From Rhodohalobacter sp. 614A (GTDB lineage Bacteria > Bacteroidota > Rhodothermia > Balneolales > Balneolaceae), in NCBI RefSeq assembly GCF_021462415.1, contig NZ_JAKEDS010000001.1:468273-532272 (forward strand): a stretch of 64,000 nucleotides of DNA, written 5' to 3'. A program made the translations under genes and the position numbers. Every line of letters starts with the position of its first letter. The first letter of the stretch is position 1. The notes below the pieces were generated by a model that did no database searches, was not told the origin of the DNA, and was given only the letters and a program-made list of their open reading frames with translations. This document shows positions 1 through 64,000 of the stretch, in pieces.

Positions 1-512
1 TCATAATCAACTTCGTCGAGCTGATCTCTATAAGGCTGTTTGGCAATTGCACTGATTTGTGAAATTGCATACCATGTGTCTGGTAATCCGTAATTGGAAT
101 CAGGTAATTTTAAAACCCGGCCAGGAGTGGCACTGGCAAGTGTGTTGTCATCCAATTCCGTCCAGTTTGCCCTCACCTTAATGGGAATATCAGAATTAAC
201 GTGATCTGCCCAAATGGCCATGGCAAATTCAAAAGCACCTTTCGCTTGTTGCGGCCATTGCTCTCCACTGCAAGAACTGGAAAAATCAACATCTAAAAGG
301 GTTTGTGTTTTAGCTTTTATCCTGTCCCTCACTTCAGGATTGGACTGAACAAAAAAGTGAGCATCGACGTCGGTTGCAGGAAGGTTACAAACATGCCTGC
401 TGTGGGCTTCATCAATAAAATTTAAGGGATGATTTCCGGCATCCTGGGCAGACATATTATGAATGGACAGAAGCCCTATCAGAAGGGTTAGAAAAAATAA
501 TTTCCTGAACAT
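1..512 (-). CDS. Secreted metalloprotease-like protein, partial (C-terminus beyond left edge)
   Basis: The frame opens at ATG 512 on the minus strand and stays open to the left edge, so only about 170 N-terminal residues are visible. It begins with a Sec signal peptide (MFRKLFFLTLLIGLLS, cleavage probably near MSAQ). The rest aligns with the N-terminal region of the metalloprotease at 1240-3438. Both have a VCxLxxTDVxAH stretch, then a Cys-rich WPxxAKxAFExAxxIW segment, then a block ending in xIPIxxxAxW. This makes the two genes tandem paralogs separated only by tspO. The zinc-binding helix seen in the paralog lies outside the window here, so catalysis cannot be judged. Paralogy is seen directly; protease function is inferred. 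Confidence 0.8.
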   Translation of the reverse strand, partial: MFRKLFFLTLLIGLLSIHNMSAQDAGNHPLNFIDEAHSRHVCNLPATDVDAHFFVQSNPEVRDRIKAKTQTLLDVDFSSSCSGEQWPQQAKGAFEFAMAIWADHVNSDIPIKVRANWTELDDNTLASATPGRVLKLPDSNYGLPDTWYAISQISAIAKQPYRDQLDEVDY

Positions 513-736
513 AAAAAGTAGAATCAAAAATGTGCAGTTAAGTAGAAAACGTCTTGATGCTTCTGAAAATTAAAGACCTTGTGATGTTACAAGATTTTCA
601 CTCGAAAGTCAGAATTTTTTGAAAAAAATAACTTTTCCAAACGAAACAAAAGGCCTTTAAGTTTTTTAAATGGCGATGATTAAGAACTCATCACCAACTG
701 TGTGATCACTGAATGAAAACACCTTTTTGAGTTGAT

Positions 737-1234
737 ATGAATTCTCAGGTAAGCCGAACCACAACTTCATCAATCGTTGGATTAATCCTGTGGATTGGAC
801 TATGCTTTTTAGTTGCGTGGACCGGCGCCAGGGTATCTCCGGGAATTGCACCTTCGGAATGGTACAACGCTTTAAACAAACCGGGCTGGAATCCTCCCAA
901 CTGGGTTTTTGGGCCGGTATGGACGCTGCTTTATACGTTAATGGGAATCGCAGCCTGGAGAATCTGGAATAAATTTGGATTCCGTGAGGCGAGACCAGCC
1001 CTCGTCCTTTTCCTGCTTCAGTTGGGACTGAATGGATTATGGTCTCAACTTTTTTTTAGACTGCAATCTCCCGGATGGGCATTTATAGAGATTTTCTTTC
1101 TTTTGGCAGCTATTATCATCACAAGCTACCTCTTTTCAAAAAAAGACAAATGGGCGTTTGGGTTGATGGTGCCATATATTCTTTGGGTCAGTTTTGCGGC
1201 CTGCCTGAACGGCACCATCTGGTGGATAAATTAA
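737..1234 (+). CDS. tspO: TspO/MBR family tryptophan-rich membrane protein
   Basis: 165 residues, the usual TspO length, with five predicted membrane helices. The family signature is clear: a KPGWNPPNWVFGPVWTLLY segment near residues 47-65, many tryptophans, and a WSQLFFRLQSPGWAF segment before helix 4. TspO proteins bind porphyrins and other tetrapyrroles or sterol-like ligands in the membrane and are linked to tetrapyrrole handling and stress. The gene is transcribed toward the metalloprotease gene and ends only 5 bp before that gene's stop. It starts at ATG 737, in a divergent arrangement with the partial gene at the left edge. No partner for tetrapyrrole synthesis is adjacent. The family call is firm; the ligand is unknown. 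Confidence 0.93.
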   Translation: MNSQVSRTTTSSIVGLILWIGLCFLVAWTGARVSPGIAPSEWYNALNKPGWNPPNWVFGPVWTLLYTLMGIAAWRIWNKFGFREARPALVLFLLQLGLNGLWSQLFFRLQSPGWAFIEIFFLLAAIIITSYLFSKKDKWAFGLMVPYILWVSFAACLNGTIWWIN

Positions 1235-1239
1235 ACGGA

Positions 1240-3438
1240 CTATTTGATAATTGCCATCTTTTGCACCTCCATAAAATCGCCGGCAACAATTCGGAGGAAG
1301 TACGTTCCAGAGGCTAAGCTTGCAGCCTGCAATTGTTCGAAATACACACCCGCAGCCCGCTCCTCATCAATTAAAACAGAAACTCTTCTGCCTACCGAAT
1401 CAAAAACATCCAGAGTAACATCAACATTTTGTGATAACTGGAAACGAACGGTTGTCGAAGAATTGAACGGGTTTGGATAATTCTGGGCAATGGCCGTTTC
1501 CCTTACAACTGTTGTAAATTGGTTTACTTCGCTCCAATCACTCTCCCCGCCAATATTGGTCGCTTTAACTCGCCAATAATAAATTGTTGCGGGATCAATC
1601 GGATCACTGAGTGTGAACATTGGATCTGAACTGGTTCGTTGAATCACTCCGTCTGAAAAAAAGATTTCATCCTGGGATATCTGGATGATGTACTCGGAAG
1701 CGCGTTCACTTTCAGACCAGCTAAAAGTAGCCGTGGTTGAAACCTGATTTTCATTCTCTGATGGCGAAATGAGTAACACCGGATCGGGTTTTTCTATAAT
1801 TGTTGTAAACGTTCGAACCTCGCTCCAACCGCCGGAACCAGATGAATTTAAGCCTCTGACACGCCAATAATACACTGTTGAAAAATCTAAAAAGCCTGTA
1901 TTCAAAAATCGTGGTGGAGAAATGGTTTCATCAATAACAGGATTAGAGAAACCAGGATTTTCAGCTACCTGAATCTGGTATTCATCGGCCCTGCCAGACG
2001 GCTGCCATGTAAAAGAAAACCCGGGGCGCAGATTCGTTGCATTATCATCAGGAAGTGAAAGAGAAATTGCATCCGGCGGACTGTTAGTTGTTGTGAATCT
2101 GTATTTGGTGCTAAATTTGCTGGATCCCCCCGCGCTTAAAGCCTGTATCCGCCAAAAATAAAGAGTGTTATAATCCAGGTCTTGTTGAATATCGTAAGAA
2201 GTGCCCGTGACGACCTGGTCGATAAATGTATCCTCAAAATTGAAATCCGTAGCTACTTGTATCCGATAGTCAGCGGCACCTGCCACAGATTGCCACAATA
2301 ATGTAGGATTCAGGATGGACTCGAATGAGCCATTCGCAGGAAAAACCGGAAAAGGCCGGCTCAAAAATCCCTCATCCGGCAACAAATCAAGACAAGCTTC
2401 TCCTAATGGCCAACCGAAATCATCTAATAAGCCGCAAAAAATTGGCCCCGGACTATGAACAGCAAACTGAGCATCAAGAAATGGACGCATCAATGCATTT
2501 TGGGTGTTTCCGTATAATTGCTGATTTAAATGGGCATAACTTTGCCCTTGCGCAAACAGTGTCGGCGAATGAAGCTGAACCCTATTATCATCATACGCAA
2601 ATTCCGCCTGGGGACCATTAAAAAAAATGCCGCCAAACCTCCCTGTCAATGCATCATAAAGTAGTTCTGAAAAACGTGGATAAATATCCGAATTTATTAA
2701 CCGGTTGAATTCTCCGTCCAGAGTAAAGCGATCATACACCATTGGAAATTCTGACTGGCCAAAACCCCAATCCGCGATTTGCGAAGTTGTATTACCAATC
2801 ATACTGCCGGTAAACCCGATACCATGACCGATTTCGTGCAAGAAAACCGTAACAAAATCATACATGCCGGCCGGCGGATTTGCATCTGTTCCCATGTACC
2901 AGTCATCGAACTCGCAGTTTATGCTCATTGTCATGTCATAGTCAGTGTCGAGTTCAGTTACCAAATCACTTCCGATGATTGCACTGGCATTTGCGATAGT
3001 GTATAGTGTATTTGGGAAAAGATCACCCGATGCACTTGATGTTGTCTCAACAATAATTGGCGAAGTGCCTCCAAGAACGCCCTCTTCAAGTGGTGCCCAG
3101 GTTGCTTCAATACGAATGGGAACAGGGGTATTCAGATAAGCCTCCCAAATATCAGCGGCATATTCAAATGCTGCTTTTGCATCTTCTGGCCAGGAACCGC
3201 CACCGCAATTATTAAGATAAGTAACTTCAATTTGAGCCGTTGCAGCATTCGAAGCACGCTTCTGTCTTAAAACATCCGGTGCAAATTTATAATGAGCATT
3301 CACATCTGTTGGATGAAGAATACAAACGTCGGGCGAGTCTTCTATCACTTTAAAGGTTCTCTCTTGTCCAAAAACTGAAGCATGTATCAAAAACAAGATG
3401 AATAAAAGGGAAGCATATCTAAAAAAGGATAACTTCAT
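1240..3438 (-). CDS. Secreted metalloprotease-like protein with Fn3 repeats and T9SS-type sorting domain
   Basis: 732 residues. Order: signal peptide (1-24), Cys-containing N-domain, protease-like domain with HEIGHGIGFTG at 201-211, three fibronectin type III-like repeats (about 368-450, 460-550, 555-645, each with a YYWRVR or YFWRIQ core), and a C-terminal sorting domain (about 655-732) starting YPNPFNSSTTV. HExxH supplies two zinc ligands (His201, His205) and the catalytic Glu202. The metzincin Gly208 is present, but position 211, normally the third His or Asp ligand, is Gly. The protein should be exported and attached or released through a type IX-like route. It is a tandem paralog of the gene at 1-512. 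Activity is likely but not certain because of the third ligand. Confidence 0.85.
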   Translation of the reverse strand: MKLSFFRYASLLFILFLIHASVFGQERTFKVIEDSPDVCILHPTDVNAHYKFAPDVLRQKRASNAATAQIEVTYLNNCGGGSWPEDAKAAFEYAADIWEAYLNTPVPIRIEATWAPLEEGVLGGTSPIIVETTSSASGDLFPNTLYTIANASAIIGSDLVTELDTDYDMTMSINCEFDDWYMGTDANPPAGMYDFVTVFLHEIGHGIGFTGSMIGNTTSQIADWGFGQSEFPMVYDRFTLDGEFNRLINSDIYPRFSELLYDALTGRFGGIFFNGPQAEFAYDDNRVQLHSPTLFAQGQSYAHLNQQLYGNTQNALMRPFLDAQFAVHSPGPIFCGLLDDFGWPLGEACLDLLPDEGFLSRPFPVFPANGSFESILNPTLLWQSVAGAADYRIQVATDFNFEDTFIDQVVTGTSYDIQQDLDYNTLYFWRIQALSAGGSSKFSTKYRFTTTNSPPDAISLSLPDDNATNLRPGFSFTWQPSGRADEYQIQVAENPGFSNPVIDETISPPRFLNTGFLDFSTVYYWRVRGLNSSGSGGWSEVRTFTTIIEKPDPVLLISPSENENQVSTTATFSWSESERASEYIIQISQDEIFFSDGVIQRTSSDPMFTLSDPIDPATIYYWRVKATNIGGESDWSEVNQFTTVVRETAIAQNYPNPFNSSTTVRFQLSQNVDVTLDVFDSVGRRVSVLIDEERAAGVYFEQLQAASLASGTYFLRIVAGDFMEVQKMAIIK

Positions 3439-3559
3439 AGATTTTCATTGTGTTTAAAACTGAGATGAAGGCAGAATAAAATACACAATTCAATCTTAAG
3501 TTCTGCCGTGTGTACCTAAAACATAATCCCCAGCCGTGATACCCTTGGATATTTTCGGT

Positions 3560-4690
3560 TTATGAAAACCGATCCGCCAACCTGTTTATCAAATACCCGC
3601 TTTCTTTGAGGGCCTGGGATGCAAAGCTTCCAAAGAAATCAGTCACCGCCTCAAACTCTTTCACAAAACCTCTTTTATCATCTTCTTCAACCATTTTCAT
3701 CAAGTTCTTCTGATGATTAAAAAAGCGGAGGAGCAACTCACGGCGTTCTTTATTGGAAAAAACGATATCTGCATAAAGTTCTGCATCCTGGGCAAAAATC
3801 CGTCCGGTCATCATGAGTTCGGCCCGATAAATAGGGCTTGAGTACTCCAGAATTTCAGCCGGATTCAAATCATATTCCTTCATGAAAGAACCGTGCAAAA
3901 GTGCCACAAAATGGCGCAATCCTTGTACCAGGTGCATCACATGGTCGTGCTTTGCAGGGTCCGCATCAATAATTCGCAATCCCCAAAGCTTGCACTGCTC
4001 TTTGAACCATTCTGCTTTTTCGGAATCCCGTCCGGCACAAAATACCATTAACTGTTTCGAAAGATTGGGGACATCCGGTCCGTGCATGGGGTGAAGAGAA
4101 ATAACCGGCCCGCTGTGAGCATCCAACATGGCCTGCAACGGTTCGGATTTATTACTGGTAAAATCCGCCAGGATCGTTTCCGGTTTTAGTTTGGGTGCAA
4201 TTCTCTCGATTACATCTACAGTTACATGAATGGGCACTGTAATTATCACCAAATCAAGTTTTGGAGCCATCTCTTCAAGCTGGTACCAATTCCCTTTGTC
4301 GATACTGTAGGCTACATGGCCGCTATGTTCGGTAAATTTTCTGTAGAGGCTGCCCATTCCTCCTTCACCGCCAACGTACAAAATGTGTTTCGGTTCGGTG
4401 GTTGAGCGGGGAAATGTATCTGCCGATTGTGCCGCACGTGAGGCCGCCATGATCATCCGCAAAAAATCTTCTGCCCAATCAGGATCAAGATCTCTCGCTT
4501 TTGCTTTTTCACGAAAAACGTCGGTCTTTTCATGTTCGCGCCGTGCAACAAAAACCGGGAGCTGCTTTTCCACTTTTCGTTTCAAAACATCCTGCACAAC
4601 CTCTTTTCGTTGTTGTAACAGATCCAGAATCTGATCATCGATTTTATCGATTTTCTGTCTTTGTTCTTTTAGCTCTTTTTGATCAGGCAT
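3560..4690 (-). CDS. tyrA: Bifunctional chorismate mutase / prephenate dehydrogenase (T-protein)
   Basis: 376 residues, matching the length of the enterobacterial T-protein (373). Residues 1-90 form an AroQ-type chorismate mutase helix bundle (LLQQRKEVV, then K-rich helix and VARREHE). Residues 100-376 form the prephenate dehydrogenase, with an NAD-binding VGGEGGMG at 106-113, VPIHVT at 152-157, LHPMHGPD with His200 at the hydride-transfer position, and ALRHF- and SSPIYR-like motifs. The fused enzyme converts chorismate to prephenate and then to 4-hydroxyphenylpyruvate for tyrosine synthesis in the cytoplasm. The gene stands alone between longer intergenic gaps, with no other aromatic pathway gene nearby. 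The close match to the gammaproteobacterial fusion is odd for this lineage. Confidence 0.95.
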   Translation of the reverse strand: MPDQKELKEQRQKIDKIDDQILDLLQQRKEVVQDVLKRKVEKQLPVFVARREHEKTDVFREKAKARDLDPDWAEDFLRMIMAASRAAQSADTFPRSTTEPKHILYVGGEGGMGSLYRKFTEHSGHVAYSIDKGNWYQLEEMAPKLDLVIITVPIHVTVDVIERIAPKLKPETILADFTSNKSEPLQAMLDAHSGPVISLHPMHGPDVPNLSKQLMVFCAGRDSEKAEWFKEQCKLWGLRIIDADPAKHDHVMHLVQGLRHFVALLHGSFMKEYDLNPAEILEYSSPIYRAELMMTGRIFAQDAELYADIVFSNKERRELLLRFFNHQKNLMKMVEEDDKRGFVKEFEAVTDFFGSFASQALKESGYLINRLADRFS

Positions 4691-4866
4691 TTCAAATATA
4701 TAAAGTATCTATTCGCAGTTGTAAAAATGAACCATGAAAGTTAAAACTATCTGCGGGATATTAGTAGCAGATTCTTTTGGAAAGTGAATGGCACGGTGTA
4801 AAAAACATCCCTGTAACCATCTTTGGCGTGATGGAGTTGTTCTTTAGAATGCGTGTTGACTCAAGA

Positions 4867-6849
4867 TCAAATCCGCAATTCCAGCCGAAGCATATATCCA
4901 AATCCTTCTTCTGAACCGATTGGATGAGTTCTGTACTTTTGGTTGAAAAGATTGCTGAGCATAAATACAGTGCGAATTCTCTGCTGCCAAAACCATTTTG
5001 ATAAAACGAGATCTATATTTATACCTGCCGGAACTTCATTGCTAAAGGTAAATAAGCGATAGGGAAACTGCGGATGAAACGTTCGGTTTAGTTTCCCGTC
5101 CAGGCGGCGAAATTCATCCCAAACCGTTTTGGTTTGATACTGGATATTGAGCCGAATCTCCAAATCCGGTGATGGATTTAGAATTGTAGAATGGCGGAGC
5201 AAGTACTCCGGAATGGTTTTCCAATAACTTTTATAGGCTACATCGCCATCCAGCGTATGGGAATAGTGAATGCCAAATGTTTGACGGAATGAATCGGACC
5301 AGTTCAGTTCCGTATCCATAGAAAGTTTTAGCCGCTGACCTGATTGGTTATCAAACAAAAAATATGCCGTCGGCAACGTACTTAACTGAATGTAATACCG
5401 GGCATCCTGGAATGGAACATGAACGTTCAGATGATTGAGATATTCGGCTTTTAGATGAACACCAACCAGGTTTGAAAACTGAAGTTCATGACGGTTTGAT
5501 AGCGAATATAACCGGGTATTGGAGATATCATCCGTTACAAAGACATAAGAATCGAGACGGCTCATTATATCATATCCGCCACTAATCCACTCACTTATCG
5601 GGTTTGATACCTCCGGTAAAAGCTCGGAATAAGATCCTTCAAAAGAAGTTGTCCATCCTTTTATCAGATCAAACTCCAAGAAACCTCTTGCGCGAATCGG
5701 TTTTTGATCATCATGAAATGTGATTGCAGAATACGAGCCAAATCGCAGCCGGGAAGTTACATTTGTCAGTTGATCCACAAACAGATCCACAAACTGCTGA
5801 TCTTCTTCTGTTAAGCCGCTTGCTTTCGTTTCAACTTTTTGATACTCAGAACCGATGTCGAACCGAAATATTTTCCTATTCAAGAAGACAGAAATCCGGC
5901 CTGTTGTGGTTGTCTGCTTCCAGTCAAAGTCCTGATTAAATTGATTCCTCCGATATTCCGTAGCTTTATCTTTGTACTGGGCCATTGATCGAATTCCGAA
6001 TGAATTATTCAAAAAGAAAGATCCTGAAGCCGAATATTGCTCTGTGGTGAAATCTGTAGGAACCTCTCTTGCAAGCGGCTGAAAATAAAGAAACTCTTCA
6101 CTTTCCGAACGGATTCCATGGATTTTCAAATCCACACGATTACTTTGAATTCCGGTTTCAACAAGTCCCAGATGGGTGGTTGCCTCGGCATCCGGCCATC
6201 TTCCTTCAAGCGGAAAACCGATTAGATTTTTAATCCTGGTTTGTACATGTGGATTGATATTAAGATTCCTGTGTGTTCGCAGAACTCCTTTTGCGTACCA
6301 GTTGCCAAATTTTAGAGAAGCCCCGGCATCCACCCACGGGCCAAAACGCTCCACATTTGGAGTCACCTGTTGTTCATCAAAAACCCACGGACCGGGTTCA
6401 TCTGAATTATGCCCATATTGACCAGAAACAAATACCGATAACCCATTCTGAACCGGAACAGATTTCAGGTTTATCAATCCAGAAGAGTAATTAATTCCGG
6501 AGTACATCCCGATTCCGTCACTCATATCTACCTTTTGGATTTGGCCGAACGAAACCGGCAATAATTGTGAGAAGTTCATCCCAAAAAAAGTAGGATCAAA
6601 TGGAATGCCGTCAAGAATGTAGGTCGGCTGCGGACCATAGTATCCATAATAGCCGGAATTTACTTTGTACGACATCCGGTCGATGGAAAAGAAACTCCAA
6701 TCAGACTTCCATATCAGGTCTTCTGATCTCAAAACTATTTCCGTTTTAATAGAATCCTGACCCGTTTCTTCAACGACTGGTTTTGTAAGGCTTACTTCTG
6801 ATTCACTCTGAAGAAACAGCCCCATTAAAAAGAGAAGCGTTATCATCAT
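4867..6849 (-). CDS. TonB-dependent receptor-like outer membrane protein
   Basis: 660 residues. After a short hydrophobic N-terminus comes a compact plug-like segment (about 30-130) with the typical PTYILDGIPF and IxKVxMSxG...GLINLKS pattern. A long beta-barrel follows, and the protein ends in a NLFNQKYRTHP motif and an alternating strand finishing LRLELRI. These are hallmarks of the C-terminal barrel of TonB-dependent receptors. No carboxypeptidase-like N-domain and no clear TonB box are seen, and the plug is shorter than usual. Its start overlaps the stop of the upstream gene (6846-7445) by 4 bp as ATGA, so the two are probably co-translated. The substrate cannot be deduced. It could be a plugged transporter or a non-transporting relative. 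Confidence 0.75.
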   Translation of the reverse strand: MMITLLFLMGLFLQSESEVSLTKPVVEETGQDSIKTEIVLRSEDLIWKSDWSFFSIDRMSYKVNSGYYGYYGPQPTYILDGIPFDPTFFGMNFSQLLPVSFGQIQKVDMSDGIGMYSGINYSSGLINLKSVPVQNGLSVFVSGQYGHNSDEPGPWVFDEQQVTPNVERFGPWVDAGASLKFGNWYAKGVLRTHRNLNINPHVQTRIKNLIGFPLEGRWPDAEATTHLGLVETGIQSNRVDLKIHGIRSESEEFLYFQPLAREVPTDFTTEQYSASGSFFLNNSFGIRSMAQYKDKATEYRRNQFNQDFDWKQTTTTGRISVFLNRKIFRFDIGSEYQKVETKASGLTEEDQQFVDLFVDQLTNVTSRLRFGSYSAITFHDDQKPIRARGFLEFDLIKGWTTSFEGSYSELLPEVSNPISEWISGGYDIMSRLDSYVFVTDDISNTRLYSLSNRHELQFSNLVGVHLKAEYLNHLNVHVPFQDARYYIQLSTLPTAYFLFDNQSGQRLKLSMDTELNWSDSFRQTFGIHYSHTLDGDVAYKSYWKTIPEYLLRHSTILNPSPDLEIRLNIQYQTKTVWDEFRRLDGKLNRTFHPQFPYRLFTFSNEVPAGINIDLVLSKWFWQQRIRTVFMLSNLFNQKYRTHPIGSEEGFGYMLRLELRI

Positions 6850-7445
6850 TTAAAAAAATCTTTCAGTCCGTCTGTCGTGTTGAAGATCACAGAAAACCCG
6901 GCAGCACCAACCCATTCTGCGAACGAAATATGGTAGAGAGTTCTGTTGTAAGCGATTGATGTATAGAAGCCGAAGCGATCGTTAATCCGCCGTTGAATCC
7001 TGAATTGTAATTCGTAGGAAAACTCGCTTTCAGTTTTATTGAATCGGTATCCGTCCCCGTAAATTTTATCCTGATCATGAAAAGTAAATCGGTTTCCGAT
7101 GCGAACACCCGGCACTATGGACAAGTCTTTATCTTCCGATACAAAATACGTATAGTGCCAGCCTACGAAAAGAAATCCCGAATGGAAACCAGAGTTCTCA
7201 TAATCCATAGCGTTATATCGCATGTAGCGAATCCCCGTCTCAAGATTTCCAAAGTAGTAAGGGGTACTGATCTCCAGGCCGAATCCCGCTGTGGGCGACC
7301 AGTGTTTAAGAATGGTATTGCCGCCGAATATTCCGTTGCCGGTTGCTGTAAAGTTTAACTCGCTAAAACTCTCCTGTGAATATGCAGAGGTGATGGAACA
7401 GATAAAGAGCCATAAAAAAATTAAAGTGGAAACTTTTCGGATCAT
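6846..7445 (-). CDS. Putative outer membrane beta-barrel protein
   Basis: About 199 residues from ATG 7445. A TTG eight codons upstream (7469) would also be in frame, but ATG 7445 gives the cleaner signal peptide (MIRKVSTLIFLWLFICSITSAYSQ). The mature part has alternating aromatic/polar strands (GLEISTPYYFGNLETGIRYM, FSYELQFRIQRR), as in small eight-stranded barrels. It is not a family I can name. The gene overlaps the TonB-receptor-like gene by ATGA, which suggests a shared function in the same outer membrane complex or uptake route. Barrel nature is an inference from strand pattern. Confidence 0.6.
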   Translation of the reverse strand: MIRKVSTLIFLWLFICSITSAYSQESFSELNFTATGNGIFGGNTILKHWSPTAGFGLEISTPYYFGNLETGIRYMRYNAMDYENSGFHSGFLFVGWHYTYFVSEDKDLSIVPGVRIGNRFTFHDQDKIYGDGYRFNKTESEFSYELQFRIQRRINDRFGFYTSIAYNRTLYHISFAEWVGAAGFSVIFNTTDGLKDFFK

Positions 7446-7532
7446 TCGTGAGGGTTTCTTCCGGATCAAACTGATTGGTTAATATCGACAACCGAACGAT
7501 TTGTTTCACGGATTAATTTCGACTCAAAAACA

Positions 7533-7564
7533 AAAAAGGCGTAAGTGGAGACTTACGCCTTTTT
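7533..7564 (-). terminator. Rho-independent terminator, bidirectional
   Basis: A 14-bp stem (arms 7533-7546 and 7551-7564, GC core GGCGTAAGT/ACTTACGCC) with a GGAG loop is flanked by an A-run and a T-run. It sits about 100 bp downstream of the 905-residue gene on the minus strand and would end that transcript. Confidence 0.85.
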
Positions 7565-7661
7565 ATAAAAAATTACACCTATCAAATTTGATCCGAAATC
7601 TCCGCTATAATACAACCGGAAAATGCCGGGCAAGCCTGTCTTTCGGCAGATAATCCACAAA

Positions 7662-10379
7662 CTATTTGATAACAGTCAATTTACGTGAAAGAACCATATT
7701 ACCAGCATTCAACCGATAAATATAAACACCGCTTGAAAGGTTGGATGCATCGAAGTTTACTAAATGCGAACCGGCTTCCATTGTTTGATTGACAAGCGTT
7801 GCTACTTGCCGCCCTACAAGGTCATACACTTCAAGTCTTACATCTGCGGTTTGTGGCAGATCGTAAGAGATTTGAGTAGTCGGGTTAAACGGATTTGGAT
7901 AGTTCTGATTCAATGCGACAGTTGCCGGAATTTCTACAAAATCCCTTGGCTGTGTGGCTATCATAAAACGGTCTGCAGTAGCAAACGTTTTTGCTTTTTG
8001 GGGACTATTCACAGAACACCTGTTAAATTGATCTCCACCAGGAACTTTAGCAACAGCCTCTGTCGAAAACTGGTAACTAAAGTTTTCGTCAATTCGGATA
8101 CTTTCTTTCTTAACCAGGTCGATGAAGTAAAGATCTGCACCAAATGAAAGATCCAGGTCGGTTGCCGTAATTGTGAAATAACCAGAACGAGTTGTTTCCA
8201 GGCTGACAGGAATTTCGAAGGCATCATCGGGAATGGGATAGTGGCCGATATCATAAATGGTGCCGTCTGCTTTTTTCGTTCCCAGCATAGCGTACTCAGG
8301 TGACATGGGCTGAAGTTCGAGAGCATCTGTAATAGATTTTTCTAATGAACCTTCATTAGAAAATTGAAGCCACATTGAATTATAAAGCCCCTCACCATTT
8401 AACTCAAACCGGGCAAAATTACTAAGACTTTTTTCTTTTCCATAAAAAGTACCATCAGTAGCTTTACTGGCATCTCTAAAATCAACCTGTGGATTCGAAC
8501 CGTTATTTTGAACAAAAAATCCCTGAAATGCGGCTATCGTCCCATCATCATTAAAAATATCACCACCACCCGCTGAGGTACCGGTAATCCAGCTACCAGG
8601 GAGGCCACCTGTGGAGTTATCTCCCCCATCTCCGGATTCAGTATTACGATTCCATATATATACCGTCTCAACTACATCTTGAGTAGTTCCTTCAAAAATA
8701 CCATCGTTAGTTGTGGCAATATGCAATGGAGACTTAAATGGATTTCCAAGGAGTGTCCAGCCACTATCATCATCATTCATGGCTGTAAATGTGAGTGGCG
8801 CATTTTCAGAACCGGTGACTGACAATGTTTTATCAAATCCTGTATCAGCGGGAGAATTCGTATAGTCATCATCGGAATAAACAGAAACCAAAAATCCCGA
8901 ACCAGGTGCGATAATATTGCCTAAATCCGGAACCCCTTCCCAATCTCCATCACTTGCACCTGGTTCATCCGGCCAGAGCCACACGTTAGGGTCTCCACTG
9001 GTATAGTCTGCCCCAGGCATTCCCTGGGTCCAAATTGGATCTAATAAAGTTGCATACGTAGTTCCTTCTACTGGTGCAGAAAGCATTCTGTAACATTCAG
9101 CTACAGTTAATAATGTTTCATCGGCTTCAAGCTCAGTACTTACACTAATCATAAAAGCATCTTCCGCAAAGTAGTATTGAAGCAATGGGTCATCTCCATC
9201 GGCATTGGAGGCGAGTAGTAACTGAAGTTCTCCTCCACTCACATCCGGGGTTCCTTCAGTAACACTGTAGTGAACTGCTTCGGCGGGATCTCCTCCTTCT
9301 CCATCGGGGTCAAATGTCCAGTTTGCATCATTGCCAGCCCATCCAAACCCTTCATCGGCGGTTGTTCCGGATCGAACAAAAACTCTGAATGTTAAGCTGG
9401 TTATATTTTCTCCGGTGACCAATACTGAACCGTGTGCAGCGCCATCGGCATCATCCGAACCACCGCCGGCAGACGGTCCATCGTAGTCAAAGCGATCACT
9501 TGGATCGTCTGATGTATTGATAATTTTGTCGTCATCTTCAATCCCCAAAAGAACACTTTCACTCAGTACACTCAATGTTACATCACTTGCATCTCCGTCT
9601 ACAAAATCTATTTCGGCATCAATCAAATCCAACTCAACACTCGCACTATTCCGGTAATTTTGTACAATTGAGGCCCCATTATTTATTGTAGCATCCCAAT
9701 CCGCCCCCAAACCCATGAAATGGATAACCGGGTTCGTGAGAGGTTCAGAAAATTCAATAGTCAGATCGGCTAAATCATAATCAATTGGTACGCCACCACT
9801 TAGCATTGGCTGATTTTGCAAACCACTAAGTGAAGCCACAAGAAATGCACCGTAGTTTGCACTGAGGTCAATCCCCTCTCCAGTATTTCCAGCATCTGTA
9901 GCCGTATAATAACCGTCTGTAGGGTCACTGATATAATTTAAACCTGTGAAAAGAGAATCTTCAATTCCATTTACAAGGTATGTATCGTCCACATAGTTTG
10001 ATCCGCCTGAGTTTGCAAAGTTTACATACCAGCCAAAAGACAGTGGATTTGTGTTGTTCGCCTGCAATGAGTTGTAAGCGGTATTGAAATTATCAATGGT
10101 AATTGTAACCGTAGTTTGCGGCAAGTAAGTACTAAATGTATTCCCTCCCGGATTATTTGCATTCCTTAACAGGTCAAAAGAAACAGTAGTCGCAGGCCCT
10201 GAAGCCGATGCATCACCCACACTTCCAACAGCTGCTTCCAAAGTTTGGGGTTGTGCATATGCGTTCTGAATAGTAATGGTTCCCAAAAAGAGAATGCTTA
10301 CTGCGGCAGAAAAGAGAAATTTAATCCAAAAAACAAGATATGATGAATTGTGTGAGCTTGATAATCTATTATGTCCCAT
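7662..10379 (-). CDS. Large exported protein with T9SS-type C-terminal sorting domain
   Basis: 905 residues. A long signal peptide (about 1-42, ending NAYAQ) is followed by a very Asp/Gly/Ser-rich extracellular region without a fold I recognise. The last 85 residues form a sorting domain: NQNYPNPFNPTTQISYDL, then LEVYDLVGRQVATLV, then GVYIYRLNAG, ending KLTVIK. In Bacteroidota-like bacteria such a domain directs export across the outer membrane by the type IX secretion system. The middle part (about 470-620) has Gly/Trp/Asn-rich motifs (WTLLGNPFKSPL, GFFVQNN) often seen just before sorting domains in long surface proteins. It is the last gene of a minus-strand group with the two lipoprotein paralogs upstream, followed by a strong terminator. 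Specific function unknown. Confidence 0.8.
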   Translation of the reverse strand: MGHNRLSSSHNSSYLVFWIKFLFSAAVSILFLGTITIQNAYAQPQTLEAAVGSVGDASASGPATTVSFDLLRNANNPGGNTFSTYLPQTTVTITIDNFNTAYNSLQANNTNPLSFGWYVNFANSGGSNYVDDTYLVNGIEDSLFTGLNYISDPTDGYYTATDAGNTGEGIDLSANYGAFLVASLSGLQNQPMLSGGVPIDYDLADLTIEFSEPLTNPVIHFMGLGADWDATINNGASIVQNYRNSASVELDLIDAEIDFVDGDASDVTLSVLSESVLLGIEDDDKIINTSDDPSDRFDYDGPSAGGGSDDADGAAHGSVLVTGENITSLTFRVFVRSGTTADEGFGWAGNDANWTFDPDGEGGDPAEAVHYSVTEGTPDVSGGELQLLLASNADGDDPLLQYYFAEDAFMISVSTELEADETLLTVAECYRMLSAPVEGTTYATLLDPIWTQGMPGADYTSGDPNVWLWPDEPGASDGDWEGVPDLGNIIAPGSGFLVSVYSDDDYTNSPADTGFDKTLSVTGSENAPLTFTAMNDDDSGWTLLGNPFKSPLHIATTNDGIFEGTTQDVVETVYIWNRNTESGDGGDNSTGGLPGSWITGTSAGGGDIFNDDGTIAAFQGFFVQNNGSNPQVDFRDASKATDGTFYGKEKSLSNFARFELNGEGLYNSMWLQFSNEGSLEKSITDALELQPMSPEYAMLGTKKADGTIYDIGHYPIPDDAFEIPVSLETTRSGYFTITATDLDLSFGADLYFIDLVKKESIRIDENFSYQFSTEAVAKVPGGDQFNRCSVNSPQKAKTFATADRFMIATQPRDFVEIPATVALNQNYPNPFNPTTQISYDLPQTADVRLEVYDLVGRQVATLVNQTMEAGSHLVNFDASNLSSGVYIYRLNAGNMVLSRKLTVIK

Positions 10380-10522
10380 GGTTAGCTGTTATTAAGATTG
10401 TATGCCCGGGTTAGTGAATCTCCTTCATTGACCCACATATTATATGTATAAAATTAGAAAAGGGGCATGATAATATTTTAACATACCCCTCTCTAAACAA
10501 AGAATTGATAATGGTTTTTTTA

Positions 10523-11167
10523 TTAGCGGTTACCGCCTCCGGTACCACCAATTCCACCGCCTCCGGGGTTACACTCATCAAATTCATTAACATGAATGTA
10601 CCACCACCACCTTTTGCTTTCGCCTTCTTCATCGCCAGCATAAGCGGTTTCAGTTTTCTTAACACTTCCTCCTTTAATTTCGCCAACCACGGCATGGGCT
10701 ACAATGTAAAGATCTTCAAGATCTGCGCTGTCAGATAATCCCAACGAAGCCAGTGAGATTGTATAAGTAATTGAAGTTTGTGCTACACCGAATGTATCTC
10801 CATATGGGAAATGACCGTTTTTAGGGGCATTATTACCGGCCGTTGGCAGATCATTTAAATCTGTTCCAACCCAAAGATGTGTTTCTGTAATTCCCCAGCC
10901 ATTATTTGCATAATAAGTTACATACACATTTTCATCATCAATTGAATATGTAACTGTACCGGCTTCAATTGAATTTCGCCCGGCTTTTAAGATAACCGAT
11001 GTTTCTGAAACACATGTTTCCGCTAATGCCGCATTCTCATAATTGTCGGCATTCAGGCGTGAATCTGCGTTATTTGGGCCCATAACATCACTACAGCCCT
11101 GGGCAAAAACTACTACAAGGACCAATGCACTAATAAAGCTACCAATCCTTTTGTTACTACTTTCCAT
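10523..11167 (-). CDS. Lipoprotein, paralog A of a two-member family ending GGIGGTGGGNR
   Basis: 214 residues from ATG 11167. An in-frame ATG at 11179 is possible, but 11167 places the lipobox Cys (FAQGC) at residue 25, exactly as in paralog B, and gives the same distance to a conserved upstream sequence. The mature protein has a predicted all-beta domain with conserved landmarks: AETC, SYSxDxxNxYV, GWGITExxLxVG, the strand YTISLASLGLS, VGEIxGGS, and a second Cys in FDEC. The tail is Gly-rich and ends IGGTGGGNR. The two shared cysteines may form a disulfide. Function unknown. It lies between paralog B and the 905-residue sorting-domain protein on the same strand. Confidence 0.75.
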   Translation of the reverse strand: MESSNKRIGSFISALVLVVVFAQGCSDVMGPNNADSRLNADNYENAALAETCVSETSVILKAGRNSIEAGTVTYSIDDENVYVTYYANNGWGITETHLWVGTDLNDLPTAGNNAPKNGHFPYGDTFGVAQTSITYTISLASLGLSDSADLEDLYIVAHAVVGEIKGGSVKKTETAYAGDEEGESKRWWWYIHVNEFDECNPGGGGIGGTGGGNR

Positions 11168-11181
11168 ATTTTTAACCATTT

Positions 11182-11311
11182 CTTAGACTTGACTTAAATT
11201 TGACTGCTAAAACAATCATTTTTCTACTCTCAATTATACCCTGATTTAAAACCTTTTCTAATTAGACTTCTCTAACAAAATCAACAACTTATGTATTAGT
11301 TTTTTTTAATT
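11182..11311 (-). promoter_or_regulatory. Conserved upstream region of lipoprotein paralog A
   Basis: Two blocks match the region before paralog B. A 14-bp block (11182-11195, minus strand AAGTCAAGTCTAAG) lies 14 bp from the start codon, and a 39-bp block (11273-11311) matches 12583-12621 at 34 of 39 positions. Protein-coding constraint cannot explain this, so it is probably promoter, leader or a shared operator. It might also be residual identity from a recent gene duplication. Confidence 0.55.
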
Positions 11312-11574
11312 TTTTTTCAAAATCAATCTTTTTTTTAAAATATTTTTTTATCAAAATAGATGATTAAATATATTTTTAAATTCATTCATATAGAGGTGAG
11401 ACATTCAAAAAAGTTATACACTTAATGCTACTTAAGAAGAGAGCCTAAAAACCGATAAACCCTTTTATTCTTTTGGGCAAGAGAAGCTTAATAAAGATAG
11501 AGGAACCTTAAAATATCAGCCTTTAGTTATGAAAGCCCCCAACGCTTGCTGATTCTACTCGTAGATAAAGAAAA

Positions 11575-11598
11575 AGCCTGCAAGTAAACTTGCAGGCT
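11575..11598 (-). terminator. Rho-independent terminator of lipoprotein paralog B
   Basis: Arms 11575-11584 and 11589-11598 (AGCCTGCAAG/CTTGCAGGCT) around a TAAA loop. On the minus strand the hairpin is followed by TTTTTCTTT. It lies 44 bp past the stop of the gene at 11642-12472. Confidence 0.85.
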
Positions 11599-11641
11599 CC
11601 AACATTTATTTAAATTTAGCAGAACTCCGATAGATAAAGTT

Positions 11642-12472
11642 TTATCTATTTCCTCCACCAGTACCACCAATTCCACCACTGCCGGGCTCACACTCATCAA
11701 AATTCTCTACGTGAATTTTAGCTTTTGCAGTCGCTTTCTCAGTTTTGTTGCAATAATATTTTTTCTTACCGCCTTTGTGGTCGTCATCATCCTTGTCATA
11801 TTTGCCTTTCTTGCCCCACTTGTGATCGTCATCATCATCTTTTCCATACTTGCCTTTTTTGCCCCACTTGTGGTCGTCGTCATCATCTTTGCCGTACTTA
11901 CCATATTTGCCTTTCTTGCCTCGGTCGTCGTTATCATATTTACCGTACTTGCCTTTTTTACTTTTACTGCTTTTACCCCACCAGGAGCCTCCTCCGCCCC
12001 AGTAACTTCCACCACTAATTTCACCTACTTCTGCGTATACAGCAATAAAAAGTTGGGAAAGGTCATCGCCAGAAGAAAGACCAACTTCACTTAATGGAAT
12101 TGCAAATTCTAAAGGATCAACTTGTGCGGAATCGTAATCTTCATTTTCAACAAGATTATCTGTGTAAGAACTCTGAGATACATACAAATCAATTTCAGTA
12201 ATTCCCCATCCTTCTATGGGTGTGACAATTACATATATATTATCGGCATCAACAGAATAGGAAATATCGCCTATTGTTTTACCCTTCTTTTTTGTTTTCA
12301 GCGTTAGGGTTTCTCCATCTGTACAGGTTTCTGCCTTAAAGGCATCGTCAAAACCTGCGGAGAGAACATCCTCGCTATATGGACTTGAAACATCACTGCA
12401 ACCATGAATGATAAAGGTTGCGAGCAATAACATCCCCAAAAAGGCAGTTAACTTTTTAATACTTTTTTTCAT
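11642..12472 (-). CDS. Lipoprotein paralog B with Asp/Lys/His-rich tandem repeats
   Basis: 276 residues. Lipobox IIHGC (Cys25), then the same beta domain as paralog A (AETC, SYSVDADNIYV, GWGITEIDLYV, VGEISGGS) and the same tail (FDEC then GGIGGTGGGNR). Between VGEISGGS and the final segment it carries about 75 extra residues (165-240) made of GKKGKYGK and DDDDDHKW blocks. Three tandem units lie at residues 185-203, 204-219 and 220-234. The insert is nearly neutral overall but alternates strongly basic and acidic blocks with His and Trp. Paralog A has only about 20 unrelated residues at this place. The acidic/His blocks could bind divalent metal or mineral surfaces; that is inference. It has its own upstream conserved block and terminator, so it can be transcribed alone. 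Confidence 0.8.
   Translation of the reverse strand: MKKSIKKLTAFLGMLLLATFIIHGCSDVSSPYSEDVLSAGFDDAFKAETCTDGETLTLKTKKKGKTIGDISYSVDADNIYVIVTPIEGWGITEIDLYVSQSSYTDNLVENEDYDSAQVDPLEFAIPLSEVGLSSGDDLSQLFIAVYAEVGEISGGSYWGGGGSWWGKSSKSKKGKYGKYDNDDRGKKGKYGKYGKDDDDDHKWGKKGKYGKDDDDDHKWGKKGKYDKDDDDHKGGKKKYYCNKTEKATAKAKIHVENFDECEPGSGGIGGTGGGNR
11771..11920 (-). repeat. In-frame tandem repeat coding for GKKGKYGK-DDDDDHKW units
   Basis: About three units of 45-57 bp, in frame inside lipoprotein paralog B. On the plus strand the units read as repeated blocks of TCATCATC and TTGCCTTTCTTGCCCCA type. Unit lengths differ by whole codons, as expected for slippage or unequal recombination under coding selection. Confidence 0.8.
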
Positions 12473-12846
12473 GACTTTAAACTTTTACTTAGACTTGACT
12501 TTAGTGAGTGCTACTTGAAAAAACTTTACTTTTCCGGCAAGAATGATAAACCTATTTCAAGTACTTCGTAGTTAGAATTATTTAACAAAATCAATATTTT
12601 ATACATTAGTTTTTTTTAATTAATACATTTTAATATTGATATTTATTATCATTTTTTAATTGAAATTTTCTATATAAATCTTCGGAAAAGACTGCACAAT
12701 GTATTACTGATTCAATATCAGACAGTACAAAAAACACGTGCACAAGACGACCTGTCTAAACAGCAAGTTTTTGATTTTTCAAACTTTGCTTCACAAACCT
12801 TATTTTTAGAACAGAAATTAAAACTGTTCAATTGAATTATTTTCAC
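12473..12846. other. Intergenic region, 374 bp, divergent promoters
   Basis: A/T-rich gap between paralog B (minus) and the small gene at 12847 (plus). It holds the conserved block at 12488-12621. From 12622 to 12846 no further element could be named, though the plus-strand gene must have its promoter here. Confidence 0.6.
12488..12621 (-). promoter_or_regulatory. Conserved upstream region of lipoprotein paralog B
   Basis: The 14-bp block at 12488-12501 lies 15 bp from the start codon and the 39-bp block at 12583-12621 lies 110 bp away. Both repeat the arrangement in front of paralog A with nearly the same spacing. No good TAnnTTTG element is inside; the minus strand reads TTGATTTTGTTA at the end of the long block. 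Confidence 0.55.
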
Positions 12847-13203
12847 ATGAAGTTAGTAGACCCATCAGGCAAAGAAGTAACCAGTAAAGAAAACAAACGA
12901 GCGAAAGAGTTGGAGAAACAGCTCGATTCGAAAATTGAAAAACTACTGGAACCGGTTATTAATAAAATTAAACTGTCGGGAGCTCAATTACCTCAACAGC
13001 AATTTATGCAGCTAACATCTGCCGGGCATCAAATGTTATTTAACAGGATTGTCTTTAATCTTTTGATTAAATCAGGCGTGGAAGATATTTCCGAAGTTCT
13101 TACGGAAGATGACATTGAAGAACTCTCCACAAGTCTGAAAAACCAGTTACAGATTGTAGACCCTTCGGAACAGGGAGGAAATGCTCCTGACAATCAGCCT
13201 TGA
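12847..13203 (+). CDS. Small hypothetical cytoplasmic protein
   Basis: 118 residues from ATG 12847. A TTG five codons upstream is in frame but less likely. There is no signal peptide or membrane segment. The N-terminal half is a charged helix (residues 12-45, KENKRAKELEKQLDSKIEKL). The C-terminal half contains LTEDDIEEL and ends in a Gly/Asn/Pro-rich tail. The helical character suggests a small adaptor or structural protein; I recognise no family. It has its own upstream region and its own terminator at 13234-13270, so it appears to be monocistronic. Independent transcription and a clean coding frame support a real gene. Confidence 0.6.
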   Translation: MKLVDPSGKEVTSKENKRAKELEKQLDSKIEKLLEPVINKIKLSGAQLPQQQFMQLTSAGHQMLFNRIVFNLLIKSGVEDISEVLTEDDIEELSTSLKNQLQIVDPSEQGGNAPDNQP

Positions 13204-13233
13204 TTTTTCCAACTTTTTTAAACCTTTAATCTT

Positions 13234-13270
13234 AAATCCGCGAAGCTTAGAGAGCCTCGCGGATTTTTTT
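13234..13270 (+). terminator. Rho-independent terminator
   Basis: Arms 13234-13243 and 13257-13266 (AAATCCGCGA/TCGCGGATTT) followed by a run of T. It lies 30 bp after the stop of the small gene at 12847-13203. Confidence 0.9.
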
Positions 13271-13458
13271 TATCCAAAAAACTTCCTCAAACAGTTATTT
13301 CTATTCGTCTGTTTTATGAGAGAACAACTTTAGAAAAAAGATGTAAAACCAATCGCAATGCCAGGACAAAGGCAATCATTCTATCGAAAGAGTGAAACAA
13401 TCATAACTTTCTTTCACTACATTACTTAAACGGAGTTAAATCAAATAGGAGAAAATCG

Positions 13459-14370
13459 ATGGAAACCAATTTCAAACATGCCGTTGTTGCACTGGACCAA
13501 TCCGAAGCGAGTGATATTATCATTGACTCCCTTTCTTATCTGAAAAAACTGGGATTGCAAAAAGTAACGCTTGTTACGGTGATTTCTGTATCGTATAGCG
13601 GAGAGGGCGATGAAATAGACACGTCTCTGCAAGAAGAACAGCTCAACAATTATAAAAAACTTCTTGAGCATAAAGACCTGAAGGTTGAAACGGTTATCCA
13701 GGCTGGATCTTACGCGTTTGCCCCCACAGAAATTATCAAAACGGCTGATGCAAAAGATGCAGATTTCATCATTATTGGAAACCGGGGACAAAGCATGGTG
13801 GAACAAATGCTCTTGGGAAGTACAGCTTCTGAAGTTCTCCAGCGATCTCATTTGCCGGTTTTCCTTATCAATATGGAGATGGAATGGATTGATGAAGATA
13901 AAAATGAGCGGCGGCTGTATGTCACTCAATCATGTGAGAAAGCACTTGATCACGTTCTGCATGCCACTGACTTTTCCGATACGGCGGATCGCGCTTTTGA
14001 GGTTGTCCGGGATTTGGACAAACAAGGAAAAATTGGAAAGATCTCCTTGATTCATGTTCAAGGCCATCATGCTATTGCCCTGAAAGATCCGGTCAGTCAT
14101 GATGAATTGATGCAGAAAAATGAGGAGAACCTGGAAGAAATGCGGAATACTTTGTCAGATCATACTCGTGAAAATTCTGAAATCATTATCACCTTTGGAA
14201 CGGCCGGTAAAGAAATTATCCAGGTGATTGAAGAGCGGGGTGTTACCCTTGTTGTAATGGGCAGCCAGGGCAAAGGCTTCGTTCACGATTTCTTTTTGGG
14301 AGGCGTAAGTAGTCAGGTAACACGCTTTAGCAAAATTCCGGTACTGTTGATTCCGGCGGAAAGAGAATAA
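13459..14370 (+). CDS. Universal stress protein with two UspA domains
   Basis: 303 residues in two tandem UspA folds (about 1-140 and 160-300). The first carries the nucleotide-binding signature GNRG, nine residues, then GST (107-122), so it should bind ATP. The second has GSQG, nine residues, then GGVSS (268-285), a looser version with Gly in place of the Ser/Thr. Proteins of this class act in the cytoplasm in stress survival and energy-state sensing; no single reaction can be given. The start ATG 13459 has an AGGAG Shine-Dalgarno 7 bp upstream. The next gene (14400-14759) faces it and its stop lies 29 bp beyond this one. Confidence 0.92.
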   Translation: METNFKHAVVALDQSEASDIIIDSLSYLKKLGLQKVTLVTVISVSYSGEGDEIDTSLQEEQLNNYKKLLEHKDLKVETVIQAGSYAFAPTEIIKTADAKDADFIIIGNRGQSMVEQMLLGSTASEVLQRSHLPVFLINMEMEWIDEDKNERRLYVTQSCEKALDHVLHATDFSDTADRAFEVVRDLDKQGKIGKISLIHVQGHHAIALKDPVSHDELMQKNEENLEEMRNTLSDHTRENSEIIITFGTAGKEIIQVIEERGVTLVVMGSQGKGFVHDFFLGGVSSQVTRFSKIPVLLIPAERE

Positions 14371-14399
14371 TCTCCGTCAAAACCATCATCAACAAGAAA

Positions 14400-14759
14400 C
14401 TATGCTGCAGAAACTTCTCTTTCCGGTTTTAAGACCGCTTTCAGGAAATATCCAACAAGAGTAGCTGTACCGCCAACCACGGCGGCAATTAAAAAAGTAG
14501 CAAGCAAAATAATCCAGGACGAGCCGACACCCATCATTTCTGCAATGCGGGATGAAAGGATTGATTCGTTCATAATGTCGATGTAGAGAGCCTGTAAAAA
14601 CCAGGCAAAGCCTGTTGCAAGAAAACCGATAAAAAATGCTTTTAGTCCGCTTTTCAAAAACATCGCTCCAAAAATAATGGCAGGAATAATAATTCCCCAC
14701 CAGGGGAAAAAGAGTGTGATCAACCAAGAGCAAAAAAGAATGGCTATAAAAGCACGCAT
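14400..14759 (-). CDS. Small hypothetical integral membrane protein
   Basis: 119 residues with three or four hydrophobic helices (about 3-30, 38-60, 80-112) and a short basic tail (KAVLKPERE). An acidic loop (DIMNESILSSRIAEMMG) lies between helices. No family is recognised. It converges with the UspA gene and diverges from the E2 gene at 14994 across a 234-bp gap. Confidence 0.6.
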   Translation of the reverse strand: MRAFIAILFCSWLITLFFPWWGIIIPAIIFGAMFLKSGLKAFFIGFLATGFAWFLQALYIDIMNESILSSRIAEMMGVGSSWIILLATFLIAAVVGGTATLVGYFLKAVLKPEREVSAA

Positions 14760-14993
14760 CAGAATTATTTTTTGTTAACAGATCCAGTAAAAGTATATCG
14801 TTTTGCGACTAAATCTCAAACCGAAGAAATTGATGTAGTTTGGAAACAGGTTTCACAAATTTTAACGCTTCCGAAATTGAAGGTTAGCAAAGCAGCTATA
14901 TTTTGAACTGAGTATGATTATTCTGATCTTTACAGGTACTTATTTTAAAGGTCTAAAACAGCTTAAAATATCTAATTACAAGGTGGTCTGAAC

Positions 14994-16733
14994 ATGGCAA
15001 AGGTTGAAGTTGAAATGCCCCAAATGGGCGAGTCCGTAATGGAGGGAACCGTCATCGAATGGAAGAAAAAAGTCGGTGACAAGGTTGAAGTGGATGAAAC
15101 CCTTCTGGAAATCGCCACTGACAAAGTGGACACGGAAGTGCCATCACCTGAAGCCGGAGTTTTGGTAGAAATTCTTGTTGAGGAAGATGAAACCGTAGAA
15201 GTGGGCCAGACCATTGCTATTATCGACACGGAAGCAGATCCTTCTGAAGCAGATGCGGAACCTTCGGGAGAGGCTGAATCAAAAGAAGAATCCTCCGAGA
15301 AAGAGGAAAAAACTGAGACAGAGGCTGATGAGCCGGAAAAGACTGAAGATGAATCTGCTGATGAAGACGAGGGCGAGCGAATAGAAGTAGAAATGCCACA
15401 GATGGGTGAATCCGTAATGGAGGGAACCGTCATTGAATGGGCGAAGAAAGTTGGCGATAAAGTTGAAGTGGATGAAACCCTTTTGGAAATTGCTACCGAC
15501 AAAGTGGACACCGAAGTACCGTCTCCCGAAGCCGGAACGCTTGTAGAAATTTTAGTGGAAGAAGGCGAGACTGTTGAGGTTGGCCAAACGATTGCCATTA
15601 TCGCCACAGGTAAAGCCGCAGAAAGTGCAAAAAGCGGAGAGAAGAAAAAGGATGAGAAAAAATCTTCTGCCGAAAAACCAGCGTCCAAAAACGGAACATC
15701 TGAAGAATCTGAGAAAGAAGCGAAGGAAAGTACATCCAAGCCTCAGCGAAAAGGATCTGACGGACGATTCTATTCTCCACTTGTACGATCCATTGCAAGC
15801 GAAGAAGGTATCACACAGGAAGAGCTCGAATCCATTGAAGGAAGCGGTAAGGAAGGACGCGTTTCCAAAGAAGACATTCTTTCTTATGTAGAAGACAAAA
15901 AAGCCGGCAAGGTGAAAGCGCCATCCGGAACGAAAGGAAAAGAAGACATCGCTCAGGCTGCCCGGGAAAAAGGCAAGATTTCAGCGGGTGAGCTGGATGT
16001 TCATCGTCCGCACGAAAATGTTGAAATTGTGAAGATGGACCGAATGCGCAAGATGATTGCCGAGCATATGGTTCGTTCCAAGCAGACATCAGCCCACGTT
16101 ACAACTTTCAGCGATGTAGACGTTACCAGCATTGTGAAATGGCGTGAAGCCAACAAAAAGAAATTTTACGATCAGACCGGTGTGAAGCTTACTTATACAC
16201 CCATCTTTATCGAAGCTTTTATCCAGGCTATTGGCGAATTTCCACTCATCAACAGTTCGGTTGACGGAGACGAAATTCACCTCAAAAAAGACATTAACTT
16301 TGGATTGGCTGTTGCACTTGGCGAAGGTGGAAAAGGCGGCTTGATCGTACCGGTCATCAAACAAGCTCAAAACAAAAATTTAGCCGGGCTTGCCAAATCG
16401 GTTCACGATCTGGCGGACAAAGCGCGAACCAAAGATTTAAGTCCCGATGATCTTGTTGGCGGAACTATCACTCTTACAAATTATGGCAGTGTTGGAAACC
16501 TGATGGGTACTCCGATCATCAATCAGCCACAGGTTGCTATTTTAGGAACCGGAGTGATTGAAAAACGTCCTGTAGTTCTGGAAACGGAGCAAGGAGATGT
16601 GATTGCCATTCGACACAAAATGTATCTTTCCATGAGTTACGACCACAGAATTATTGATGGCGCTCATGGCGGTGCATTTATGAGCCGGGTAAAACAACTG
16701 CTTGAGAATTTCGATGCAGACAGAGCGATATAA
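14994..16733 (+). CDS. 2-oxoacid dehydrogenase E2 (dihydrolipoyl acyltransferase), two lipoyl domains
   Basis: 579 residues. Two biotinyl-lipoyl domains (about 2-78 and 129-204) with lipoyl-lysines Lys44 and Lys170, each in ATDKVDTEVPSPEAG. They are separated by an acidic linker and followed by a Lys/Glu/Ser-rich linker. Next is an E1/E3-binding domain (259-298, YSPLVRSIASEEGI) and the catalytic acyltransferase domain (about 340-579) with the active-site SYDHRIIDGAHGG (His551, Asp555). It forms the core of a 2-oxoglutarate, pyruvate or branched-chain 2-oxoacid complex. GESVxEGTV and GTPIINQPQVAILG fit the 2-oxoglutarate or branched-chain type better than pyruvate. No E1 or E3 gene is adjacent. 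AAGGTGG lies 7 bp before ATG 14994. Confidence 0.93.
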   Translation: MAKVEVEMPQMGESVMEGTVIEWKKKVGDKVEVDETLLEIATDKVDTEVPSPEAGVLVEILVEEDETVEVGQTIAIIDTEADPSEADAEPSGEAESKEESSEKEEKTETEADEPEKTEDESADEDEGERIEVEMPQMGESVMEGTVIEWAKKVGDKVEVDETLLEIATDKVDTEVPSPEAGTLVEILVEEGETVEVGQTIAIIATGKAAESAKSGEKKKDEKKSSAEKPASKNGTSEESEKEAKESTSKPQRKGSDGRFYSPLVRSIASEEGITQEELESIEGSGKEGRVSKEDILSYVEDKKAGKVKAPSGTKGKEDIAQAAREKGKISAGELDVHRPHENVEIVKMDRMRKMIAEHMVRSKQTSAHVTTFSDVDVTSIVKWREANKKKFYDQTGVKLTYTPIFIEAFIQAIGEFPLINSSVDGDEIHLKKDINFGLAVALGEGGKGGLIVPVIKQAQNKNLAGLAKSVHDLADKARTKDLSPDDLVGGTITLTNYGSVGNLMGTPIINQPQVAILGTGVIEKRPVVLETEQGDVIAIRHKMYLSMSYDHRIIDGAHGGAFMSRVKQLLENFDADRAI

Positions 16734-16750
16734 ATAATTCGACTCTTTTG

Positions 16751-19003
16751 ATGACATCTGTCAATCATAAATCCTGGCGCAGGGGCGCAACTCGCGCCGG
16801 GAAACATGATGTAGATCGGGCAAGGTTGCTTACACTATCCCAAAAGAGTTTGTTAATTTTTGCTCTCATATCCTTTCTAACCTCATGCAGTTCCAACTAT
16901 GACGAAATTGGATCATCTGCAGACTGGAAGGTTTCCCTGGGCGATAAATACAGCAGTCAGTATTCTCACCTCAATCAAATAAACCGCAATAACGTAGAGC
17001 AGTTAGAAGTTGCATGGACGTACCGAAGCGGAGAGGCCGATACCCTGGCAAATTCGCAAATCCAGGCCAATCCGCTAATTATTGACGGAACTCTGTACTC
17101 AACGACTCCAAGATTAAATGTTATTGCACTTGATGCCGCCACGGGTGAACCCAAATGGCGATACAATCCTTTTCCGGATACCGCAGAAGTAGTTACATGG
17201 CTGAATGTGAATCGCGGCGTAACTTATTGGGAAGATGGTAATGATAAGCGAATTCTGTTTACCGCCGGACCCGATTTATATGCTTTGGATACTTCAACGG
17301 GCAAACCAATTGAGTCTTTTGGTATAAATGGAAAGGCAAGCCTAAAGGCCGGTTTCGAAGAGCGAACCGAAGAGCTTTACGTGGTTACTACTTCGCCCGG
17401 CATTATTTACAAAGATCTGATTATCATAGGCTCGCGCGTTTCCGAGGGTGAGGATGCCGCACCGGGTGATATTCGGGCTTTTAATGTTCGAACCGGAAAA
17501 TTGCAGTGGACATTTCACACCATCCCTCAGCCCGGAGAATTTGGATATGATACATGGGAAGACCCCGATGCCTGGCAAAATATCGGCGGAGCAAACAGTT
17601 GGGCGGGAATGGCTCTGGATGAAAAGCGTGGCATTGTGTACATCCCAACCGGTACGGCATCGCCTGATTTTTATGGAGGAAACCGAAAGGGCTCAAATCT
17701 TTTTGGCAATTCTCTCCTGGCTTTGGATGCAAAAACCGGTGAACGAATTTGGCACTATCAAACCGTCCATCACGACTTATGGGACCGGGATTTACCCTCA
17801 GCTCCGAACCTTGTAACCGTCACACATGATGGTCGTGAAATTGATGCCGTCTCCCAAACCACAAAAACTGGATTCGTTTTTCTGTTTGACCGTGAGACCG
17901 GCGAACCACTCTTCCCCATTGAAGAAGTTCCTGTTCCAACGGAGACAAATCTTGAAGGTGAGGAGATCTGGCCAACTCAACCAATACCAACGCTGCCTAA
18001 GCCATTTACGCGTCAGCATCTGCCCGACTCATCTCTCAATCCCTTTGTTTCGGAAGAGGTTCAGGCGGATTTGAGAAACCAGCTAAGCACATTAAAAAGA
18101 ACGCACATGTATGAACCTCCTTCACTTGAAGGAACTCTTATCTATCCCGGCTATGATGGCGGAGCCGAATGGGGAGGAAGCGCGTTCGACCCTGAAACCG
18201 GCATTCTTTATGTAAATAGCAATGAAGTTCCGTGGACACTGACCATGGTTCCGTCTGAAGGCCGGGAAAATGGAACCGCAAATAATTCTATCACTTTTGG
18301 TGAGAATACATACATGAATTACTGTATCGCCTGCCACGGACCGGATCGTGAAGGTACCGGCAATAATCCTTCGCTTATAGGTGTTGATGAACTCTACACG
18401 CCTCAGGAAATGCTCGATCTGATCAACACCGGACGCCGAATGATGCCTGGTTTCCAATATCTCTCAGAAAACCGGAAAAAGTCGGTTATCAATTTTCTTA
18501 TGGATGAAAATCACTTCGAGGTTGATTTGGCCTCATCCGACAAGCAGGAACTGACAAGTGAGCCTCAAACCAGTCCGTATGTAATGACCGGCTATCGCAA
18601 ATTTCAAACTCCGGATGGGTATCCTGCAAGCAGTCCACCGTGGGGAAGGCTGAATGCCATCAATTTAAACACAGGTGAAATTGAATGGCAGGTTCCGCTT
18701 GGTGAATATCCAAAACTGGCTGATCAAGGCATTCCAACCACAGGCACAGAGAACTATGGCGGACCGGTTGTAACCGCAGGCGGACTCATTTTCATCGCAG
18801 CTACTCTAGACGAAAAAATACGCGCTTTCGATAAAGACTCCGGCGAACTGTTATGGGAATACAAATTACCGGTTGCCGGATATGCCACACCAAGTGTCTA
18901 TTCTATTGATGGAAAACAGTATGTAGTTATTGCTTGCGGCGGAGGAAAACTGGGTACAAAATCGGGTGATTACTACATCGCATTTTCGCTCCCGAATTCA
19001 TAG
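16751..19003 (+). CDS. PQQ-dependent dehydrogenase lipoprotein with cytochrome c domain
   Basis: About 750 residues. The quinoprotein eight-blade propeller is recognisable from repeated tryptophan-docking-like motifs (ALDAATGEPKWRYNP, LALDAKTGERIWHYQ, AFDKDSGELLWEYK) and the QVPLGEYPKL and YVVIACGGGKLGTKSG endings typical of the membrane glucose-dehydrogenase branch. A c-type haem domain is inserted at about 515-590, with CIACH at residues 525-529 and RMMPGF giving a Met axial ligand. The N-terminus is odd: ATG 16751 gives a long basic leader before the hydrophobic core and lipobox LTSC, and TTG 16826 would give a normal lipoprotein signal. It should oxidise a sugar or alcohol in the periplasm and pass electrons through haem c. 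The substrate is unknown. Confidence 0.88.
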   Translation: MTSVNHKSWRRGATRAGKHDVDRARLLTLSQKSLLIFALISFLTSCSSNYDEIGSSADWKVSLGDKYSSQYSHLNQINRNNVEQLEVAWTYRSGEADTLANSQIQANPLIIDGTLYSTTPRLNVIALDAATGEPKWRYNPFPDTAEVVTWLNVNRGVTYWEDGNDKRILFTAGPDLYALDTSTGKPIESFGINGKASLKAGFEERTEELYVVTTSPGIIYKDLIIIGSRVSEGEDAAPGDIRAFNVRTGKLQWTFHTIPQPGEFGYDTWEDPDAWQNIGGANSWAGMALDEKRGIVYIPTGTASPDFYGGNRKGSNLFGNSLLALDAKTGERIWHYQTVHHDLWDRDLPSAPNLVTVTHDGREIDAVSQTTKTGFVFLFDRETGEPLFPIEEVPVPTETNLEGEEIWPTQPIPTLPKPFTRQHLPDSSLNPFVSEEVQADLRNQLSTLKRTHMYEPPSLEGTLIYPGYDGGAEWGGSAFDPETGILYVNSNEVPWTLTMVPSEGRENGTANNSITFGENTYMNYCIACHGPDREGTGNNPSLIGVDELYTPQEMLDLINTGRRMMPGFQYLSENRKKSVINFLMDENHFEVDLASSDKQELTSEPQTSPYVMTGYRKFQTPDGYPASSPPWGRLNAINLNTGEIEWQVPLGEYPKLADQGIPTTGTENYGGPVVTAGGLIFIAATLDEKIRAFDKDSGELLWEYKLPVAGYATPSVYSIDGKQYVVIACGGGKLGTKSGDYYIAFSLPNS

Positions 19004-19043
19004 TTTTTAAGAATCGAATTCTGAAAATTTGAAAGGAAACCTC

Positions 19044-19892
19044 ATGGACGTTTTTTCTGACATAACAGGTATACGGTCATTCGTCAAAAATCAAAAAAGA
19101 AAAGGGAAAACAATTGGGTTTGTTCCCACTATGGGATCTCTGCACGACGGACATCTTTCTTTAATGAAACTTGCCGGGGAAAAAGCCGATGAAGTGGTTG
19201 TCTCGATTTATGTAAATCCTGAACAGTTTGGCCCCAGTGAAGATTTTGAGGAGTATCCGCGTGAGCTGGAATTGGACTTGGAGAAATGCCAAAAAATGGG
19301 CGTTTCAGCAGTGTTTACTCCATCTGACGAAATGATGTACGGCCCCGAAAAATTTCTGAAAATTGAGGTTAATGATCTGAATAGATACATGGATGGCGGA
19401 TCACGTCCCGGTTTTTTTGAAGGGATTTTGCTTGTTGTGAATAAGCTTTTCAACATTGTGGCGCCGGATGTTGCCGTATTTGGCCAAAAAGATATTCAGC
19501 AGTTTATCATTCTTCAGCAGATGGTAACCGAGTTCAACCACGATATAGAAATGGTGATGAACCCCATCATTCGCGCCAATGACGGACTGGCTTTAAGCAG
19601 CAGAAATGCCTACCTGAGTGAGGAAGAAAGACAAAAAGCGCCGGGGCTTTATCGAAGTTTACAATACATCGAAAAACAGATTTCTGATGGTGTTGATTCT
19701 CCCAAACTTTTATTAGATCATCAAAAAAGTGAACTTGAAGCAAAAGGTCTAAAAATTGATTATCTTAATGTCTTTGTCAGGAAAACGTTGACCCCTGCAG
19801 AAACGTTAATCAAGAAGGAACAATATATTATAGCCGGCGCCGTATGGTTAGGAGAAACCCGGCTGATCGACAATATTTTGATAGAATTTTAA
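19044..19892 (+). CDS. panC: Pantothenate synthetase
   Basis: 282 residues, the normal PanC length. It joins pantoate and beta-alanine with ATP to make pantothenate. Motifs: PTMGSLHDGHLSLM with the HxGH nucleotide site, YVNPEQFG, the FGQKDIQQ segment, and ALSSRNAYLS, the KMSKS-like loop. ATG 19044 is chosen because AAGGA lies 7 bp upstream and the alignment starts there; an in-frame TTG at 19029 is not needed. It is followed after 12 bp by panD, which makes the beta-alanine it uses, so the two form a pathway operon. Confidence 0.97.
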   Translation: MDVFSDITGIRSFVKNQKRKGKTIGFVPTMGSLHDGHLSLMKLAGEKADEVVVSIYVNPEQFGPSEDFEEYPRELELDLEKCQKMGVSAVFTPSDEMMYGPEKFLKIEVNDLNRYMDGGSRPGFFEGILLVVNKLFNIVAPDVAVFGQKDIQQFIILQQMVTEFNHDIEMVMNPIIRANDGLALSSRNAYLSEEERQKAPGLYRSLQYIEKQISDGVDSPKLLLDHQKSELEAKGLKIDYLNVFVRKTLTPAETLIKKEQYIIAGAVWLGETRLIDNILIEF

Positions 19893-19904
19893 AGAATTTC
19901 CGAT

Positions 19905-20321
19905 ATGAAACTTTCGATGTTTAAATCCAAACTACACCAGATGAGGGTGACGGAAGCCAATCTCATGTACGAGGGCAGCATCACGATTGATGAAGACCTT
20001 TTGGATATGGCCAATATTCTCCCTTATGAAAAAGTCTCTGTGGTAAATATTACTAATGGCTCGAGATTGGAAACATATACCATTCCCGGAGAAAGAGGAA
20101 GCCGTGTTTGTTGCATGAATGGCGCAGCAGCCCGCCTGACTCAGGTGAATGACCGTATCATTGTGATCTCTTTCGCAGAAATGGAACCGGAAGAAGCCAA
20201 ACAACACAAACCAACCGTGGTTGTAGTAGACGAAAATAACAATCCTCAAAAAATTCTTGAACAATCTGTTCAGGGCCGGTCTTTTGATCTTGAAAGCGGC
20301 CTGATGGAACCTTCGAACTAG
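19905..20321 (+). CDS. panD: Aspartate 1-decarboxylase proenzyme
   Basis: 138 residues. It decarboxylates L-aspartate to beta-alanine. The self-cleavage site YEGS is at Gly24-Ser25, the same numbering as E. coli PanD; Ser25 becomes the pyruvoyl cofactor. [16 protein letters not shown] and NGAAARL (substrate-binding part) are present. The C-terminal extension of about 15 residues is not conserved. It lies 12 bp behind panC and is followed by a strong terminator. Confidence 0.97.
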
Positions 20322-20340
20322 TTATTGTTTAGATCGAAAA

Positions 20341-20374
20341 AAAAGCCCGATTCGAAAATTCGAATCGGGCTTTT
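20341..20374. terminator. Bidirectional terminator between panD and the M20 dipeptidase
   Basis: A 16-bp near-perfect inverted repeat (20341-20356 and 20359-20374, core GCCCGATTCGAA) with A-run and T-run on both sides. It serves panD on the plus strand and the convergent dipeptidase gene on the minus strand. Confidence 0.93.
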
Positions 20375-20418
20375 TTATTGGAAATGGTTTAAAACCGGAC
20401 CATCGGATGAATGAATCT

Positions 20419-21792
20419 CTACTCCACAAAATCGGGAAGCACTTCAAAAAATCTGGCTGAAGTTTTAATTCCCCGGTGAAAATCCTTCAAAGAGAAACTT
20501 TCGTTGGGGGAGTGAAGGGCGTCTTTCGTCAATCCAAAACCCATCAAAATAGAATTCACGCCAAGCACTTTTTTGAAGTCGGCTACAATGGGAATGGATC
20601 CGCCTTCCCTGGAAAAAAGCACTTCTTTTTCATAGACATCCTCAAATGCTTTTGCTGCTGCTTTCAACCCGTAAAAATCCAAATCGATAACAACCGGATG
20701 TCCGCCGTGATGTTCCATCACATCAACCACAACCGTGTCCGGCACGATAGATTCAACGTATTCCTTAAACAGCTTCGCGATCTTCTTGGGATCCTGATTT
20801 GGCACAAGCCGCATGCTTACTTTTGCGTGAGCTTCTCCCGGCAGAACCGTCTTGGCGCCTTCTCCCTGGTAACCGCCCCACAATCCATTTACATCTAACG
20901 ATGGACGAGCCGTCGTCCTCTCGTGGGTATTGTATCCCTTTTCTCCGTGAACTTCTTTCAGCTCCAGATTTTTTTTGAATGCTTCTTCATCAAAGGGCAA
21001 TTCATGAATGGCGGTTCGTTGCTCTTCGGTCAGCGGTTCAACATCATCATAAAATCCGGGAATTTGAATTCGGCCATCTTCATCTTTTAGTTTCGCAATA
21101 ATTTCACACAAGAGATTTGCCGGGTTTTCCACTCCTCCACCATAAACACCTGAATGCAGATCACGATTTGGCCCCGTCACTTTTATTTCCATATAAGCCA
21201 GTCCGCGCAAACCATACGTGATGGATGGCTGATCTTCTCCAAACATGGCCGTATCCGAAATCAAAACCATATCGCAGGAAAGCAGATCTTTGTGATCGTT
21301 TATAAAAGGTATCAGGTGTGGCGAACCGATTTCTTCTTCTCCCTCCAGGATAAATTTCACATTTACCGGTAATTCCGTACCGGTTTTCATGTAAGCTTCT
21401 ACAGATTTTATGTGAGTGAAAGATTGGCCCTTGTCATCACTGGAACCCCGGGCATACACTCGGCCGTCTTTTATAGTCGGCTCGAAAGGCGGGGTTTTCC
21501 AAAGTTCATCGGGATCGGAAGGTTGAACATCATAATGGCCATAAACCAAAACCGTGGGGCGATCGTCATGCGGACATTTCTCCGCAGTTACTATGGGATG
21601 GCCTTCCGTTTCATGCAGAGTTACTTTATCCAAACCGATTTCTTCAAACTGGTTGACCAAAAATTCAGCGGCCTTTTTTACATCTCCTTTATTTTTTGAT
21701 GACGTGCTTACGCTGGGAATGCGCAACAGCTCGAAAAGTTCTTCTTTATATTTTTCCTCGTTAGCGTCTATATATTCCTGTATACTCTTCAT
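20419..21792 (-). CDS. M20 family dipeptidase
   Basis: 457 residues from ATG 21792; a TTG two codons upstream is in frame but weaker. Metal and catalytic motifs: VYGHYDVQP (His and Asp ligands), ARGSSDDKG (bridging Asp), LEGEEEIGSPH (catalytic Glu, Glu ligand), and SREGGSIPI near residue 410. The dimerisation domain lies in the middle (DLHSGVYGG). No signal peptide, so it is cytoplasmic. It resembles broad dipeptidases of the carnosinase/CNDP type that free amino acids from short peptides. It converges on panD and has a 180-bp upstream gap. Confidence 0.9.
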   Translation of the reverse strand: MKSIQEYIDANEEKYKEELFELLRIPSVSTSSKNKGDVKKAAEFLVNQFEEIGLDKVTLHETEGHPIVTAEKCPHDDRPTVLVYGHYDVQPSDPDELWKTPPFEPTIKDGRVYARGSSDDKGQSFTHIKSVEAYMKTGTELPVNVKFILEGEEEIGSPHLIPFINDHKDLLSCDMVLISDTAMFGEDQPSITYGLRGLAYMEIKVTGPNRDLHSGVYGGGVENPANLLCEIIAKLKDEDGRIQIPGFYDDVEPLTEEQRTAIHELPFDEEAFKKNLELKEVHGEKGYNTHERTTARPSLDVNGLWGGYQGEGAKTVLPGEAHAKVSMRLVPNQDPKKIAKLFKEYVESIVPDTVVVDVMEHHGGHPVVIDLDFYGLKAAAKAFEDVYEKEVLFSREGGSIPIVADFKKVLGVNSILMGFGLTKDALHSPNESFSLKDFHRGIKTSARFFEVLPDFVE

Positions 21793-21974
21793 TTCCAAAG
21801 TCTGGATTCAATTCTTTTTTCATTTTTACAGATGATTGAAAGCCTGATTTTTTTATTCAGACTCAACCTTAAAATGTAAGGAATTGATGGCACTATTGCC
21901 TAACCGGGAGTTTGGTTTGACCAGCTTGAAATATATAGTCATAAGCAAAAAAACCGACTCCGCTTTGGAACGAA

Positions 21975-22289
21975 TCACTCTACTACAACAGCCGTACCAT
22001 AAACCAGTATTTCGGCCGCGCTGGTCATGATATAGCTCGTTGTAAAACGAACATCCACAACAGCATTTGCGCCGAGTGACCTGGCTTCATCAATCATCCG
22101 GTCGATGGCCTGCTCGCGGGCTTCCGCCATCATTTTGGTATAAGATTGAATTTCCCCGCCAATAATGCCTTTAAGAACGGCTAAGATATCGCGGCCAATG
22201 TGCCGAACCCGAATGGTATTGCCTCTCACCAGCCCAATCGTTTTTACAATTTTCTTACCCTGAATTTCGGAAGAAGTTTGAATCATCAT
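21975..22289 (-). CDS. UPF0145 (YbjQ-type) heavy-metal-binding domain protein
   Basis: 104 residues, full length for UPF0145. Family motifs: GLVRGNTIRVRHIGRD near the N-terminus, GGEIQSYTKMMAEAREQAI in the middle, and GANAVVDVRFTTS towards the end. The family forms small pentameric beta rings and has no proven reaction. Its start codon overlaps the stop of the anti-sigma gene by 4 bp (ATGA), so it is the third gene of the sigma operon and is probably made with it. The context suggests an envelope or stress role. Confidence 0.88.
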   Translation of the reverse strand: MMIQTSSEIQGKKIVKTIGLVRGNTIRVRHIGRDILAVLKGIIGGEIQSYTKMMAEAREQAIDRMIDEARSLGANAVVDVRFTTSYIMTSAAEILVYGTAVVVE

Positions 22290-22741
22290 CGTATTACATC
22301 TTTATATCGTTCATGTTTATCGAGATAGAGTTTTTCGCGCAGAAGAGATACGAGCAGGATAATCACCCCGGCCGCAACGGATACAATTGCGGCTTTCAGC
22401 CACCAGGCCAGCCCGGGATCCGTCAATACAGATGAAAGCATCATCCAGGCGGCGTAAAAAAGCAGAACAAGAGCGCCAACCGTAAAGAGAATCCAACCGA
22501 TACCTCTTTCCACACGCGTAAAAACTGTGCGTTTATAATTGTCCCACAATTCTGGTTGTGGTTCTTTCAGTTTTGTTTGCGAAGTCATTTCCTTCATGGT
22601 TTTAAGTTGATGGTATTCTTCCGCCCACTCCGGCTGTTCGAGCAATATCTTTTTCAATTCGCTCTCTTCCTGCGGGGAACTTTCTCCGTCGATGGAAGCC
22701 ATCATCAGGTTTCGGATATGATCGGATTCAGGAGTATTCAT
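22286..22741 (-). CDS. Putative anti-sigma factor, two membrane helices, no zinc motif
   Basis: 151 residues. The N-terminal 70 residues resemble an anti-sigma domain (MMASIDGESSPQEESELKKIL) but lack the HxxxCxxC zinc ligands of ZAS proteins. Two hydrophobic helices follow (about 80-103 and 113-134) and a short basic cytoplasmic tail. It overlaps the sigma gene by 14 bp and the UPF0145 gene by 4 bp, the usual arrangement for an ECF sigma factor and its inhibitor. The role is inferred from order and topology. Confidence 0.75.
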   Translation of the reverse strand: MNTPESDHIRNLMMASIDGESSPQEESELKKILLEQPEWAEEYHQLKTMKEMTSQTKLKEPQPELWDNYKRTVFTRVERGIGWILFTVGALVLLFYAAWMMLSSVLTDPGLAWWLKAAIVSVAAGVIILLVSLLREKLYLDKHERYKDVIR

Positions 22742-23297
22742 AACCAGCCTCCTCCATGTGAGTTTTAAATCGTTGTCTTGCAGTGTATAAACGAGACATC
22801 ACGGTACCGACAGGAATTCCGAGCATTTCTGCAATTTCCTTATAAGAATATCCTTCAAGATCTTTCATCACGATAATTTCACGGTCGTTCACATCCAGTT
22901 TGGAAAGGGTTTGCTGAATCAGCCGATTTTCTTCTTCCCGCAAAACATCTCTCGATGGATTATTCTCACCTTTGGGTTCCGTCCAATATTCCAGCCGACT
23001 CACCGCCGTTTCTTTTCTTCTGGATTCATCCCTGTTTCGATTCAGGCAAAGGTTCTTCAGAATCGTGTAAAACCAAGGATATAACGGCCGGGAGGTATTA
23101 ATACTTTTTCGTGCTTTCCAGACCTTAATAAAGGTTTCCTGCGAAATTTCAACCGCATCTTCATGATTCCTGAGAATAGCCAGAGCGTGGAAATATGCCG
23201 GTTTCATTAATTGATCGACAAGCTGCTGGAATGCGCCGGCATCCCCTCGTTTCACCCGCTCTACCAAATCCGTTTCAATATGAATGCGATTATTCAC
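22728..23297 (-). CDS. RNA polymerase sigma factor, ECF subfamily
   Basis: About 189 residues from GTG 23297; TTG 23318 is also in frame, so the start is uncertain. Region 2 (ISQETFIKVWKARKSI, then PWFYTILKNLCLNRNRDESR) and region 4 (LDVNDREIIVMKDLEGYSYKEIAEMLGIPVGTVMSRLYTARQ) are complete, with the helix-turn-helix at the C-terminus. It guides RNA polymerase to a stress regulon and is probably held inactive by the next gene's product. The gap upstream (23298-23546) should hold the promoter; I saw no autoregulatory site I could prove. Confidence 0.95.
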   Translation of the reverse strand: MNNRIHIETDLVERVKRGDAGAFQQLVDQLMKPAYFHALAILRNHEDAVEISQETFIKVWKARKSINTSRPLYPWFYTILKNLCLNRNRDESRRKETAVSRLEYWTEPKGENNPSRDVLREEENRLIQQTLSKLDVNDREIIVMKDLEGYSYKEIAEMLGIPVGTVMSRLYTARQRFKTHMEEAGYEYS

Positions 23298-23546
23298 CGT
23301 GCAATGTTTGTTTACCAATCTTACACCAGGCCCGGGATTTTATTCATTTTTTTCTCTGAGATTTTTTTAAAGAGCTTAAAATCCCTCTTTTCAAAAAGTA
23401 CTCTTTTTATGAATGATGTGCAGATTGTCCACAATCATCCATTCAAACAGGTAAGCAATCTATGTTCCCAAACCATTTTCTTCCCGGTCAGCAAACAGAT
23501 TCACTGATCACGCCCTTCTAAAAAAGGAAAATTAAATCAAGTTTGA

Positions 23547-24470
23547 CTAATGAAGGCCCTGCCAATTCTTCGCACGTTTTTCGCCAGCGGTAATTTCTAC
23601 TTCCAATTGATTTTGAGGCGGCGGAAGCTCGCAGGTTGTAAACGTATTGTAGGCGCAAGGCGGATTATAAATCTTGTTGAAATCAATATTAGTGTAATGA
23701 CTGCCTTCCGGAGGGAACTCCACATAAATATACCGGCCGGCCTGGTACGTTTCGGTTTTATTGGTCAGATCACCCACAATCATAAACATGTTGTCGCCAC
23801 TTTCGATGGCATCCAGCGTAAAAATTTCCCCGTCAATACTAAACTCCAGGGTTCCTGGTGAAGCAATATCTACCTGCTGCCCCAACACATTTACGATCTG
23901 CATGGTACTGCCTTCCGGCTTAGGAATGAAGCGTGCTCTCCGATTCCAATTTTCATCAATAGGATAGGACTCAAAGCCCGTAAAATTATCCACTTTTTCA
24001 TTTTCTTTATTGAAGAGGCGAATTCCAACCAGATTTTGCCGGACGATAATAAACCACTCCAGATCTTCATGTTCAACATGGGGCGTGTCTTGATTTTCTC
24101 CATCATACAATACCATTTCTGAAACCGGCTCTCCCTCATGGCTAATAGTTACCCCTTCCGCCACGTTTAAAGTCACTTTTCCATCTTCATATATCAGCGT
24201 TCCGGCATCATCGGGGATTGTCCCGTCGGGAAATTGAATATCCTGTTCGCCTCCGCTTCCAAAGCTGTTTTCTCCTTCATCCAGCCAAAACATTCCGGCA
24301 AGACGCAACCATCCGGTGGGTGACTTCAGGCTTTCGACACGATCCTGTTTCCAGGCCTCAACTTCCTGCACATAATTTTCAGAAACCCTCGCCGGACCCA
24401 AATCTATTTTTTTGCACCCGTTTAAAAATATTAGAATTGTAATTGCAAATACTGCAATGAATCGAATCAT
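23547..24470 (-). CDS. DUF1684 lipoprotein
   Basis: 307 residues. Lipobox FLNGC (Cys19), then a basic KK and the family body: SPTGWLRLAGMFWLDEGENSFGS at 51-73, GYPI-like FESYPIDENW, and the diagnostic FNKIYNPPCAYNTFTTC near 270, followed by PPPQNQL. DUF1684 proteins are small beta proteins without known reaction. It is divergent from the ferredoxin-like gene across a 278-bp gap and lies downstream of nothing obvious. Confidence 0.88.
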   Translation of the reverse strand: MIRFIAVFAITILIFLNGCKKIDLGPARVSENYVQEVEAWKQDRVESLKSPTGWLRLAGMFWLDEGENSFGSGGEQDIQFPDGTIPDDAGTLIYEDGKVTLNVAEGVTISHEGEPVSEMVLYDGENQDTPHVEHEDLEWFIIVRQNLVGIRLFNKENEKVDNFTGFESYPIDENWNRRARFIPKPEGSTMQIVNVLGQQVDIASPGTLEFSIDGEIFTLDAIESGDNMFMIVGDLTNKTETYQAGRYIYVEFPPEGSHYTNIDFNKIYNPPCAYNTFTTCELPPPQNQLEVEITAGEKRAKNWQGLH

Positions 24471-24739
24471 GAGAACACGTTGTGTTTAAAACTTAAAAGA
24501 TAAAGGATAAGGCGGACTTAAAACATCATATTTTGAAAAACCTCAACACTGGAAGATAAAGAGTTTGAAAGGCTCCATTGTGATTAATTCTTTATTGAAT
24601 GAAATCAATGATTACGGAAAAAGAACGTTGATTATTTTGTATGCCTTAACGCTTCAAATTGTATTTGGGTATAGAATCATTCATTTCTCGATTTGACCAA
24701 AATTCACATTATCTTTCATCTTCATTTTTCTAATTATAA

Positions 24740-25117
<378 letters not shown>

Positions 25118-25138
25118 TCAAATTTAAGTAATCAAAGC

Positions 25139-25837
25139 ATGGCAAAAATTCCGAGATTTATTAAACGGTGGCTTCCTGCAAAGGACGAGATTCCGGATCC
25201 TAAAAAAGCTATCTCTATGATCCGCCGGGAATACGAAGGAGCCCTGCTCGACAAGAAAAATGTAAATCCCAATCCGTTTGAACAATTTTCAAAATGGTTT
25301 GATGAAGCCTTGGAACACGTCTCTTTCGATGCCAATGCCATGACTCTTACAACAGTTGGCGAAGATGGACAACCGTCATCCCGAACCGTATTACTCAAAG
25401 GTGTTGATGAAAACGGCTTCGTTTTCTACACAAATTACCACAGCCGGAAAGGCCGGCATCTCCAGAACAATCCGAAAGTTTCAATCACTTTTTACTGGGC
25501 CGATTTGATGAGACAGGTTCATATAGAAGGAACTGCTCAAAAAACTTCTGAAGCACAATCAGATGAATATTTTAAATCCCGGCCGATTCGCAGCCAGCTA
25601 AGTGCGTGGGCTTCCAACCAGAGCGAGGAAGTGGAATCCCGTGCAGCCCTTGAAAAGAAAATGAAAGAGCTCGAGAAGAAATTTGGAGATGACATTCCCC
25701 GTCCACCACATTGGGGCGGTTTTTTAATTGTCCCCCACCGAATTGAATTCTGGCAGGGACGGCTGAACCGGTTACACGACCGGATTTGTTATTCGCTTGA
25801 GGATAATGAGTGGAAAATTATGCGGCTCGGTCCATAA
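25139..25837 (+). CDS. pdxH: Pyridoxamine 5'-phosphate oxidase
   Basis: 232 residues. It oxidises pyridoxamine or pyridoxine 5'-phosphate to pyridoxal 5'-phosphate with FMN. Signature motifs: PSSRTVLLKGVDENGFVFYT (FMN/PLP site), SRKGRHLQNNPKVS, FYWADLMRQVHIEG, SRPIRSQLSAWASNQS, PPHWGGF, and the end IEFWQGRLNRLHDRI. Length and start fit well. The gene ends 11 bp before the stop of the convergent amidohydrolase. Confidence 0.98.
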   Translation: MAKIPRFIKRWLPAKDEIPDPKKAISMIRREYEGALLDKKNVNPNPFEQFSKWFDEALEHVSFDANAMTLTTVGEDGQPSSRTVLLKGVDENGFVFYTNYHSRKGRHLQNNPKVSITFYWADLMRQVHIEGTAQKTSEAQSDEYFKSRPIRSQLSAWASNQSEEVESRAALEKKMKELEKKFGDDIPRPPHWGGFLIVPHRIEFWQGRLNRLHDRICYSLEDNEWKIMRLGP

Positions 25838-25848
25838 TTATCAATTGT

Positions 25849-27282
25849 CTACTGCTCAAAATCCAATGGCGGTGGACCGGGCGGAATCATTCCTTCATAC
25901 ACATAATCTCCTTTTCGCTCATCAAATTCGGCTTTCACGTCGCTTATCAACTCGGGATTTTCAAACAGATCCACCATTGTCATTGCCAAAGCTTTGGAAG
26001 CGTAAACCATTCCCTTGTGCCCGATAGACATCCCGCCGGTCGCCACTACCGCCCATGAATGCCACGGTGTACCTTTTGGAGCGGTTGTAACACCAAGGCG
26101 AATAGTGGGAGCCACAAAACTCACATCGCCCACATCGGTTGAACCTCCCATCGGGTGTTCGGCCGTCTCTTTCAACGGATTGATTTGCATGTCGATTCCA
26201 ACCGTATCGCTGTTCGTTGCCTGCTGAATCTGTTTTGCAAAATCTTCCTCCTCCTTCGAATAATTAATTGTACCGAGAGCTTCCAAATTCTTTTGAAGTG
26301 CAGCGCCGCCCGTTCGGTTTGGCAGAACTTCATGAATGCCCGAAATCAAGGTGATTTTGTAATCTACGTTCGCCATCATCGCCGCACCTTCGGCAATTTT
26401 CTCTACCTGATTCCACACTTCCTGCATGCCTTCGCGCCGGGTATCCCGAACCCGGGTCCATATTTTTGAATAATCCGGAACCACGTTGACAACTTTTCCC
26501 GCATCCTGAATGTGATAATGAATCCGAACCGTCGGCTTGATATGCTCGCGGTACATATTGATTCCGTCCGTATAAAGCTCAAGCGCATCAGAGGCACTTC
26601 GCCCATTCCACGGATCCCCGGATGCGTGGGCCGCCTGGCCATAATATTCAACAAGAAAATCAACTAAAGCCAAACTGCTTTGCACATCGGCCTCCGTTTC
26701 ATCACCGGGATGCCAATCCATCACCACATCCACATCATCAAACAGACCCGCGCGGATCATCCATAATTTCCCAAAAAACTTCTCCTCGGCGGGTGTACCG
26801 TAAAACCGGATTGTGCCTTCAAACTCGCCGCTTTCAATCAGTTCTTTAATGCTGGCAGCCGCTCCCAATGATGCAACTCCAAACAAGTTATGTCCGCATC
26901 CATGGCCCGGCTCGCCTTCAATCATCGGCTCTTTGTGCGGAACAGTTTTTTGCGATAATCCGGGAAGGGCATCAAATTCGCCCAAAATTCCGATCACCGG
27001 TTTTCCGCTTCCATATTCTGCTGTAAAAGCGGTAGGAATTTCACCGACACCGCGAGTCACACGAAAACCCTGTTCTTCAGCATAAGCAGCCAACGCTTCA
27101 GAAGACTGGCTTTCCTTGAATGCAATTTCGGCGTATTCCCATATGCGATCACTCAGGTTAGTCAATGCATCGGATTGATCTTCTATCGATTGAATAACAG
27201 CCTGTTTATTTTCATTGTTGATGGTTTGGCCGAATACAGGTTGAACGACCAACGCCAATATCAAAAGGAGCAGAGTTCTCAT
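25849..27282 (-). CDS. Exported AbgB-like M20 amidohydrolase
   Basis: 477 residues from ATG 27282, which gives a clean signal peptide (MRTLLLLILALVVQPVFGQ). A longer in-frame start at 27396 would add 38 residues without merit. Motifs match p-aminobenzoyl-glutamate hydrolase subunit B and M20D enzymes: GHGCGHNLFG, FYGTPAEE, GQAAHASGDPWNGRSA, STDVGDVSFVAP and HKGMVYASK. Two metal ions should be bound. It removes an acyl or aminobenzoyl group from an amino acid in the periplasm. The true substrate is unknown; E. coli AbgB is cytoplasmic, so the export signal is a difference. Confidence 0.88.
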   Translation of the reverse strand: MRTLLLLILALVVQPVFGQTINNENKQAVIQSIEDQSDALTNLSDRIWEYAEIAFKESQSSEALAAYAEEQGFRVTRGVGEIPTAFTAEYGSGKPVIGILGEFDALPGLSQKTVPHKEPMIEGEPGHGCGHNLFGVASLGAAASIKELIESGEFEGTIRFYGTPAEEKFFGKLWMIRAGLFDDVDVVMDWHPGDETEADVQSSLALVDFLVEYYGQAAHASGDPWNGRSASDALELYTDGINMYREHIKPTVRIHYHIQDAGKVVNVVPDYSKIWTRVRDTRREGMQEVWNQVEKIAEGAAMMANVDYKITLISGIHEVLPNRTGGAALQKNLEALGTINYSKEEEDFAKQIQQATNSDTVGIDMQINPLKETAEHPMGGSTDVGDVSFVAPTIRLGVTTAPKGTPWHSWAVVATGGMSIGHKGMVYASKALAMTMVDLFENPELISDVKAEFDERKGDYVYEGMIPPGPPPLDFEQ

Positions 27283-27584
27283 AGATGTTTTGGTTTGGAT
27301 GAGATGAAATGAAATGATGTTTGTATATACCAAATCTCGCCCAAAGAAGGTAGGTTGTTTGCAAATGTTTGAAATCAACACGTAGATATTATTCATCCTC
27401 TGTTTTTCCCTTTATATTTATGAAACTTTACAAAAGCGGGTTGTTTTCGATTTCAATCGTCGTTCCTCTTTATTGCCCCAAAGGAATCCCTTTGGGGCGC
27501 TCAAACTGACGTCATATGGAGCGGAGCGAACTCGAAATATATTCGCTTTCCTAAAGTTATATTTAAGTGAATTTTTTGAAAAAC
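27283..27584. other. Intergenic region, 302 bp, between the AbgB-like gene and mnmE
   Basis: Divergent gap with no credible gene. It holds the hairpin at 27475-27498 and presumably both promoters. Confidence 0.6.
27475..27498. repeat. GC-rich inverted repeat
   Basis: Perfect 10-bp arms (27475-27484 and 27489-27498, GCCCCAAAGG/CCTTTGGGGC) around AATC, with no T-run on either side. It is not a simple terminator. It could be a REP-like element or part of the mnmE leader. Confidence 0.6.
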
Positions 27585-28964
27585 ATGTCCGATGTAATCA
27601 TACCAAATCCTGCAATCGCTGCCATCGCCACTCCGGTTGGAGAGGGTGGAATTGCTGTCATTCGGGTCTCCGGGAAAAATGCGATTGAGAAAGTAACTCA
27701 GTGTTTTAAAGGCAAGAACCTTGCAGAAGTTGATTCCCACACGGTCCATTTCGGAAAAATCATCAACAAAAAGGGACATGTCGTGGATGAAGTTCTGGCG
27801 ACCGTTTTCCGCAGCCCAAAATCATACACAGGAGAAGATACTGTAGAAATATCCTGCCATGGCGGAGTTTTGATTACACAAGCCGTTTTGGAAACCATTC
27901 TCGCACAGGGTGTTCGGTCCGCAGAACCTGGCGAATTTACTCAGCGCGCTTTTTTAAACGGGAAGCTGGAACTCAGTCAGGCTGAGGCCGTGGCCGATTT
28001 AATCCATGCCAAAAGCATCAAAGCTGTGGATGCGGCTCACCAACAACTAGATGGTCAGCTTGGAAAGCATATCAAAAAATTTCGCCAGCAAATTATTGAC
28101 GCCACAGCAATGGTGGAACTGGAACTCGACTTTATTGAAGAAGATGTCGAATTTGCCAACAAAGAACAGCTTCGTGAATTGTTGGCGGAGTTGGATGCTG
28201 AGATTGGCAATCTGCTGGACACGTACGAAACCGGGCGGCTTGTGAAAGATGGCGTAAAAACTGTGTTTATCGGTCGGCCAAATGCCGGAAAATCCACGCT
28301 TCTGAATACTCTCGTTGGAACCGAGCGGGCGATTGTGACGGATATCGCGGGAACCACGCGTGATACGATTGATGCCGACTGGAGTTATGACGGACTTCTC
28401 TTCAAACTGATTGATACCGCAGGACTTCGCGAGACCGAAGATGTCATTGAGGCGGAGGGAGTCAAACGATCCCAAAAAGCATTTGAGCAAGCCGATCTTG
28501 TGGTGTACCTGAAAGATCTTTCAAAACCAATGAATCCGGATGAGAGGGAAGAAATTGCGGCGTTTCAAAAACGGGCATCTAAAACGCCGTTTCTTTTGGT
28601 TGGAAACAAGATGGATGTAGAACGAAAAAGCCAGGAAGAACGTATCCACTACGACTTGAAAATTTCTGCATTAGACGGCGAAAACATCGAATTGCTTAAA
28701 AAAGAGATGAAACAGCGGGCACTCGAGAATAAAGATTATGACACGTCGAGCCTGTTGGTCACATCTTCCCGTCACCGCGACAGCCTTCAAAAAGCACGGG
28801 AAAATGTTCAGCGAGCCATCCGGGCTCTCGAAAGCGGCATGACCGGTGATTTGTTGGCCATTGATCTGCGGGCTGCTCTAAAAGAGCTTGGTACCATTAC
28901 CGGGGAAATTACTACCGAGGATTTGTTGGATTCGATCTTTTCGCGGTTTTGTATTGGTAAGTAA
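27585..28964 (+). CDS. mnmE: tRNA uridine-5-carboxymethylaminomethyl GTPase MnmE
   Basis: 459 residues from ATG 27585; GTG 27567 is in frame but the usual family start fits the ATG. With MnmG it modifies wobble uridine 34 of certain tRNAs using 5,10-methylene-THF. N-terminal domain (AIATPVGEGGIAVIRVSG, folate-binding), central helical domain and inserted G domain with GRPNAGKS at 230-237, TTRDTID (K-loop), DTAGLRET, NKMD and the C-terminal FCIGK needed for activity. It is a single gene with 270 bp after it and no mnmG nearby. Confidence 0.98.
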   Translation: MSDVIIPNPAIAAIATPVGEGGIAVIRVSGKNAIEKVTQCFKGKNLAEVDSHTVHFGKIINKKGHVVDEVLATVFRSPKSYTGEDTVEISCHGGVLITQAVLETILAQGVRSAEPGEFTQRAFLNGKLELSQAEAVADLIHAKSIKAVDAAHQQLDGQLGKHIKKFRQQIIDATAMVELELDFIEEDVEFANKEQLRELLAELDAEIGNLLDTYETGRLVKDGVKTVFIGRPNAGKSTLLNTLVGTERAIVTDIAGTTRDTIDADWSYDGLLFKLIDTAGLRETEDVIEAEGVKRSQKAFEQADLVVYLKDLSKPMNPDEREEIAAFQKRASKTPFLLVGNKMDVERKSQEERIHYDLKISALDGENIELLKKEMKQRALENKDYDTSSLLVTSSRHRDSLQKARENVQRAIRALESGMTGDLLAIDLRAALKELGTITGEITTEDLLDSIFSRFCIGK

Positions 28965-29054
28965 TCTGAAATAAGTACTGCACGATTCAGATCAAAAAAT
29001 GACTTCTTTTTTGAAAAATTCTACAAAAATATGAGAGTAAACCAAGAAAATTCA

Positions 29055-29062
29055 TACCTTTG
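29055..29062 (+). promoter_or_regulatory. TAnnTTTG -7 element before the beta-helix gene
   Basis: TACCTTTG matches the Bacteroidota -7 consensus. It would give a leader of about 165 bp for the gene at 29236. No clear TTG at -33 is seen, so this is a weak call. Confidence 0.4.
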
Positions 29063-29235
29063 TACCTACTATAGATTGTTTCGCATTCGTCAGGAATCGA
29101 TTATCTTCACACTATAATTTCTATATTACTTTCATACTTAGCTTTGGATTAATTTTTTATTAAAAAGTTAAACTGTTTTAATAAAAAATAACTATTATAG
29201 GTTTCTTTTTTGCTAATTGATGTAGACTTGGGGGA

Positions 29236-31758
29236 ATGAAAAGGAGTCGATATATCAAATTTTTCGGGTTTCTATCCTGTTGTTCGATTGTCTTTATTCT
29301 TTTGACAGTTTTGCCTGTTCAGGCACAACAGGCTTCGTCCATTCTCTTCGAGAGTGATGGAAGACTTACATATATTTCCGATCAGGAAGGAAACCGAATA
29401 CCGGATTTTAGCCATTCCGGTTATTGGGGAGGTGGTGTTCCGATCCCATATCCACCTGTACGAATTACTCTTCCCCCACAGACAGGTGATGACACCGCAC
29501 GTATTCAGAAAGCTCTGCGTGATGTTGGCCAAATGCCAAAAGATGCTAATGGACATCGGGGTGCGGTGTTACTCAAACCGGGGGTTTACGAAATTAACGA
29601 CAATATTAACCTTGGATGGGATGGCGTCGTGTTGCGGGGTTCCGGTTCGGGATCTGATCCTTCTGAAAATACCATCCTAAAAGTATCGAAACAGGTACGG
29701 GGTACGGTTCTCACGATTGGCAATACAGAAGCAAGCTGGTACCGAGACGAGATGGGGACCAACTCAGAAATAATCTCGGAGTTTGTACCTGTCGGTTCGC
29801 GCAATTTCGAAGTAATGGATCCCGATTTCTATGAAGTGGGTGATAATATCATTCTTCGTCACCACAGTTCTCAAGAATGGCTGGATGCCATTAATGGCGG
29901 CGGCACGGCTTCGGCACCGCCGTGGGAACCGGGCTATATTGAAATTTACTACAACCGGGTTGTTACCGGTAAATTGGGTAATACGATATCTATAGACGTC
30001 CCGATATATAACCATTTTGACCGAAGTTTGGCGACCACACGCGTCTATAAAGTGTTGCGCGATCAAATTGTGACCGAAGTTGGAGTTGAATACCTGCGAA
30101 TAGAAATTAGTACTTCCGGTCCCGACTCTGAAGAACATGCTGATAATGCCGTAATGTTTGAAGGTGTAGAAAACGGATGGGCCCGCCACGTTACAACCAT
30201 GCACTTTAGCGTATCAGGGTTTGGAACAAGAAACTCAAAAAATATAACCGTCCGGGATTCAAAAGCTCTTGAACCTCACTCTACTCTGACCGGTGAGCGC
30301 CGCTACAATTTTCAGGCATCACTTTTTTCTAATAGTATTCTTTTCGAAAATGTAACCTCAAGTAATGCACGTCGTTCTTTTGTATCAAACGGAACAAGCG
30401 TTGCTTCGGGAATTGTTTTTTTGAACAGCCGATCAATAGGAGCGCTAAATGCCTCCGAAGGCCACCAACGCTGGAGCCAGGGGCTTCTTTACGACAATAT
30501 CACATTTGAAAATCCCCAAACGTACCTTGTTCTTGGTTTGTATAATCGGGGCGATATCGGTACCTCTCATGGATGGGGAGCCGTTCATTCCGTAGCATGG
30601 AATGTAGATTCCGGCGGTCAATACATCTACATTCAAAAACCACCAACCGCACAAAATTATGGAATAGGCAATAAAGGGACCGTAAACGGCGATGGCCTTT
30701 TTCATCATCCTACAGGATTCATAGAAAGAACCAATTCGGATGCTTTTCCTCAATCACTTTACGAAGCCCAGCTCGAAGAACGTTTGCAGTACGGCGTTCC
30801 ACCAGACGCCCCCGCAAGACTTACGGTTTCAAATGAAGAGGTAAATCAGTTGAGCCTGAGCTGGTTGCATTCTTCTGTGAAGGATACGCGCTTTATCGTT
30901 GAACGATCAAACGACGGTGGAGTAACATTTGACCAAATTGATATAAGTGAAGACAACGATTCCTCATACACGGATAAAACGGTTGTAGAATACGTGTATC
31001 ATTATCGGGTTCGGGCTGAGGATTCGAACGGAAAATCAGCTTACTCGAATGTGGCTTCCGCAGAACCCTTTTTTAACAACGGGTATATTGGTGATTTCCT
31101 TGTAACCACTCCCGAGGATTCGTCTCAATTTTCAATCGAAACCGATCCGGATGAATTGCTGACCTTTAGTTGGGATCAACCTGAGACTTTGCTTGAGATC
31201 GAATATACATGGATGCTGGACAGGTCCAGCGGTGATTTTTCAAATCCAATTGCTTCTATTTCGGCAGGCAATCTGAATGAAATCTCAACATCTTATCGGG
31301 AAATCATCAACATTTTGGGGGATGCCTCCATAACCTTCGATTCTGATCTTCCAATGATGTGGACGGTTAAAGCCAATTCAAAAACGATAGAAAAACAAGC
31401 CTCAAATGTCTATCACCTTACCTTCATCAAAAGAAAAGGATCGGATATATTAGACGAACCTGAACCGGGATCTGATCCGGAACCGATTTTCCCCGAACAA
31501 ACAGAACTGCGCCAAAATTACCCCAACCCATTTAATCCGGTTACAACCATTCGATTTTACCTCTCGGAAGAGAGCAATGTAACCCTCGAAATTTTTGATA
31601 TGTCCGGAACCCGTGTGGCGATTATTGACAGGGGCATGAGAGAAAGGGGATACCATGTGGTAAGATTTAATGCCAGTAATCTTGCCAGCGGTGTGTATAT
31701 CTATCGCCTGAAGACCAAGAACCTGGAAACCACCCGGAAAATGACTCTCGTAAAATAA
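29236..31758 (+). CDS. Exported right-handed beta-helix (pectate lyase 3-type) enzyme with Fn3 and T9SS sorting domain
   Basis: 840 residues. Signal peptide (1-30, ending VQAQ). The N-terminal part opens with GDDTARIQKALRDV at about 84-97, the entry motif of pectate-lyase-3/GH28-like beta-helices, and goes on through regular NxTxxDS and GIVFLNS coils to about residue 500. An Fn3 domain (about 515-600, SLSWLHSS and YHYRVRAEDSNG) and a further beta domain follow, then a sorting domain (755-840) with NYPNPFNPVTTIRF and GVYIYRLK, ending KMTLVK. It is probably a secreted polysaccharide lyase or hydrolase acting on the cell surface. Substrate and mechanism cannot be told; no other carbohydrate gene is adjacent. 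Convergent with the response regulator. Confidence 0.82.
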   Translation: MKRSRYIKFFGFLSCCSIVFILLTVLPVQAQQASSILFESDGRLTYISDQEGNRIPDFSHSGYWGGGVPIPYPPVRITLPPQTGDDTARIQKALRDVGQMPKDANGHRGAVLLKPGVYEINDNINLGWDGVVLRGSGSGSDPSENTILKVSKQVRGTVLTIGNTEASWYRDEMGTNSEIISEFVPVGSRNFEVMDPDFYEVGDNIILRHHSSQEWLDAINGGGTASAPPWEPGYIEIYYNRVVTGKLGNTISIDVPIYNHFDRSLATTRVYKVLRDQIVTEVGVEYLRIEISTSGPDSEEHADNAVMFEGVENGWARHVTTMHFSVSGFGTRNSKNITVRDSKALEPHSTLTGERRYNFQASLFSNSILFENVTSSNARRSFVSNGTSVASGIVFLNSRSIGALNASEGHQRWSQGLLYDNITFENPQTYLVLGLYNRGDIGTSHGWGAVHSVAWNVDSGGQYIYIQKPPTAQNYGIGNKGTVNGDGLFHHPTGFIERTNSDAFPQSLYEAQLEERLQYGVPPDAPARLTVSNEEVNQLSLSWLHSSVKDTRFIVERSNDGGVTFDQIDISEDNDSSYTDKTVVEYVYHYRVRAEDSNGKSAYSNVASAEPFFNNGYIGDFLVTTPEDSSQFSIETDPDELLTFSWDQPETLLEIEYTWMLDRSSGDFSNPIASISAGNLNEISTSYREIINILGDASITFDSDLPMMWTVKANSKTIEKQASNVYHLTFIKRKGSDILDEPEPGSDPEPIFPEQTELRQNYPNPFNPVTTIRFYLSEESNVTLEIFDMSGTRVAIIDRGMRERGYHVVRFNASNLASGVYIYRLKTKNLETTRKMTLVK

Positions 31759-31776
31759 ACTCTTGATTTAAAAAGT

Positions 31777-32409
31777 TCAGGAGTCCTGGAGATTCTCCAT
31801 CATGTATTTTACAAGTCCCGTATTCGTTTTTATATCCAGTTTTTTGTGGATGTTTTTTCGGTGAGTATCAACCGTATACTTACTAATTTTTAGCCTTTTT
31901 GCGATCTGTTGCGAGGTTTTGCCATTTGCAATGAGTCTCAGAATTTCCCGCTCTCTTTTTGTCAGAGGTGATTGGTTCTCTACCATATCAGGATTTTCGA
32001 GCCATTTATTCACTTTTCCAGAAATGGAAGGGCTATAGTAATTACCTCGATTTACGAGTTTATTGATGGCCGTTACCAACTCCTCTTTTCCTGCTTTTTT
32101 GATAATGTAACCAGATGCACCCGCTTTTAGCATCTCGATAATTTCCTCTTCCTGGTCGAACATACTGAGTGCCAGTACGGGTATCTGTGGGCAGTTTTCT
32201 CCGAGATATTTTGTAGCAGCAATTCCATCCATCACAGGCATGCGGATATCTGTTAAAACGATATCCGGCAAAACTTTTTCTACAGCTTTGATCAAGTCCA
32301 GACCGTTTTTAGCCTCCGCTACAACAGAAATATCACGGACGTTTTCCAGAATGGATTGGATCCCATCAATAAACATCTGATGATCATCTGCTATTATAGC
32401 TTTTATCAT
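31777..32409 (-). CDS. NarL/LuxR-type response regulator
   Basis: 210 residues. Receiver domain 1-120 with acid pocket Asp8/Asp9, phospho-acceptor Asp54 (VLTDIRMP), and Lys at KKAG. A LuxR-type helix-turn-helix covers about 145-205 (PLTKREREILRLIANG, SQQIAKRLKISKYTVDTHRKNIHKKL). Phosphorylation should come from the HisKA_3-type kinase at 39165-41102, the natural partner class. It is the last gene of a six-gene minus-strand run that starts with that kinase, and may bind the two palindromes inside the run. Confidence 0.93.
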   Translation of the reverse strand: MIKAIIADDHQMFIDGIQSILENVRDISVVAEAKNGLDLIKAVEKVLPDIVLTDIRMPVMDGIAATKYLGENCPQIPVLALSMFDQEEEIIEMLKAGASGYIIKKAGKEELVTAINKLVNRGNYYSPSISGKVNKWLENPDMVENQSPLTKREREILRLIANGKTSQQIAKRLKISKYTVDTHRKNIHKKLDIKTNTGLVKYMMENLQDS

Positions 32410-32493
32410 GTTTTAATGATTGCTTTTACAACTCTTCATACTATATAAAAAAACAAAAGGTAAATTTACGAAAAACAAATATGCCTCATACAC

Positions 32494-33120
32494 TCACCAA
32501 CTTTTAAATAAGACACGAGCTTCTGTATGATATGGATTTGGAGCACTCACTTCCACAGCCCTCTTGCTTGACCAATACGAGTTTCGGGCAAATGTAAAAA
32601 CTCTGGATCCCCTTCCAATTTCCTCGTCTTTTTCAACGTTCATAACAATAACTTCTACAGTCTCTCCTTCGACAATATCTACATCGAACACAAATCTGCG
32701 GGTATAAAAGCCAGTGGTTTCATTCTCAAGTAAATCATCACTAACAAAATGAAACGTATCACTGGAAAATTGAAAAATGATATCAAAATCAAAATCCAGA
32801 TATTCCGTATTCAGATCTATTGCAATTGCAGCTGTTTTAAGATTTGTACTGGGCACGCTACAACTTGGAACCTGCAAAAATCCTGTTGAACAAGTTTCAG
32901 CCATAAGCCCCACGGCGGAATCAAAATGGTCGCACTCTTCCCGAATTCCATCCCAGGCTTTTTGCATGGTAGTGGGATTGCAAAATTGGCTTTCAATTTT
33001 CTCTGCCATGTGATCTATTGCTTCTTCACATTTGGTGCACTGGTCGTCACATTCTGCTCCGCCCACAAATAACATGAGAGGAATACTTAGTAGAAGGATT
33101 GTTTTTCTTTTTGTAATCAT
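32494..33120 (-). CDS. Small Cys-rich exported protein
   Basis: 208 residues. Signal peptide 1-22 (MITKRKTILLLSIPLMLFVGGA); Cys24 is preceded by Glu, so this is not a normal lipobox. Seven cysteines lie in the first 90 residues (24, 28, 31, 47, 63, 77, 87), suggesting disulfides. The C-terminal 100 residues are beta-rich. The end reads PNPYHTEARVLFKSW, which looks like the first strand of a YPNPF-type sorting domain cut short; no continuation is seen in any downstream frame. Function unknown. It lies 99 bp after the 951-residue gene. Confidence 0.6.
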   Translation of the reverse strand: MITKRKTILLLSIPLMLFVGGAECDDQCTKCEEAIDHMAEKIESQFCNPTTMQKAWDGIREECDHFDSAVGLMAETCSTGFLQVPSCSVPSTNLKTAAIAIDLNTEYLDFDFDIIFQFSSDTFHFVSDDLLENETTGFYTRRFVFDVDIVEGETVEVIVMNVEKDEEIGRGSRVFTFARNSYWSSKRAVEVSAPNPYHTEARVLFKSW

Positions 33121-33196
33121 TTATGTCCCCGCTTTCCATTTGATAGTTTGAACTTGTACTTACTATGGATGAACGCCATTCATTTTCACATCAACA

Positions 33197-33214
33197 ATAC
33201 CTACCGGTAGGTAT
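33197..33214. promoter_or_regulatory. Palindrome ATACCTA-CCGG-TAGGTAT
   Basis: Perfect 18-bp palindrome, 5 bp past the stop of the 951-residue gene and 76 bp before the next start codon. The arms are identical to those at 38252-38269. Read as TACCTAC-CG-GTAGGTA it has the 7-2-7 inverted layout known for NarL sites. It could also be an intercistronic hairpin. Confidence 0.5.
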
Positions 33215-33219
33215 CTTTT

Positions 33220-36075
33220 TTAATTTCCTCCTTCTCCCTGATCAATCTGCCGCATAAAATTCATCATCCTTGGCAGGATGGATTCTGTTTCGGCAGAAGC
33301 TTCTGTATTTCCCCCAATTGTAAATGGAACATCTATCACAGAACCTTGTTCAGGCCCTCCGGTTCTACCCCCGACCTGTTGGTCGCCTTCCAGAATTCGA
33401 ATAGTATACGTTCCGGTATCATCGGGGGCACTGATGACGGTTACGGTAGCTATGTACGATCCCGGAGAAAGCCGTAAAGGGTACGTTCTGGAGCCGCCTT
33501 CAGGTGTAGTTCCCAGATTTCCCTGCCCGGAGACGGAGAGTCCAAAAATATCATCCGCGGCACTTCCTGAATCATATAAAACAATAATAACGTTGAAATT
33601 GCCGGCACTTTCGCATCCTTCATCAATCAGTCCGTCACCATCGTTATCAATTCCATCACCGCATGTTTCGGTAGCGCCGGTTCCGCCCGCCTGTGTAATT
33701 TCGGGGTCGTCTCGTTCAGCAATCGTATCACCCTGATCGGCAACTTCCTGTTCGTCACAGCCAAATGTTTGAAGTTGATTCTCCATCATAACCAGGCCAT
33801 CTCTGATGTCGTTAAGGGGCGGACCAAGCTGAGATATTTTTTGAAGGATGCTATTGATATCCAGCGAAATTTCTTCCAATGGGCAAATTCCAGCTTCAAG
33901 AATCAGGTCGGTACCTAAACCTGTGGCTTCATCAACAAGAAGTTCGTACTGGGCCAGAGATTCCTTAGCCCCGGCATAAGCCGCCGCGATGATATTATTT
34001 TCACATGGATTTGAATTTTGGTCATTGACCTCTTTCATGAACTTATTGAGGTTAGCCCGAAAACCGGCTGCCATCTGATTGCCGGTTGCCACGAGTTCAT
34101 CGAGCCGTGCAAGGCTGGCTGCAAGTGCTTCCTCATCACAGAGCTCATCACCCGTTTCTGTAAGCTCGTCAATTGCCTCATCGATATTTACACATTTCCC
34201 CGAATCGCTAAGCTCGTATCCTTCTTCGGTATTACAGGCACAACTTCCGGTTTCTTTGTCCAGAATTTCACTGGGTTCGTTACATACCGTTTCTTCTTCT
34301 TCAACAGTAATGGAAGCGCTGGCTTCGAAACCCATATAGGTAACGCTGACCTGAAATTCACCGGCTTCTGTTGCTGTGAAGGAACTGGCAGGAGTCCAGT
34401 TAATACCATCCATTCCGGTAACATTTGCCGATGATTCATCTTCAAAAATTGCTATTGCTGAAAAATCTCTCATCTCTCCTATTTCCAGGGTAACTTCACT
34501 CGGGGAAATAGTAAGGCTGACGGGATTAAACAGATCTTCGATTTCAACTTTATTCAGTATCAAGGAAAGATTATCAAATCCCGGTTGATAAAACCGACTC
34601 TCATCATGGGCTGCTTCCTCTCCACTGCCAGCCTGAATTGTAAAACGTGAGTTTAACTGTCCCCGGGTTAGTACAAAATAATTTCCTTCCTCATCGGTTG
34701 TGGCATAACCTGTTCCTCCCTCTTCAACTTCAAGAACTACCGGCTCATTTGGTGCCGCTTCTCTGCCTGAATCCGTATCGCGAAAAACGGTGCCATTTAC
34801 ATAAACGTAGTTCGTTATTGCGTCAAGGACTCGCTGTATTTCATTACGTTTTTCCGATGAAAAAAGCCACAAACCAACAAAGGCATTCTCACTGTACGAT
34901 AGAAGTGAATCCAACAAGTCCATAAGCTCCATTTCTTCAAGTATCTCTTGATACTGATGGTTTCCTTCGGACTCCCTTAGTTTCCCGTAGTCTTGTTTGG
35001 CTTGCTCAATAAATGTGTTGGGATTAGACTTCGCCTGTGATACCAAAAGTTCTGCCCGGTAGCCGGCGGAAATTTCGCCTCTGAATTGAGAAGGAAGAGC
35101 CTCAAAATAATCATAAACTGTTTGAAAAACGGGGGGTGCGATCCAACCCCTGTTTCTGCCAAGAGTTTGATCATAGACGAAAAAGTCCATTGCAGTACCG
35201 ACAAAATTTTGAAAAACCTGAACATTGGATCCAAGAAGAGAAAACTGGCTGGTAACATCAAAATAGTCGATATTAGAGCGACCATCCTGTCCTTCAAAAT
35301 TGTTTTCGAAAAAAATATTAGCGTTCGCGTAAGAACTAAAACCTCCGCCAAGATTCCCCTGGCGGGCTGTCTCAATTTTTCCTTGGAGCTCAACTAATTT
35401 CCCGGAGATTACTTCCACCGATTTGGCATATTCTTCAAAAATTGTGTTCATAGGAAATGGAAGTTTTCCAGCGGCTTCACCAATGGCCTCGCCAATCATG
35501 CGTAAGCCTCGTGTGGGGTCGCCCCTTGCACCTTCCGGATTGTATTTTTGAAACTGATCAGCAAAGTCAATCACATTTTTAGCATTTCCTACAATAGTAG
35601 CTGCTGTGCCAAAGCCCTTTTTTGCATTTCCAAGCATCTGAAATGCCCCACTCGATTCAAACTCATAAAGCATTTCTTCCATGGTCATTTTTGCGTCCAT
35701 AACGGCTTCATGGGCTTCAATTCCCACAGACGCATACAACAGGTCGATATATTGCTGACATTCACGCCCTGTATCGCCCTGGCCGGTTACACATTCCCTA
35801 AATTGATTGTAACGCTGTTCCGTTTGTTCAATTCGGTTATTCACTTCACCCAGACTGCCCCCAAAATCATTTAGGATCTGTTTAGCTTCCTCCATTGCTT
35901 CTGCCGGGGTTTGTGCATATGAATGGTTTTGAAGAATAAAACCCTCTAATGAAATCTGGATCAGAATAAATATGATGAACAGAACAAGCTTCTGTGTCCG
36001 AAATCTATATTTAAAGAATATCGTCTGGCCACACACCTCTGATTCCCTGGAGTGATCCTTTCTGTATTTCATCAT
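33220..36075 (-). CDS. Large modular exported protein with Ca-binding-like and EGF-like segments
   Basis: 951 residues. A long N-terminal tail and hydrophobic signal (28-54) are followed by a helical region (55-415), then a prealbumin-like beta module (424-482, GYATTDEEGNYFV) and an Ig-like module (517-592, bacterial Big type). Next come a Cys-rich EGF-like segment (598-628), a second helical region with paired Cys (630-770), CGDGIDNDGDGLIDEGC at 805-821 (a calcium-binding D/N-rich turn) and a C-terminal beta domain (826-922). No sorting domain. It starts 2 bp after the stop of the SH3b-barrel gene, so translation is coupled. No family recognised for the whole protein. It may be a surface adhesin or scaffold partnered with that barrel. 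Confidence 0.75.
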   Translation of the reverse strand: MMKYRKDHSRESEVCGQTIFFKYRFRTQKLVLFIIFILIQISLEGFILQNHSYAQTPAEAMEEAKQILNDFGGSLGEVNNRIEQTEQRYNQFRECVTGQGDTGRECQQYIDLLYASVGIEAHEAVMDAKMTMEEMLYEFESSGAFQMLGNAKKGFGTAATIVGNAKNVIDFADQFQKYNPEGARGDPTRGLRMIGEAIGEAAGKLPFPMNTIFEEYAKSVEVISGKLVELQGKIETARQGNLGGGFSSYANANIFFENNFEGQDGRSNIDYFDVTSQFSLLGSNVQVFQNFVGTAMDFFVYDQTLGRNRGWIAPPVFQTVYDYFEALPSQFRGEISAGYRAELLVSQAKSNPNTFIEQAKQDYGKLRESEGNHQYQEILEEMELMDLLDSLLSYSENAFVGLWLFSSEKRNEIQRVLDAITNYVYVNGTVFRDTDSGREAAPNEPVVLEVEEGGTGYATTDEEGNYFVLTRGQLNSRFTIQAGSGEEAAHDESRFYQPGFDNLSLILNKVEIEDLFNPVSLTISPSEVTLEIGEMRDFSAIAIFEDESSANVTGMDGINWTPASSFTATEAGEFQVSVTYMGFEASASITVEEEETVCNEPSEILDKETGSCACNTEEGYELSDSGKCVNIDEAIDELTETGDELCDEEALAASLARLDELVATGNQMAAGFRANLNKFMKEVNDQNSNPCENNIIAAAYAGAKESLAQYELLVDEATGLGTDLILEAGICPLEEISLDINSILQKISQLGPPLNDIRDGLVMMENQLQTFGCDEQEVADQGDTIAERDDPEITQAGGTGATETCGDGIDNDGDGLIDEGCESAGNFNVIIVLYDSGSAADDIFGLSVSGQGNLGTTPEGGSRTYPLRLSPGSYIATVTVISAPDDTGTYTIRILEGDQQVGGRTGGPEQGSVIDVPFTIGGNTEASAETESILPRMMNFMRQIDQGEGGN

Positions 36076-36077
36076 TA

Positions 36078-38177
36078 TTATCTTTTAAACTGTTGCCGAT
36101 TAAACCTGTAACTCACACCCGCAAGTAACCGTAGCCCTTTTCGGCTCTGAATCGGGTTGATGCTGATATCTTCCGAAATGTCCAGGTCTACATTGTAGTA
36201 GCTGGCATCAATCTTCAGATCCAATGCGTCAATCAACGGAACCTGCACACCGGCGCTAAACTGGATGGTGGTTGGCATTCGTGTTTCCAGATCACCTTCT
36301 GTCACCAATCCGGTGCTTGTATCGATATCGATCTGGCTGTTGTACACCAGCGATTTTTGATATCGGAAATGACCGTAAATTGTCGCTTTCTCAATGGCTG
36401 TATTGACCCGCCCGTCAATCCCCGCCCGAAAACTGTTTCCGTTTCTTTCTATTTGAAGATCATCGGGGTTCAGCAAAAGCTGGGCGCCAATCGCCGGACC
36501 GACCTGGAATTGTGAAAATTTGAACCCAAACCGGCTGAACAAATCCACAGTATGCTCTCTGCCGGTTTCTTCCCAATAGCGGCCAAAAAGATTCAAATTG
36601 AAATACGCCTTTTTACCACTGCTGCTTCTGTCTAACCGGAGGTCAACATAGTTTGTGAGTTGTGTTTCTTCCTGTGGATGATAGACATACTGAACAGAAA
36701 AGGCCGTCCGAGCCAATCCTGCGCCGGATGATTTATTCCACTGATTTCGCAGGCGAATTCTATAATTGTCAAAAGCCTCGTTATTCGGGAATTGTTTGGC
36801 GATTAAAATGAGTGATGTTGTACGGACATTTCCAGCCCATTCCAGGTCCAGCCGCCCTCGATTGAAATTATTGCCTTCGGCTTCCGCAGCGTAAGTAAGT
36901 TGCTCGGCTTCAGCCCTGATTCCAAAGCTGCCGTTGCCGGTCAACCACGTTGCCCCTGCACTGGGAATAATGCGCATATAATCCAGGAAACTGATTTCAC
37001 TATCCTGAATTCTTCCCCTGACCCCAATATTTGCCCGCGTTTTCGAGCCGTTGAAATTCAGCCCTGTATTAAACCTGGCTCCTTTAAATTCATTTCCCCC
37101 GGAAACATCATATGTTTTCGAATCTGCCTGAACATCTCCGAAAAATCTTGTTTGTGGATTGAGAGGATGATCAACCCTAGCGCCAAATCCCATATTCTGA
37201 AAATTGTTTCGCTCGAAATTTGCATCACTGAAAGAATTGTAAAGGACTGATCCCTGCAACCGTGTACCCCCGTTTGTTTGATGTTGCACGTTCAGGTTTA
37301 CATCATTTGAAGTGTATGGCGTTTGAATCACATCGTTATTGTGATTCAGATTTACATTCAGCCGGGTTTGTGGGCTGAATATCACACTGCCGTTCATATT
37401 CAGGTTTCTTGAAGTGGTTGATTCCTCCTCCATCGACTCATAAGAAGAAGTGCCTAATCGTAACGAAGCCGTACCTTCATAACCAATTTGATTGCCCCCA
37501 GATTGTGCCAAAACAGGTGATCGCATCGGTGATAATTTCCTGTGGTAATGAGCGGCATACTCATAATAGGTTTCGATTTTTTCTTTTTCATTCAGGTATG
37601 CAGAATGAACAGTTGAAGCCTCTGTCTGTTCACTGGAAGAAAGGCCACCAAAGACTTCATCAAATTCTGTAAACAGCTCGCGGGCCTGATGGTATTGATT
37701 TTGAATACGTTCATACAAATGATCGGTCATCTGCCTGATGCGTGGATCTACAGATAATGCATTTCCTGAGACCGGCTCATTTACTTCTCTCTCAATGATT
37801 TCGCCGTTTTCGCGATGAATCCATCCCTCGCGGCCATTTTTGAGACTAATTCTATACCACTCATTTCTTTGCTCAACAAGGGGAAATTCATCACCTTCCA
37901 GAACTTCCATAAGAAGGGGAGAGGTCACTAAATCCGTCTCCCGAACTTCTGCTGTGACATCTGTAATTTGAACAAACTGTTCGGTATTGGATGCAGCTAC
38001 ATCACCAGCATTCATCTGCTTTGCAATAAGCAGAAACGAAGCTGCATTTTTTTGAACATCAGCCCGAACGGCTTCAATATCAGATAAAATATCTTCGAGC
38101 TCTGCCTGGTTTGCAGCTACAAGAAGAGTTGGAGTCAGCCAACAGTATAAAAAAATGGCAATGACTGTTTTTCTCAT
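36078..38177 (-). CDS. SH3b domain plus outer membrane beta-barrel protein
   Basis: 699 residues. Signal peptide 1-21, a short helix, an SH3b domain at about 70-133 (VRETDLVTSPLLMEVLEGDEF, then WYRISLKNGREGWIH), a helical spacer (146-215), then a Gly/Asn/Thr-rich beta-barrel of about 470 residues (230-699) ending in LRLLAGVSYRFNRQ. SH3b domains usually bind peptidoglycan, so the protein could tie an outer membrane barrel to the wall. The combination is not one I know. It leads directly into the 951-residue gene (2-bp gap) and has the second palindrome 70 bp upstream. Confidence 0.72.
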   Translation of the reverse strand: MRKTVIAIFLYCWLTPTLLVAANQAELEDILSDIEAVRADVQKNAASFLLIAKQMNAGDVAASNTEQFVQITDVTAEVRETDLVTSPLLMEVLEGDEFPLVEQRNEWYRISLKNGREGWIHRENGEIIEREVNEPVSGNALSVDPRIRQMTDHLYERIQNQYHQARELFTEFDEVFGGLSSSEQTEASTVHSAYLNEKEKIETYYEYAAHYHRKLSPMRSPVLAQSGGNQIGYEGTASLRLGTSSYESMEEESTTSRNLNMNGSVIFSPQTRLNVNLNHNNDVIQTPYTSNDVNLNVQHQTNGGTRLQGSVLYNSFSDANFERNNFQNMGFGARVDHPLNPQTRFFGDVQADSKTYDVSGGNEFKGARFNTGLNFNGSKTRANIGVRGRIQDSEISFLDYMRIIPSAGATWLTGNGSFGIRAEAEQLTYAAEAEGNNFNRGRLDLEWAGNVRTTSLILIAKQFPNNEAFDNYRIRLRNQWNKSSGAGLARTAFSVQYVYHPQEETQLTNYVDLRLDRSSSGKKAYFNLNLFGRYWEETGREHTVDLFSRFGFKFSQFQVGPAIGAQLLLNPDDLQIERNGNSFRAGIDGRVNTAIEKATIYGHFRYQKSLVYNSQIDIDTSTGLVTEGDLETRMPTTIQFSAGVQVPLIDALDLKIDASYYNVDLDISEDISINPIQSRKGLRLLAGVSYRFNRQQFKR

Positions 38178-38246
38178 CGAAAGCAGATTTAAAGTTTGTA
38201 CCCAACCTTTTTAATTCTGCTTTAATGAACAGACCCGCCGCTAAAG

Positions 38247-38274
38247 AATAAATACCTAACTGTAGGTATTTATT
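38247..38274. promoter_or_regulatory. Palindrome AATAAATACCTA-CAGT-TAGGTATTTATT (minus strand)
   Basis: 12-bp perfect arms (38247-38258 and 38263-38274). It lies 4 bp past the stop of the PorT-like gene and 69 bp before the start of the SH3b-barrel gene, the same layout as the palindrome at 33197-33214, with the same inner arms ATACCTA/TAGGTAT and a 4-bp centre. Confidence 0.5.
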
Positions 38275-38278
38275 TCTA

Positions 38279-39016
38279 TCAGAAAGCGTAACCGATTGTT
38301 AAGAGGAGTCCGCTTGTTGTGAGTTCAATGCTGTCCAGCAGATCCTCCAGATCTCCAAACTCTTCATTATCACCCAATTCATCTTCGAGTTCTTCAAACA
38401 GTTCAGCTTCACTGTCAAAAATATTTCCCAATCCAATGTCATATCTCAAATCAACCGAAACGGCTCCGAAGTTAGCCCCCAATCCCATGATAAAACCATA
38501 GTTAATGTCATTTAAAAGATCCTTGATCTCAATCCCATCAAAAGAACCTTCATCTGTGCCGACCGTGGCATCAAGCAAATATCCGGCAAAACCACCCGCG
38601 TAGACAAACGGACTTACACTTTCTGACTTGATGGGTATATTTAATTTTAACATGGCAGGAATATCGAGATATGATAGCGTTAATTTTCCTTCCCCATCCT
38701 CAACATCCACATCAAAATCTGTACCTGAAAAATGATCCTTCCCTCCCTTTTGGATGTATAGAGCTTCAAACTGCGCTGAAAGCAGGTCTGAAAATGGTTT
38801 CTCCACAAAAATTCCTGCAGCGAATCCGAATTTTGAGTCCGAGGTTTCTTCAACTGAAAGCCCAAAAAAGGATACACTGGCTATGGAAGAGTACAAGTCC
38901 GTCCCACCTTTTAATCCGATACGGGATTCTCCCTGAGCATGCAAATCCAGAATTCCGGACATCAGAAAGCAAACTGTAGCGAATAAAGTAATGAGACTCT
39001 TTTTCATGGTATTCAT
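38279..39016 (-). CDS. PorT-like outer membrane beta-barrel protein
   Basis: 245 residues with ATG at 39016 (a second ATG at 39007 is equally good). Signal peptide ending LHAQ, then the OMP_b-brl pattern: IGLKGGTDLYSS, GFAAGIFVEKPF, LSAQFEALYIQKGG, YLDIPAMLKLNIP, PFVYAGGFAGYLL and a final TIGYAF. An acidic insert (about 205-228, Glu/Asp-rich) lies in a loop near the C-terminus. Such barrels are common in Bacteroidota and are named after PorT; here it is only a family likeness, not proof of a role in type IX secretion. Second gene of the kinase-to-regulator run. Confidence 0.8.
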   Translation of the reverse strand: MNTMKKSLITLFATVCFLMSGILDLHAQGESRIGLKGGTDLYSSIASVSFFGLSVEETSDSKFGFAAGIFVEKPFSDLLSAQFEALYIQKGGKDHFSGTDFDVDVEDGEGKLTLSYLDIPAMLKLNIPIKSESVSPFVYAGGFAGYLLDATVGTDEGSFDGIEIKDLLNDINYGFIMGLGANFGAVSVDLRYDIGLGNIFDSEAELFEELEDELGDNEEFGDLEDLLDSIELTTSGLLLTIGYAF

Positions 39017-39164
39017 ATTATTTTGAATGGAAATTCTGATCAGATTTAATTCTCTTTATGATTCATTAATCTGTAAATCGGGGTTTTCTTCTCAGGCAGG
39101 TCTTGAACTGTTAACGACATAATATTACTAAAAAGATTTGAGATCCCTTGAGAAAATTTTGTTT

Positions 39165-41102
39165 CTAATCGACCGGGATATTTAAAATTACAGTGGTTCC
39201 ATTTCCGGGGGAAGAATCGATGGTTAAGTCTCCCCCGAAATCATCCACACGGTTTTGAATGGTGGTATATCCCAGCCCCCACTGGACTTTTCCCGGATCG
39301 AATCCAACTCCATTGTCCTCAACCATGATATTCAGCATCTCGTCATGCTGGGTCATCTGAACCACCATCTCCGAAGCCCTGGAATACTTTACAGCGTTTG
39401 AAAGCAACTCCTGTATACTTCTGAAAATGGAAATTTCCACACTATTTTCGAGCCTGTCTTCCAGCCCGGTTCCAATCACCTGAATATCAATTTTCCGGGC
39501 TTCGGAAATTCTGGATGCCATCGATTCCACAGCCGGAACCAAACCTTTCCTGATTAAAACACCGGCACTTTTACTGTGTGCTATTTTTCTCACTTCATCA
39601 TATGTCTCTTCTAAAAGATGGCTTGTTTTTTGATGAAGCTGATGATAATCCTCTTTTTTCCGTCCATCATCCAGACTTTCAATATATAGCTTGAGCGTTG
39701 CGAGCGAACTACCTATGGTGTCGTGCAATTCCTCGGCTATTTTCTCCCGCTCTTTTTCCTGGCCTTCCAGCATCGCATTAATGCCAATCAGTTCTTGTTC
39801 TTTCAGCAACTTCTCCACATGCTGTTTCTCAAGCTTTTCATTTTGCTGGGCGATAATTCGTTTCTTACGAGTGTTTTTTAAAGCCAGAAACCCGATGATC
39901 AGTGTAGCGACAAACAGTCCGGATAAGCCCGTCAGCAACATCCGGTTTTGCTGCTGACTCGACTCTAACTGTGCAATTTCCAGCTCCTGCCGTTCAGATT
40001 CATACTGGGTGCGGAGTTCATCAATAACCCGCTGGCGGTCAGTCGTAAAAATACTGTCGCGGTGGCTAAGTGTAACATCAAAATAGTGAACCGCTGAGTC
40101 AGGCTGACCGGCTACAGAATAGGCTTTCGCAAGATTGCTGGTTACATGCCACCGTTCATCGCCATTGGACAACGGCAATCCTTTTTCCAGGTATTGAATT
40201 GCTTCTTGTGGCCGGTCTAATTCTGTTAATGTTTGCCCCAGATTATTATAGATCGGAACCATATTCGAATAATTTCCGATGGCTTCTTTTGCCGCCAGAG
40301 ATTTTTTATAGTAATCCAATGACGTCTCAAACTCACCTTGTTCAAAATAAATCTGTCCAAAGTTGTTATAGACAATTCCAAGGGCATATTGATCCTGCAG
40401 TTCATCCCCAATGATTTCTGCCTGACGGTTATAATCAAGCGATTCTTCAAAGTTATTCAGCCGGAGATACTGTCCCGCAAGATTGGTAAGGGTGATTATC
40501 TCATATTGCTGAATATTATTTTCCTGGAAAACCGGTAATGCCAGTTCATTATAGCGCACGGCATTCGAGTAATCCCCCATATCCGCAAAAACCCCGGCCA
40601 TATTATTGTGGCTCATGGCAAGGTTCACTTCATCTCCACTATCCTCAAAAAATGATGCACTTTCCAGAAAAACTTCCAGCGCCTCCTGGTGTTTTTTTTG
40701 TCTCAATAAAACTACACCGACCCGATTATTGATGCGTGCCGCCTGATCTGTATCTCCTGCCCGTTCTTTACTGGTTTTGGCATCACGAAAATTGATTAAT
40801 GCTTCATCCAGTTCACCAGATACAAAATGGAGCCTTCCTTTTTGGTCGTAAATATCACCGAGTAAAACTTCATCGTCTGCAAGTTCCACAGACTGGTTTA
40901 CATATTCCAATGCCCTGGGAAGATCAGCAGCCATGGAAAGTTGCGCTAATTGCAGATAGATATGGGCTTTCTCATTTTGATCTACTTCTACCGATACGGC
41001 TTGAAGAAGACTGTCGGCCGCTGATATTTGTGAGTAGACCGGAGGCCGATCAAAGAAAAGAATACAAAGCCACCCGAGTAGTATTGTGGTTAACCACCTC
41101 AA
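39165..41102 (-). CDS. TPR-containing sensor histidine kinase, HisKA_3 (NarX/DesK) type
   Basis: 645 residues from TTG 41102; no in-frame ATG gives a signal peptide. Export signal 1-25, about seven TPR repeats (50-345) expected in the periplasm, one membrane helix (389-408), a coiled linker, then the dimerisation domain with phospho-acceptor His460 (EELHDTIGSSLATLK) and HATPase with SNAVKYS (568-574), DNGVGF (596-601) and GNGTTV (633-638). The type pairs with NarL/LuxR regulators such as the one at 31777-32409. TPRs suggest it senses a protein or peptide partner. First gene of the six-gene minus-strand run. Confidence 0.92.
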   Translation of the reverse strand: MRWLTTILLGWLCILFFDRPPVYSQISAADSLLQAVSVEVDQNEKAHIYLQLAQLSMAADLPRALEYVNQSVELADDEVLLGDIYDQKGRLHFVSGELDEALINFRDAKTSKERAGDTDQAARINNRVGVVLLRQKKHQEALEVFLESASFFEDSGDEVNLAMSHNNMAGVFADMGDYSNAVRYNELALPVFQENNIQQYEIITLTNLAGQYLRLNNFEESLDYNRQAEIIGDELQDQYALGIVYNNFGQIYFEQGEFETSLDYYKKSLAAKEAIGNYSNMVPIYNNLGQTLTELDRPQEAIQYLEKGLPLSNGDERWHVTSNLAKAYSVAGQPDSAVHYFDVTLSHRDSIFTTDRQRVIDELRTQYESERQELEIAQLESSQQQNRMLLTGLSGLFVATLIIGFLALKNTRKKRIIAQQNEKLEKQHVEKLLKEQELIGINAMLEGQEKEREKIAEELHDTIGSSLATLKLYIESLDDGRKKEDYHQLHQKTSHLLEETYDEVRKIAHSKSAGVLIRKGLVPAVESMASRISEARKIDIQVIGTGLEDRLENSVEISIFRSIQELLSNAVKYSRASEMVVQMTQHDEMLNIMVEDNGVGFDPGKVQWGLGYTTIQNRVDDFGGDLTIDSSPGNGTTVILNIPVD

Positions 41103-41207
41103 ACCTATCTATTTTTCATTGATTTATTCATAAATCTAAGAAATAATAGATTTGAAACAAGTACTTGTATTGAGAAGGATTGTCGCGGGCTTCCGAAAAT
41201 TTTGGAA

Positions 41208-42452
41208 TTACTCGTATCTCAACGATTCCACCGGGTCTACTTTTGCAGCTTTGACTGCCGGAAAGATACCGGCGATTAACCCAATCAGTGCCAGCACACC
41301 TACCGTGATGATCACTGCCATTTCAGAGATCTGCGGTTTTCCAAGAAATTCGCCGGCACCTTCGGTCATATCCATTGCAAGAACCGCGAACACAATGGCC
41401 GACGAAATGGCCATCCCCAGGAAACCTCCCAGGAAGGAAATAAAAAGTGATTCGAAAATGAATTGTACAATGATATGAACTTTTCTTGCTCCCACAGCCA
41501 GTTTAATCCCAATCTCCTGCGTGCGCTCTTTTACAACCACAAACATAATATTGGCCACACCTACACCGGCAATCATCAGCGTGAAAAAACCAACCGTAAA
41601 AAGGAAAATCTCAAGGCCCGCCGAAACTTTCTGATTCATCTCTTCAGCTTCAATAAAATCCCACATCGGCATGGCCTGTTCATCTGCGGGATCAAACTTG
41701 TACTTGGCAGAAAATATATTCGTGATGCTCTCCTTGATTTCCTCTTGCTTGCTGGGATCGGTAGGCCGTACCAAAATGGAACCGACATAACGGTCTCCAT
41801 AAATATTTCTGAAGGTTGAGTATGGAATAATCGCTCGGTCGGCATCCGGGCCATTATTCATGGATGTTTGCATTTTGGATTGCATCGTTCCAATCACCGT
41901 AAAAGGTACGTTATTGAGCATCACTTCCTTACCCACTGGGTCTTCTCCCTGGAAAATCCGTTGAGCAATTTCGTTTCCCAGGAAAAGAACGCGGCGGACT
42001 TCATCCACATCTTTCTCATTAATAAATCGTCCCCCGGCGGCGGGATACATTGTGCGCATAATCTCAAAATCCGGATTCACTCCCTCCATGTAGGTGTTGG
42101 TTCGAACGTCACCATATTCAATTGTTGCTCCCCATCGGCCGTACTGCGGACTTGAATACTCAATATCAGGAACGGCTCTTTCAAGCATGGAAACATCTTC
42201 TTCCGAAAACCGGATCGCCCTGCCAATCCCGAGTCCTTCGTAATTCATACTGGTTTGTCCACCATAAATAATAATGACCTGATTTCCTGCGCCCAGCATT
42301 CCTTCTGCCATGCTATTGCCCAGCCCCCTGCCAAAAGCCAGAAGAAGTACCACGGAGAGTGTTCCCCACGCAATAGCAATGATCGTCAGAAAAGACCGGA
42401 GTTTTTGGTTTCCAAGATCCGTAAAAAATTCTCTAAATAGATTTCGCCACAT
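41208..42452 (-). CDS. MacB-like ABC transporter permease
   Basis: 414 residues. FtsX/MacB topology: one helix near 20-40, a large periplasmic MacB_PCD domain (about 50-270), then three helices (about 283-310, 335-365, 378-402). FxxxxxxxxGVANIMFVVVKERTQEIGIKLAVGAR is the coupling segment that meets the ATPase. No nucleotide-binding domain is fused and none is encoded beside it. It lies 3 bp after the second permease gene. With the MFP gene upstream it would make an export or mechanotransmission complex of the MacAB type. Confidence 0.9.
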   Translation of the reverse strand: MWRNLFREFFTDLGNQKLRSFLTIIAIAWGTLSVVLLLAFGRGLGNSMAEGMLGAGNQVIIIYGGQTSMNYEGLGIGRAIRFSEEDVSMLERAVPDIEYSSPQYGRWGATIEYGDVRTNTYMEGVNPDFEIMRTMYPAAGGRFINEKDVDEVRRVLFLGNEIAQRIFQGEDPVGKEVMLNNVPFTVIGTMQSKMQTSMNNGPDADRAIIPYSTFRNIYGDRYVGSILVRPTDPSKQEEIKESITNIFSAKYKFDPADEQAMPMWDFIEAEEMNQKVSAGLEIFLFTVGFFTLMIAGVGVANIMFVVVKERTQEIGIKLAVGARKVHIIVQFIFESLFISFLGGFLGMAISSAIVFAVLAMDMTEGAGEFLGKPQISEMAVIITVGVLALIGLIAGIFPAVKAAKVDPVESLRYE

Positions 42453-42455
42453 TCC

Positions 42456-43685
42456 TTATCTCCGTAAACATTCTACAATATCCAGCCGTGCTGCTCTCCA
42501 TGCCGGGAGTAAGCCGGCTGCAAATCCCACGAATCCCAAAACGGCAAATGCAATCAACCCAACTTCTGGTGAAAAGTAAGGGGCTCCAACAAATTCCTTA
42601 ATTGGAATATTTTGTGTGGCCTGTACCAGCAGCCATCCTATGGCATAACCGGCACCTGCACCCAAACCGATAATCAAAAAGGTTTCCAGGAAAAATTGTC
42701 CCATAATGTGATGACGTTTTGCACCGACTGATCGCCGGATACCGATTTCTTTCATCCTTTCCTGGACAACCACAAACATGATATTGGCAACCCCAATACC
42801 GCCGACAGCAAGTGTAAAGAAACCAATCAATCCCAGAAAGCCGTTGATTCCCAAAAACATGATGTCGATAAATGCCCAGAATTCATTGGTGTCCCAAATC
42901 CCGACGGCATCCGTATCAGACGGATCAAACCGGTGTTTCCGCCCCATCACTTCGTACACCTGATCCCGAATGTTTTCGGCCATTGCCGGATCCTTCGGCG
43001 TGTAAATGATATTATTGATAATGTCGGTACCCATCATAGTAGAAAATGTAGTTGCAGGAATAAATGCCCTGTCCTGATCTTGTTGAGAATAGGATGAGTT
43101 TTGAATTTTCTCATGAAGTACCCCAATCACGGTGAAAGGTGTATCCTGCATCATTACAGATTTTCCTACCGGATCTTCATTTTCGAACAGATTTTGAGCC
43201 AGCCGGTTACCGAGAAAAATCACACGTCTTTGCTCACGGATGTCATGATCATTTAACCAGCGTCCACCTTGTTTTTCATACATATTCCGAACATCCTGAT
43301 ATCCCGGATAAACCCCGCCAACTGATGAGTTTCGCCGTTTTTCGCCATATGAAATCTGCAGGTAGCTGGAATATTCCGGAAGAACAACGTCGATCTCCGA
43401 AATCTGCTGCTTCAGCATCCAGGCATCGGCTTCGCGAAACCGGATGGGACGGCCTATTCCATATCCTTCAAATGCTTTTGTTGTTTGCCCGGGAAACATA
43501 ATGGCAAGTTGATCTCCCATCCCCCGCATATTCAAAACGGTTTGATCTCTGAAACCTACTCCAAAAGCAAGAAGCAAAATGAGCGTGGCTGTACCCCACA
43601 TGATTCCAAAAATCGTGAGGAAACTTCGCAGCCGTTGCTGGTTTAGGTTTCTGAAAAGGTCCGTAAAAAGACTCAGGATTGACAT
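42456..43685 (-). CDS. MacB-like ABC transporter permease
   Basis: 409 residues, a clear paralog of the next gene with the same four-helix plan and a GVANIMFVVVQERMKEIGIRRS coupling segment. The periplasmic part has FLGNRLAQNLF and GKSVMMQDTPFTVIGVL as in MacB_PCD. Two different permeases side by side suggest a heterodimer. It follows the adaptor gene after 47 bp. Confidence 0.9.
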   Translation of the reverse strand: MSILSLFTDLFRNLNQQRLRSFLTIFGIMWGTATLILLLAFGVGFRDQTVLNMRGMGDQLAIMFPGQTTKAFEGYGIGRPIRFREADAWMLKQQISEIDVVLPEYSSYLQISYGEKRRNSSVGGVYPGYQDVRNMYEKQGGRWLNDHDIREQRRVIFLGNRLAQNLFENEDPVGKSVMMQDTPFTVIGVLHEKIQNSSYSQQDQDRAFIPATTFSTMMGTDIINNIIYTPKDPAMAENIRDQVYEVMGRKHRFDPSDTDAVGIWDTNEFWAFIDIMFLGINGFLGLIGFFTLAVGGIGVANIMFVVVQERMKEIGIRRSVGAKRHHIMGQFFLETFLIIGLGAGAGYAIGWLLVQATQNIPIKEFVGAPYFSPEVGLIAFAVLGFVGFAAGLLPAWRAARLDIVECLRR

Positions 43686-43732
43686 GGATGATTTTTAAAC
43701 TGATGACTTATTTAAACTTGCTTACAGATTCT

Positions 43733-44839
43733 CTATCTCACGGTAAGTGTTTTAACCGGGCGTTCATAAACGGTATCACCTTCAGCAAGGCCATCGGTTA
43801 CGGCAACTGTAATGGCGTCACTCAAACCTAACTGAATTTCTTTTTCAACTCTGCTGCCGGGTTCATCACCGGGAATTTCCACATAGTTTTTACCATCCCG
43901 CATAGTGATTACCCGTTCAGGAATAGTAACTACATCCTGGGCTCTTTCGATAATGATATCGGCATTTGCGGAATAACCGGCTCTTAGTGTTACGCCATTT
44001 GTATCGGTAATCGTAATCTCAACCGGAAAAACCGTTGCATTATCTTCCTGTGTAGCCTTCAGTGAAATTCGAGAGACTTCACCGTAAACAACGGCATCAG
44101 GCAGAGCTCCGATCTTGATTTCTGTTCTCATTCCTTCTTCCATTTTGCCAACATCAATCTCATCAACTGTTCCTTTAAACAGCAACTTGTCCATCCCGGC
44201 AATACTCATCAACGCGGTACCGGCCTGGTAGGAGGTTAACGGAACTACAGGCTCACCTTCATCAACCATCTTTTCAAGTATATAGCCATCGACTGGTGCA
44301 CGAATTACCGATTCAATCACCGTATCACCAATCGAAACTTTACCGGATTCCAACAAATCGAGACGCTCCTGGCTTATTTGAACGCGAATTTTTACATCTT
44401 CATACTGCTGTTCCAGTTGCTCATACTCCTGAGCAGAAACCAGATTTTGATCCATCAGTGTCTGCATGCGTTTCATTTCGCTTTCAAGACTTTCTTTCTC
44501 GATTTGGGTTCGTTCCAGGTTTCGTTTTGCCTCTGCGAGCTCCAGTGGAGTTGGATCCGGTTTTACCTCAATAAGCGGCTGACCCTGGGTGACGTATTCT
44601 CCCGGTTCGGCAAAAATTCTACTGACAACCCCCGAGATTTTTGATTTGATTTCGATCTCATTTTCAGGTTCAATCGTACCAACTGCCAATGCTTTTTCAA
44701 TAACTGTCCCGATCTCGGCAACCACAAACGGATCTTCCTGACCCTCTTCTGAGGATGAATCACCCTGCAAAAAGTAGAAGGCCCCGCTGCCCAGTACAAT
44801 CACAACAAGAAGAGTTATCCAGATTTTCTTTCCTTTCAT
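43733..44839 (-). CDS. MacA/HlyD-like periplasmic adaptor
   Basis: 368 residues from ATG 44839, chosen because AAGGA lies 9 bp upstream; ATG 44881 would add 14 residues. Signal anchor (about 5-23), lipoyl-like hairpin halves (EIEIKSKISGVVSRIFAEPGEYVTQGQPL and the APVDGYILEKMVDEGEPV half), a coiled-coil hairpin (about 95-160) and a beta-barrel and membrane-proximal domain. It should bridge the two permeases to an outer membrane channel. No TolC-type gene is nearby. Confidence 0.9.
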   Translation of the reverse strand: MKGKKIWITLLVVIVLGSGAFYFLQGDSSSEEGQEDPFVVAEIGTVIEKALAVGTIEPENEIEIKSKISGVVSRIFAEPGEYVTQGQPLIEVKPDPTPLELAEAKRNLERTQIEKESLESEMKRMQTLMDQNLVSAQEYEQLEQQYEDVKIRVQISQERLDLLESGKVSIGDTVIESVIRAPVDGYILEKMVDEGEPVVPLTSYQAGTALMSIAGMDKLLFKGTVDEIDVGKMEEGMRTEIKIGALPDAVVYGEVSRISLKATQEDNATVFPVEITITDTNGVTLRAGYSANADIIIERAQDVVTIPERVITMRDGKNYVEIPGDEPGSRVEKEIQLGLSDAITVAVTDGLAEGDTVYERPVKTLTVR

Positions 44840-45090
44840 TTTAACATCCTTTTTTTGATTCAAGACTGACTTGTCATTCATTCATAATCTCACTTACGCA
44901 AGAATTTTTACAAGGTTACTGTTAATCCGGTCCTAAACTCTCTCTTTTTTATTTTACTTTATGTGTTAGAATTTTTTTATCAACCACATTTAACTTGTTA
45001 TTTTGAGCCTGAGATGAGTTTATCTTCATAAATAATGCTTCAATCTCTTCGGGATGACAGGAATTATATTCGCAACATATTTAAATCATT

Positions 45091-45098
45091 TATCTTTG
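45091..45098 (+). promoter_or_regulatory. TAnnTTTG -7 element
   Basis: TATCTTTG fits the Bacteroidota -7 consensus and lies 27 bp before ATG 45126. This supports that ATG over the longer frame starting at 45054. No -33 motif is clear. Confidence 0.55.
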
Positions 45099-45125
45099 AA
45101 GAAAGCTCTTTACAAATACTTCCGG

Positions 45126-45971
45126 ATGGCAGAGCTTTTTGTATTTACATGTTTCATTTCCCTTTCTGCTGCTGAAGTAAATGCACAGCCCACAACAATT
45201 GCATCTGGAGTAGAGTGGGCATCAGAAAGGCTCGATACTGGTATTTATTGGAAAAATTATCGCGGAACGGATCTTTTTGATTCCAGGCAAAGTATTAATC
45301 TGATTGAAGTTTTTTTGGACAGTGTCACCACCGAATTCAAAGTAGCTTTCCTGAAAGACAGCATGATTAAAACCAGCCAATTTGCCAACGAAAATGACGC
45401 TCTTGTTGCTGTAAACGGGTCCTTTTTTAGGAGAGATACCGGAGGATCGGCAGTGTTTCTGAAAGTAAATGGAGAGGTTATTTACGAAGGAGTCCCACGG
45501 CGCAACCGATTTAACGAAAGTGGTGCTGTGGCATGGTCTTCAAACAAATCCATTCAAATTTTAAAAAAACCAGAAGAAGGCTGGCATCATGCAGACTTTG
45601 AAACCGTTTTGAGTTCCGGTCCCCTGTTAATTTTTGAATCCACTGTCCAACAATTCAATAATGATCCTTTCCATCAAAACCGGCATCCCCGAACGGCCGT
45701 TGCACTAACAAACGACAAGCGTCTCTATTTGGTTACTATTGATGGACGGTCGTTCCAGTCTTATGGAATGACAATCCCGGAACTGTCAAAATTTTTACTG
45801 GATCTTGAATCTGAATATGCTCTTAACCTCGATGGTGGAGGTTCAACATCCATGTGGATTAAAAATGCAACAGAAAACGGGATTGTTAATTATCCGAGCG
45901 ACAATCTGGAATTTGATCATGAAGGTGAGCGAACGGTTGCAAATGCATTGCTTATCATTCCGTCCCAATAA
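45126..45971 (+). CDS. Exported phosphodiester glycosidase (NAGPA/DUF2233) family protein
   Basis: 281 residues from ATG 45126, with a signal peptide (MAELFVFTCFISLSAAEVNAQ). An in-frame ATG 72 bp upstream would put the promoter-like element inside the gene. Family motifs: VAVNGSFFRRDTGGS, a central SSGPLLI, HPRTAVALTNDKRLYLVTIDGR, and the catalytic-region ALNLDGGGSTSMW near residue 235. In animals this fold removes GlcNAc from a phosphodiester. In bacteria it acts on surface or wall polymers; the substrate here is unknown. It is divergent from the MacA-like gene. Confidence 0.88.
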   Translation: MAELFVFTCFISLSAAEVNAQPTTIASGVEWASERLDTGIYWKNYRGTDLFDSRQSINLIEVFLDSVTTEFKVAFLKDSMIKTSQFANENDALVAVNGSFFRRDTGGSAVFLKVNGEVIYEGVPRRNRFNESGAVAWSSNKSIQILKKPEEGWHHADFETVLSSGPLLIFESTVQQFNNDPFHQNRHPRTAVALTNDKRLYLVTIDGRSFQSYGMTIPELSKFLLDLESEYALNLDGGGSTSMWIKNATENGIVNYPSDNLEFDHEGERTVANALLIIPSQ

Positions 45972-46013
45972 GGATTTTTCAAATCATAACATTAAACATA
46001 ACTACCAAAAAAT

Positions 46014-46448
46014 ATGAAACGTATAGCAAAAGCAGTTTGGAATGGCTCCGGAACCGAAGGATCCGGAACTCTGTCTACCCCTCAAAGCAAGGCGTTTGTC
46101 GACCTGCCGTATTCTGTAAAATTGCGGTTCGAAAATGAAGACGGAACCAAAGGAACAAATCCCGAAGAATTGATTGCAGCCGCACATGCCGGATGCTACG
46201 CCATGGCCCTGAGCGTTGGTCTCGAAAAGCAAGGCTACAAGGCTGATTCAATTGAAACAAAAGCAACACTCAGCCTCGACAAGCAGGATAATGGATGGGC
46301 GATCACAAAAATTGACCTGAAACTGGATGCAAAGGTACCCGATATTTCTGAAGAGAAATTTGGTGAAATTGCCAAAGCTTCAAAAGAAGGTTGCCCTGTA
46401 TCGAAGTTACTGAACGCTGAGATTACTCTCGATTACACCTTGAACTAA
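46014..46448 (+). CDS. OsmC-type peroxiredoxin
   Basis: 144 residues, the normal OsmC length. It reduces organic hydroperoxides in the cytoplasm with two cysteines: Cys61 (AAHAGCYAMAL) and Cys127 (KEGCPVSKLL), at the standard spacing. GTNPEELIAAA is the family signature. It has no signal peptide. It lies 42 bp after the glycosidase gene and is followed by a hairpin. Confidence 0.95.
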   Translation: MKRIAKAVWNGSGTEGSGTLSTPQSKAFVDLPYSVKLRFENEDGTKGTNPEELIAAAHAGCYAMALSVGLEKQGYKADSIETKATLSLDKQDNGWAITKIDLKLDAKVPDISEEKFGEIAKASKEGCPVSKLLNAEITLDYTLN

Positions 46449-46455
46449 ATTATTT

Positions 46456-46499
46456 ACCGGATCTTTGGCCATAATAACCAAAAAGGCCAATGATCCGGT
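46456..46499 (+). terminator. Likely terminator hairpin after osmC-like gene
   Basis: Interrupted stem: ACCGGATC with GATCCGGT (46456-46463/46492-46499) and TTGGCC with GGCCAA inside, 8 bp after the stop. The T-tail (GTTTCT) is weak. Confidence 0.6.
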
Positions 46500-46637
46500 G
46501 TTTCTATGCTTTCCTCATTTATTTGTCTTCCCTTTCTCAAATAAAACTGACACTTTTAGCAAAACACGGATTTGATTAAGTTGTGCCAGCTTTTATGATT
46601 TAAAATCACACCATTCACCTATTCTTATTTCCCGATC

Positions 46638-49163
46638 ATGAAAAGAAGGGCTGTACGTTTAACCTTTTTCCTGTTTTTACTTTTTGTTGCCTCACCTGTT
46701 TTTGCACAAGTACAATCACCTGAAGAATTTTTGGGATATGATTTGGGAGACCGCTGGACTCCACATTATCTGGTGATGGATTATGTTCATCATGTCGCCG
46801 AGGAATCCGGCTATGTTACGATTCAAAAATATGGCGAAACCTATGAACACCGCGACCTTCTATACCTGGTTATCACAACTCCGGAAAATCATGAAAATCT
46901 TGAAGAAATACGGTTGAACAACCTCCGGATGACCGGACTTGAAGAAGGTGAAATCACATCCAACCAAAAAGCTATTGTGTGGCTGAGTTACAACGTTCAC
47001 GGCAATGAAACATCGAGCAGTGAAGCCGCCATGAAAACTTTGTATGAACTTGTTCAGCCCGGCAATAAGGAATCCAAAAACTGGCTGGATAACACGGTAG
47101 TTATTATGGACCCGATGGTCAATCCCGACGGACGCGACCGTTATATTTACTGGTACAAGCAAATGGTTGGCGAAGAACCAAACGCTACATTCGCCGCACG
47201 TGAGCACCACGAACCCTGGCCTGGAGGCCGCTCCAACCATTACATGTTTGACCTGAACAGAGACTGGGCCTGGCAAACCCAAATAGAGTCTCAGCAACGC
47301 TATGATATTTACAAGCAATGGTTCCCGCACGTTCATGTGGATTATCACGAGCAGGGATATGACAGTCCTTATTATTTTGCGCCGGCAGCTGAACCGTTTC
47401 ATAAAGTAATAACTGACTGGCAACGGGAGTTTCAGGCAGCCATCGGAGAAAATCACATCAAATATTTCGACAAAGAAGGCTGGCTCTACTTTACAAAAGA
47501 ACGGTTCGACCTTTTTTATCCCAGCTATGGAGATACCTGGCCAACGTACCACGGCTCCATTGGCATGACCTACGAACAGGCCGGTCACAGTTTAGCGGGT
47601 CTTGCCATCGAAAAAGCCGAAGGAAATTCACTGACACTGCTTGACAGATTAACTCACCATTACACAACCGGGATGTCAACCGTTGAAATTTCGTCCCAAA
47701 ATGCCGACAAGCTTATTGAAGAATTTCAAACCTATTTCTCAACAGCCCGTGAAAATCCGGCGGGGCAGTACAAAACGTTTGTCGTAAAAGCCGATAACGA
47801 TCCCGATAACATCTACAACCTGCTAACGGTATTAGACAGAAACCAGATTGAATACGGTACTTCCGGTGGCGCCAGAACTGTAAATGGTTATGATTTCTCA
47901 ACCGGAGAAACAGGACGCATTTCCATTTCGGAAGGTGATATTCTTGTAAGCACTTACCAGCCACAGGGAAATTATGTGAGAATTTTGTTTGAACCCAATC
48001 CCGAGCTTTCAGATTCTCTGACATACGACATCACCGCATGGGAAGCCCACTATCGATTTGGCCTGGATGGCTATGCACTGGAATCTCAAATCAATCCGGA
48101 AATGAATATTTCTGCATCCGATTTCCGGTCAAGTAAAATTACAGGTTCCGATACACCTTACGCCTATATTGTGGAGTGGAATTCTCTGGATGATGCCCGG
48201 TTTCTTGCCGAAATCACAAAAAAAGGTGTTAAGAGTCGATTTTCTACGGTGGATTTTGAGCTTGGAGGGAAATCGTACAAAAAGGGAACTCTGATTATTA
48301 CACGCAACGGCAACCGTGATCTTGGGGACTCTTTTGATGAAATTGTGCAGTCCGCCGCCGAAAAATATCAGCGATCGCTTTATGGTTCTGCCACCGGCTA
48401 TGTTTCAAGCGGTTCCGATTTTGGTTCGGGGAACGTTTCTTTCCTCGAAAAACCAGAAGTGGCTGTGATTACAGGCGAGGGAAGTTCATCCCTGAATGCG
48501 GGAGAAATATGGCATTTCTTTGATCAGCAACTCGATTACCCGGCTACGCTGCTCCATTCAGGCGATATAATGAGAACAAGTCTTGATGATTTTAACGTTC
48601 TGATTTTACCCTCCGGCTTTTATTCAGGGATTTTCACGGATGAAGTGATCGAAAAAATAAGCACCTGGACCAAAGACGGCGGCACTTTAATATCGTTTGG
48701 TTATACCAATCGAATTTTAGCGGGCAGAGATGGTTTCCAGCTTCAGCGAAAAGTGAATGAACAAGAAGAACCTTCCAACGAAGAGAAGCTTCAGCCTTAC
48801 GAAGATCGCATTCGAAACCGCGCAAGTTCCATGGTTCCGGGATCCATCTTTAAAATTACTGTTGATAATTCCCATCCTTTAGGCTACGGCTATGGCGATC
48901 ATTATTTCTCCCTGAAAACGGATGGCTCAGCTTATGAATATCTGGACTCTGGCTGGAATGTTGGAGCTGCTGAAGCAGAAGCACCCATCAGCGGATTTAC
49001 CGGACATGAAGCCAAACAGGAATTGGAAAATACACTTTCTTTTGGCGTACAGCCTCACGGATCAGGCCAGGTTGTCTATTTTGTGGACAATCCGCTTTTC
49101 CGTGGCTTCTGGGAAAACGGCAAACTGCTGATTGCAAACGCTGTTTTCTTTGTAGGGAATTAA
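46638..49163 (+). CDS. Exported M14 family zinc carboxypeptidase
   Basis: 841 residues. Signal peptide 1-23. M14 catalytic domain (about 35-345): zinc ligands His121 and Glu124 (NVHGNETSSSEA) and probably His237 (VDYHEQG), NPDGRDRY at 162-169, and catalytic Glu313 (GMTYEQAG). A long C-terminal part (about 380-841) includes a beta domain and a glutamine-amidotransferase-like Rossmann segment near 610-700 (VLILPSGFYSGIF, LISFGYTN). Large exported M14 proteins of this plan are common in Bacteroidota-like bacteria and trim peptides outside the cell. It stands alone; the helicase gene converges on it. Confidence 0.9.
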   Translation: MKRRAVRLTFFLFLLFVASPVFAQVQSPEEFLGYDLGDRWTPHYLVMDYVHHVAEESGYVTIQKYGETYEHRDLLYLVITTPENHENLEEIRLNNLRMTGLEEGEITSNQKAIVWLSYNVHGNETSSSEAAMKTLYELVQPGNKESKNWLDNTVVIMDPMVNPDGRDRYIYWYKQMVGEEPNATFAAREHHEPWPGGRSNHYMFDLNRDWAWQTQIESQQRYDIYKQWFPHVHVDYHEQGYDSPYYFAPAAEPFHKVITDWQREFQAAIGENHIKYFDKEGWLYFTKERFDLFYPSYGDTWPTYHGSIGMTYEQAGHSLAGLAIEKAEGNSLTLLDRLTHHYTTGMSTVEISSQNADKLIEEFQTYFSTARENPAGQYKTFVVKADNDPDNIYNLLTVLDRNQIEYGTSGGARTVNGYDFSTGETGRISISEGDILVSTYQPQGNYVRILFEPNPELSDSLTYDITAWEAHYRFGLDGYALESQINPEMNISASDFRSSKITGSDTPYAYIVEWNSLDDARFLAEITKKGVKSRFSTVDFELGGKSYKKGTLIITRNGNRDLGDSFDEIVQSAAEKYQRSLYGSATGYVSSGSDFGSGNVSFLEKPEVAVITGEGSSSLNAGEIWHFFDQQLDYPATLLHSGDIMRTSLDDFNVLILPSGFYSGIFTDEVIEKISTWTKDGGTLISFGYTNRILAGRDGFQLQRKVNEQEEPSNEEKLQPYEDRIRNRASSMVPGSIFKITVDNSHPLGYGYGDHYFSLKTDGSAYEYLDSGWNVGAAEAEAPISGFTGHEAKQELENTLSFGVQPHGSGQVVYFVDNPLFRGFWENGKLLIANAVFFVGN

Positions 49164-49221
49164 GAATGGATTGTGAGTAGTGGCAACTCATGAATTGCCA
49201 CTACGCAAATCTTACATCTCA

Positions 49222-50514
49222 TTACTGAGCATGCACTTTCAGTTTCAGTAAAGCAGCGGCGATTTCGATCGGGGTAAAATCGCCTTCGGCAAGCGGTTCA
49301 AGCTGATCAATATATTCTCTCAGTCCGCCGGCATGAAGAGTTTCAATGACATCATCCAGATGATTGCCCATCTTGGATTGTCTCACTTCCGAAACGGATG
49401 GCATAGGCAACGGCATTAACTGCGTTCGGATCATCTTTTCGATATATCGAATCCGTTTTCTTTTATTCCCGGATGAGAATGTAATCGCCATCCCGTTTCT
49501 TCCAGCCCGGCCGGTTCGGCCAATTCTATGCACATAATATTCGGGATCCTGCGGAATATCATAATTGAATACAACATCCACATTTTCAACATCCAGTCCG
49601 CGGGCAGCCACATCGGTGGCAACCAGCATATCAATCTGGCCGGTTCGGAATTTGTTCATCACTTTATCCCGAACATTCTGACGCATATCTCCATGAAGTG
49701 CATCTGATGAATATCCACGCGCCTGCAAATCCTGGACCAGTGAATCACAAAGGCGTTTGGTATTGCAAAAAATCAGGGCCAATTTAAAATTGCCTACGTC
49801 CATAATCCGGCAAACGGCTTCGGTTCGCACCGAATCCCGGACTTCCATCACAAACTGTTCAATTCCGGCAGCCGTTTCAGCTTTTCCTTCAACCTTCACC
49901 ATTTCCGGCTGATGCATCCATTTATTCATGATTTGGCGGATTGCCTTTGGAACCGTTGCCGAGAACATCACCGTCTGGGCTTTTCCAGAACTGTAACTCA
50001 AAATTTCTTCCAGGTCTTCACGAAAACCCATATTCAGCATTTCATCGGCTTCATCCAGTACAACAAACTTCAGGTTATTCAGCCGAAGTGTTCCGCGCTT
50101 CAGGTGATCAATAATTCGGCCGGGAGTTCCCACCACAATCTGCGCACCTTTCTTCAACGCTTTAAACTGCCTGTTGATGGGTTGCCCGCCATAAACCGGA
50201 ACGGTGTACACACCATTTGTAAATTTCGCGAGTTTGATCAACTCTCCCGTAACCTGAATGGCAAGTTCTCGGGTGGGAGTCAGTATCAAAACACTGGGAA
50301 TTTTTGAACCGCTGTTTGCCATTTGAATGGCCGGAATACCGAATGCAGCTGTTTTTCCTGTACCGGTTTGAGCCTGTCCAACCACATCAGACCCCGAAAG
50401 TACGGCGGGTATGCATTTTCCCTGGATTGGGGTTGGAGCCTCAAAGCCCATTTCATTTATGGCTTTAAGAATTTCGGGCTGAATCCCAAGGTCTGAAAAA
50501 GAGACATTTTTCAT
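49222..50514 (-). CDS. DEAD-box ATP-dependent RNA helicase
   Basis: 430 residues. All core motifs are present: AQTGTGKT (I), PTRELA (Ia), GG, TPGR (Ib), DEAD (II), SAT (III), and in the second RecA domain IFCNTKR, DVAARGLD and HRIGRTGRAGR (VI). The Q-motif is at FEAPTPIQ. The C-terminus is short and ends in a small helical extension, without the DbpA RNA-binding domain of CsdA. It unwinds short RNA duplexes, probably in ribosome assembly or cold adaptation. The 366-bp upstream gap is long for a housekeeping gene. Confidence 0.95.
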   Translation of the reverse strand: MKNVSFSDLGIQPEILKAINEMGFEAPTPIQGKCIPAVLSGSDVVGQAQTGTGKTAAFGIPAIQMANSGSKIPSVLILTPTRELAIQVTGELIKLAKFTNGVYTVPVYGGQPINRQFKALKKGAQIVVGTPGRIIDHLKRGTLRLNNLKFVVLDEADEMLNMGFREDLEEILSYSSGKAQTVMFSATVPKAIRQIMNKWMHQPEMVKVEGKAETAAGIEQFVMEVRDSVRTEAVCRIMDVGNFKLALIFCNTKRLCDSLVQDLQARGYSSDALHGDMRQNVRDKVMNKFRTGQIDMLVATDVAARGLDVENVDVVFNYDIPQDPEYYVHRIGRTGRAGRNGMAITFSSGNKRKRIRYIEKMIRTQLMPLPMPSVSEVRQSKMGNHLDDVIETLHAGGLREYIDQLEPLAEGDFTPIEIAAALLKLKVHAQ

Positions 50515-50880
50515 AAAAAATTATTCTGTTTTATTTGATTTTTGCATTCGCCACGCGCATCGCTCCACTCTTGTTTTCAGAAAATTCGGGAGATACTTTC
50601 CTGGCCAAAGCGCGTTTTACAAACATTCAGAAGTGAACTTGCTGAAGAGAGGCAAAAATAGAACCGACAGGACAGGTTAATGGAGAATCGCCAATAATTG
50701 AGCAGCTAAGGTACGCATTATTTTAAGATTAACTACACTTTCTTCTGGTTACCCGCTATTTATTTTTTTTGACTGAGCTTTTCTATTCACAATTGGTGCA
50801 TGTCTTTTTCAAAGGTAAGAAAGAAATCAGCTTTTCTGTTTTCCACTCAAACCAACGTAATCACTTCCAATAAAACGACT
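50515..50880. other. Intergenic region, 366 bp, divergent
   Basis: Between the helicase gene (minus) and the lipoprotein at 50881 (plus). A minus-strand TATTTTTG is at 50660-50653, 139 bp from the helicase start, leaving a leader of about 130 bases. The plus-strand part (50760-50880) is A/T-rich; no element named. Confidence 0.5.
50653..50660 (-). promoter_or_regulatory. Possible TAnnTTTG element for the helicase
   Basis: TATTTTTG on the minus strand, consistent with the -7 consensus. No clear -33 partner. It would leave a leader of about 130 bases, as is common in cold-shock helicase mRNAs. Confidence 0.35.
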
Positions 50881-51609
50881 ATGAATAAAAATATGCATTC
50901 AAATCACCGGCACTATGTAACACTTTTTGCTTGCCTGACCTTTGTACTTTCGATACTGCTCGTTTCCTGTAAAGACAGTTCGACATCATCAGAAGATCCC
51001 GATGACAATGATTTTGAAACTTGTGGCGACACACTCAAAGATATAGACGGAAACCGTTATAAAACCATCCAATTTGGGGATCAATGCTGGACAGCCGAAG
51101 ATATGCGAGCCCGCTCTTATAATGATGGTTCTGCCATTCTTAATATCGAAGATGATGAGACCTGGGCCTCCATGTCAATGGGAGCCTGGGCATACTACGC
51201 AAATGATGAATTCAACAGCGATATCAACGGAAAAATGTATAACTGGTATGCTGTAAATAACAGCCGCGGAATTTGCCCTACCGGATGGAGAGTTCCATCC
51301 GATGATGACTGGAAAACGCTTGAAATAACTCTGGGAATGACTCCCGAGCAAGCCGATGGCGTTGAATGGCGGGGGGATGATGAAGGAGAAATCCTGAGAG
51401 ATTCCAACGGATTTTCAGCCGTTTTGGGTGGTTCGAGATCTGGAAACGGAGCTTTTTCCGCCGGAGGAAATAACGGCGCATGGTGGAGCAGTACAGAATA
51501 TAATGACTTCAACGCCTGGGCAAGGTTCCTTTATTATGACATTTCCAAGGTATACAGAAATAATTATGACAAACGAAATGGTTCGTTTATAAGATGTCTG
51601 CTCAATTAA
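50881..51609 (+). CDS. FISUMP-domain lipoprotein
   Basis: 242 residues from ATG 50881, which gives a lipoprotein signal ending LLVSC (an ATG 27 codons upstream would bury it). The mature part is the major paralogous domain first named in Fibrobacter succinogenes: DIDGNRYKTIQFGDQCW, WTAEDMR, NGKMYNWYAVN, ICPTGWRVPSDDDW, FSAVLGGSR and WWSSTEYN. Family function is unknown; members are surface proteins with a C-type-lectin-like look. The residues after Cys (KDSSTSSEDPDD) are acidic and resemble a surface-export tether. First of three lipoproteins in a row. Confidence 0.85.
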   Translation: MNKNMHSNHRHYVTLFACLTFVLSILLVSCKDSSTSSEDPDDNDFETCGDTLKDIDGNRYKTIQFGDQCWTAEDMRARSYNDGSAILNIEDDETWASMSMGAWAYYANDEFNSDINGKMYNWYAVNNSRGICPTGWRVPSDDDWKTLEITLGMTPEQADGVEWRGDDEGEILRDSNGFSAVLGGSRSGNGAFSAGGNNGAWWSSTEYNDFNAWARFLYYDISKVYRNNYDKRNGSFIRCLLN

Positions 51610-51742
51610 TTCCTGTTCAAAAATCTACTGAGCTTTTCAGGAAAAAAAGAGTGCATATCACATAAAAACTGACAAAGGGTACTCATTAGACTGGTTTCAT
51701 AAGAGTACAGTTTCAGCTTTAATCATTTAATTCTTTTATATC

Positions 51743-53140
51743 ATGAAAAAACAATTACGTTTTAAACATTTGCTGTGGTTTTTTCTGGGTTCTTTTTTAA
51801 TGATCTCCTGCAAGAGCTCCAACAGCTCAAAAGAAACCTTTACACTATCAGCCACCGTCTCTCCATCAGAATCCGGGTCGGTTTCTCCTGCAAGTGGAGA
51901 ATTTGATAAAGATGAACAAGTTCAACTCACAGCATCTGCCAACAGCGGCTGGGTGTTTAAAGAGTGGAACGGAGATTTGTCTGGCGTCAATAATCCGGCT
52001 TCAGTCACCATCACCAAAAATATGAGCATCAATGCGCTGTTTGAGCAGCTTACCTATCCACTTACTGTTGAGGTTGAAGGACAAGGTGAGGTTACCGAAC
52101 AAATCGTTAATGCTAAAACCGATTATGCGGAGGGCTCTGTTGTTCAGCTTACAGCAAATCCCGCTGCAAACTGGACATTTACGGGGTGGAGTGGTGCGCT
52201 CAGCGGAACCCAAAACCCGACCACCATTACGATGGATCAAGCCAAAACGGTTACAGCCCAATTTGAATTAAAGAAATATAAACTCACGTTAAATATAAGT
52301 GGGAATGGAGGCTTGAACTTCGAACCTTCAAATAGCAATCGAATGTTTGCCCATGGTACCGAGGTAGAGTTAACCGCCAATCCATCCAATGAATGGCGTT
52401 TTGTTGAATGGACCGGAGATCTGGAGACACAGGATAATCCCGCAACGGTTACCATGGACGGCCCTAAAAATATCACTGCCATATTTGACTTCGGATTTAA
52501 TGAAGACTTTGAAGATGGCGTGGCCGATAATTGGGTTTTCTCAGATAACCGCTTCTCTGTTGCAGACGGCAAACTTCAGTTTTCAACAGGAAATGACGGA
52601 AACTGGGGTGGAGGCGTTTATGATCAAGTATTTTCAGATTATAAAATTGAAGCAAAAGTAACACGAACGCGTTCGGACGAAACAGAAGACTATACACTCG
52701 CCCTTTTTATACGGGTTCAGGGAAATGTTGAAGAGGCTTTCCTTCAAAATGGCTATCTGGTTGCAATTACCCAGAGCGGATGGGGAGCCGTCTTTAAACA
52801 CGAGAATGGTATTGAAACGGAATTTTCACCATGGGTAGAGGTTCCTCAACTAAATGATAATTTGGGAGAGTATAACATTGTAACCGTCAATGTAGTTGGC
52901 CCAACGTTTGAGATTTTTATCAATGATGAATATATCATCACTTTGACCGACGACACCTTTTCTGATGGATACGTTGGCATAGGAGCGTATGCAAGCGATA
53001 ATGGAAACAACCGGGTTTTTTGGGAATATGTAAAAGTAACCCAGGCAGATGATGTATCTAAACGCCTTCCCAAAACCGTTCAAACCCCGTCAGAATCTGC
53101 TGAACCGAATGGTGATGCAACCGGTCGCCCATTCAATTAA
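51743..53140 (+). CDS. Lipoprotein with InlB-type B-repeats, paralog 1
   Basis: 465 residues. Lipobox ends ISC at residue 23, then SSNSSKE. Three B-repeats (about 29-106, 107-176, 177-250) each carry GYxFxxWxGDLSGxxNPAxxTM motifs and end in a sheet (ITALFE, TVTAQFE, ITAIFD), of the Flg_new/InlB kind. A C-terminal jelly-roll, LamG-like domain follows (255-440, FNEDFEDGVADNWVFSD to GYVGIGAYASDNG). It should be surface-exposed and adhesive or glycan-binding. The first two repeats are almost identical in DNA to those of the next gene. Followed by a terminator. Confidence 0.8.
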   Translation: MKKQLRFKHLLWFFLGSFLMISCKSSNSSKETFTLSATVSPSESGSVSPASGEFDKDEQVQLTASANSGWVFKEWNGDLSGVNNPASVTITKNMSINALFEQLTYPLTVEVEGQGEVTEQIVNAKTDYAEGSVVQLTANPAANWTFTGWSGALSGTQNPTTITMDQAKTVTAQFELKKYKLTLNISGNGGLNFEPSNSNRMFAHGTEVELTANPSNEWRFVEWTGDLETQDNPATVTMDGPKNITAIFDFGFNEDFEDGVADNWVFSDNRFSVADGKLQFSTGNDGNWGGGVYDQVFSDYKIEAKVTRTRSDETEDYTLALFIRVQGNVEEAFLQNGYLVAITQSGWGAVFKHENGIETEFSPWVEVPQLNDNLGEYNIVTVNVVGPTFEIFINDEYIITLTDDTFSDGYVGIGAYASDNGNNRVFWEYVKVTQADDVSKRLPKTVQTPSESAEPNGDATGRPFN

Positions 53141-53160
53141 ACAACTCTCATTTTAATAGA

Positions 53161-53199
53161 ATCTCCCAATTCGGCCTTCCGGATTGGGAGATTTTTTTG
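53161..53199 (+). terminator. Rho-independent terminator
   Basis: Arms 53161-53170 and 53183-53192 (ATCTCCCAAT/ATTGGGAGAT) with an inner GG/CC and a run of seven T. It separates the two paralogous lipoprotein genes. Confidence 0.92.
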
Positions 53200-53262
53200 A
53201 TCTTTTCTGCCTCAAAGAGTTGCATATATGGTTGAACACACTATCAAACTTCCATTCTATCT

Positions 53263-54606
53263 ATGAAAAAAATTACTCTTTCCTGGCTTTCTTTTATTGT
53301 TCTCGCAGCCACTTTTGTTTTTGTCTCATGCAAAAGTTCGAACAGCTCAAAAGAAACGTATTCCCTTCAAACCACTGTGTCGCCTTTGGAATCCGGTTCA
53401 GTCACACCCGCCAGTGGTTCCTTTGATGAAAATGAACAGGTTCAACTTTCTGCTTCAGCCAATTCTGGCTGGGTGTTTAAAGAATGGAATGGAGATCTAT
53501 CCGGAAGCAATAATCCGGCAACGGTTACCATCAACAAAAATATGAGTATCAACACGCTGTTTGAGCAACTCACTTATCCACTTACAGTTGAAGTTGACGG
53601 TGAGGGACATGTGTCGGAACAGATCGTCAATGCCAAAACCGATTATACCGAAGGCACTGTGGTTGAGCTGACAGCAGAACCGGAAACGAATTGGGAATTT
53701 ACCGGTTGGAGTGGAGATCTGAGCGGTTCAGAAAATCCTGCAACCATTACAATGAATCAGGCTAAAACGGTTACAGCCCAATTCGAAGAAAAAACCTATC
53801 CGCTTACCATCAATATCCAGGGAGAGGGAACTGTAAATGAAGATATTGTAAATGGCAAAACCACAAATTATTCCCCCGGTTCAATGGTAGAACTTACAGC
53901 TGAACCATCAGAAGATTGGTGGTTTGATAAGTGGATTGGTGATTTGGAAAGTAATGAAAACCCGGCGACCATTACGATGAACGGGCCAAAGACCATCAAT
54001 GCCGTTTTTGACTTTGGATTTCGTGAAGATTTTGAAGACGGCGTTGCTCAAAACTGGCTTTTCTCCGACAATCAATATGCCATTGAGAATGGAATGCTGA
54101 AATATTCTCTTAAAAATAAGAGCCAGGGAACCAGCGCTTATTACGATAGAAAGTTTAAGGACTTCAAACTTCAGGCGAAAGTCTCACACTCAGCTGGAAT
54201 CACTGAAAGCGGTGCTGTTATTTTTATTCGTTCCGATGGTTTACTAATTGTGGATGAAGACAGTAAAACATTTACCCTGGGATACTTTTTCATGATTAAT
54301 CCTGAGGTTGGAGTTGCTGTTGTTAAGTCTGAAAATGTTGGAAACGAAACAGAATCTTCCTTCCTGTATGAAGAAGAATTGAACCTGAAGGGCGGGTTAG
54401 ATCAGTTCCATGACATCACAATCAATGCAAACGGTTCTACATTTGATCTATTTATGAATGGAGAACATATTTACAGTTTTACGGATGATAAATATTCAGA
54501 AGGGTATATAACTATTGCCAGTGTCTGTTTCGAGAACGGTAAAAATTGTAATACAAACTGGGAACATGTAAACGTTTTTCCTGCCGACCCGCCAAGAAAC
54601 AATTAA
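53263..54606 (+). CDS. Lipoprotein with InlB-type B-repeats, paralog 2
   Basis: 447 residues. Lipobox VFVSC at Cys23 and SSNSSKE, then three B-repeats and a LamG-like C-terminal domain (about 250-430, REDFEDGVAQNW to YITIASVCFENG), as in paralog 1. The N-terminal 180 residues are highly similar in protein and DNA; the third repeat and C-domain have diverged. Two Cys near the end (VCFENGKNC) are absent from paralog 1. The terminator between the genes and its own upstream gap allow separate control. Confidence 0.8.
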   Translation: MKKITLSWLSFIVLAATFVFVSCKSSNSSKETYSLQTTVSPLESGSVTPASGSFDENEQVQLSASANSGWVFKEWNGDLSGSNNPATVTINKNMSINTLFEQLTYPLTVEVDGEGHVSEQIVNAKTDYTEGTVVELTAEPETNWEFTGWSGDLSGSENPATITMNQAKTVTAQFEEKTYPLTINIQGEGTVNEDIVNGKTTNYSPGSMVELTAEPSEDWWFDKWIGDLESNENPATITMNGPKTINAVFDFGFREDFEDGVAQNWLFSDNQYAIENGMLKYSLKNKSQGTSAYYDRKFKDFKLQAKVSHSAGITESGAVIFIRSDGLLIVDEDSKTFTLGYFFMINPEVGVAVVKSENVGNETESSFLYEEELNLKGGLDQFHDITINANGSTFDLFMNGEHIYSFTDDKYSEGYITIASVCFENGKNCNTNWEHVNVFPADPPRNN

Positions 54607-54656
54607 TGGCCGATTGAATCTTTCTTTTCGCTCCTATGTTACTGCCAAAGATTCTG

Positions 54657-54664
54657 TATCTTTG
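54657..54664 (+). promoter_or_regulatory. TAnnTTTG -7 promoter element of ispH
   Basis: TATCTTTG followed by TAC, a very typical Bacteroidota -7 element, 32 bp before the ispH start. No obvious TTG at -33. Confidence 0.65.
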
Positions 54665-54696
54665 TACGTTAATCTGATAAAGATTGAATACGATTC

Positions 54697-55947
54697 ATGG
54701 CACGCAAGAAGTTCGATATCCCCGTAATGTACCAGTCTCCGGTCATACGAAAAGTGAAGGAGGCAAATAAAATTACCGATCCGCGCAAGAAGGATCTTAC
54801 TCCAACTGCACTCAATTTTGGACCAGTTTCCTTTTTGATTCCCAGGCATTTCGGGTTTTGCTACGGCGTGGAAAATGCTATTGATATCGCTTATAAAACC
54901 GTAGAGGAAAATCCTGGCCAGAATATCTACCTGTTGAGTGAAATGATCCACAATCCCACGGTGAATGAAGACCTTCAAAAAAAAGGTGTAAAATTCCTGT
55001 TTGATACGGATGGCACTGAACGAATTTCAATCGAGTCCCTGGATTCTGACGACATTGTGATTGTCCCCGCTTTTGGAACAACAATTGAAATCCAGGAAAG
55101 ACTTAAGAAACAGGGAATTAATCCGTATCAGTACAACACAACTTGTCCGTTTGTGGAGAAGGTTTGGAAACGGGGAAATCAACTTGGCAAAAAAGGCTAC
55201 AGCCTGGTCGTCCATGGAAAACACCGCCATGAAGAGACCCGCGCCACATTTTCGCACAGCGCCAGTCATTCCCCGGTTGTGGTTGTTTTGAATCCTGAAG
55301 AAGCCCAAATACTTGCGGATATCATGACTGAAAGACGACCGCTGGAAGATTTTGAAAAATACTTCGGCCACAAAAGTACTGAAGGGTTCAATCCGTTGAA
55401 AGACCTTGCCTTTTTTGGCGTCATCAATCAAACCACCATGCTTGCTACAGAAACGCAGGAAGTGATGGAAATCCTGAAAAAAGCGGCTACAGAACGGTTT
55501 GGAGAGAGTAATGTACTCGATCATTTTGCCGACACATCCGATACACTCTGCTACGCAACCAATGAAAATCAATCTGCCACGTATGCCCTGGCAAATGCGG
55601 AACCTGATTTAGCCATTGTAGTTGGCGGCTACAATTCATCCAACACCATGCATTTGGTCGAAATTCTGGAACAGCACTGCCCTACGTACCACATCAGGGA
55701 TGCGGGCGAGTTTGAGTCACCAAAAAAAATCCAACATTTCAACCAGTGGAAAAAAGAGATCCTGGAAACTGAAAACTGGCTCCCAACAGACAAACCCGGC
55801 TTAAAAATTGCCCTCACTTCCGGCGCATCCTGCCCGGATGTTTTAGTGGATGAAGTGCTTCTCGAAATATTGGAATTCTTTCCCAACGCCAGAAATGTTG
55901 AGGAAGTGATCGCTCCATTTGGTGAGACGGCCGAAGCAAGTAACTGA
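54697..55947 (+). CDS. ispH: 4-hydroxy-3-methylbut-2-enyl diphosphate reductase
   Basis: 416 residues, the longer (cyanobacterial/plastid-like) form of IspH. It makes isopentenyl and dimethylallyl diphosphate in the last step of the MEP pathway, using a 4Fe-4S cluster. Cluster cysteines: Cys55 (FGFCYGVENA), Cys150 (NTTCPFVEKVW) and Cys379 (SGASCPDVLVDEV). HGKHRHEETRAT, NQTTML and GGYNSSNT are the substrate-binding parts. It ends 2 bp before the stop of the convergent YbbR/CdaR gene, and no other MEP gene is adjacent. Confidence 0.96.
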   Translation: MARKKFDIPVMYQSPVIRKVKEANKITDPRKKDLTPTALNFGPVSFLIPRHFGFCYGVENAIDIAYKTVEENPGQNIYLLSEMIHNPTVNEDLQKKGVKFLFDTDGTERISIESLDSDDIVIVPAFGTTIEIQERLKKQGINPYQYNTTCPFVEKVWKRGNQLGKKGYSLVVHGKHRHEETRATFSHSASHSPVVVVLNPEEAQILADIMTERRPLEDFEKYFGHKSTEGFNPLKDLAFFGVINQTTMLATETQEVMEILKKAATERFGESNVLDHFADTSDTLCYATNENQSATYALANAEPDLAIVVGGYNSSNTMHLVEILEQHCPTYHIRDAGEFESPKKIQHFNQWKKEILETENWLPTDKPGLKIALTSGASCPDVLVDEVLLEILEFFPNARNVEEVIAPFGETAEASN

Positions 55948-55949
55948 TA

Positions 55950-56954
55950 TTATTCCGGCACAATTCGGAAATAGGCAACCCTTGGCGGCTGGAAACTTCG
56001 CAGCCGGATGAAATAATCCGTTTCCACCACTTCTATTTCCGGGGAAACTCTTCCGGATGAATCCTCTTCAATTACCGAATAATCTACATAAGCCCTGAAC
56101 GGACGTGCCCCCTGAATGACCGAATACTGATCCAGAGGCACATCAAACCGAACCATAACAGACGACGGATTGTAAGTGACTGCCATTCCCGATGGCAGGT
56201 TTCGGGTGCGGATCGGTACCCGTACCTCAGCTTCAGTAAACTCGGTGATTTGTGCTTCAAAACTGACCACATTCGGGCTCAGGCTTAATCCAAATTCAGG
56301 TTCTTGTAACTCAACTGTTCGCTGAATGTCGCTATTCACATTATTGATAACCACCTCAGCCGTCTGCCACTGGGTAATATCTTGAAGTTTGGATTCTGCC
56401 CCCGATATCGTAACACTGTCGGGAGTAATTAACGGTTGGGCCATCAGACCGAATTGTTCCTGCATATTCAGCCGAACGTTATTAATTACCGGGATTACTT
56501 TTGTGGCTTTTCTTTCTGTTTCTACGGTTAGCTGTGTGGGTTGAACCTGGATAATATTCAGATCGGAAAAAGCACTGATTTGATTTCTCATCTGATCGGC
56601 AAGATTTACACTTCCATCCTGAACAGTCAACAAAACTCTTGGAGGATTGTTATAAACAGAGATAATATTCCATCCTTCACCGGATAAGTTAACCATCGCA
56701 CTTTCCGGCACATCACTACTCACAATTTCATCATTCGGCACATTGGCAATCTGAATGGGTATCTCGATGGATACATTAAAATCCCTGCTTAAATTCACGA
56801 TAAACCAAAGGCAGAGAGAGATAATGAGGGCGATGCTAAAGGCAACAATTTTTTCACGGTTCTCAGCATACGTATCCGGATCATCTGTTCGGGATTTGGA
56901 GCCGGATGAGAAAAAGCTTCGAAAACGATCGGATATGACGTCAAAAAATTTCAT
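55950..56954 (-). CDS. YbbR/CdaR-like protein
   Basis: 334 residues from ATG 56954; a TTG at 56966 is in frame. N-terminal basic tail, one membrane helix (about 35-58, AFSIALIISLCLWFIV), then about 280 residues of repeated YbbR beta domains (VPIRTRNLPSGMAV, PSSVMVRFDVPL). In Gram-positive bacteria CdaR regulates the diadenylate cyclase CdaA encoded beside it. Here there is no cdaA in the window; the gene sits behind dciA and recF instead. Family is clear, regulation of CdaA is inference. Confidence 0.85.
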   Translation of the reverse strand: MKFFDVISDRFRSFFSSGSKSRTDDPDTYAENREKIVAFSIALIISLCLWFIVNLSRDFNVSIEIPIQIANVPNDEIVSSDVPESAMVNLSGEGWNIISVYNNPPRVLLTVQDGSVNLADQMRNQISAFSDLNIIQVQPTQLTVETERKATKVIPVINNVRLNMQEQFGLMAQPLITPDSVTISGAESKLQDITQWQTAEVVINNVNSDIQRTVELQEPEFGLSLSPNVVSFEAQITEFTEAEVRVPIRTRNLPSGMAVTYNPSSVMVRFDVPLDQYSVIQGARPFRAYVDYSVIEEDSSGRVSPEIEVVETDYFIRLRSFQPPRVAYFRIVPE

Positions 56955-56980
56955 GTTGCCAGACAATATGCATAATTATT

Positions 56981-57277
56981 TCATGTTCGGACAATAATAT
57001 CCTTCACTACTTTTGATTCCACACGATCATTCAGTTTTTTGGCAATCGTGAAGCGGTTTTTGTGAATTTCATACCTCCATGCTTCATTTTCAACAGTAAC
57101 AATCAATTTTGAGCCGTCAAATCGAATTTGTTTGGTAACTTCAGCAATTTTTCCGCCTACAACATCGGGCCAGTAGTGTAAAACCATTCCTCGCTTCATT
57201 TCTGTTTTTTGAGGAATTTTGTCCATGAACTCCTGCAGAAGATTGTTCAACGCCTTTGGTTTTCGACCGAATGCCAT
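56981..57277 (-). CDS. dciA: DciA family (DUF721) protein
   Basis: 98 residues. The core motif KRGMVLHYWPDVVGGKIAEVTK is followed by FDGSKLIVTVENEAWRYEIHKNR, as in DciA/DUF721. DciA loads or stabilises the replicative helicase DnaB at the origin in bacteria that lack DnaC or DnaI. It begins 1 bp after recF ends and is translated with it, a common arrangement in Bacteroidota. Length is close to the minimal DciA core. Confidence 0.9.
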   Translation of the reverse strand: MAFGRKPKALNNLLQEFMDKIPQKTEMKRGMVLHYWPDVVGGKIAEVTKQIRFDGSKLIVTVENEAWRYEIHKNRFTIAKKLNDRVESKVVKDIIVRT

Positions 57278-57278
57278 A

Positions 57279-58409
57279 TCAATATTTTTTGCTTACCGCT
57301 CCATTTTGTACTGTGTACCATGCATTTTGTTCAACCCCTTCGAACATTGCTTTTTCAAAAGGTCGCTCTGATGCTGATGTTATAAACGTTTGTCCGGAAT
57401 GTTTCGTCAGTGCTTCGGTAATAATATCAATTTTTTGCTGATCCAAATTCCCAAAAACATCATCCAGCAGCATAATTGGCAAATCATCAAGCTGATCAGA
57501 ATAGTAAAACAGCTGTGCCATTTTTAAAGCCATTGAAAATAGCCGGTGCTGACCTTGCGAACCATAATTACGCAACTCAATATCACCCAGAAAAAAAACA
57601 ACTTCATCCCGGTGCGGACCAATAATGGTCTGTTCGCGTTCGGCTTCTTTTTCGAAATTACTTTCAAGCTGATCCTGAAATTCTGAATGTATTTGCTCGT
57701 ATGAATCAAAGCTCCTGCAGATTGATTCATATTTTAGCGACGGTTTCAGGTTCAATCCCGTTATGCTGGTGTACTGTATCGCCAAATATTCTTTGAATTT
57801 TTCCAGCACTTCTGCCCGCTTGTGGATGATGGCTGATCCGGTTTCCGCCAATTGAATATCCCACGGTTCAAGGTACGTCTTCAGCATGGATAACGGACCG
57901 TGATATTCCTGGAGAAGTTTATTTCTCTGCTTTCTGATTTTCCGGTATTTGATGAGATCACGCAGATATTTCGGTGAAATCTGGCTGATCATGCTGTCCA
58001 GAAATGAACGGCGTTCAGCGGGCCCTTCACTTGTAAGTTTTTGGTCTTCGGGACTTAAAACCACTACCGGAATCATCCCGATTAAATCGGAAAGGCGATC
58101 CAGCGGACTATCATTCACAAAAATCTTTTTCCCTTCCCCGCGGGAATAACTGCATCCCACTTTAAATGAAGATCGAATTTCTCCTTCGAAATCCCCCTCA
58201 ATCATAAAATATTTTTCATCATGATGGGCTACATACTGATCACTTGAAGCCACAAAACTCCGCGTCATGCAAAGGTAGTGAATAGCATCAATCAGGTTGG
58301 TTTTCCCAGAGCCGTTTGTACCTGTTAGTAAATTCAGATGAGGAGCAAATTCCACTTCCGTTTTCTCATGATTTCTGAAATACTGGAGTTTTATAGATTT
58401 AATTTTCAT
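57279..58409 (-). CDS. recF: DNA replication and repair protein RecF
   Basis: 376 residues. Walker A LLTGTNGSGKTNLIDAI (28-44), the QNYRNH-like LQYFRNH start, signature LSPEDQKLTSEGPAERR and Walker B MLLDDVFGNLD near 322-332. RecF with RecO and RecR loads RecA at gaps. It overlaps the SGNH hydrolase gene by 11 bp and is coupled to dciA. In many bacteria recF lies beside dnaA/dnaN; they are not here. Confidence 0.96.
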   Translation of the reverse strand: MKIKSIKLQYFRNHEKTEVEFAPHLNLLTGTNGSGKTNLIDAIHYLCMTRSFVASSDQYVAHHDEKYFMIEGDFEGEIRSSFKVGCSYSRGEGKKIFVNDSPLDRLSDLIGMIPVVVLSPEDQKLTSEGPAERRSFLDSMISQISPKYLRDLIKYRKIRKQRNKLLQEYHGPLSMLKTYLEPWDIQLAETGSAIIHKRAEVLEKFKEYLAIQYTSITGLNLKPSLKYESICRSFDSYEQIHSEFQDQLESNFEKEAEREQTIIGPHRDEVVFFLGDIELRNYGSQGQHRLFSMALKMAQLFYYSDQLDDLPIMLLDDVFGNLDQQKIDIITEALTKHSGQTFITSASERPFEKAMFEGVEQNAWYTVQNGAVSKKY

Positions 58410-59487
58410 GGCTGATCACCTCTTTTTCCATGAACGGTTGCAACCAGTTCCAACTGCAATCTGCAATAATTTGTGCTCCTCTTTCATTTGGGTGAGAATC
58501 ACCGGGAATCCGGATGTTGTCAAAGTCACCTTGAGTCTGTTCATGAACACAAGGAGTGTTATCAAAAAAATAGATATTCTCGGGAGTCTCGTTCACCAAT
58601 GATTTGTAATAGGAAAATGTGTGAGCACCTGTGCTATTCTCATCAAAAAAACCTGTGGTTGTAAGGATAAATCTGCAGCCATTTTGCTCACACCAAATCT
58701 GAAGCTGTTCGGTTAAAAGTTTGGCTAACTGTAATGAATAACCTGATTTGGGATCGAAAGCATCTGCCGGCGGAATGAGAACCTGAGAATTCTGCTGTGA
58801 AAAATTATCGGTTTGATCGGAAAAGTACAGATCCCTCCATGCGAGTTTGACGAGGATATTCGTCAGCTCTGAATGCTCCTGCAGCCAGCGATACCATCCC
58901 ATTCTCCCAAGTGACATAAAAATTTTGCGTGGTTTCCATCGAATACTGTTTTGCAATTTCGAATCTTCAACAACATACAGATTTTTTGACAGAGCTCTGT
59001 CTACATCCATGTAATTCAAATACAGAATGATGATATCAGGCGAAATACTTTCCCCTTTCTGATTCAACCATCCCGGCCAGTCTGCAAGCCCTGTTCCACC
59101 GATTCCCCCGTTTAATATCTGAAAATCAGCAGAGGGGAAATTGGCGTGAAGACGATCCTGAAGAAGGGAAGCATAGGTTGCTTGCTGGTTGAGAAGTAAC
59201 CCGAAGGTAAATGAATCTCCCAGAAGCAGAATATTTATATCGTCTTGTTGAATCTTTTTATTTCCGCGGAGACCCCATTCATTGAATTGATAGCGAAGTG
59301 TTCTGTCGTCAAATTCATGCAATGCTTCAATATCGGACTGATTCATCATAAAGCCACGGGGATGCATTTCGATCCACGTGACCATTTTATTCTGAGGCAA
59401 AAAAACCCGTACCAGAATTTCTGCCAGAATAAATGCCAGAATAATACCGGCAAGTACAAGCAGAATTTTTCCCGCACGGGTTTTCAT
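58399..59487 (-). CDS. SGNH/GDSL-like hydrolase, membrane-anchored
   Basis: 362 residues from ATG 59487. N-terminal membrane helix (about 6-30, signal anchor), then a SGNH esterase fold: block I GDSF (Ser92), a block III-like GGIGGTG, and block V DSHPN (Asp330, His332). It should act in the periplasm on acetyl or acyl groups of glycans or lipids. Position is odd: it lies between eno and recF and overlaps recF by 11 bp, so recF translation may depend on it. Confidence 0.85.
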   Translation of the reverse strand: MKTRAGKILLVLAGIILAFILAEILVRVFLPQNKMVTWIEMHPRGFMMNQSDIEALHEFDDRTLRYQFNEWGLRGNKKIQQDDINILLLGDSFTFGLLLNQQATYASLLQDRLHANFPSADFQILNGGIGGTGLADWPGWLNQKGESISPDIIILYLNYMDVDRALSKNLYVVEDSKLQNSIRWKPRKIFMSLGRMGWYRWLQEHSELTNILVKLAWRDLYFSDQTDNFSQQNSQVLIPPADAFDPKSGYSLQLAKLLTEQLQIWCEQNGCRFILTTTGFFDENSTGAHTFSYYKSLVNETPENIYFFDNTPCVHEQTQGDFDNIRIPGDSHPNERGAQIIADCSWNWLQPFMEKEVISHEN

Positions 59488-59505
59488 CAAAAAGTTGTAA
59501 GAATT

Positions 59506-60819
<1,314 letters not shown>

Positions 60820-61035
60820 TCACTGTAATGTACTGTTAAATCTACTTAGCATAAAGCAGAACTGATGATTCATTTATGATAATTTGAATTCAAGAGTACT
60901 CGTTCAATTTCTTAAAAATCAGTCTTTTGAAAGATTCCGTTTTGAAATATTCCTTCCCTTTTTAAACGAATGGCAGTACTTTTCATCGAAATATTTCTGA
61001 CTGTTTCATTCTGATCTTTAAAAATTTCTTCGCTC

Positions 61036-61866
61036 ATGGCTGAAAAAAAATATACGGAAGCCGAAATTAAAAAAATCATCAACAAGGCTACTCAAATGCA
61101 GAACGAAGATTTAAAGAATGATCTTGAATCTTCCAGGGGTTTTACCCTCTCGGAACTCGAAAAAATTGGAAGTGAAGTAGGCCTCAAAAAAGAGTATCTC
61201 TTTGCTGCCGCATCAGAATTCAATCAAGAAAATGTAAAAGAGTTTTCGGATGTAAATGCCACTCATATTTTTGAAGAGAGAGTCATCGAAGAAGAAATGA
61301 CTGCAAATTCCTGGAAGGACCTTTGCGCAGAACTTCGGCATTACTTTGGCACCAAATATGGGAAAATTGAAGAAGATCCCAAGCGGCTGGAATGGACACA
61401 CATGAGTATTGCCGGGGTTGAAACCATTGTAAATGTCTCAACTGGAAATAATCATACTCACTTGCGCATAAGCCAGCGGGTGGGGCTGGCCAGTTCCTAC
61501 GCAGAAGGGCCTCTTTTTGGATTTTCTATAGCGGGTGTGGGAGCCGTAATAGCAGCCGCTATCTTTAACTTTTCTGCATTTGCCTTGTTCGGCACGTTTC
61601 TTATTCTCTTTATTCTTTCTTCAATACTTGTATTTGGCCTTGATGTAGCCTGGCGCAAAAAGAAACAGAAGGATTTGCAAAAGCTGGCTGGTAAAATCGT
61701 AAGAGTGTTATCTCACAACCGAAATCAGGATGGACGAAGTAACTTAAGGTTGGAAACAGATATCGCTGAACAAAACAACAAACAAGATCTTTCAAATATC
61801 CTGCTTGATGAATCTAATAAAGAGGCCGATGAAATTACGCGGAGAAATCCAAATCAAATTCGATAA
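61036..61866 (+). CDS. Hypothetical two-helix membrane protein with N-terminal helical domain
   Basis: 276 residues. N-terminal helical domain (1-70, YTEAEIKKIINKATQMQ then GFTLSELEKIGSEVGL) resembles small helical regulator modules seen in Balneolota kinase-like proteins, a mixed beta domain (about 75-150) and two adjacent membrane helices (about 160-184 and 186-208). The C-terminal tail is polar and faces the cytoplasm. Family not recognised. It converges on the barrel gene with 9 bp between stops. Confidence 0.6.
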   Translation: MAEKKYTEAEIKKIINKATQMQNEDLKNDLESSRGFTLSELEKIGSEVGLKKEYLFAAASEFNQENVKEFSDVNATHIFEERVIEEEMTANSWKDLCAELRHYFGTKYGKIEEDPKRLEWTHMSIAGVETIVNVSTGNNHTHLRISQRVGLASSYAEGPLFGFSIAGVGAVIAAAIFNFSAFALFGTFLILFILSSILVFGLDVAWRKKKQKDLQKLAGKIVRVLSHNRNQDGRSNLRLETDIAEQNNKQDLSNILLDESNKEADEITRRNPNQIR

Positions 61867-61875
61867 TATTCAGCT

Positions 61876-62715
61876 TTACCAAAGCCAGCCAAATGTAAAC
61901 GTAATTTGAGGGGACCCAAAAAACGTCTGGTCTTCAAAGGAAGGCTCCAAAATCAAGTCTCCCTCCATTGGATGACCCGGCGGATAGGTCTCATAAGGAA
62001 ATTGTCCTGGTCCTGGATTTGGGAGGGGAATCGGTTGATTAGGCATCATCAACTGTAATCCATCCGGGAAGTAGTAGAAAAAGTAGCCAAATTCAACACT
62101 GTTCAAACGGGAAAAGTTACCACCAATATCAAGCGCCAGTTTTATTTCGCCTGTACCGCCCATGTGCCAGTCTCCTTCGCTCCAACCGGTAAAAATATCA
62201 TTCACAGGTTCATAAAAGTTCGAAAACTGCTCGCGGTAACCATTGTCATTTGTGTCGTCGAAATAGGGAAATGAAAAAGCCAGTGCGGGACCCATGGAGG
62301 CACTTACAAAAAACCGATAATTTTCCTGAATCATATCTGTAAACAGTCGGTGCCTGAGACCAATTAAAAGTGGAAAAGCAAAAGCACGCTGATATTTATT
62401 GGGTATAATCTGCTGGCCAAATAAGTAATCTGTAAATGTTTGTTCACTTGCATCGCGTAACCCGCCAATTCTTATCGATGTCATGAGTTCGGTGCTGGGC
62501 CCCACCACCTTGCGATATTCCCCGCCAACATTAAATCCAAAATTGTTCATCGCTACATTGAAACCAAACCCCGAACCATATTCGCTCTGAATATTTGATG
62601 TATTTCGAACCACTTTTTCTACCGGCGGCTCAATGGTTTGAGCTAAAACCTGATTCGAAAATAGAAAAGCCAAAAGAAAACCGAGCAGTACAACGTGTTT
62701 AAGAAGCTGTTTCAT
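61876..62715 (-). CDS. Hypothetical exported outer membrane barrel protein
   Basis: 279 residues. Signal peptide 1-25 (ending SNQVLAQ). The mature part has alternating strands with aromatic ends (SGFGFNVAMNNFGFNVGGEYRKVV, FPLLIGLRHRLF, VEFGYFFYYFPDGLQLM) and finishes ITFTFGWLW, the usual C-terminal aromatic strand of outer membrane proteins. A proline-rich loop lies at about 225-255. No family recognised. It has a 200-bp upstream gap shared with the gene at 62917. Confidence 0.6.
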   Translation of the reverse strand: MKQLLKHVVLLGFLLAFLFSNQVLAQTIEPPVEKVVRNTSNIQSEYGSGFGFNVAMNNFGFNVGGEYRKVVGPSTELMTSIRIGGLRDASEQTFTDYLFGQQIIPNKYQRAFAFPLLIGLRHRLFTDMIQENYRFFVSASMGPALAFSFPYFDDTNDNGYREQFSNFYEPVNDIFTGWSEGDWHMGGTGEIKLALDIGGNFSRLNSVEFGYFFYYFPDGLQLMMPNQPIPLPNPGPGQFPYETYPPGHPMEGDLILEPSFEDQTFFGSPQITFTFGWLW

Positions 62716-62916
62716 ATACCAAAGTTTTTACCTGTTTGATTTCATAACGTAATATTTAGCCCTGGCATTGCATCAAAAAGTATAAAATAATTCAGCATAA
62801 GTTGCTTATATAACATTCTTTGCATAACAAATTTGACAATTGTTGTATTTAGGCTTTTATTCCTGCTGAAATTTTGCCTTTTTTTCTAAAATTCAATAGG
62901 GATTATTAATTAATAT

Positions 62917-63315
62917 ATGAGTACAGTAACTAAATATCTTGTCTACGGTCCCAACGACACTCTGAGAAGATTACCGTTAAAACTGTTTGAACAGCACGAA
63001 CCAAAATACCTCTACAAATATAATGCAACAGAAGGCAATGACCAGATCTTTGTAGCTGTATACGAGCAGTTCGAAAAACAGATTAATGCTACCATAACGG
63101 TTACTTGCATTGTTGAATGTACCAAGACCCATAATCGGATTGAAATGAAAAAAGCCGGTGGTCGAATGGGCTTTCGGGGTAGTTCACTCTCTGAGGAAAA
63201 AAATGTTGAATCGGATCTCGTAGATTTTATTATGGATTTTTCCAAGCGCTTTGGGCTTTCCCTTCAAGAGGAAGTGGATGATGATAAATCATCTGAAGAC
63301 GAGGACGAGAGTTAG
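62917..63315 (+). CDS. Small hypothetical cytoplasmic protein with acidic tail
   Basis: 132 residues with no signal peptide. The body (1-110) has strands and a helix (YLVYGPNDTLRRLPLKLFE; ESDLVDFIMDFSKRFGLSLQ), and the end is a stretch of Asp/Glu/Ser. No family recognised. It lies 12 bp before prmC, so the two are co-transcribed. A role near translation is possible from context only. Confidence 0.6.
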   Translation: MSTVTKYLVYGPNDTLRRLPLKLFEQHEPKYLYKYNATEGNDQIFVAVYEQFEKQINATITVTCIVECTKTHNRIEMKKAGGRMGFRGSSLSEEKNVESDLVDFIMDFSKRFGLSLQEEVDDDKSSEDEDES

Positions 63316-63327
63316 GATATATAAATT

Positions 63328-64000
63328 ATGAGTGGATCTGAACGGGTATGGACAGTTCTGTCTATGCTCGAATGGGCTACAGACTATTTTAAGCAAAAAG
63401 ATGTACCTGATCCGCGATTGAGCATCGAATGGATTGTAGCGGAAGCCTTGCAGTGCAAACGGCTTGATCTTTACCTGCAATTCGAACGCCCCCTATCCAG
63501 CGATGAATTAGATGCTATCCGTCCTCTTGTAAAACGAAGAGCTTCTCTCGAACCTCTTCAGTATATCCTCGGCTCAACGGAATTTATTAACGCCACCATT
63601 ACGGTCGATTCGAACGTTTTAATTCCACGCATTGAAACCGAACAGCTCGTTGATCTTTTGCTGGATCATTTTAGAAAAAGGAAACACGAGCCTCTTAATT
63701 TGCTGGATATTGGAACAGGTAGCGGATGCATCCCAATTGCCATCAAAAAAGAAAATCCGGATTGGTATTGCGCCGGGTTCGACATCTCTGAAAAAGCCAT
63801 TGAACGGGCAAAGAAAAATGCCGGAATCAATGAAACGGATGTAGACTTTTTCAAAGCTGATATTCTTCAAATAAATCAGCTTCCTGAGGGCCTTCAAAAG
63901 GAGTGGGATATTATTATTTCAAATCCTCCGTATATAACTGAACCTGAAAAAGCAGAAATGCATAAACAGGTCACCAAACACGAACCCCATCTGGCTCTTT
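63328..64000 (+). CDS. prmC: Release factor glutamine methyltransferase, 3' end cut by window edge
   Basis: About 224 residues visible of roughly 285. PrmC methylates the Gln of the GGQ motif in peptide release factors. Visible motifs: N-terminal helical domain, RIETEQLVDLLL, the SAM-binding LLDIGTGSGCIPIAI, and NPPY (SNPPYITEPEK) near the right end. It starts at ATG 63328, 12 bp after the small gene, and runs off the window. Confidence 0.95.
   Translation, partial: MSGSERVWTVLSMLEWATDYFKQKDVPDPRLSIEWIVAEALQCKRLDLYLQFERPLSSDELDAIRPLVKRRASLEPLQYILGSTEFINATITVDSNVLIPRIETEQLVDLLLDHFRKRKHEPLNLLDIGTGSGCIPIAIKKENPDWYCAGFDISEKAIERAKKNAGINETDVDFFKADILQINQLPEGLQKEWDIIISNPPYITEPEKAEMHKQVTKHEPHLAL

Follow-up and report, generated by a model that had tools for sequence, protein, structure and literature searches.

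A candidate self-controlled two-component locus encoding an outer-membrane barrel and an exported partner in Rhodohalobacter

Genes at the locus and their conservation

The window is a stretch of 64,000 nucleotides from Rhodohalobacter sp. 614A (NCBI RefSeq assembly GCF_021462415.1, contig NZ_JAKEDS010000001.1, positions 468,273 to 532,272). It contains a run of six minus-strand genes that starts with a sensor kinase and ends with a response regulator (Table 1). A sequence-only reading had described these genes as nearly contiguous. The open reading frames and their strand agree with that description, and the spacing qualifies it. In transcription order, from kinase to regulator, the intergenic gaps are 148, 101, 2, 99 and 84 bp, so only the genes for the SH3b-barrel and the 951-residue modular protein (951) are truly contiguous, the other gaps being 84-148 bp. 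Operator-like palindromes lie in two of the gaps, which makes a single six-gene transcript unlikely as the whole story. The locus probably has two or more promoters.

Table 1. Features of the locus (positions in the window)
Feature	Position	Strand	Remarks
TPR sensor histidine kinase gene	39165..41102	-	TTG start; signal peptide, TPR repeats, one TM helix, HisKA_3 and HATPase_c (Pfam)
PorT-like small beta-barrel gene (OMP_b-brl_2)	38279..39016	-	Pfam; accessory, between kinase and SH3b-barrel genes
Putative operator, perfect palindrome TACCTA-N4-TAGGTA	38253..38268		75 nt upstream of SH3b-barrel ATG
Candidate -7 box TTCATT	38224..38229	-	Conserved offset from palindrome; one mismatch to TAnnTT
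SH3b-barrel gene, core	36078..38177	-	N-terminal helix, SH3b, helical hairpin, predicted 24-strand outer-membrane barrel
951-aa modular exported protein gene, core	33220..36075	-	Domain parts given in text
Putative operator, second perfect palindrome copy	33198..33213		77 nt upstream of Cys-rich gene ATG
Small exported Cys-rich protein gene, accessory	32494..33120	-	Relative only in G015 (40 %)
NarL/LuxR-type response regulator gene	31777..32409	-	Response_reg and GerE (Pfam)

Judged by domain criteria, the locus contains a NarL/FixJ-type two-component system with a TPR kinase. The kinase (HisKA_3 and HATPase_c, with a TPR region) and the regulator (receiver and GerE) matched Pfam above the cut-offs. 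H460 of the kinase, in the motif EELHD, is invariant across 5 kinases, and D54 of the regulator is invariant across 8 aligned regulators.

We found the barrel gene in 6 of 58 relatives; these same six carry the 951 gene, each time next to it, which fits the earlier proposal that the two products work together. The six cluster genomes (the window genome, G002, G011, G015, G017 and G020) all belong to one genus. Kinase orthologues (52-75 % identical by tblastn) lie on the same strand, upstream of the barrel gene, in all 4 other reachable genomes, and the regulator lies downstream in 4/4 genomes with contigs that reach that place (window genome included). Counting the window genome for both, the kinase and regulator thus flank the pair in 5/5 and 4/4 reachable genomes, as had been supposed. 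No kinase was found in G002 at E <= 1e-100. In G011 and G002, searches at E <= 1e-40 found only a 43-44 % identical paralogue and not the cluster regulator; both contigs stop short of where its gene would lie. In G017 the regulator copy is interrupted by an in-frame stop.

The other two genes behaved differently. PorT had no match at E <= 1e-4 in the locus stretches of the other five cluster genomes; in G017 a distantly related barrel from its Pfam family (22 % identity) lies upstream of the kinase. The relative of the Cys-rich gene in G015 sits on the opposite strand, and in G017, G020 and G002 the gene after 951 encodes a small lipoprotein unrelated to the Cys-rich protein. The view of all six genes as one set was not borne out: PorT and the Cys-rich gene are not conserved parts, and of the six they are the ones found apart in relatives, whereas the other four stay together in Balneolaceae. 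Because these two genes are absent or replaced in relatives, the unit, as far as gene conservation tells, is a four-gene core (TPR kinase, SH3b-barrel, 951 and NarL-type regulator) with exchangeable accessories.

Among 394 genomes of the phylum, a barrel profile matched in 94, with only 4 matches spanning the barrel; the remaining matches fell within approximately residues 6-195, mostly in the SH3b stretch, and many were in ORFs of ~250-300 aa, which we take to be BatE-like. A 951 profile matched in 5 of the 394 genomes, in one case at 18 bits and over a MopE-like motif alone. One barrel-951 pair was found in a Bacteroidales MAG (L038) on a 13-kb contig that carries no SH3b, kinase, regulator or palindrome. 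The 951 homologue on this contig is conserved (41-43 %) from the Big domain onward and has a different, non-conserved head. This contig could be mis-binned or transferred. No relatives were found in viral contigs searched with the barrel or in plasmids searched with the barrel and 951.

The barrel and its partner

The barrel was modeled with 24 long strands (mean pLDDT 79, pTM 0.53), and its SH3_3 match was just below the Pfam cut-off (26.5 vs 27 bits). In a structure comparison with VIA-align, the top match was MtrB (6r2q; Z 20.7, 437 aligned residues, rmsd 4.0, 7 % identity), about 3 Z units ahead of the next matches; a family that the VIA-align list lacks is not thereby ruled out.

Protein 951 consists of a head (~56-515), a Lig-type Big domain (~518-592), a Cys-rich EGF-like stretch and a helical part (together to ~790), and a tail with the MopE-like motif. 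Its Pfam matches were sub-threshold only, and the head, Cys-rich stretch, helical part and tail had no named family above the cut-off. The separate Cys-rich protein had no Pfam match. The Big domain matched LigA (8gyr) with E 1.8e-9, and 4.2e-7 by fold; LigA was on top of the fold search, which otherwise returned mostly Ig-like chains, antibodies included. The model of 951 is poor (mean pLDDT 58.6).

We infer that the barrel exports or anchors 951. The apparatus would pair 951 with a large barrel whose SH3b/helical base lies in the periplasm. The barrel most likely would export or anchor 951 through the conserved part that starts at the Big domain, and the exchangeable N-terminal head would be displayed outside. 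Because the 951 and barrel models are weak, the route and anchoring of 951 are guesses, and its signal region is also compatible with plain periplasmic export.

The barrel might instead be an uptake or diffusion channel with 951 as its substrate-binding partner, in which case the locus would be a regulated system for nutrients or ions, not for export or display. By Foldseek, the best E-values were those of TonB-dependent receptors (BtuB first), and in VIA-align receptors (Z up to 17.1) tied with ushers (Z 14.5-17.5). Small secreted lipoprotein genes carry the palindrome too, and the window genome has the gene for an OMP_b-brl_2 protein inserted at the locus. We nonetheless consider an uptake function unlikely: it is MtrB, not a receptor, that leads the structural matches, no TonB plug or receptor Pfam match was found at E <= 0.1 in the barrel or the listed families of its relatives, and no transporter or enzyme is common to the locus across the genomes compared.

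A palindrome confined to the cluster

Our reading of local control draws on a palindrome that is a new observation here and was absent from the sequence-only reading. ATACCTA-N4-TAGGTAT (the 16-bp TACCTA-N4-TAGGTA with one flanking base on each side, as at both copies in the window) precedes the barrel gene in 6/6 cluster genomes and also precedes small secreted-protein genes. The window genome (4.69 Mb) has exactly 2 perfect copies, both at the locus, compared to 0.44 expected from base composition. The six cluster genomes together have 10 perfect copies, all inside the cluster, and an eleventh site, one mismatch away, lies in front of the lipoprotein gene in G020. The palindrome is found in exactly the 6/58 relatives with the cluster and in none of the other 52. 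In the family, 3 of 86 genomes outside the six have one palindrome each, two of these inside ORFs. The half-sites of the 11 palindromes show one substitution in total. These sites serve 14 promoters, and in 13 of them the half-sites and the flanking A and T do not vary. Three of the palindromes are located between divergent genes. By the NarL-type criterion of a 16-bp inverted repeat with TAC/GTA ends, 10 sites are perfect and one has one mismatch. A version with a 3-base spacer, in place of the 4-base spacer, had no perfect copies.

We found a candidate promoter box at a fixed distance from the palindrome. A box with at most 1 mismatch to TAnnTT starts 23 bases after the palindrome in 11/14 promoters (6 exact), which are related sequences. 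The box score at this offset was reached in 0/2000 shuffles and 0/2000 rotations. These promoters are not independent because all six cluster genomes are of one genus; when the test was limited to 6 promoters chosen for lower relatedness, 74/5000 shuffles reached the score. The 6 exact boxes are all those of lipoprotein genes; at the five barrel genes with a near match the box reads TTnnTT. Three promoters fail, with 2 or 3 mismatches to the box: those of the two Cys-rich genes (one of them in the window) and of the G002 barrel gene. At this spacing the palindrome would sit near -43, which may be an activator position of the NarL type.

The palindrome might also be the operator of another regulator, or the NarL-type protein might repress, with kinase and regulator linked to the surface genes but signaling differently. 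This would suit the three of 14 promoters at which the -7-like box fails, and the two genomes, G011 and G002, that have the palindrome and in which the regulator orthologue was not seen (the contigs end before its expected place). We judge it rather improbable, given that palindrome and cluster coincide in 6/58 genomes without exception and that the geometry suits a NarL-type dimer at an activator position. The regulators themselves also argue against it. The next regulators in the six cluster genomes (E <= 1e-40) are only 41-44 % identical to the cluster regulator, and the five of them that were aligned have their own common recognition helix, different from the one shared by the 3 aligned orthologues.

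It is considerably less likely that the palindromes act at the RNA level, as terminators or mRNA-stabilizing hairpins where the PorT and 951 genes end, with kinase and regulator acting elsewhere. Both window palindromes sit shortly after a stop codon and can pair as RNA into a hairpin with 8 bp or more (z -4.1 for the copy after PorT), but upstream of the Cys-rich gene the fold is no stronger than in shuffled sequences (z -0.67), and a terminator scan listed neither palindrome. Moreover, the sequence itself is fixed, not pairing alone, as the single half-site substitution among 11 sites indicates; no gene ends at the three palindromes between divergent genes; and a terminator confined to one locus per genome is not expected.

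Regulation of the locus by its own circuit is well supported by these sequence comparisons, and the earlier proposal of a self-controlled assembly now appears likely, as genomes that have the cluster hold the palindrome only there. We think it fairly probable that the locus is a dedicated, positively autoregulated (self-amplifying) two-component module driving a two-protein surface apparatus. The TPR kinase would phosphorylate the NarL-type regulator, whose gene lies at the opposite end of the locus, as their domains and conserved linkage suggest. A regulator dimer would then bind ATACCTA-N4-TAGGTAT near -43, consistent with the motif and with its co-distribution with the cluster (no exception among 58 relatives), and would activate transcription of the barrel-951 pair and of at least one gene for a small secreted protein. 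In 4/4 testable genomes the regulator gene comes straight after a gene or operon that bears a palindrome, so the regulator should raise its own level. More speculatively, the kinase, with periplasm-reading TPR repeats, may sense the assembly state or a peptide ligand.

A bolder notion, which we offer only tentatively, is that barrel and 951 form a new two-protein display machine of the outer membrane, in which the conserved partner region locks into or through the 24-strand barrel and the exposed head is swapped between lineages; in Balneolaceae a private self-amplifying sensor-regulator circuit would surround it and read assembly from the periplasm.

As read from DNA alone, these salt-loving bacteria would have a small self-contained gene set in which a sensor and a regulator switch on a barrel and its surface partner through a private DNA switch. 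Because sensor, regulator, putative operator and candidate targets lie together, and the rest of the genome has almost no copy of that operator, a clean test is possible in Rhodohalobacter sulfatireducens WB101. The barrel and surface protein have no curated family, and the partner has a conserved region and an apparently exchangeable head; these features make surface delivery in Bacteroidota-type cells directly testable.

Comparison with known systems

We found no account of this gene set or taxon in the literature searched (open-licence full texts, so absence from print is not implied). Rfam at gathering thresholds gave no match. PADLOC found no system-specific family for anti-phage defence, with matches only over the DNA-binding part of the regulator and the TPR part of the kinase.

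MtrB, the best structural match to the SH3b-barrel, has 26 strands and holds a protein partner inside the barrel; the barrel here has 24 long strands (in the model), an SH3b and helical base, and no haem partner. Although MtrB is the nearest solved barrel by structure (Z 20.7), an MtrCAB-type electron conduit with the barrel as sleeve and 951 as inserted partner is extremely improbable and was rejected, as there is no CXXCH motif in six 951 homologues and no cytochrome family in the window's six proteins, four neighbours, and 10 accessory or upstream proteins scanned. The ushers PapC and FimD of chaperone-usher systems also have a 24-strand barrel, like that predicted here (Z 14.5-17.5), and the locus has a neighbouring Ig-like surface protein; usher, chaperone and pilin Pfam matches were absent from the six genes, four neighbours, barrel relatives, and 10 accessory or upstream proteins. 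The Big domain of 951 resembles those of Leptospira Lig proteins through its match to LigA (8gyr), but 951 holds only one.

The palindrome resembles an E. coli NarL operator in being a 16-bp inverted repeat just upstream of a candidate core promoter, with a putative GerE-domain regulator. The NarL consensus is TACYYMT; in the palindrome here the seventh position of the heptamers varies. E. coli NarL sites are 7-2-7 inverted repeats, one of them at -44.5 in an activated ogt derivative, and RegulonDB has 26 NarL-controlled regions (PMC7419079), in contrast to one locus per genome here.

In FimS-FimR of Porphyromonas gingivalis, a periplasmic TPR sensor kinase turns on surface-structure genes (PMC11053733). 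The locus kinase is likewise a TPR sensor kinase and matches the NCBIfam FimS model (NF053520; E 1.2e-19), at 70 bits compared to the curated cut-off of 600 bits, and no fimbrillin family was matched at the locus. Unlike FimS-FimR, the kinase and regulator here bracket their candidate target genes, and the palindrome regulon is very small.

Conserved and accessory genes of the cluster

The sequence-only reading described six minus-strand genes. We found all six open reading frames at the positions it gave, and its labels matched by domain searches. In order of transcription they encode a TPR histidine kinase, a PorT-like protein, an SH3b-barrel protein, a 951-residue modular protein (951), a Cys-rich protein and a NarL-type regulator, separated by 148, 101, 2, 99 and 84 bp. 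The name FimS was rejected for the kinase (70 bits; cut-off, 600).

The comparison covered 58 relatives, counting the window genome; 28 of them belong to its genus. Six of the 58 contained a relative of the 951 gene, the identical six contained the barrel gene, and the pair was adjacent every time. A kinase orthologue (E <= 1e-100) was found in 5 of 40 genomes searched, on the same strand and upstream of the barrel gene. In G002, another cluster-bearing genome, the contig stops short of the kinase's expected place, and no kinase was found elsewhere in the genome at that threshold. A regulator orthologue lies downstream in all four genomes whose contig reaches that far (the window genome, G015, G017 and G020). 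G015 has a compact form: kinase, barrel, 951 and regulator with no intervening gene.

The remaining genes varied. The kinase-barrel interval holds the PorT gene in the window genome, is empty in G015 and G017, and in G020 and G011 contains a gene for a small lipoprotein, oppositely oriented. Such a gene also precedes the G002 barrel gene (DUF6252-like, above the cut-off in two of the three). At E <= 1e-4, nothing in the stretches retrieved from the five other cluster genomes matched PorT; G017 has a distant barrel of PorT's Pfam family (22% identity) upstream of its kinase. The Cys-rich gene was matched in 2 of 58 genomes, counting the window genome, and the G015 copy comes after the regulator, oppositely oriented. 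An unrelated small lipoprotein gene follows 951 in G017, G020 and G002. Gene order and presence therefore point to four conserved genes (kinase, barrel, 951 and regulator) with exchangeable small secreted proteins. Of the proposed six-gene set, PorT and the Cys-rich protein do not stand as conserved parts.

Two MacB-type permeases and an HlyD-type protein are encoded upstream of the kinase on the same strand (table). A Pfam search matched no ATPase domain in the permeases. These genes are syntenic in G015 (87-91% identical) and unmatched in the stretches from G017, G020 and G011, where alike exported proteins, which may be part of the sensing side, lie directly upstream of the kinase. Downstream of the regulator and convergent with it, 18 bp away, is a gene whose product carries a T9SS C-terminal sorting domain; G015 has a 60% relative nearby.

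Coordinates of features in and around the cluster (L015, L016, L018 and L086 are stretches from G017, G020, G011 and G313)
Feature	Position	Strand	Remark
MacB-type and HlyD-type genes	window 41208-44881	minus	just upstream of kinase
T9SS-tail protein	window 29236-31758		SusE-like; weak fn3 and pectate-lyase-like matches
345-346-aa exported protein	L015 9820-10860; L016 17347-18387; L018 1252-2289	kinase's strand	sub-threshold FecR match
G017 regulator	L015 1240-1854		in-frame stop in DNA-binding domain
Intergenic palindrome, G313	L086 1501-1516		11 bp before sensor kinase gene
Sensor kinase gene (454 aa), G313	L086 125-1489	minus

The barrel-951 pair

We modeled the barrel from a seven-sequence alignment (mean pLDDT 79, pTM 0.53). 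The predicted structure has an N-terminal helix, an SH3b fold, a helical hairpin and 24 long strands. Its best solved match by VIA-align was MtrB (Z 20.7, 437 residues, rmsd 4.0); ushers (Z up to 17.5) and TonB receptors (up to 17.1) were tied about 3 Z below. Sequence identity to these structural matches was at most 12%. The 951 model was poor (mean pLDDT 58.6). The Big domain is the only part of 951 with a clear relative, Leptospira Lig.

A collection of 84,980 species yielded six loci, one in a Bacteroidales MAG (L038). The L038 barrel had no Pfam match; in the alignment, a gap faces residues 70-135 of the window barrel, its SH3b domain. A 782-aa 951 homologue begins 23 bp after the barrel gene. 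From the Big domain on, its identity to four Balneolaceae proteins is 41-43% (294-325 residues) and to the L037 homologue 41% (458 residues, tail included). Its first 335 residues gave nothing better than E about 1 by blastp against the two heads compared. The 951 tails are of two types: a MopE-like motif with a beta-rich tail in four genomes, and a different tail in the L037 and Bacteroidales copies. The 13-kb L038 contig has no kinase, regulator or palindrome (see below), and the pair can therefore stand alone. These three elements were either added in Balneolaceae or lost in Bacteroidales.

A palindrome and candidate promoter element

We found that a palindrome, TACCTA-N4-TAGGTA, has two mismatch-free copies in the 4.69-Mb window genome, both in the cluster, 75 nt before the barrel start codon and 77 nt before that of the Cys-rich gene. 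Among the 58 relatives, each of the six cluster-bearing genomes has it (10 copies, all in the cluster) and the other 52 have none. A composition control, the pattern read backwards, was scattered across many genomes. Family-wide, 9 of 92 genomes had a match: the six cluster genomes and three with a single copy, two inside open reading frames and one intergenic. The 86 family genomes other than these six hold 3 copies of the palindrome, seemingly far fewer than of the reversed control, which occurs one or more times in many of them. The intergenic copy, in G313, precedes a sensor kinase gene (table), probably by chance.

The cluster has one further site, the eleventh, which carries one mismatch and lies before a G020 lipoprotein gene. 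Since three of the sites fall between divergent genes, the 11 sites provide 14 promoters for alignment. Only a single half-site base, in one promoter, deviates, and the A and T on either side never vary; the consensus is ATACCTA-N4-TAGGTAT. Counting shared sites, every one of the six genomes has the palindrome before one or more genes for small secreted proteins. In the stretches scanned, no kinase gene is preceded by a copy, even with two mismatches allowed.

Conserved columns other than those of the palindrome are concentrated in a T-W-n-n-T-T element beginning 23 bases past it. Allowing one mismatch to TAnnTT, 11 of 14 promoters have this box: six match exactly, every one of a lipoprotein gene, and five barrel promoters, including the window's (TTCATT), read TTnnTT. 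The three exceptions are the G002 barrel gene and both Cys-rich genes, the one in the window among them. Its score at that offset was matched by 0/2000 shuffles and 0/2000 rotations; with six promoters chosen for lower relatedness, 74/5000 shuffles matched it. The -7 element reported for B. fragilis promoters is TAnnTTTG (PMC7366714). If the box is a -7 element, the palindrome centre falls near -43. E. coli NarL is described as binding 7-2-7 inverted repeats, with a site at -44.5 in one activated promoter derivative (PMC7419079).

Proposed regulation and comparison with FimS

Comparison of these sequences established co-distribution, fixed order, a private palindrome and a largely constant distance between it and a promoter-like box. 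The regulated copies all come from one genus, and several are MAGs. Our search of open-licence texts found no description of this gene set.

Wherever this could be checked (four of four genomes), the gene or operon immediately upstream of the regulator gene carries the palindrome, and positive autoregulation is therefore predicted. In the region of the recognition helix, the three aligned regulator orthologues all read TVDTHRKNI-x-KKLDIK, and five paralogues (41-44% identical) have TVDAHRRNLLQKTG. This alignment left out the G017 copy with its stop codon, which is either a pseudogene or an assembly error; both G017 palindromes are intact.

We infer from these results that the palindrome is bound by the regulator, which would act there as an activator, that the kinase would feed the regulator, and that the barrel and 951 would work jointly at the surface. 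More speculatively, the kinase might use its TPR domain to sense how assembly stands; the analogy is with P. gingivalis FimS, in which the periplasmic TPR domain may bind a polypeptide (PMC11053733).
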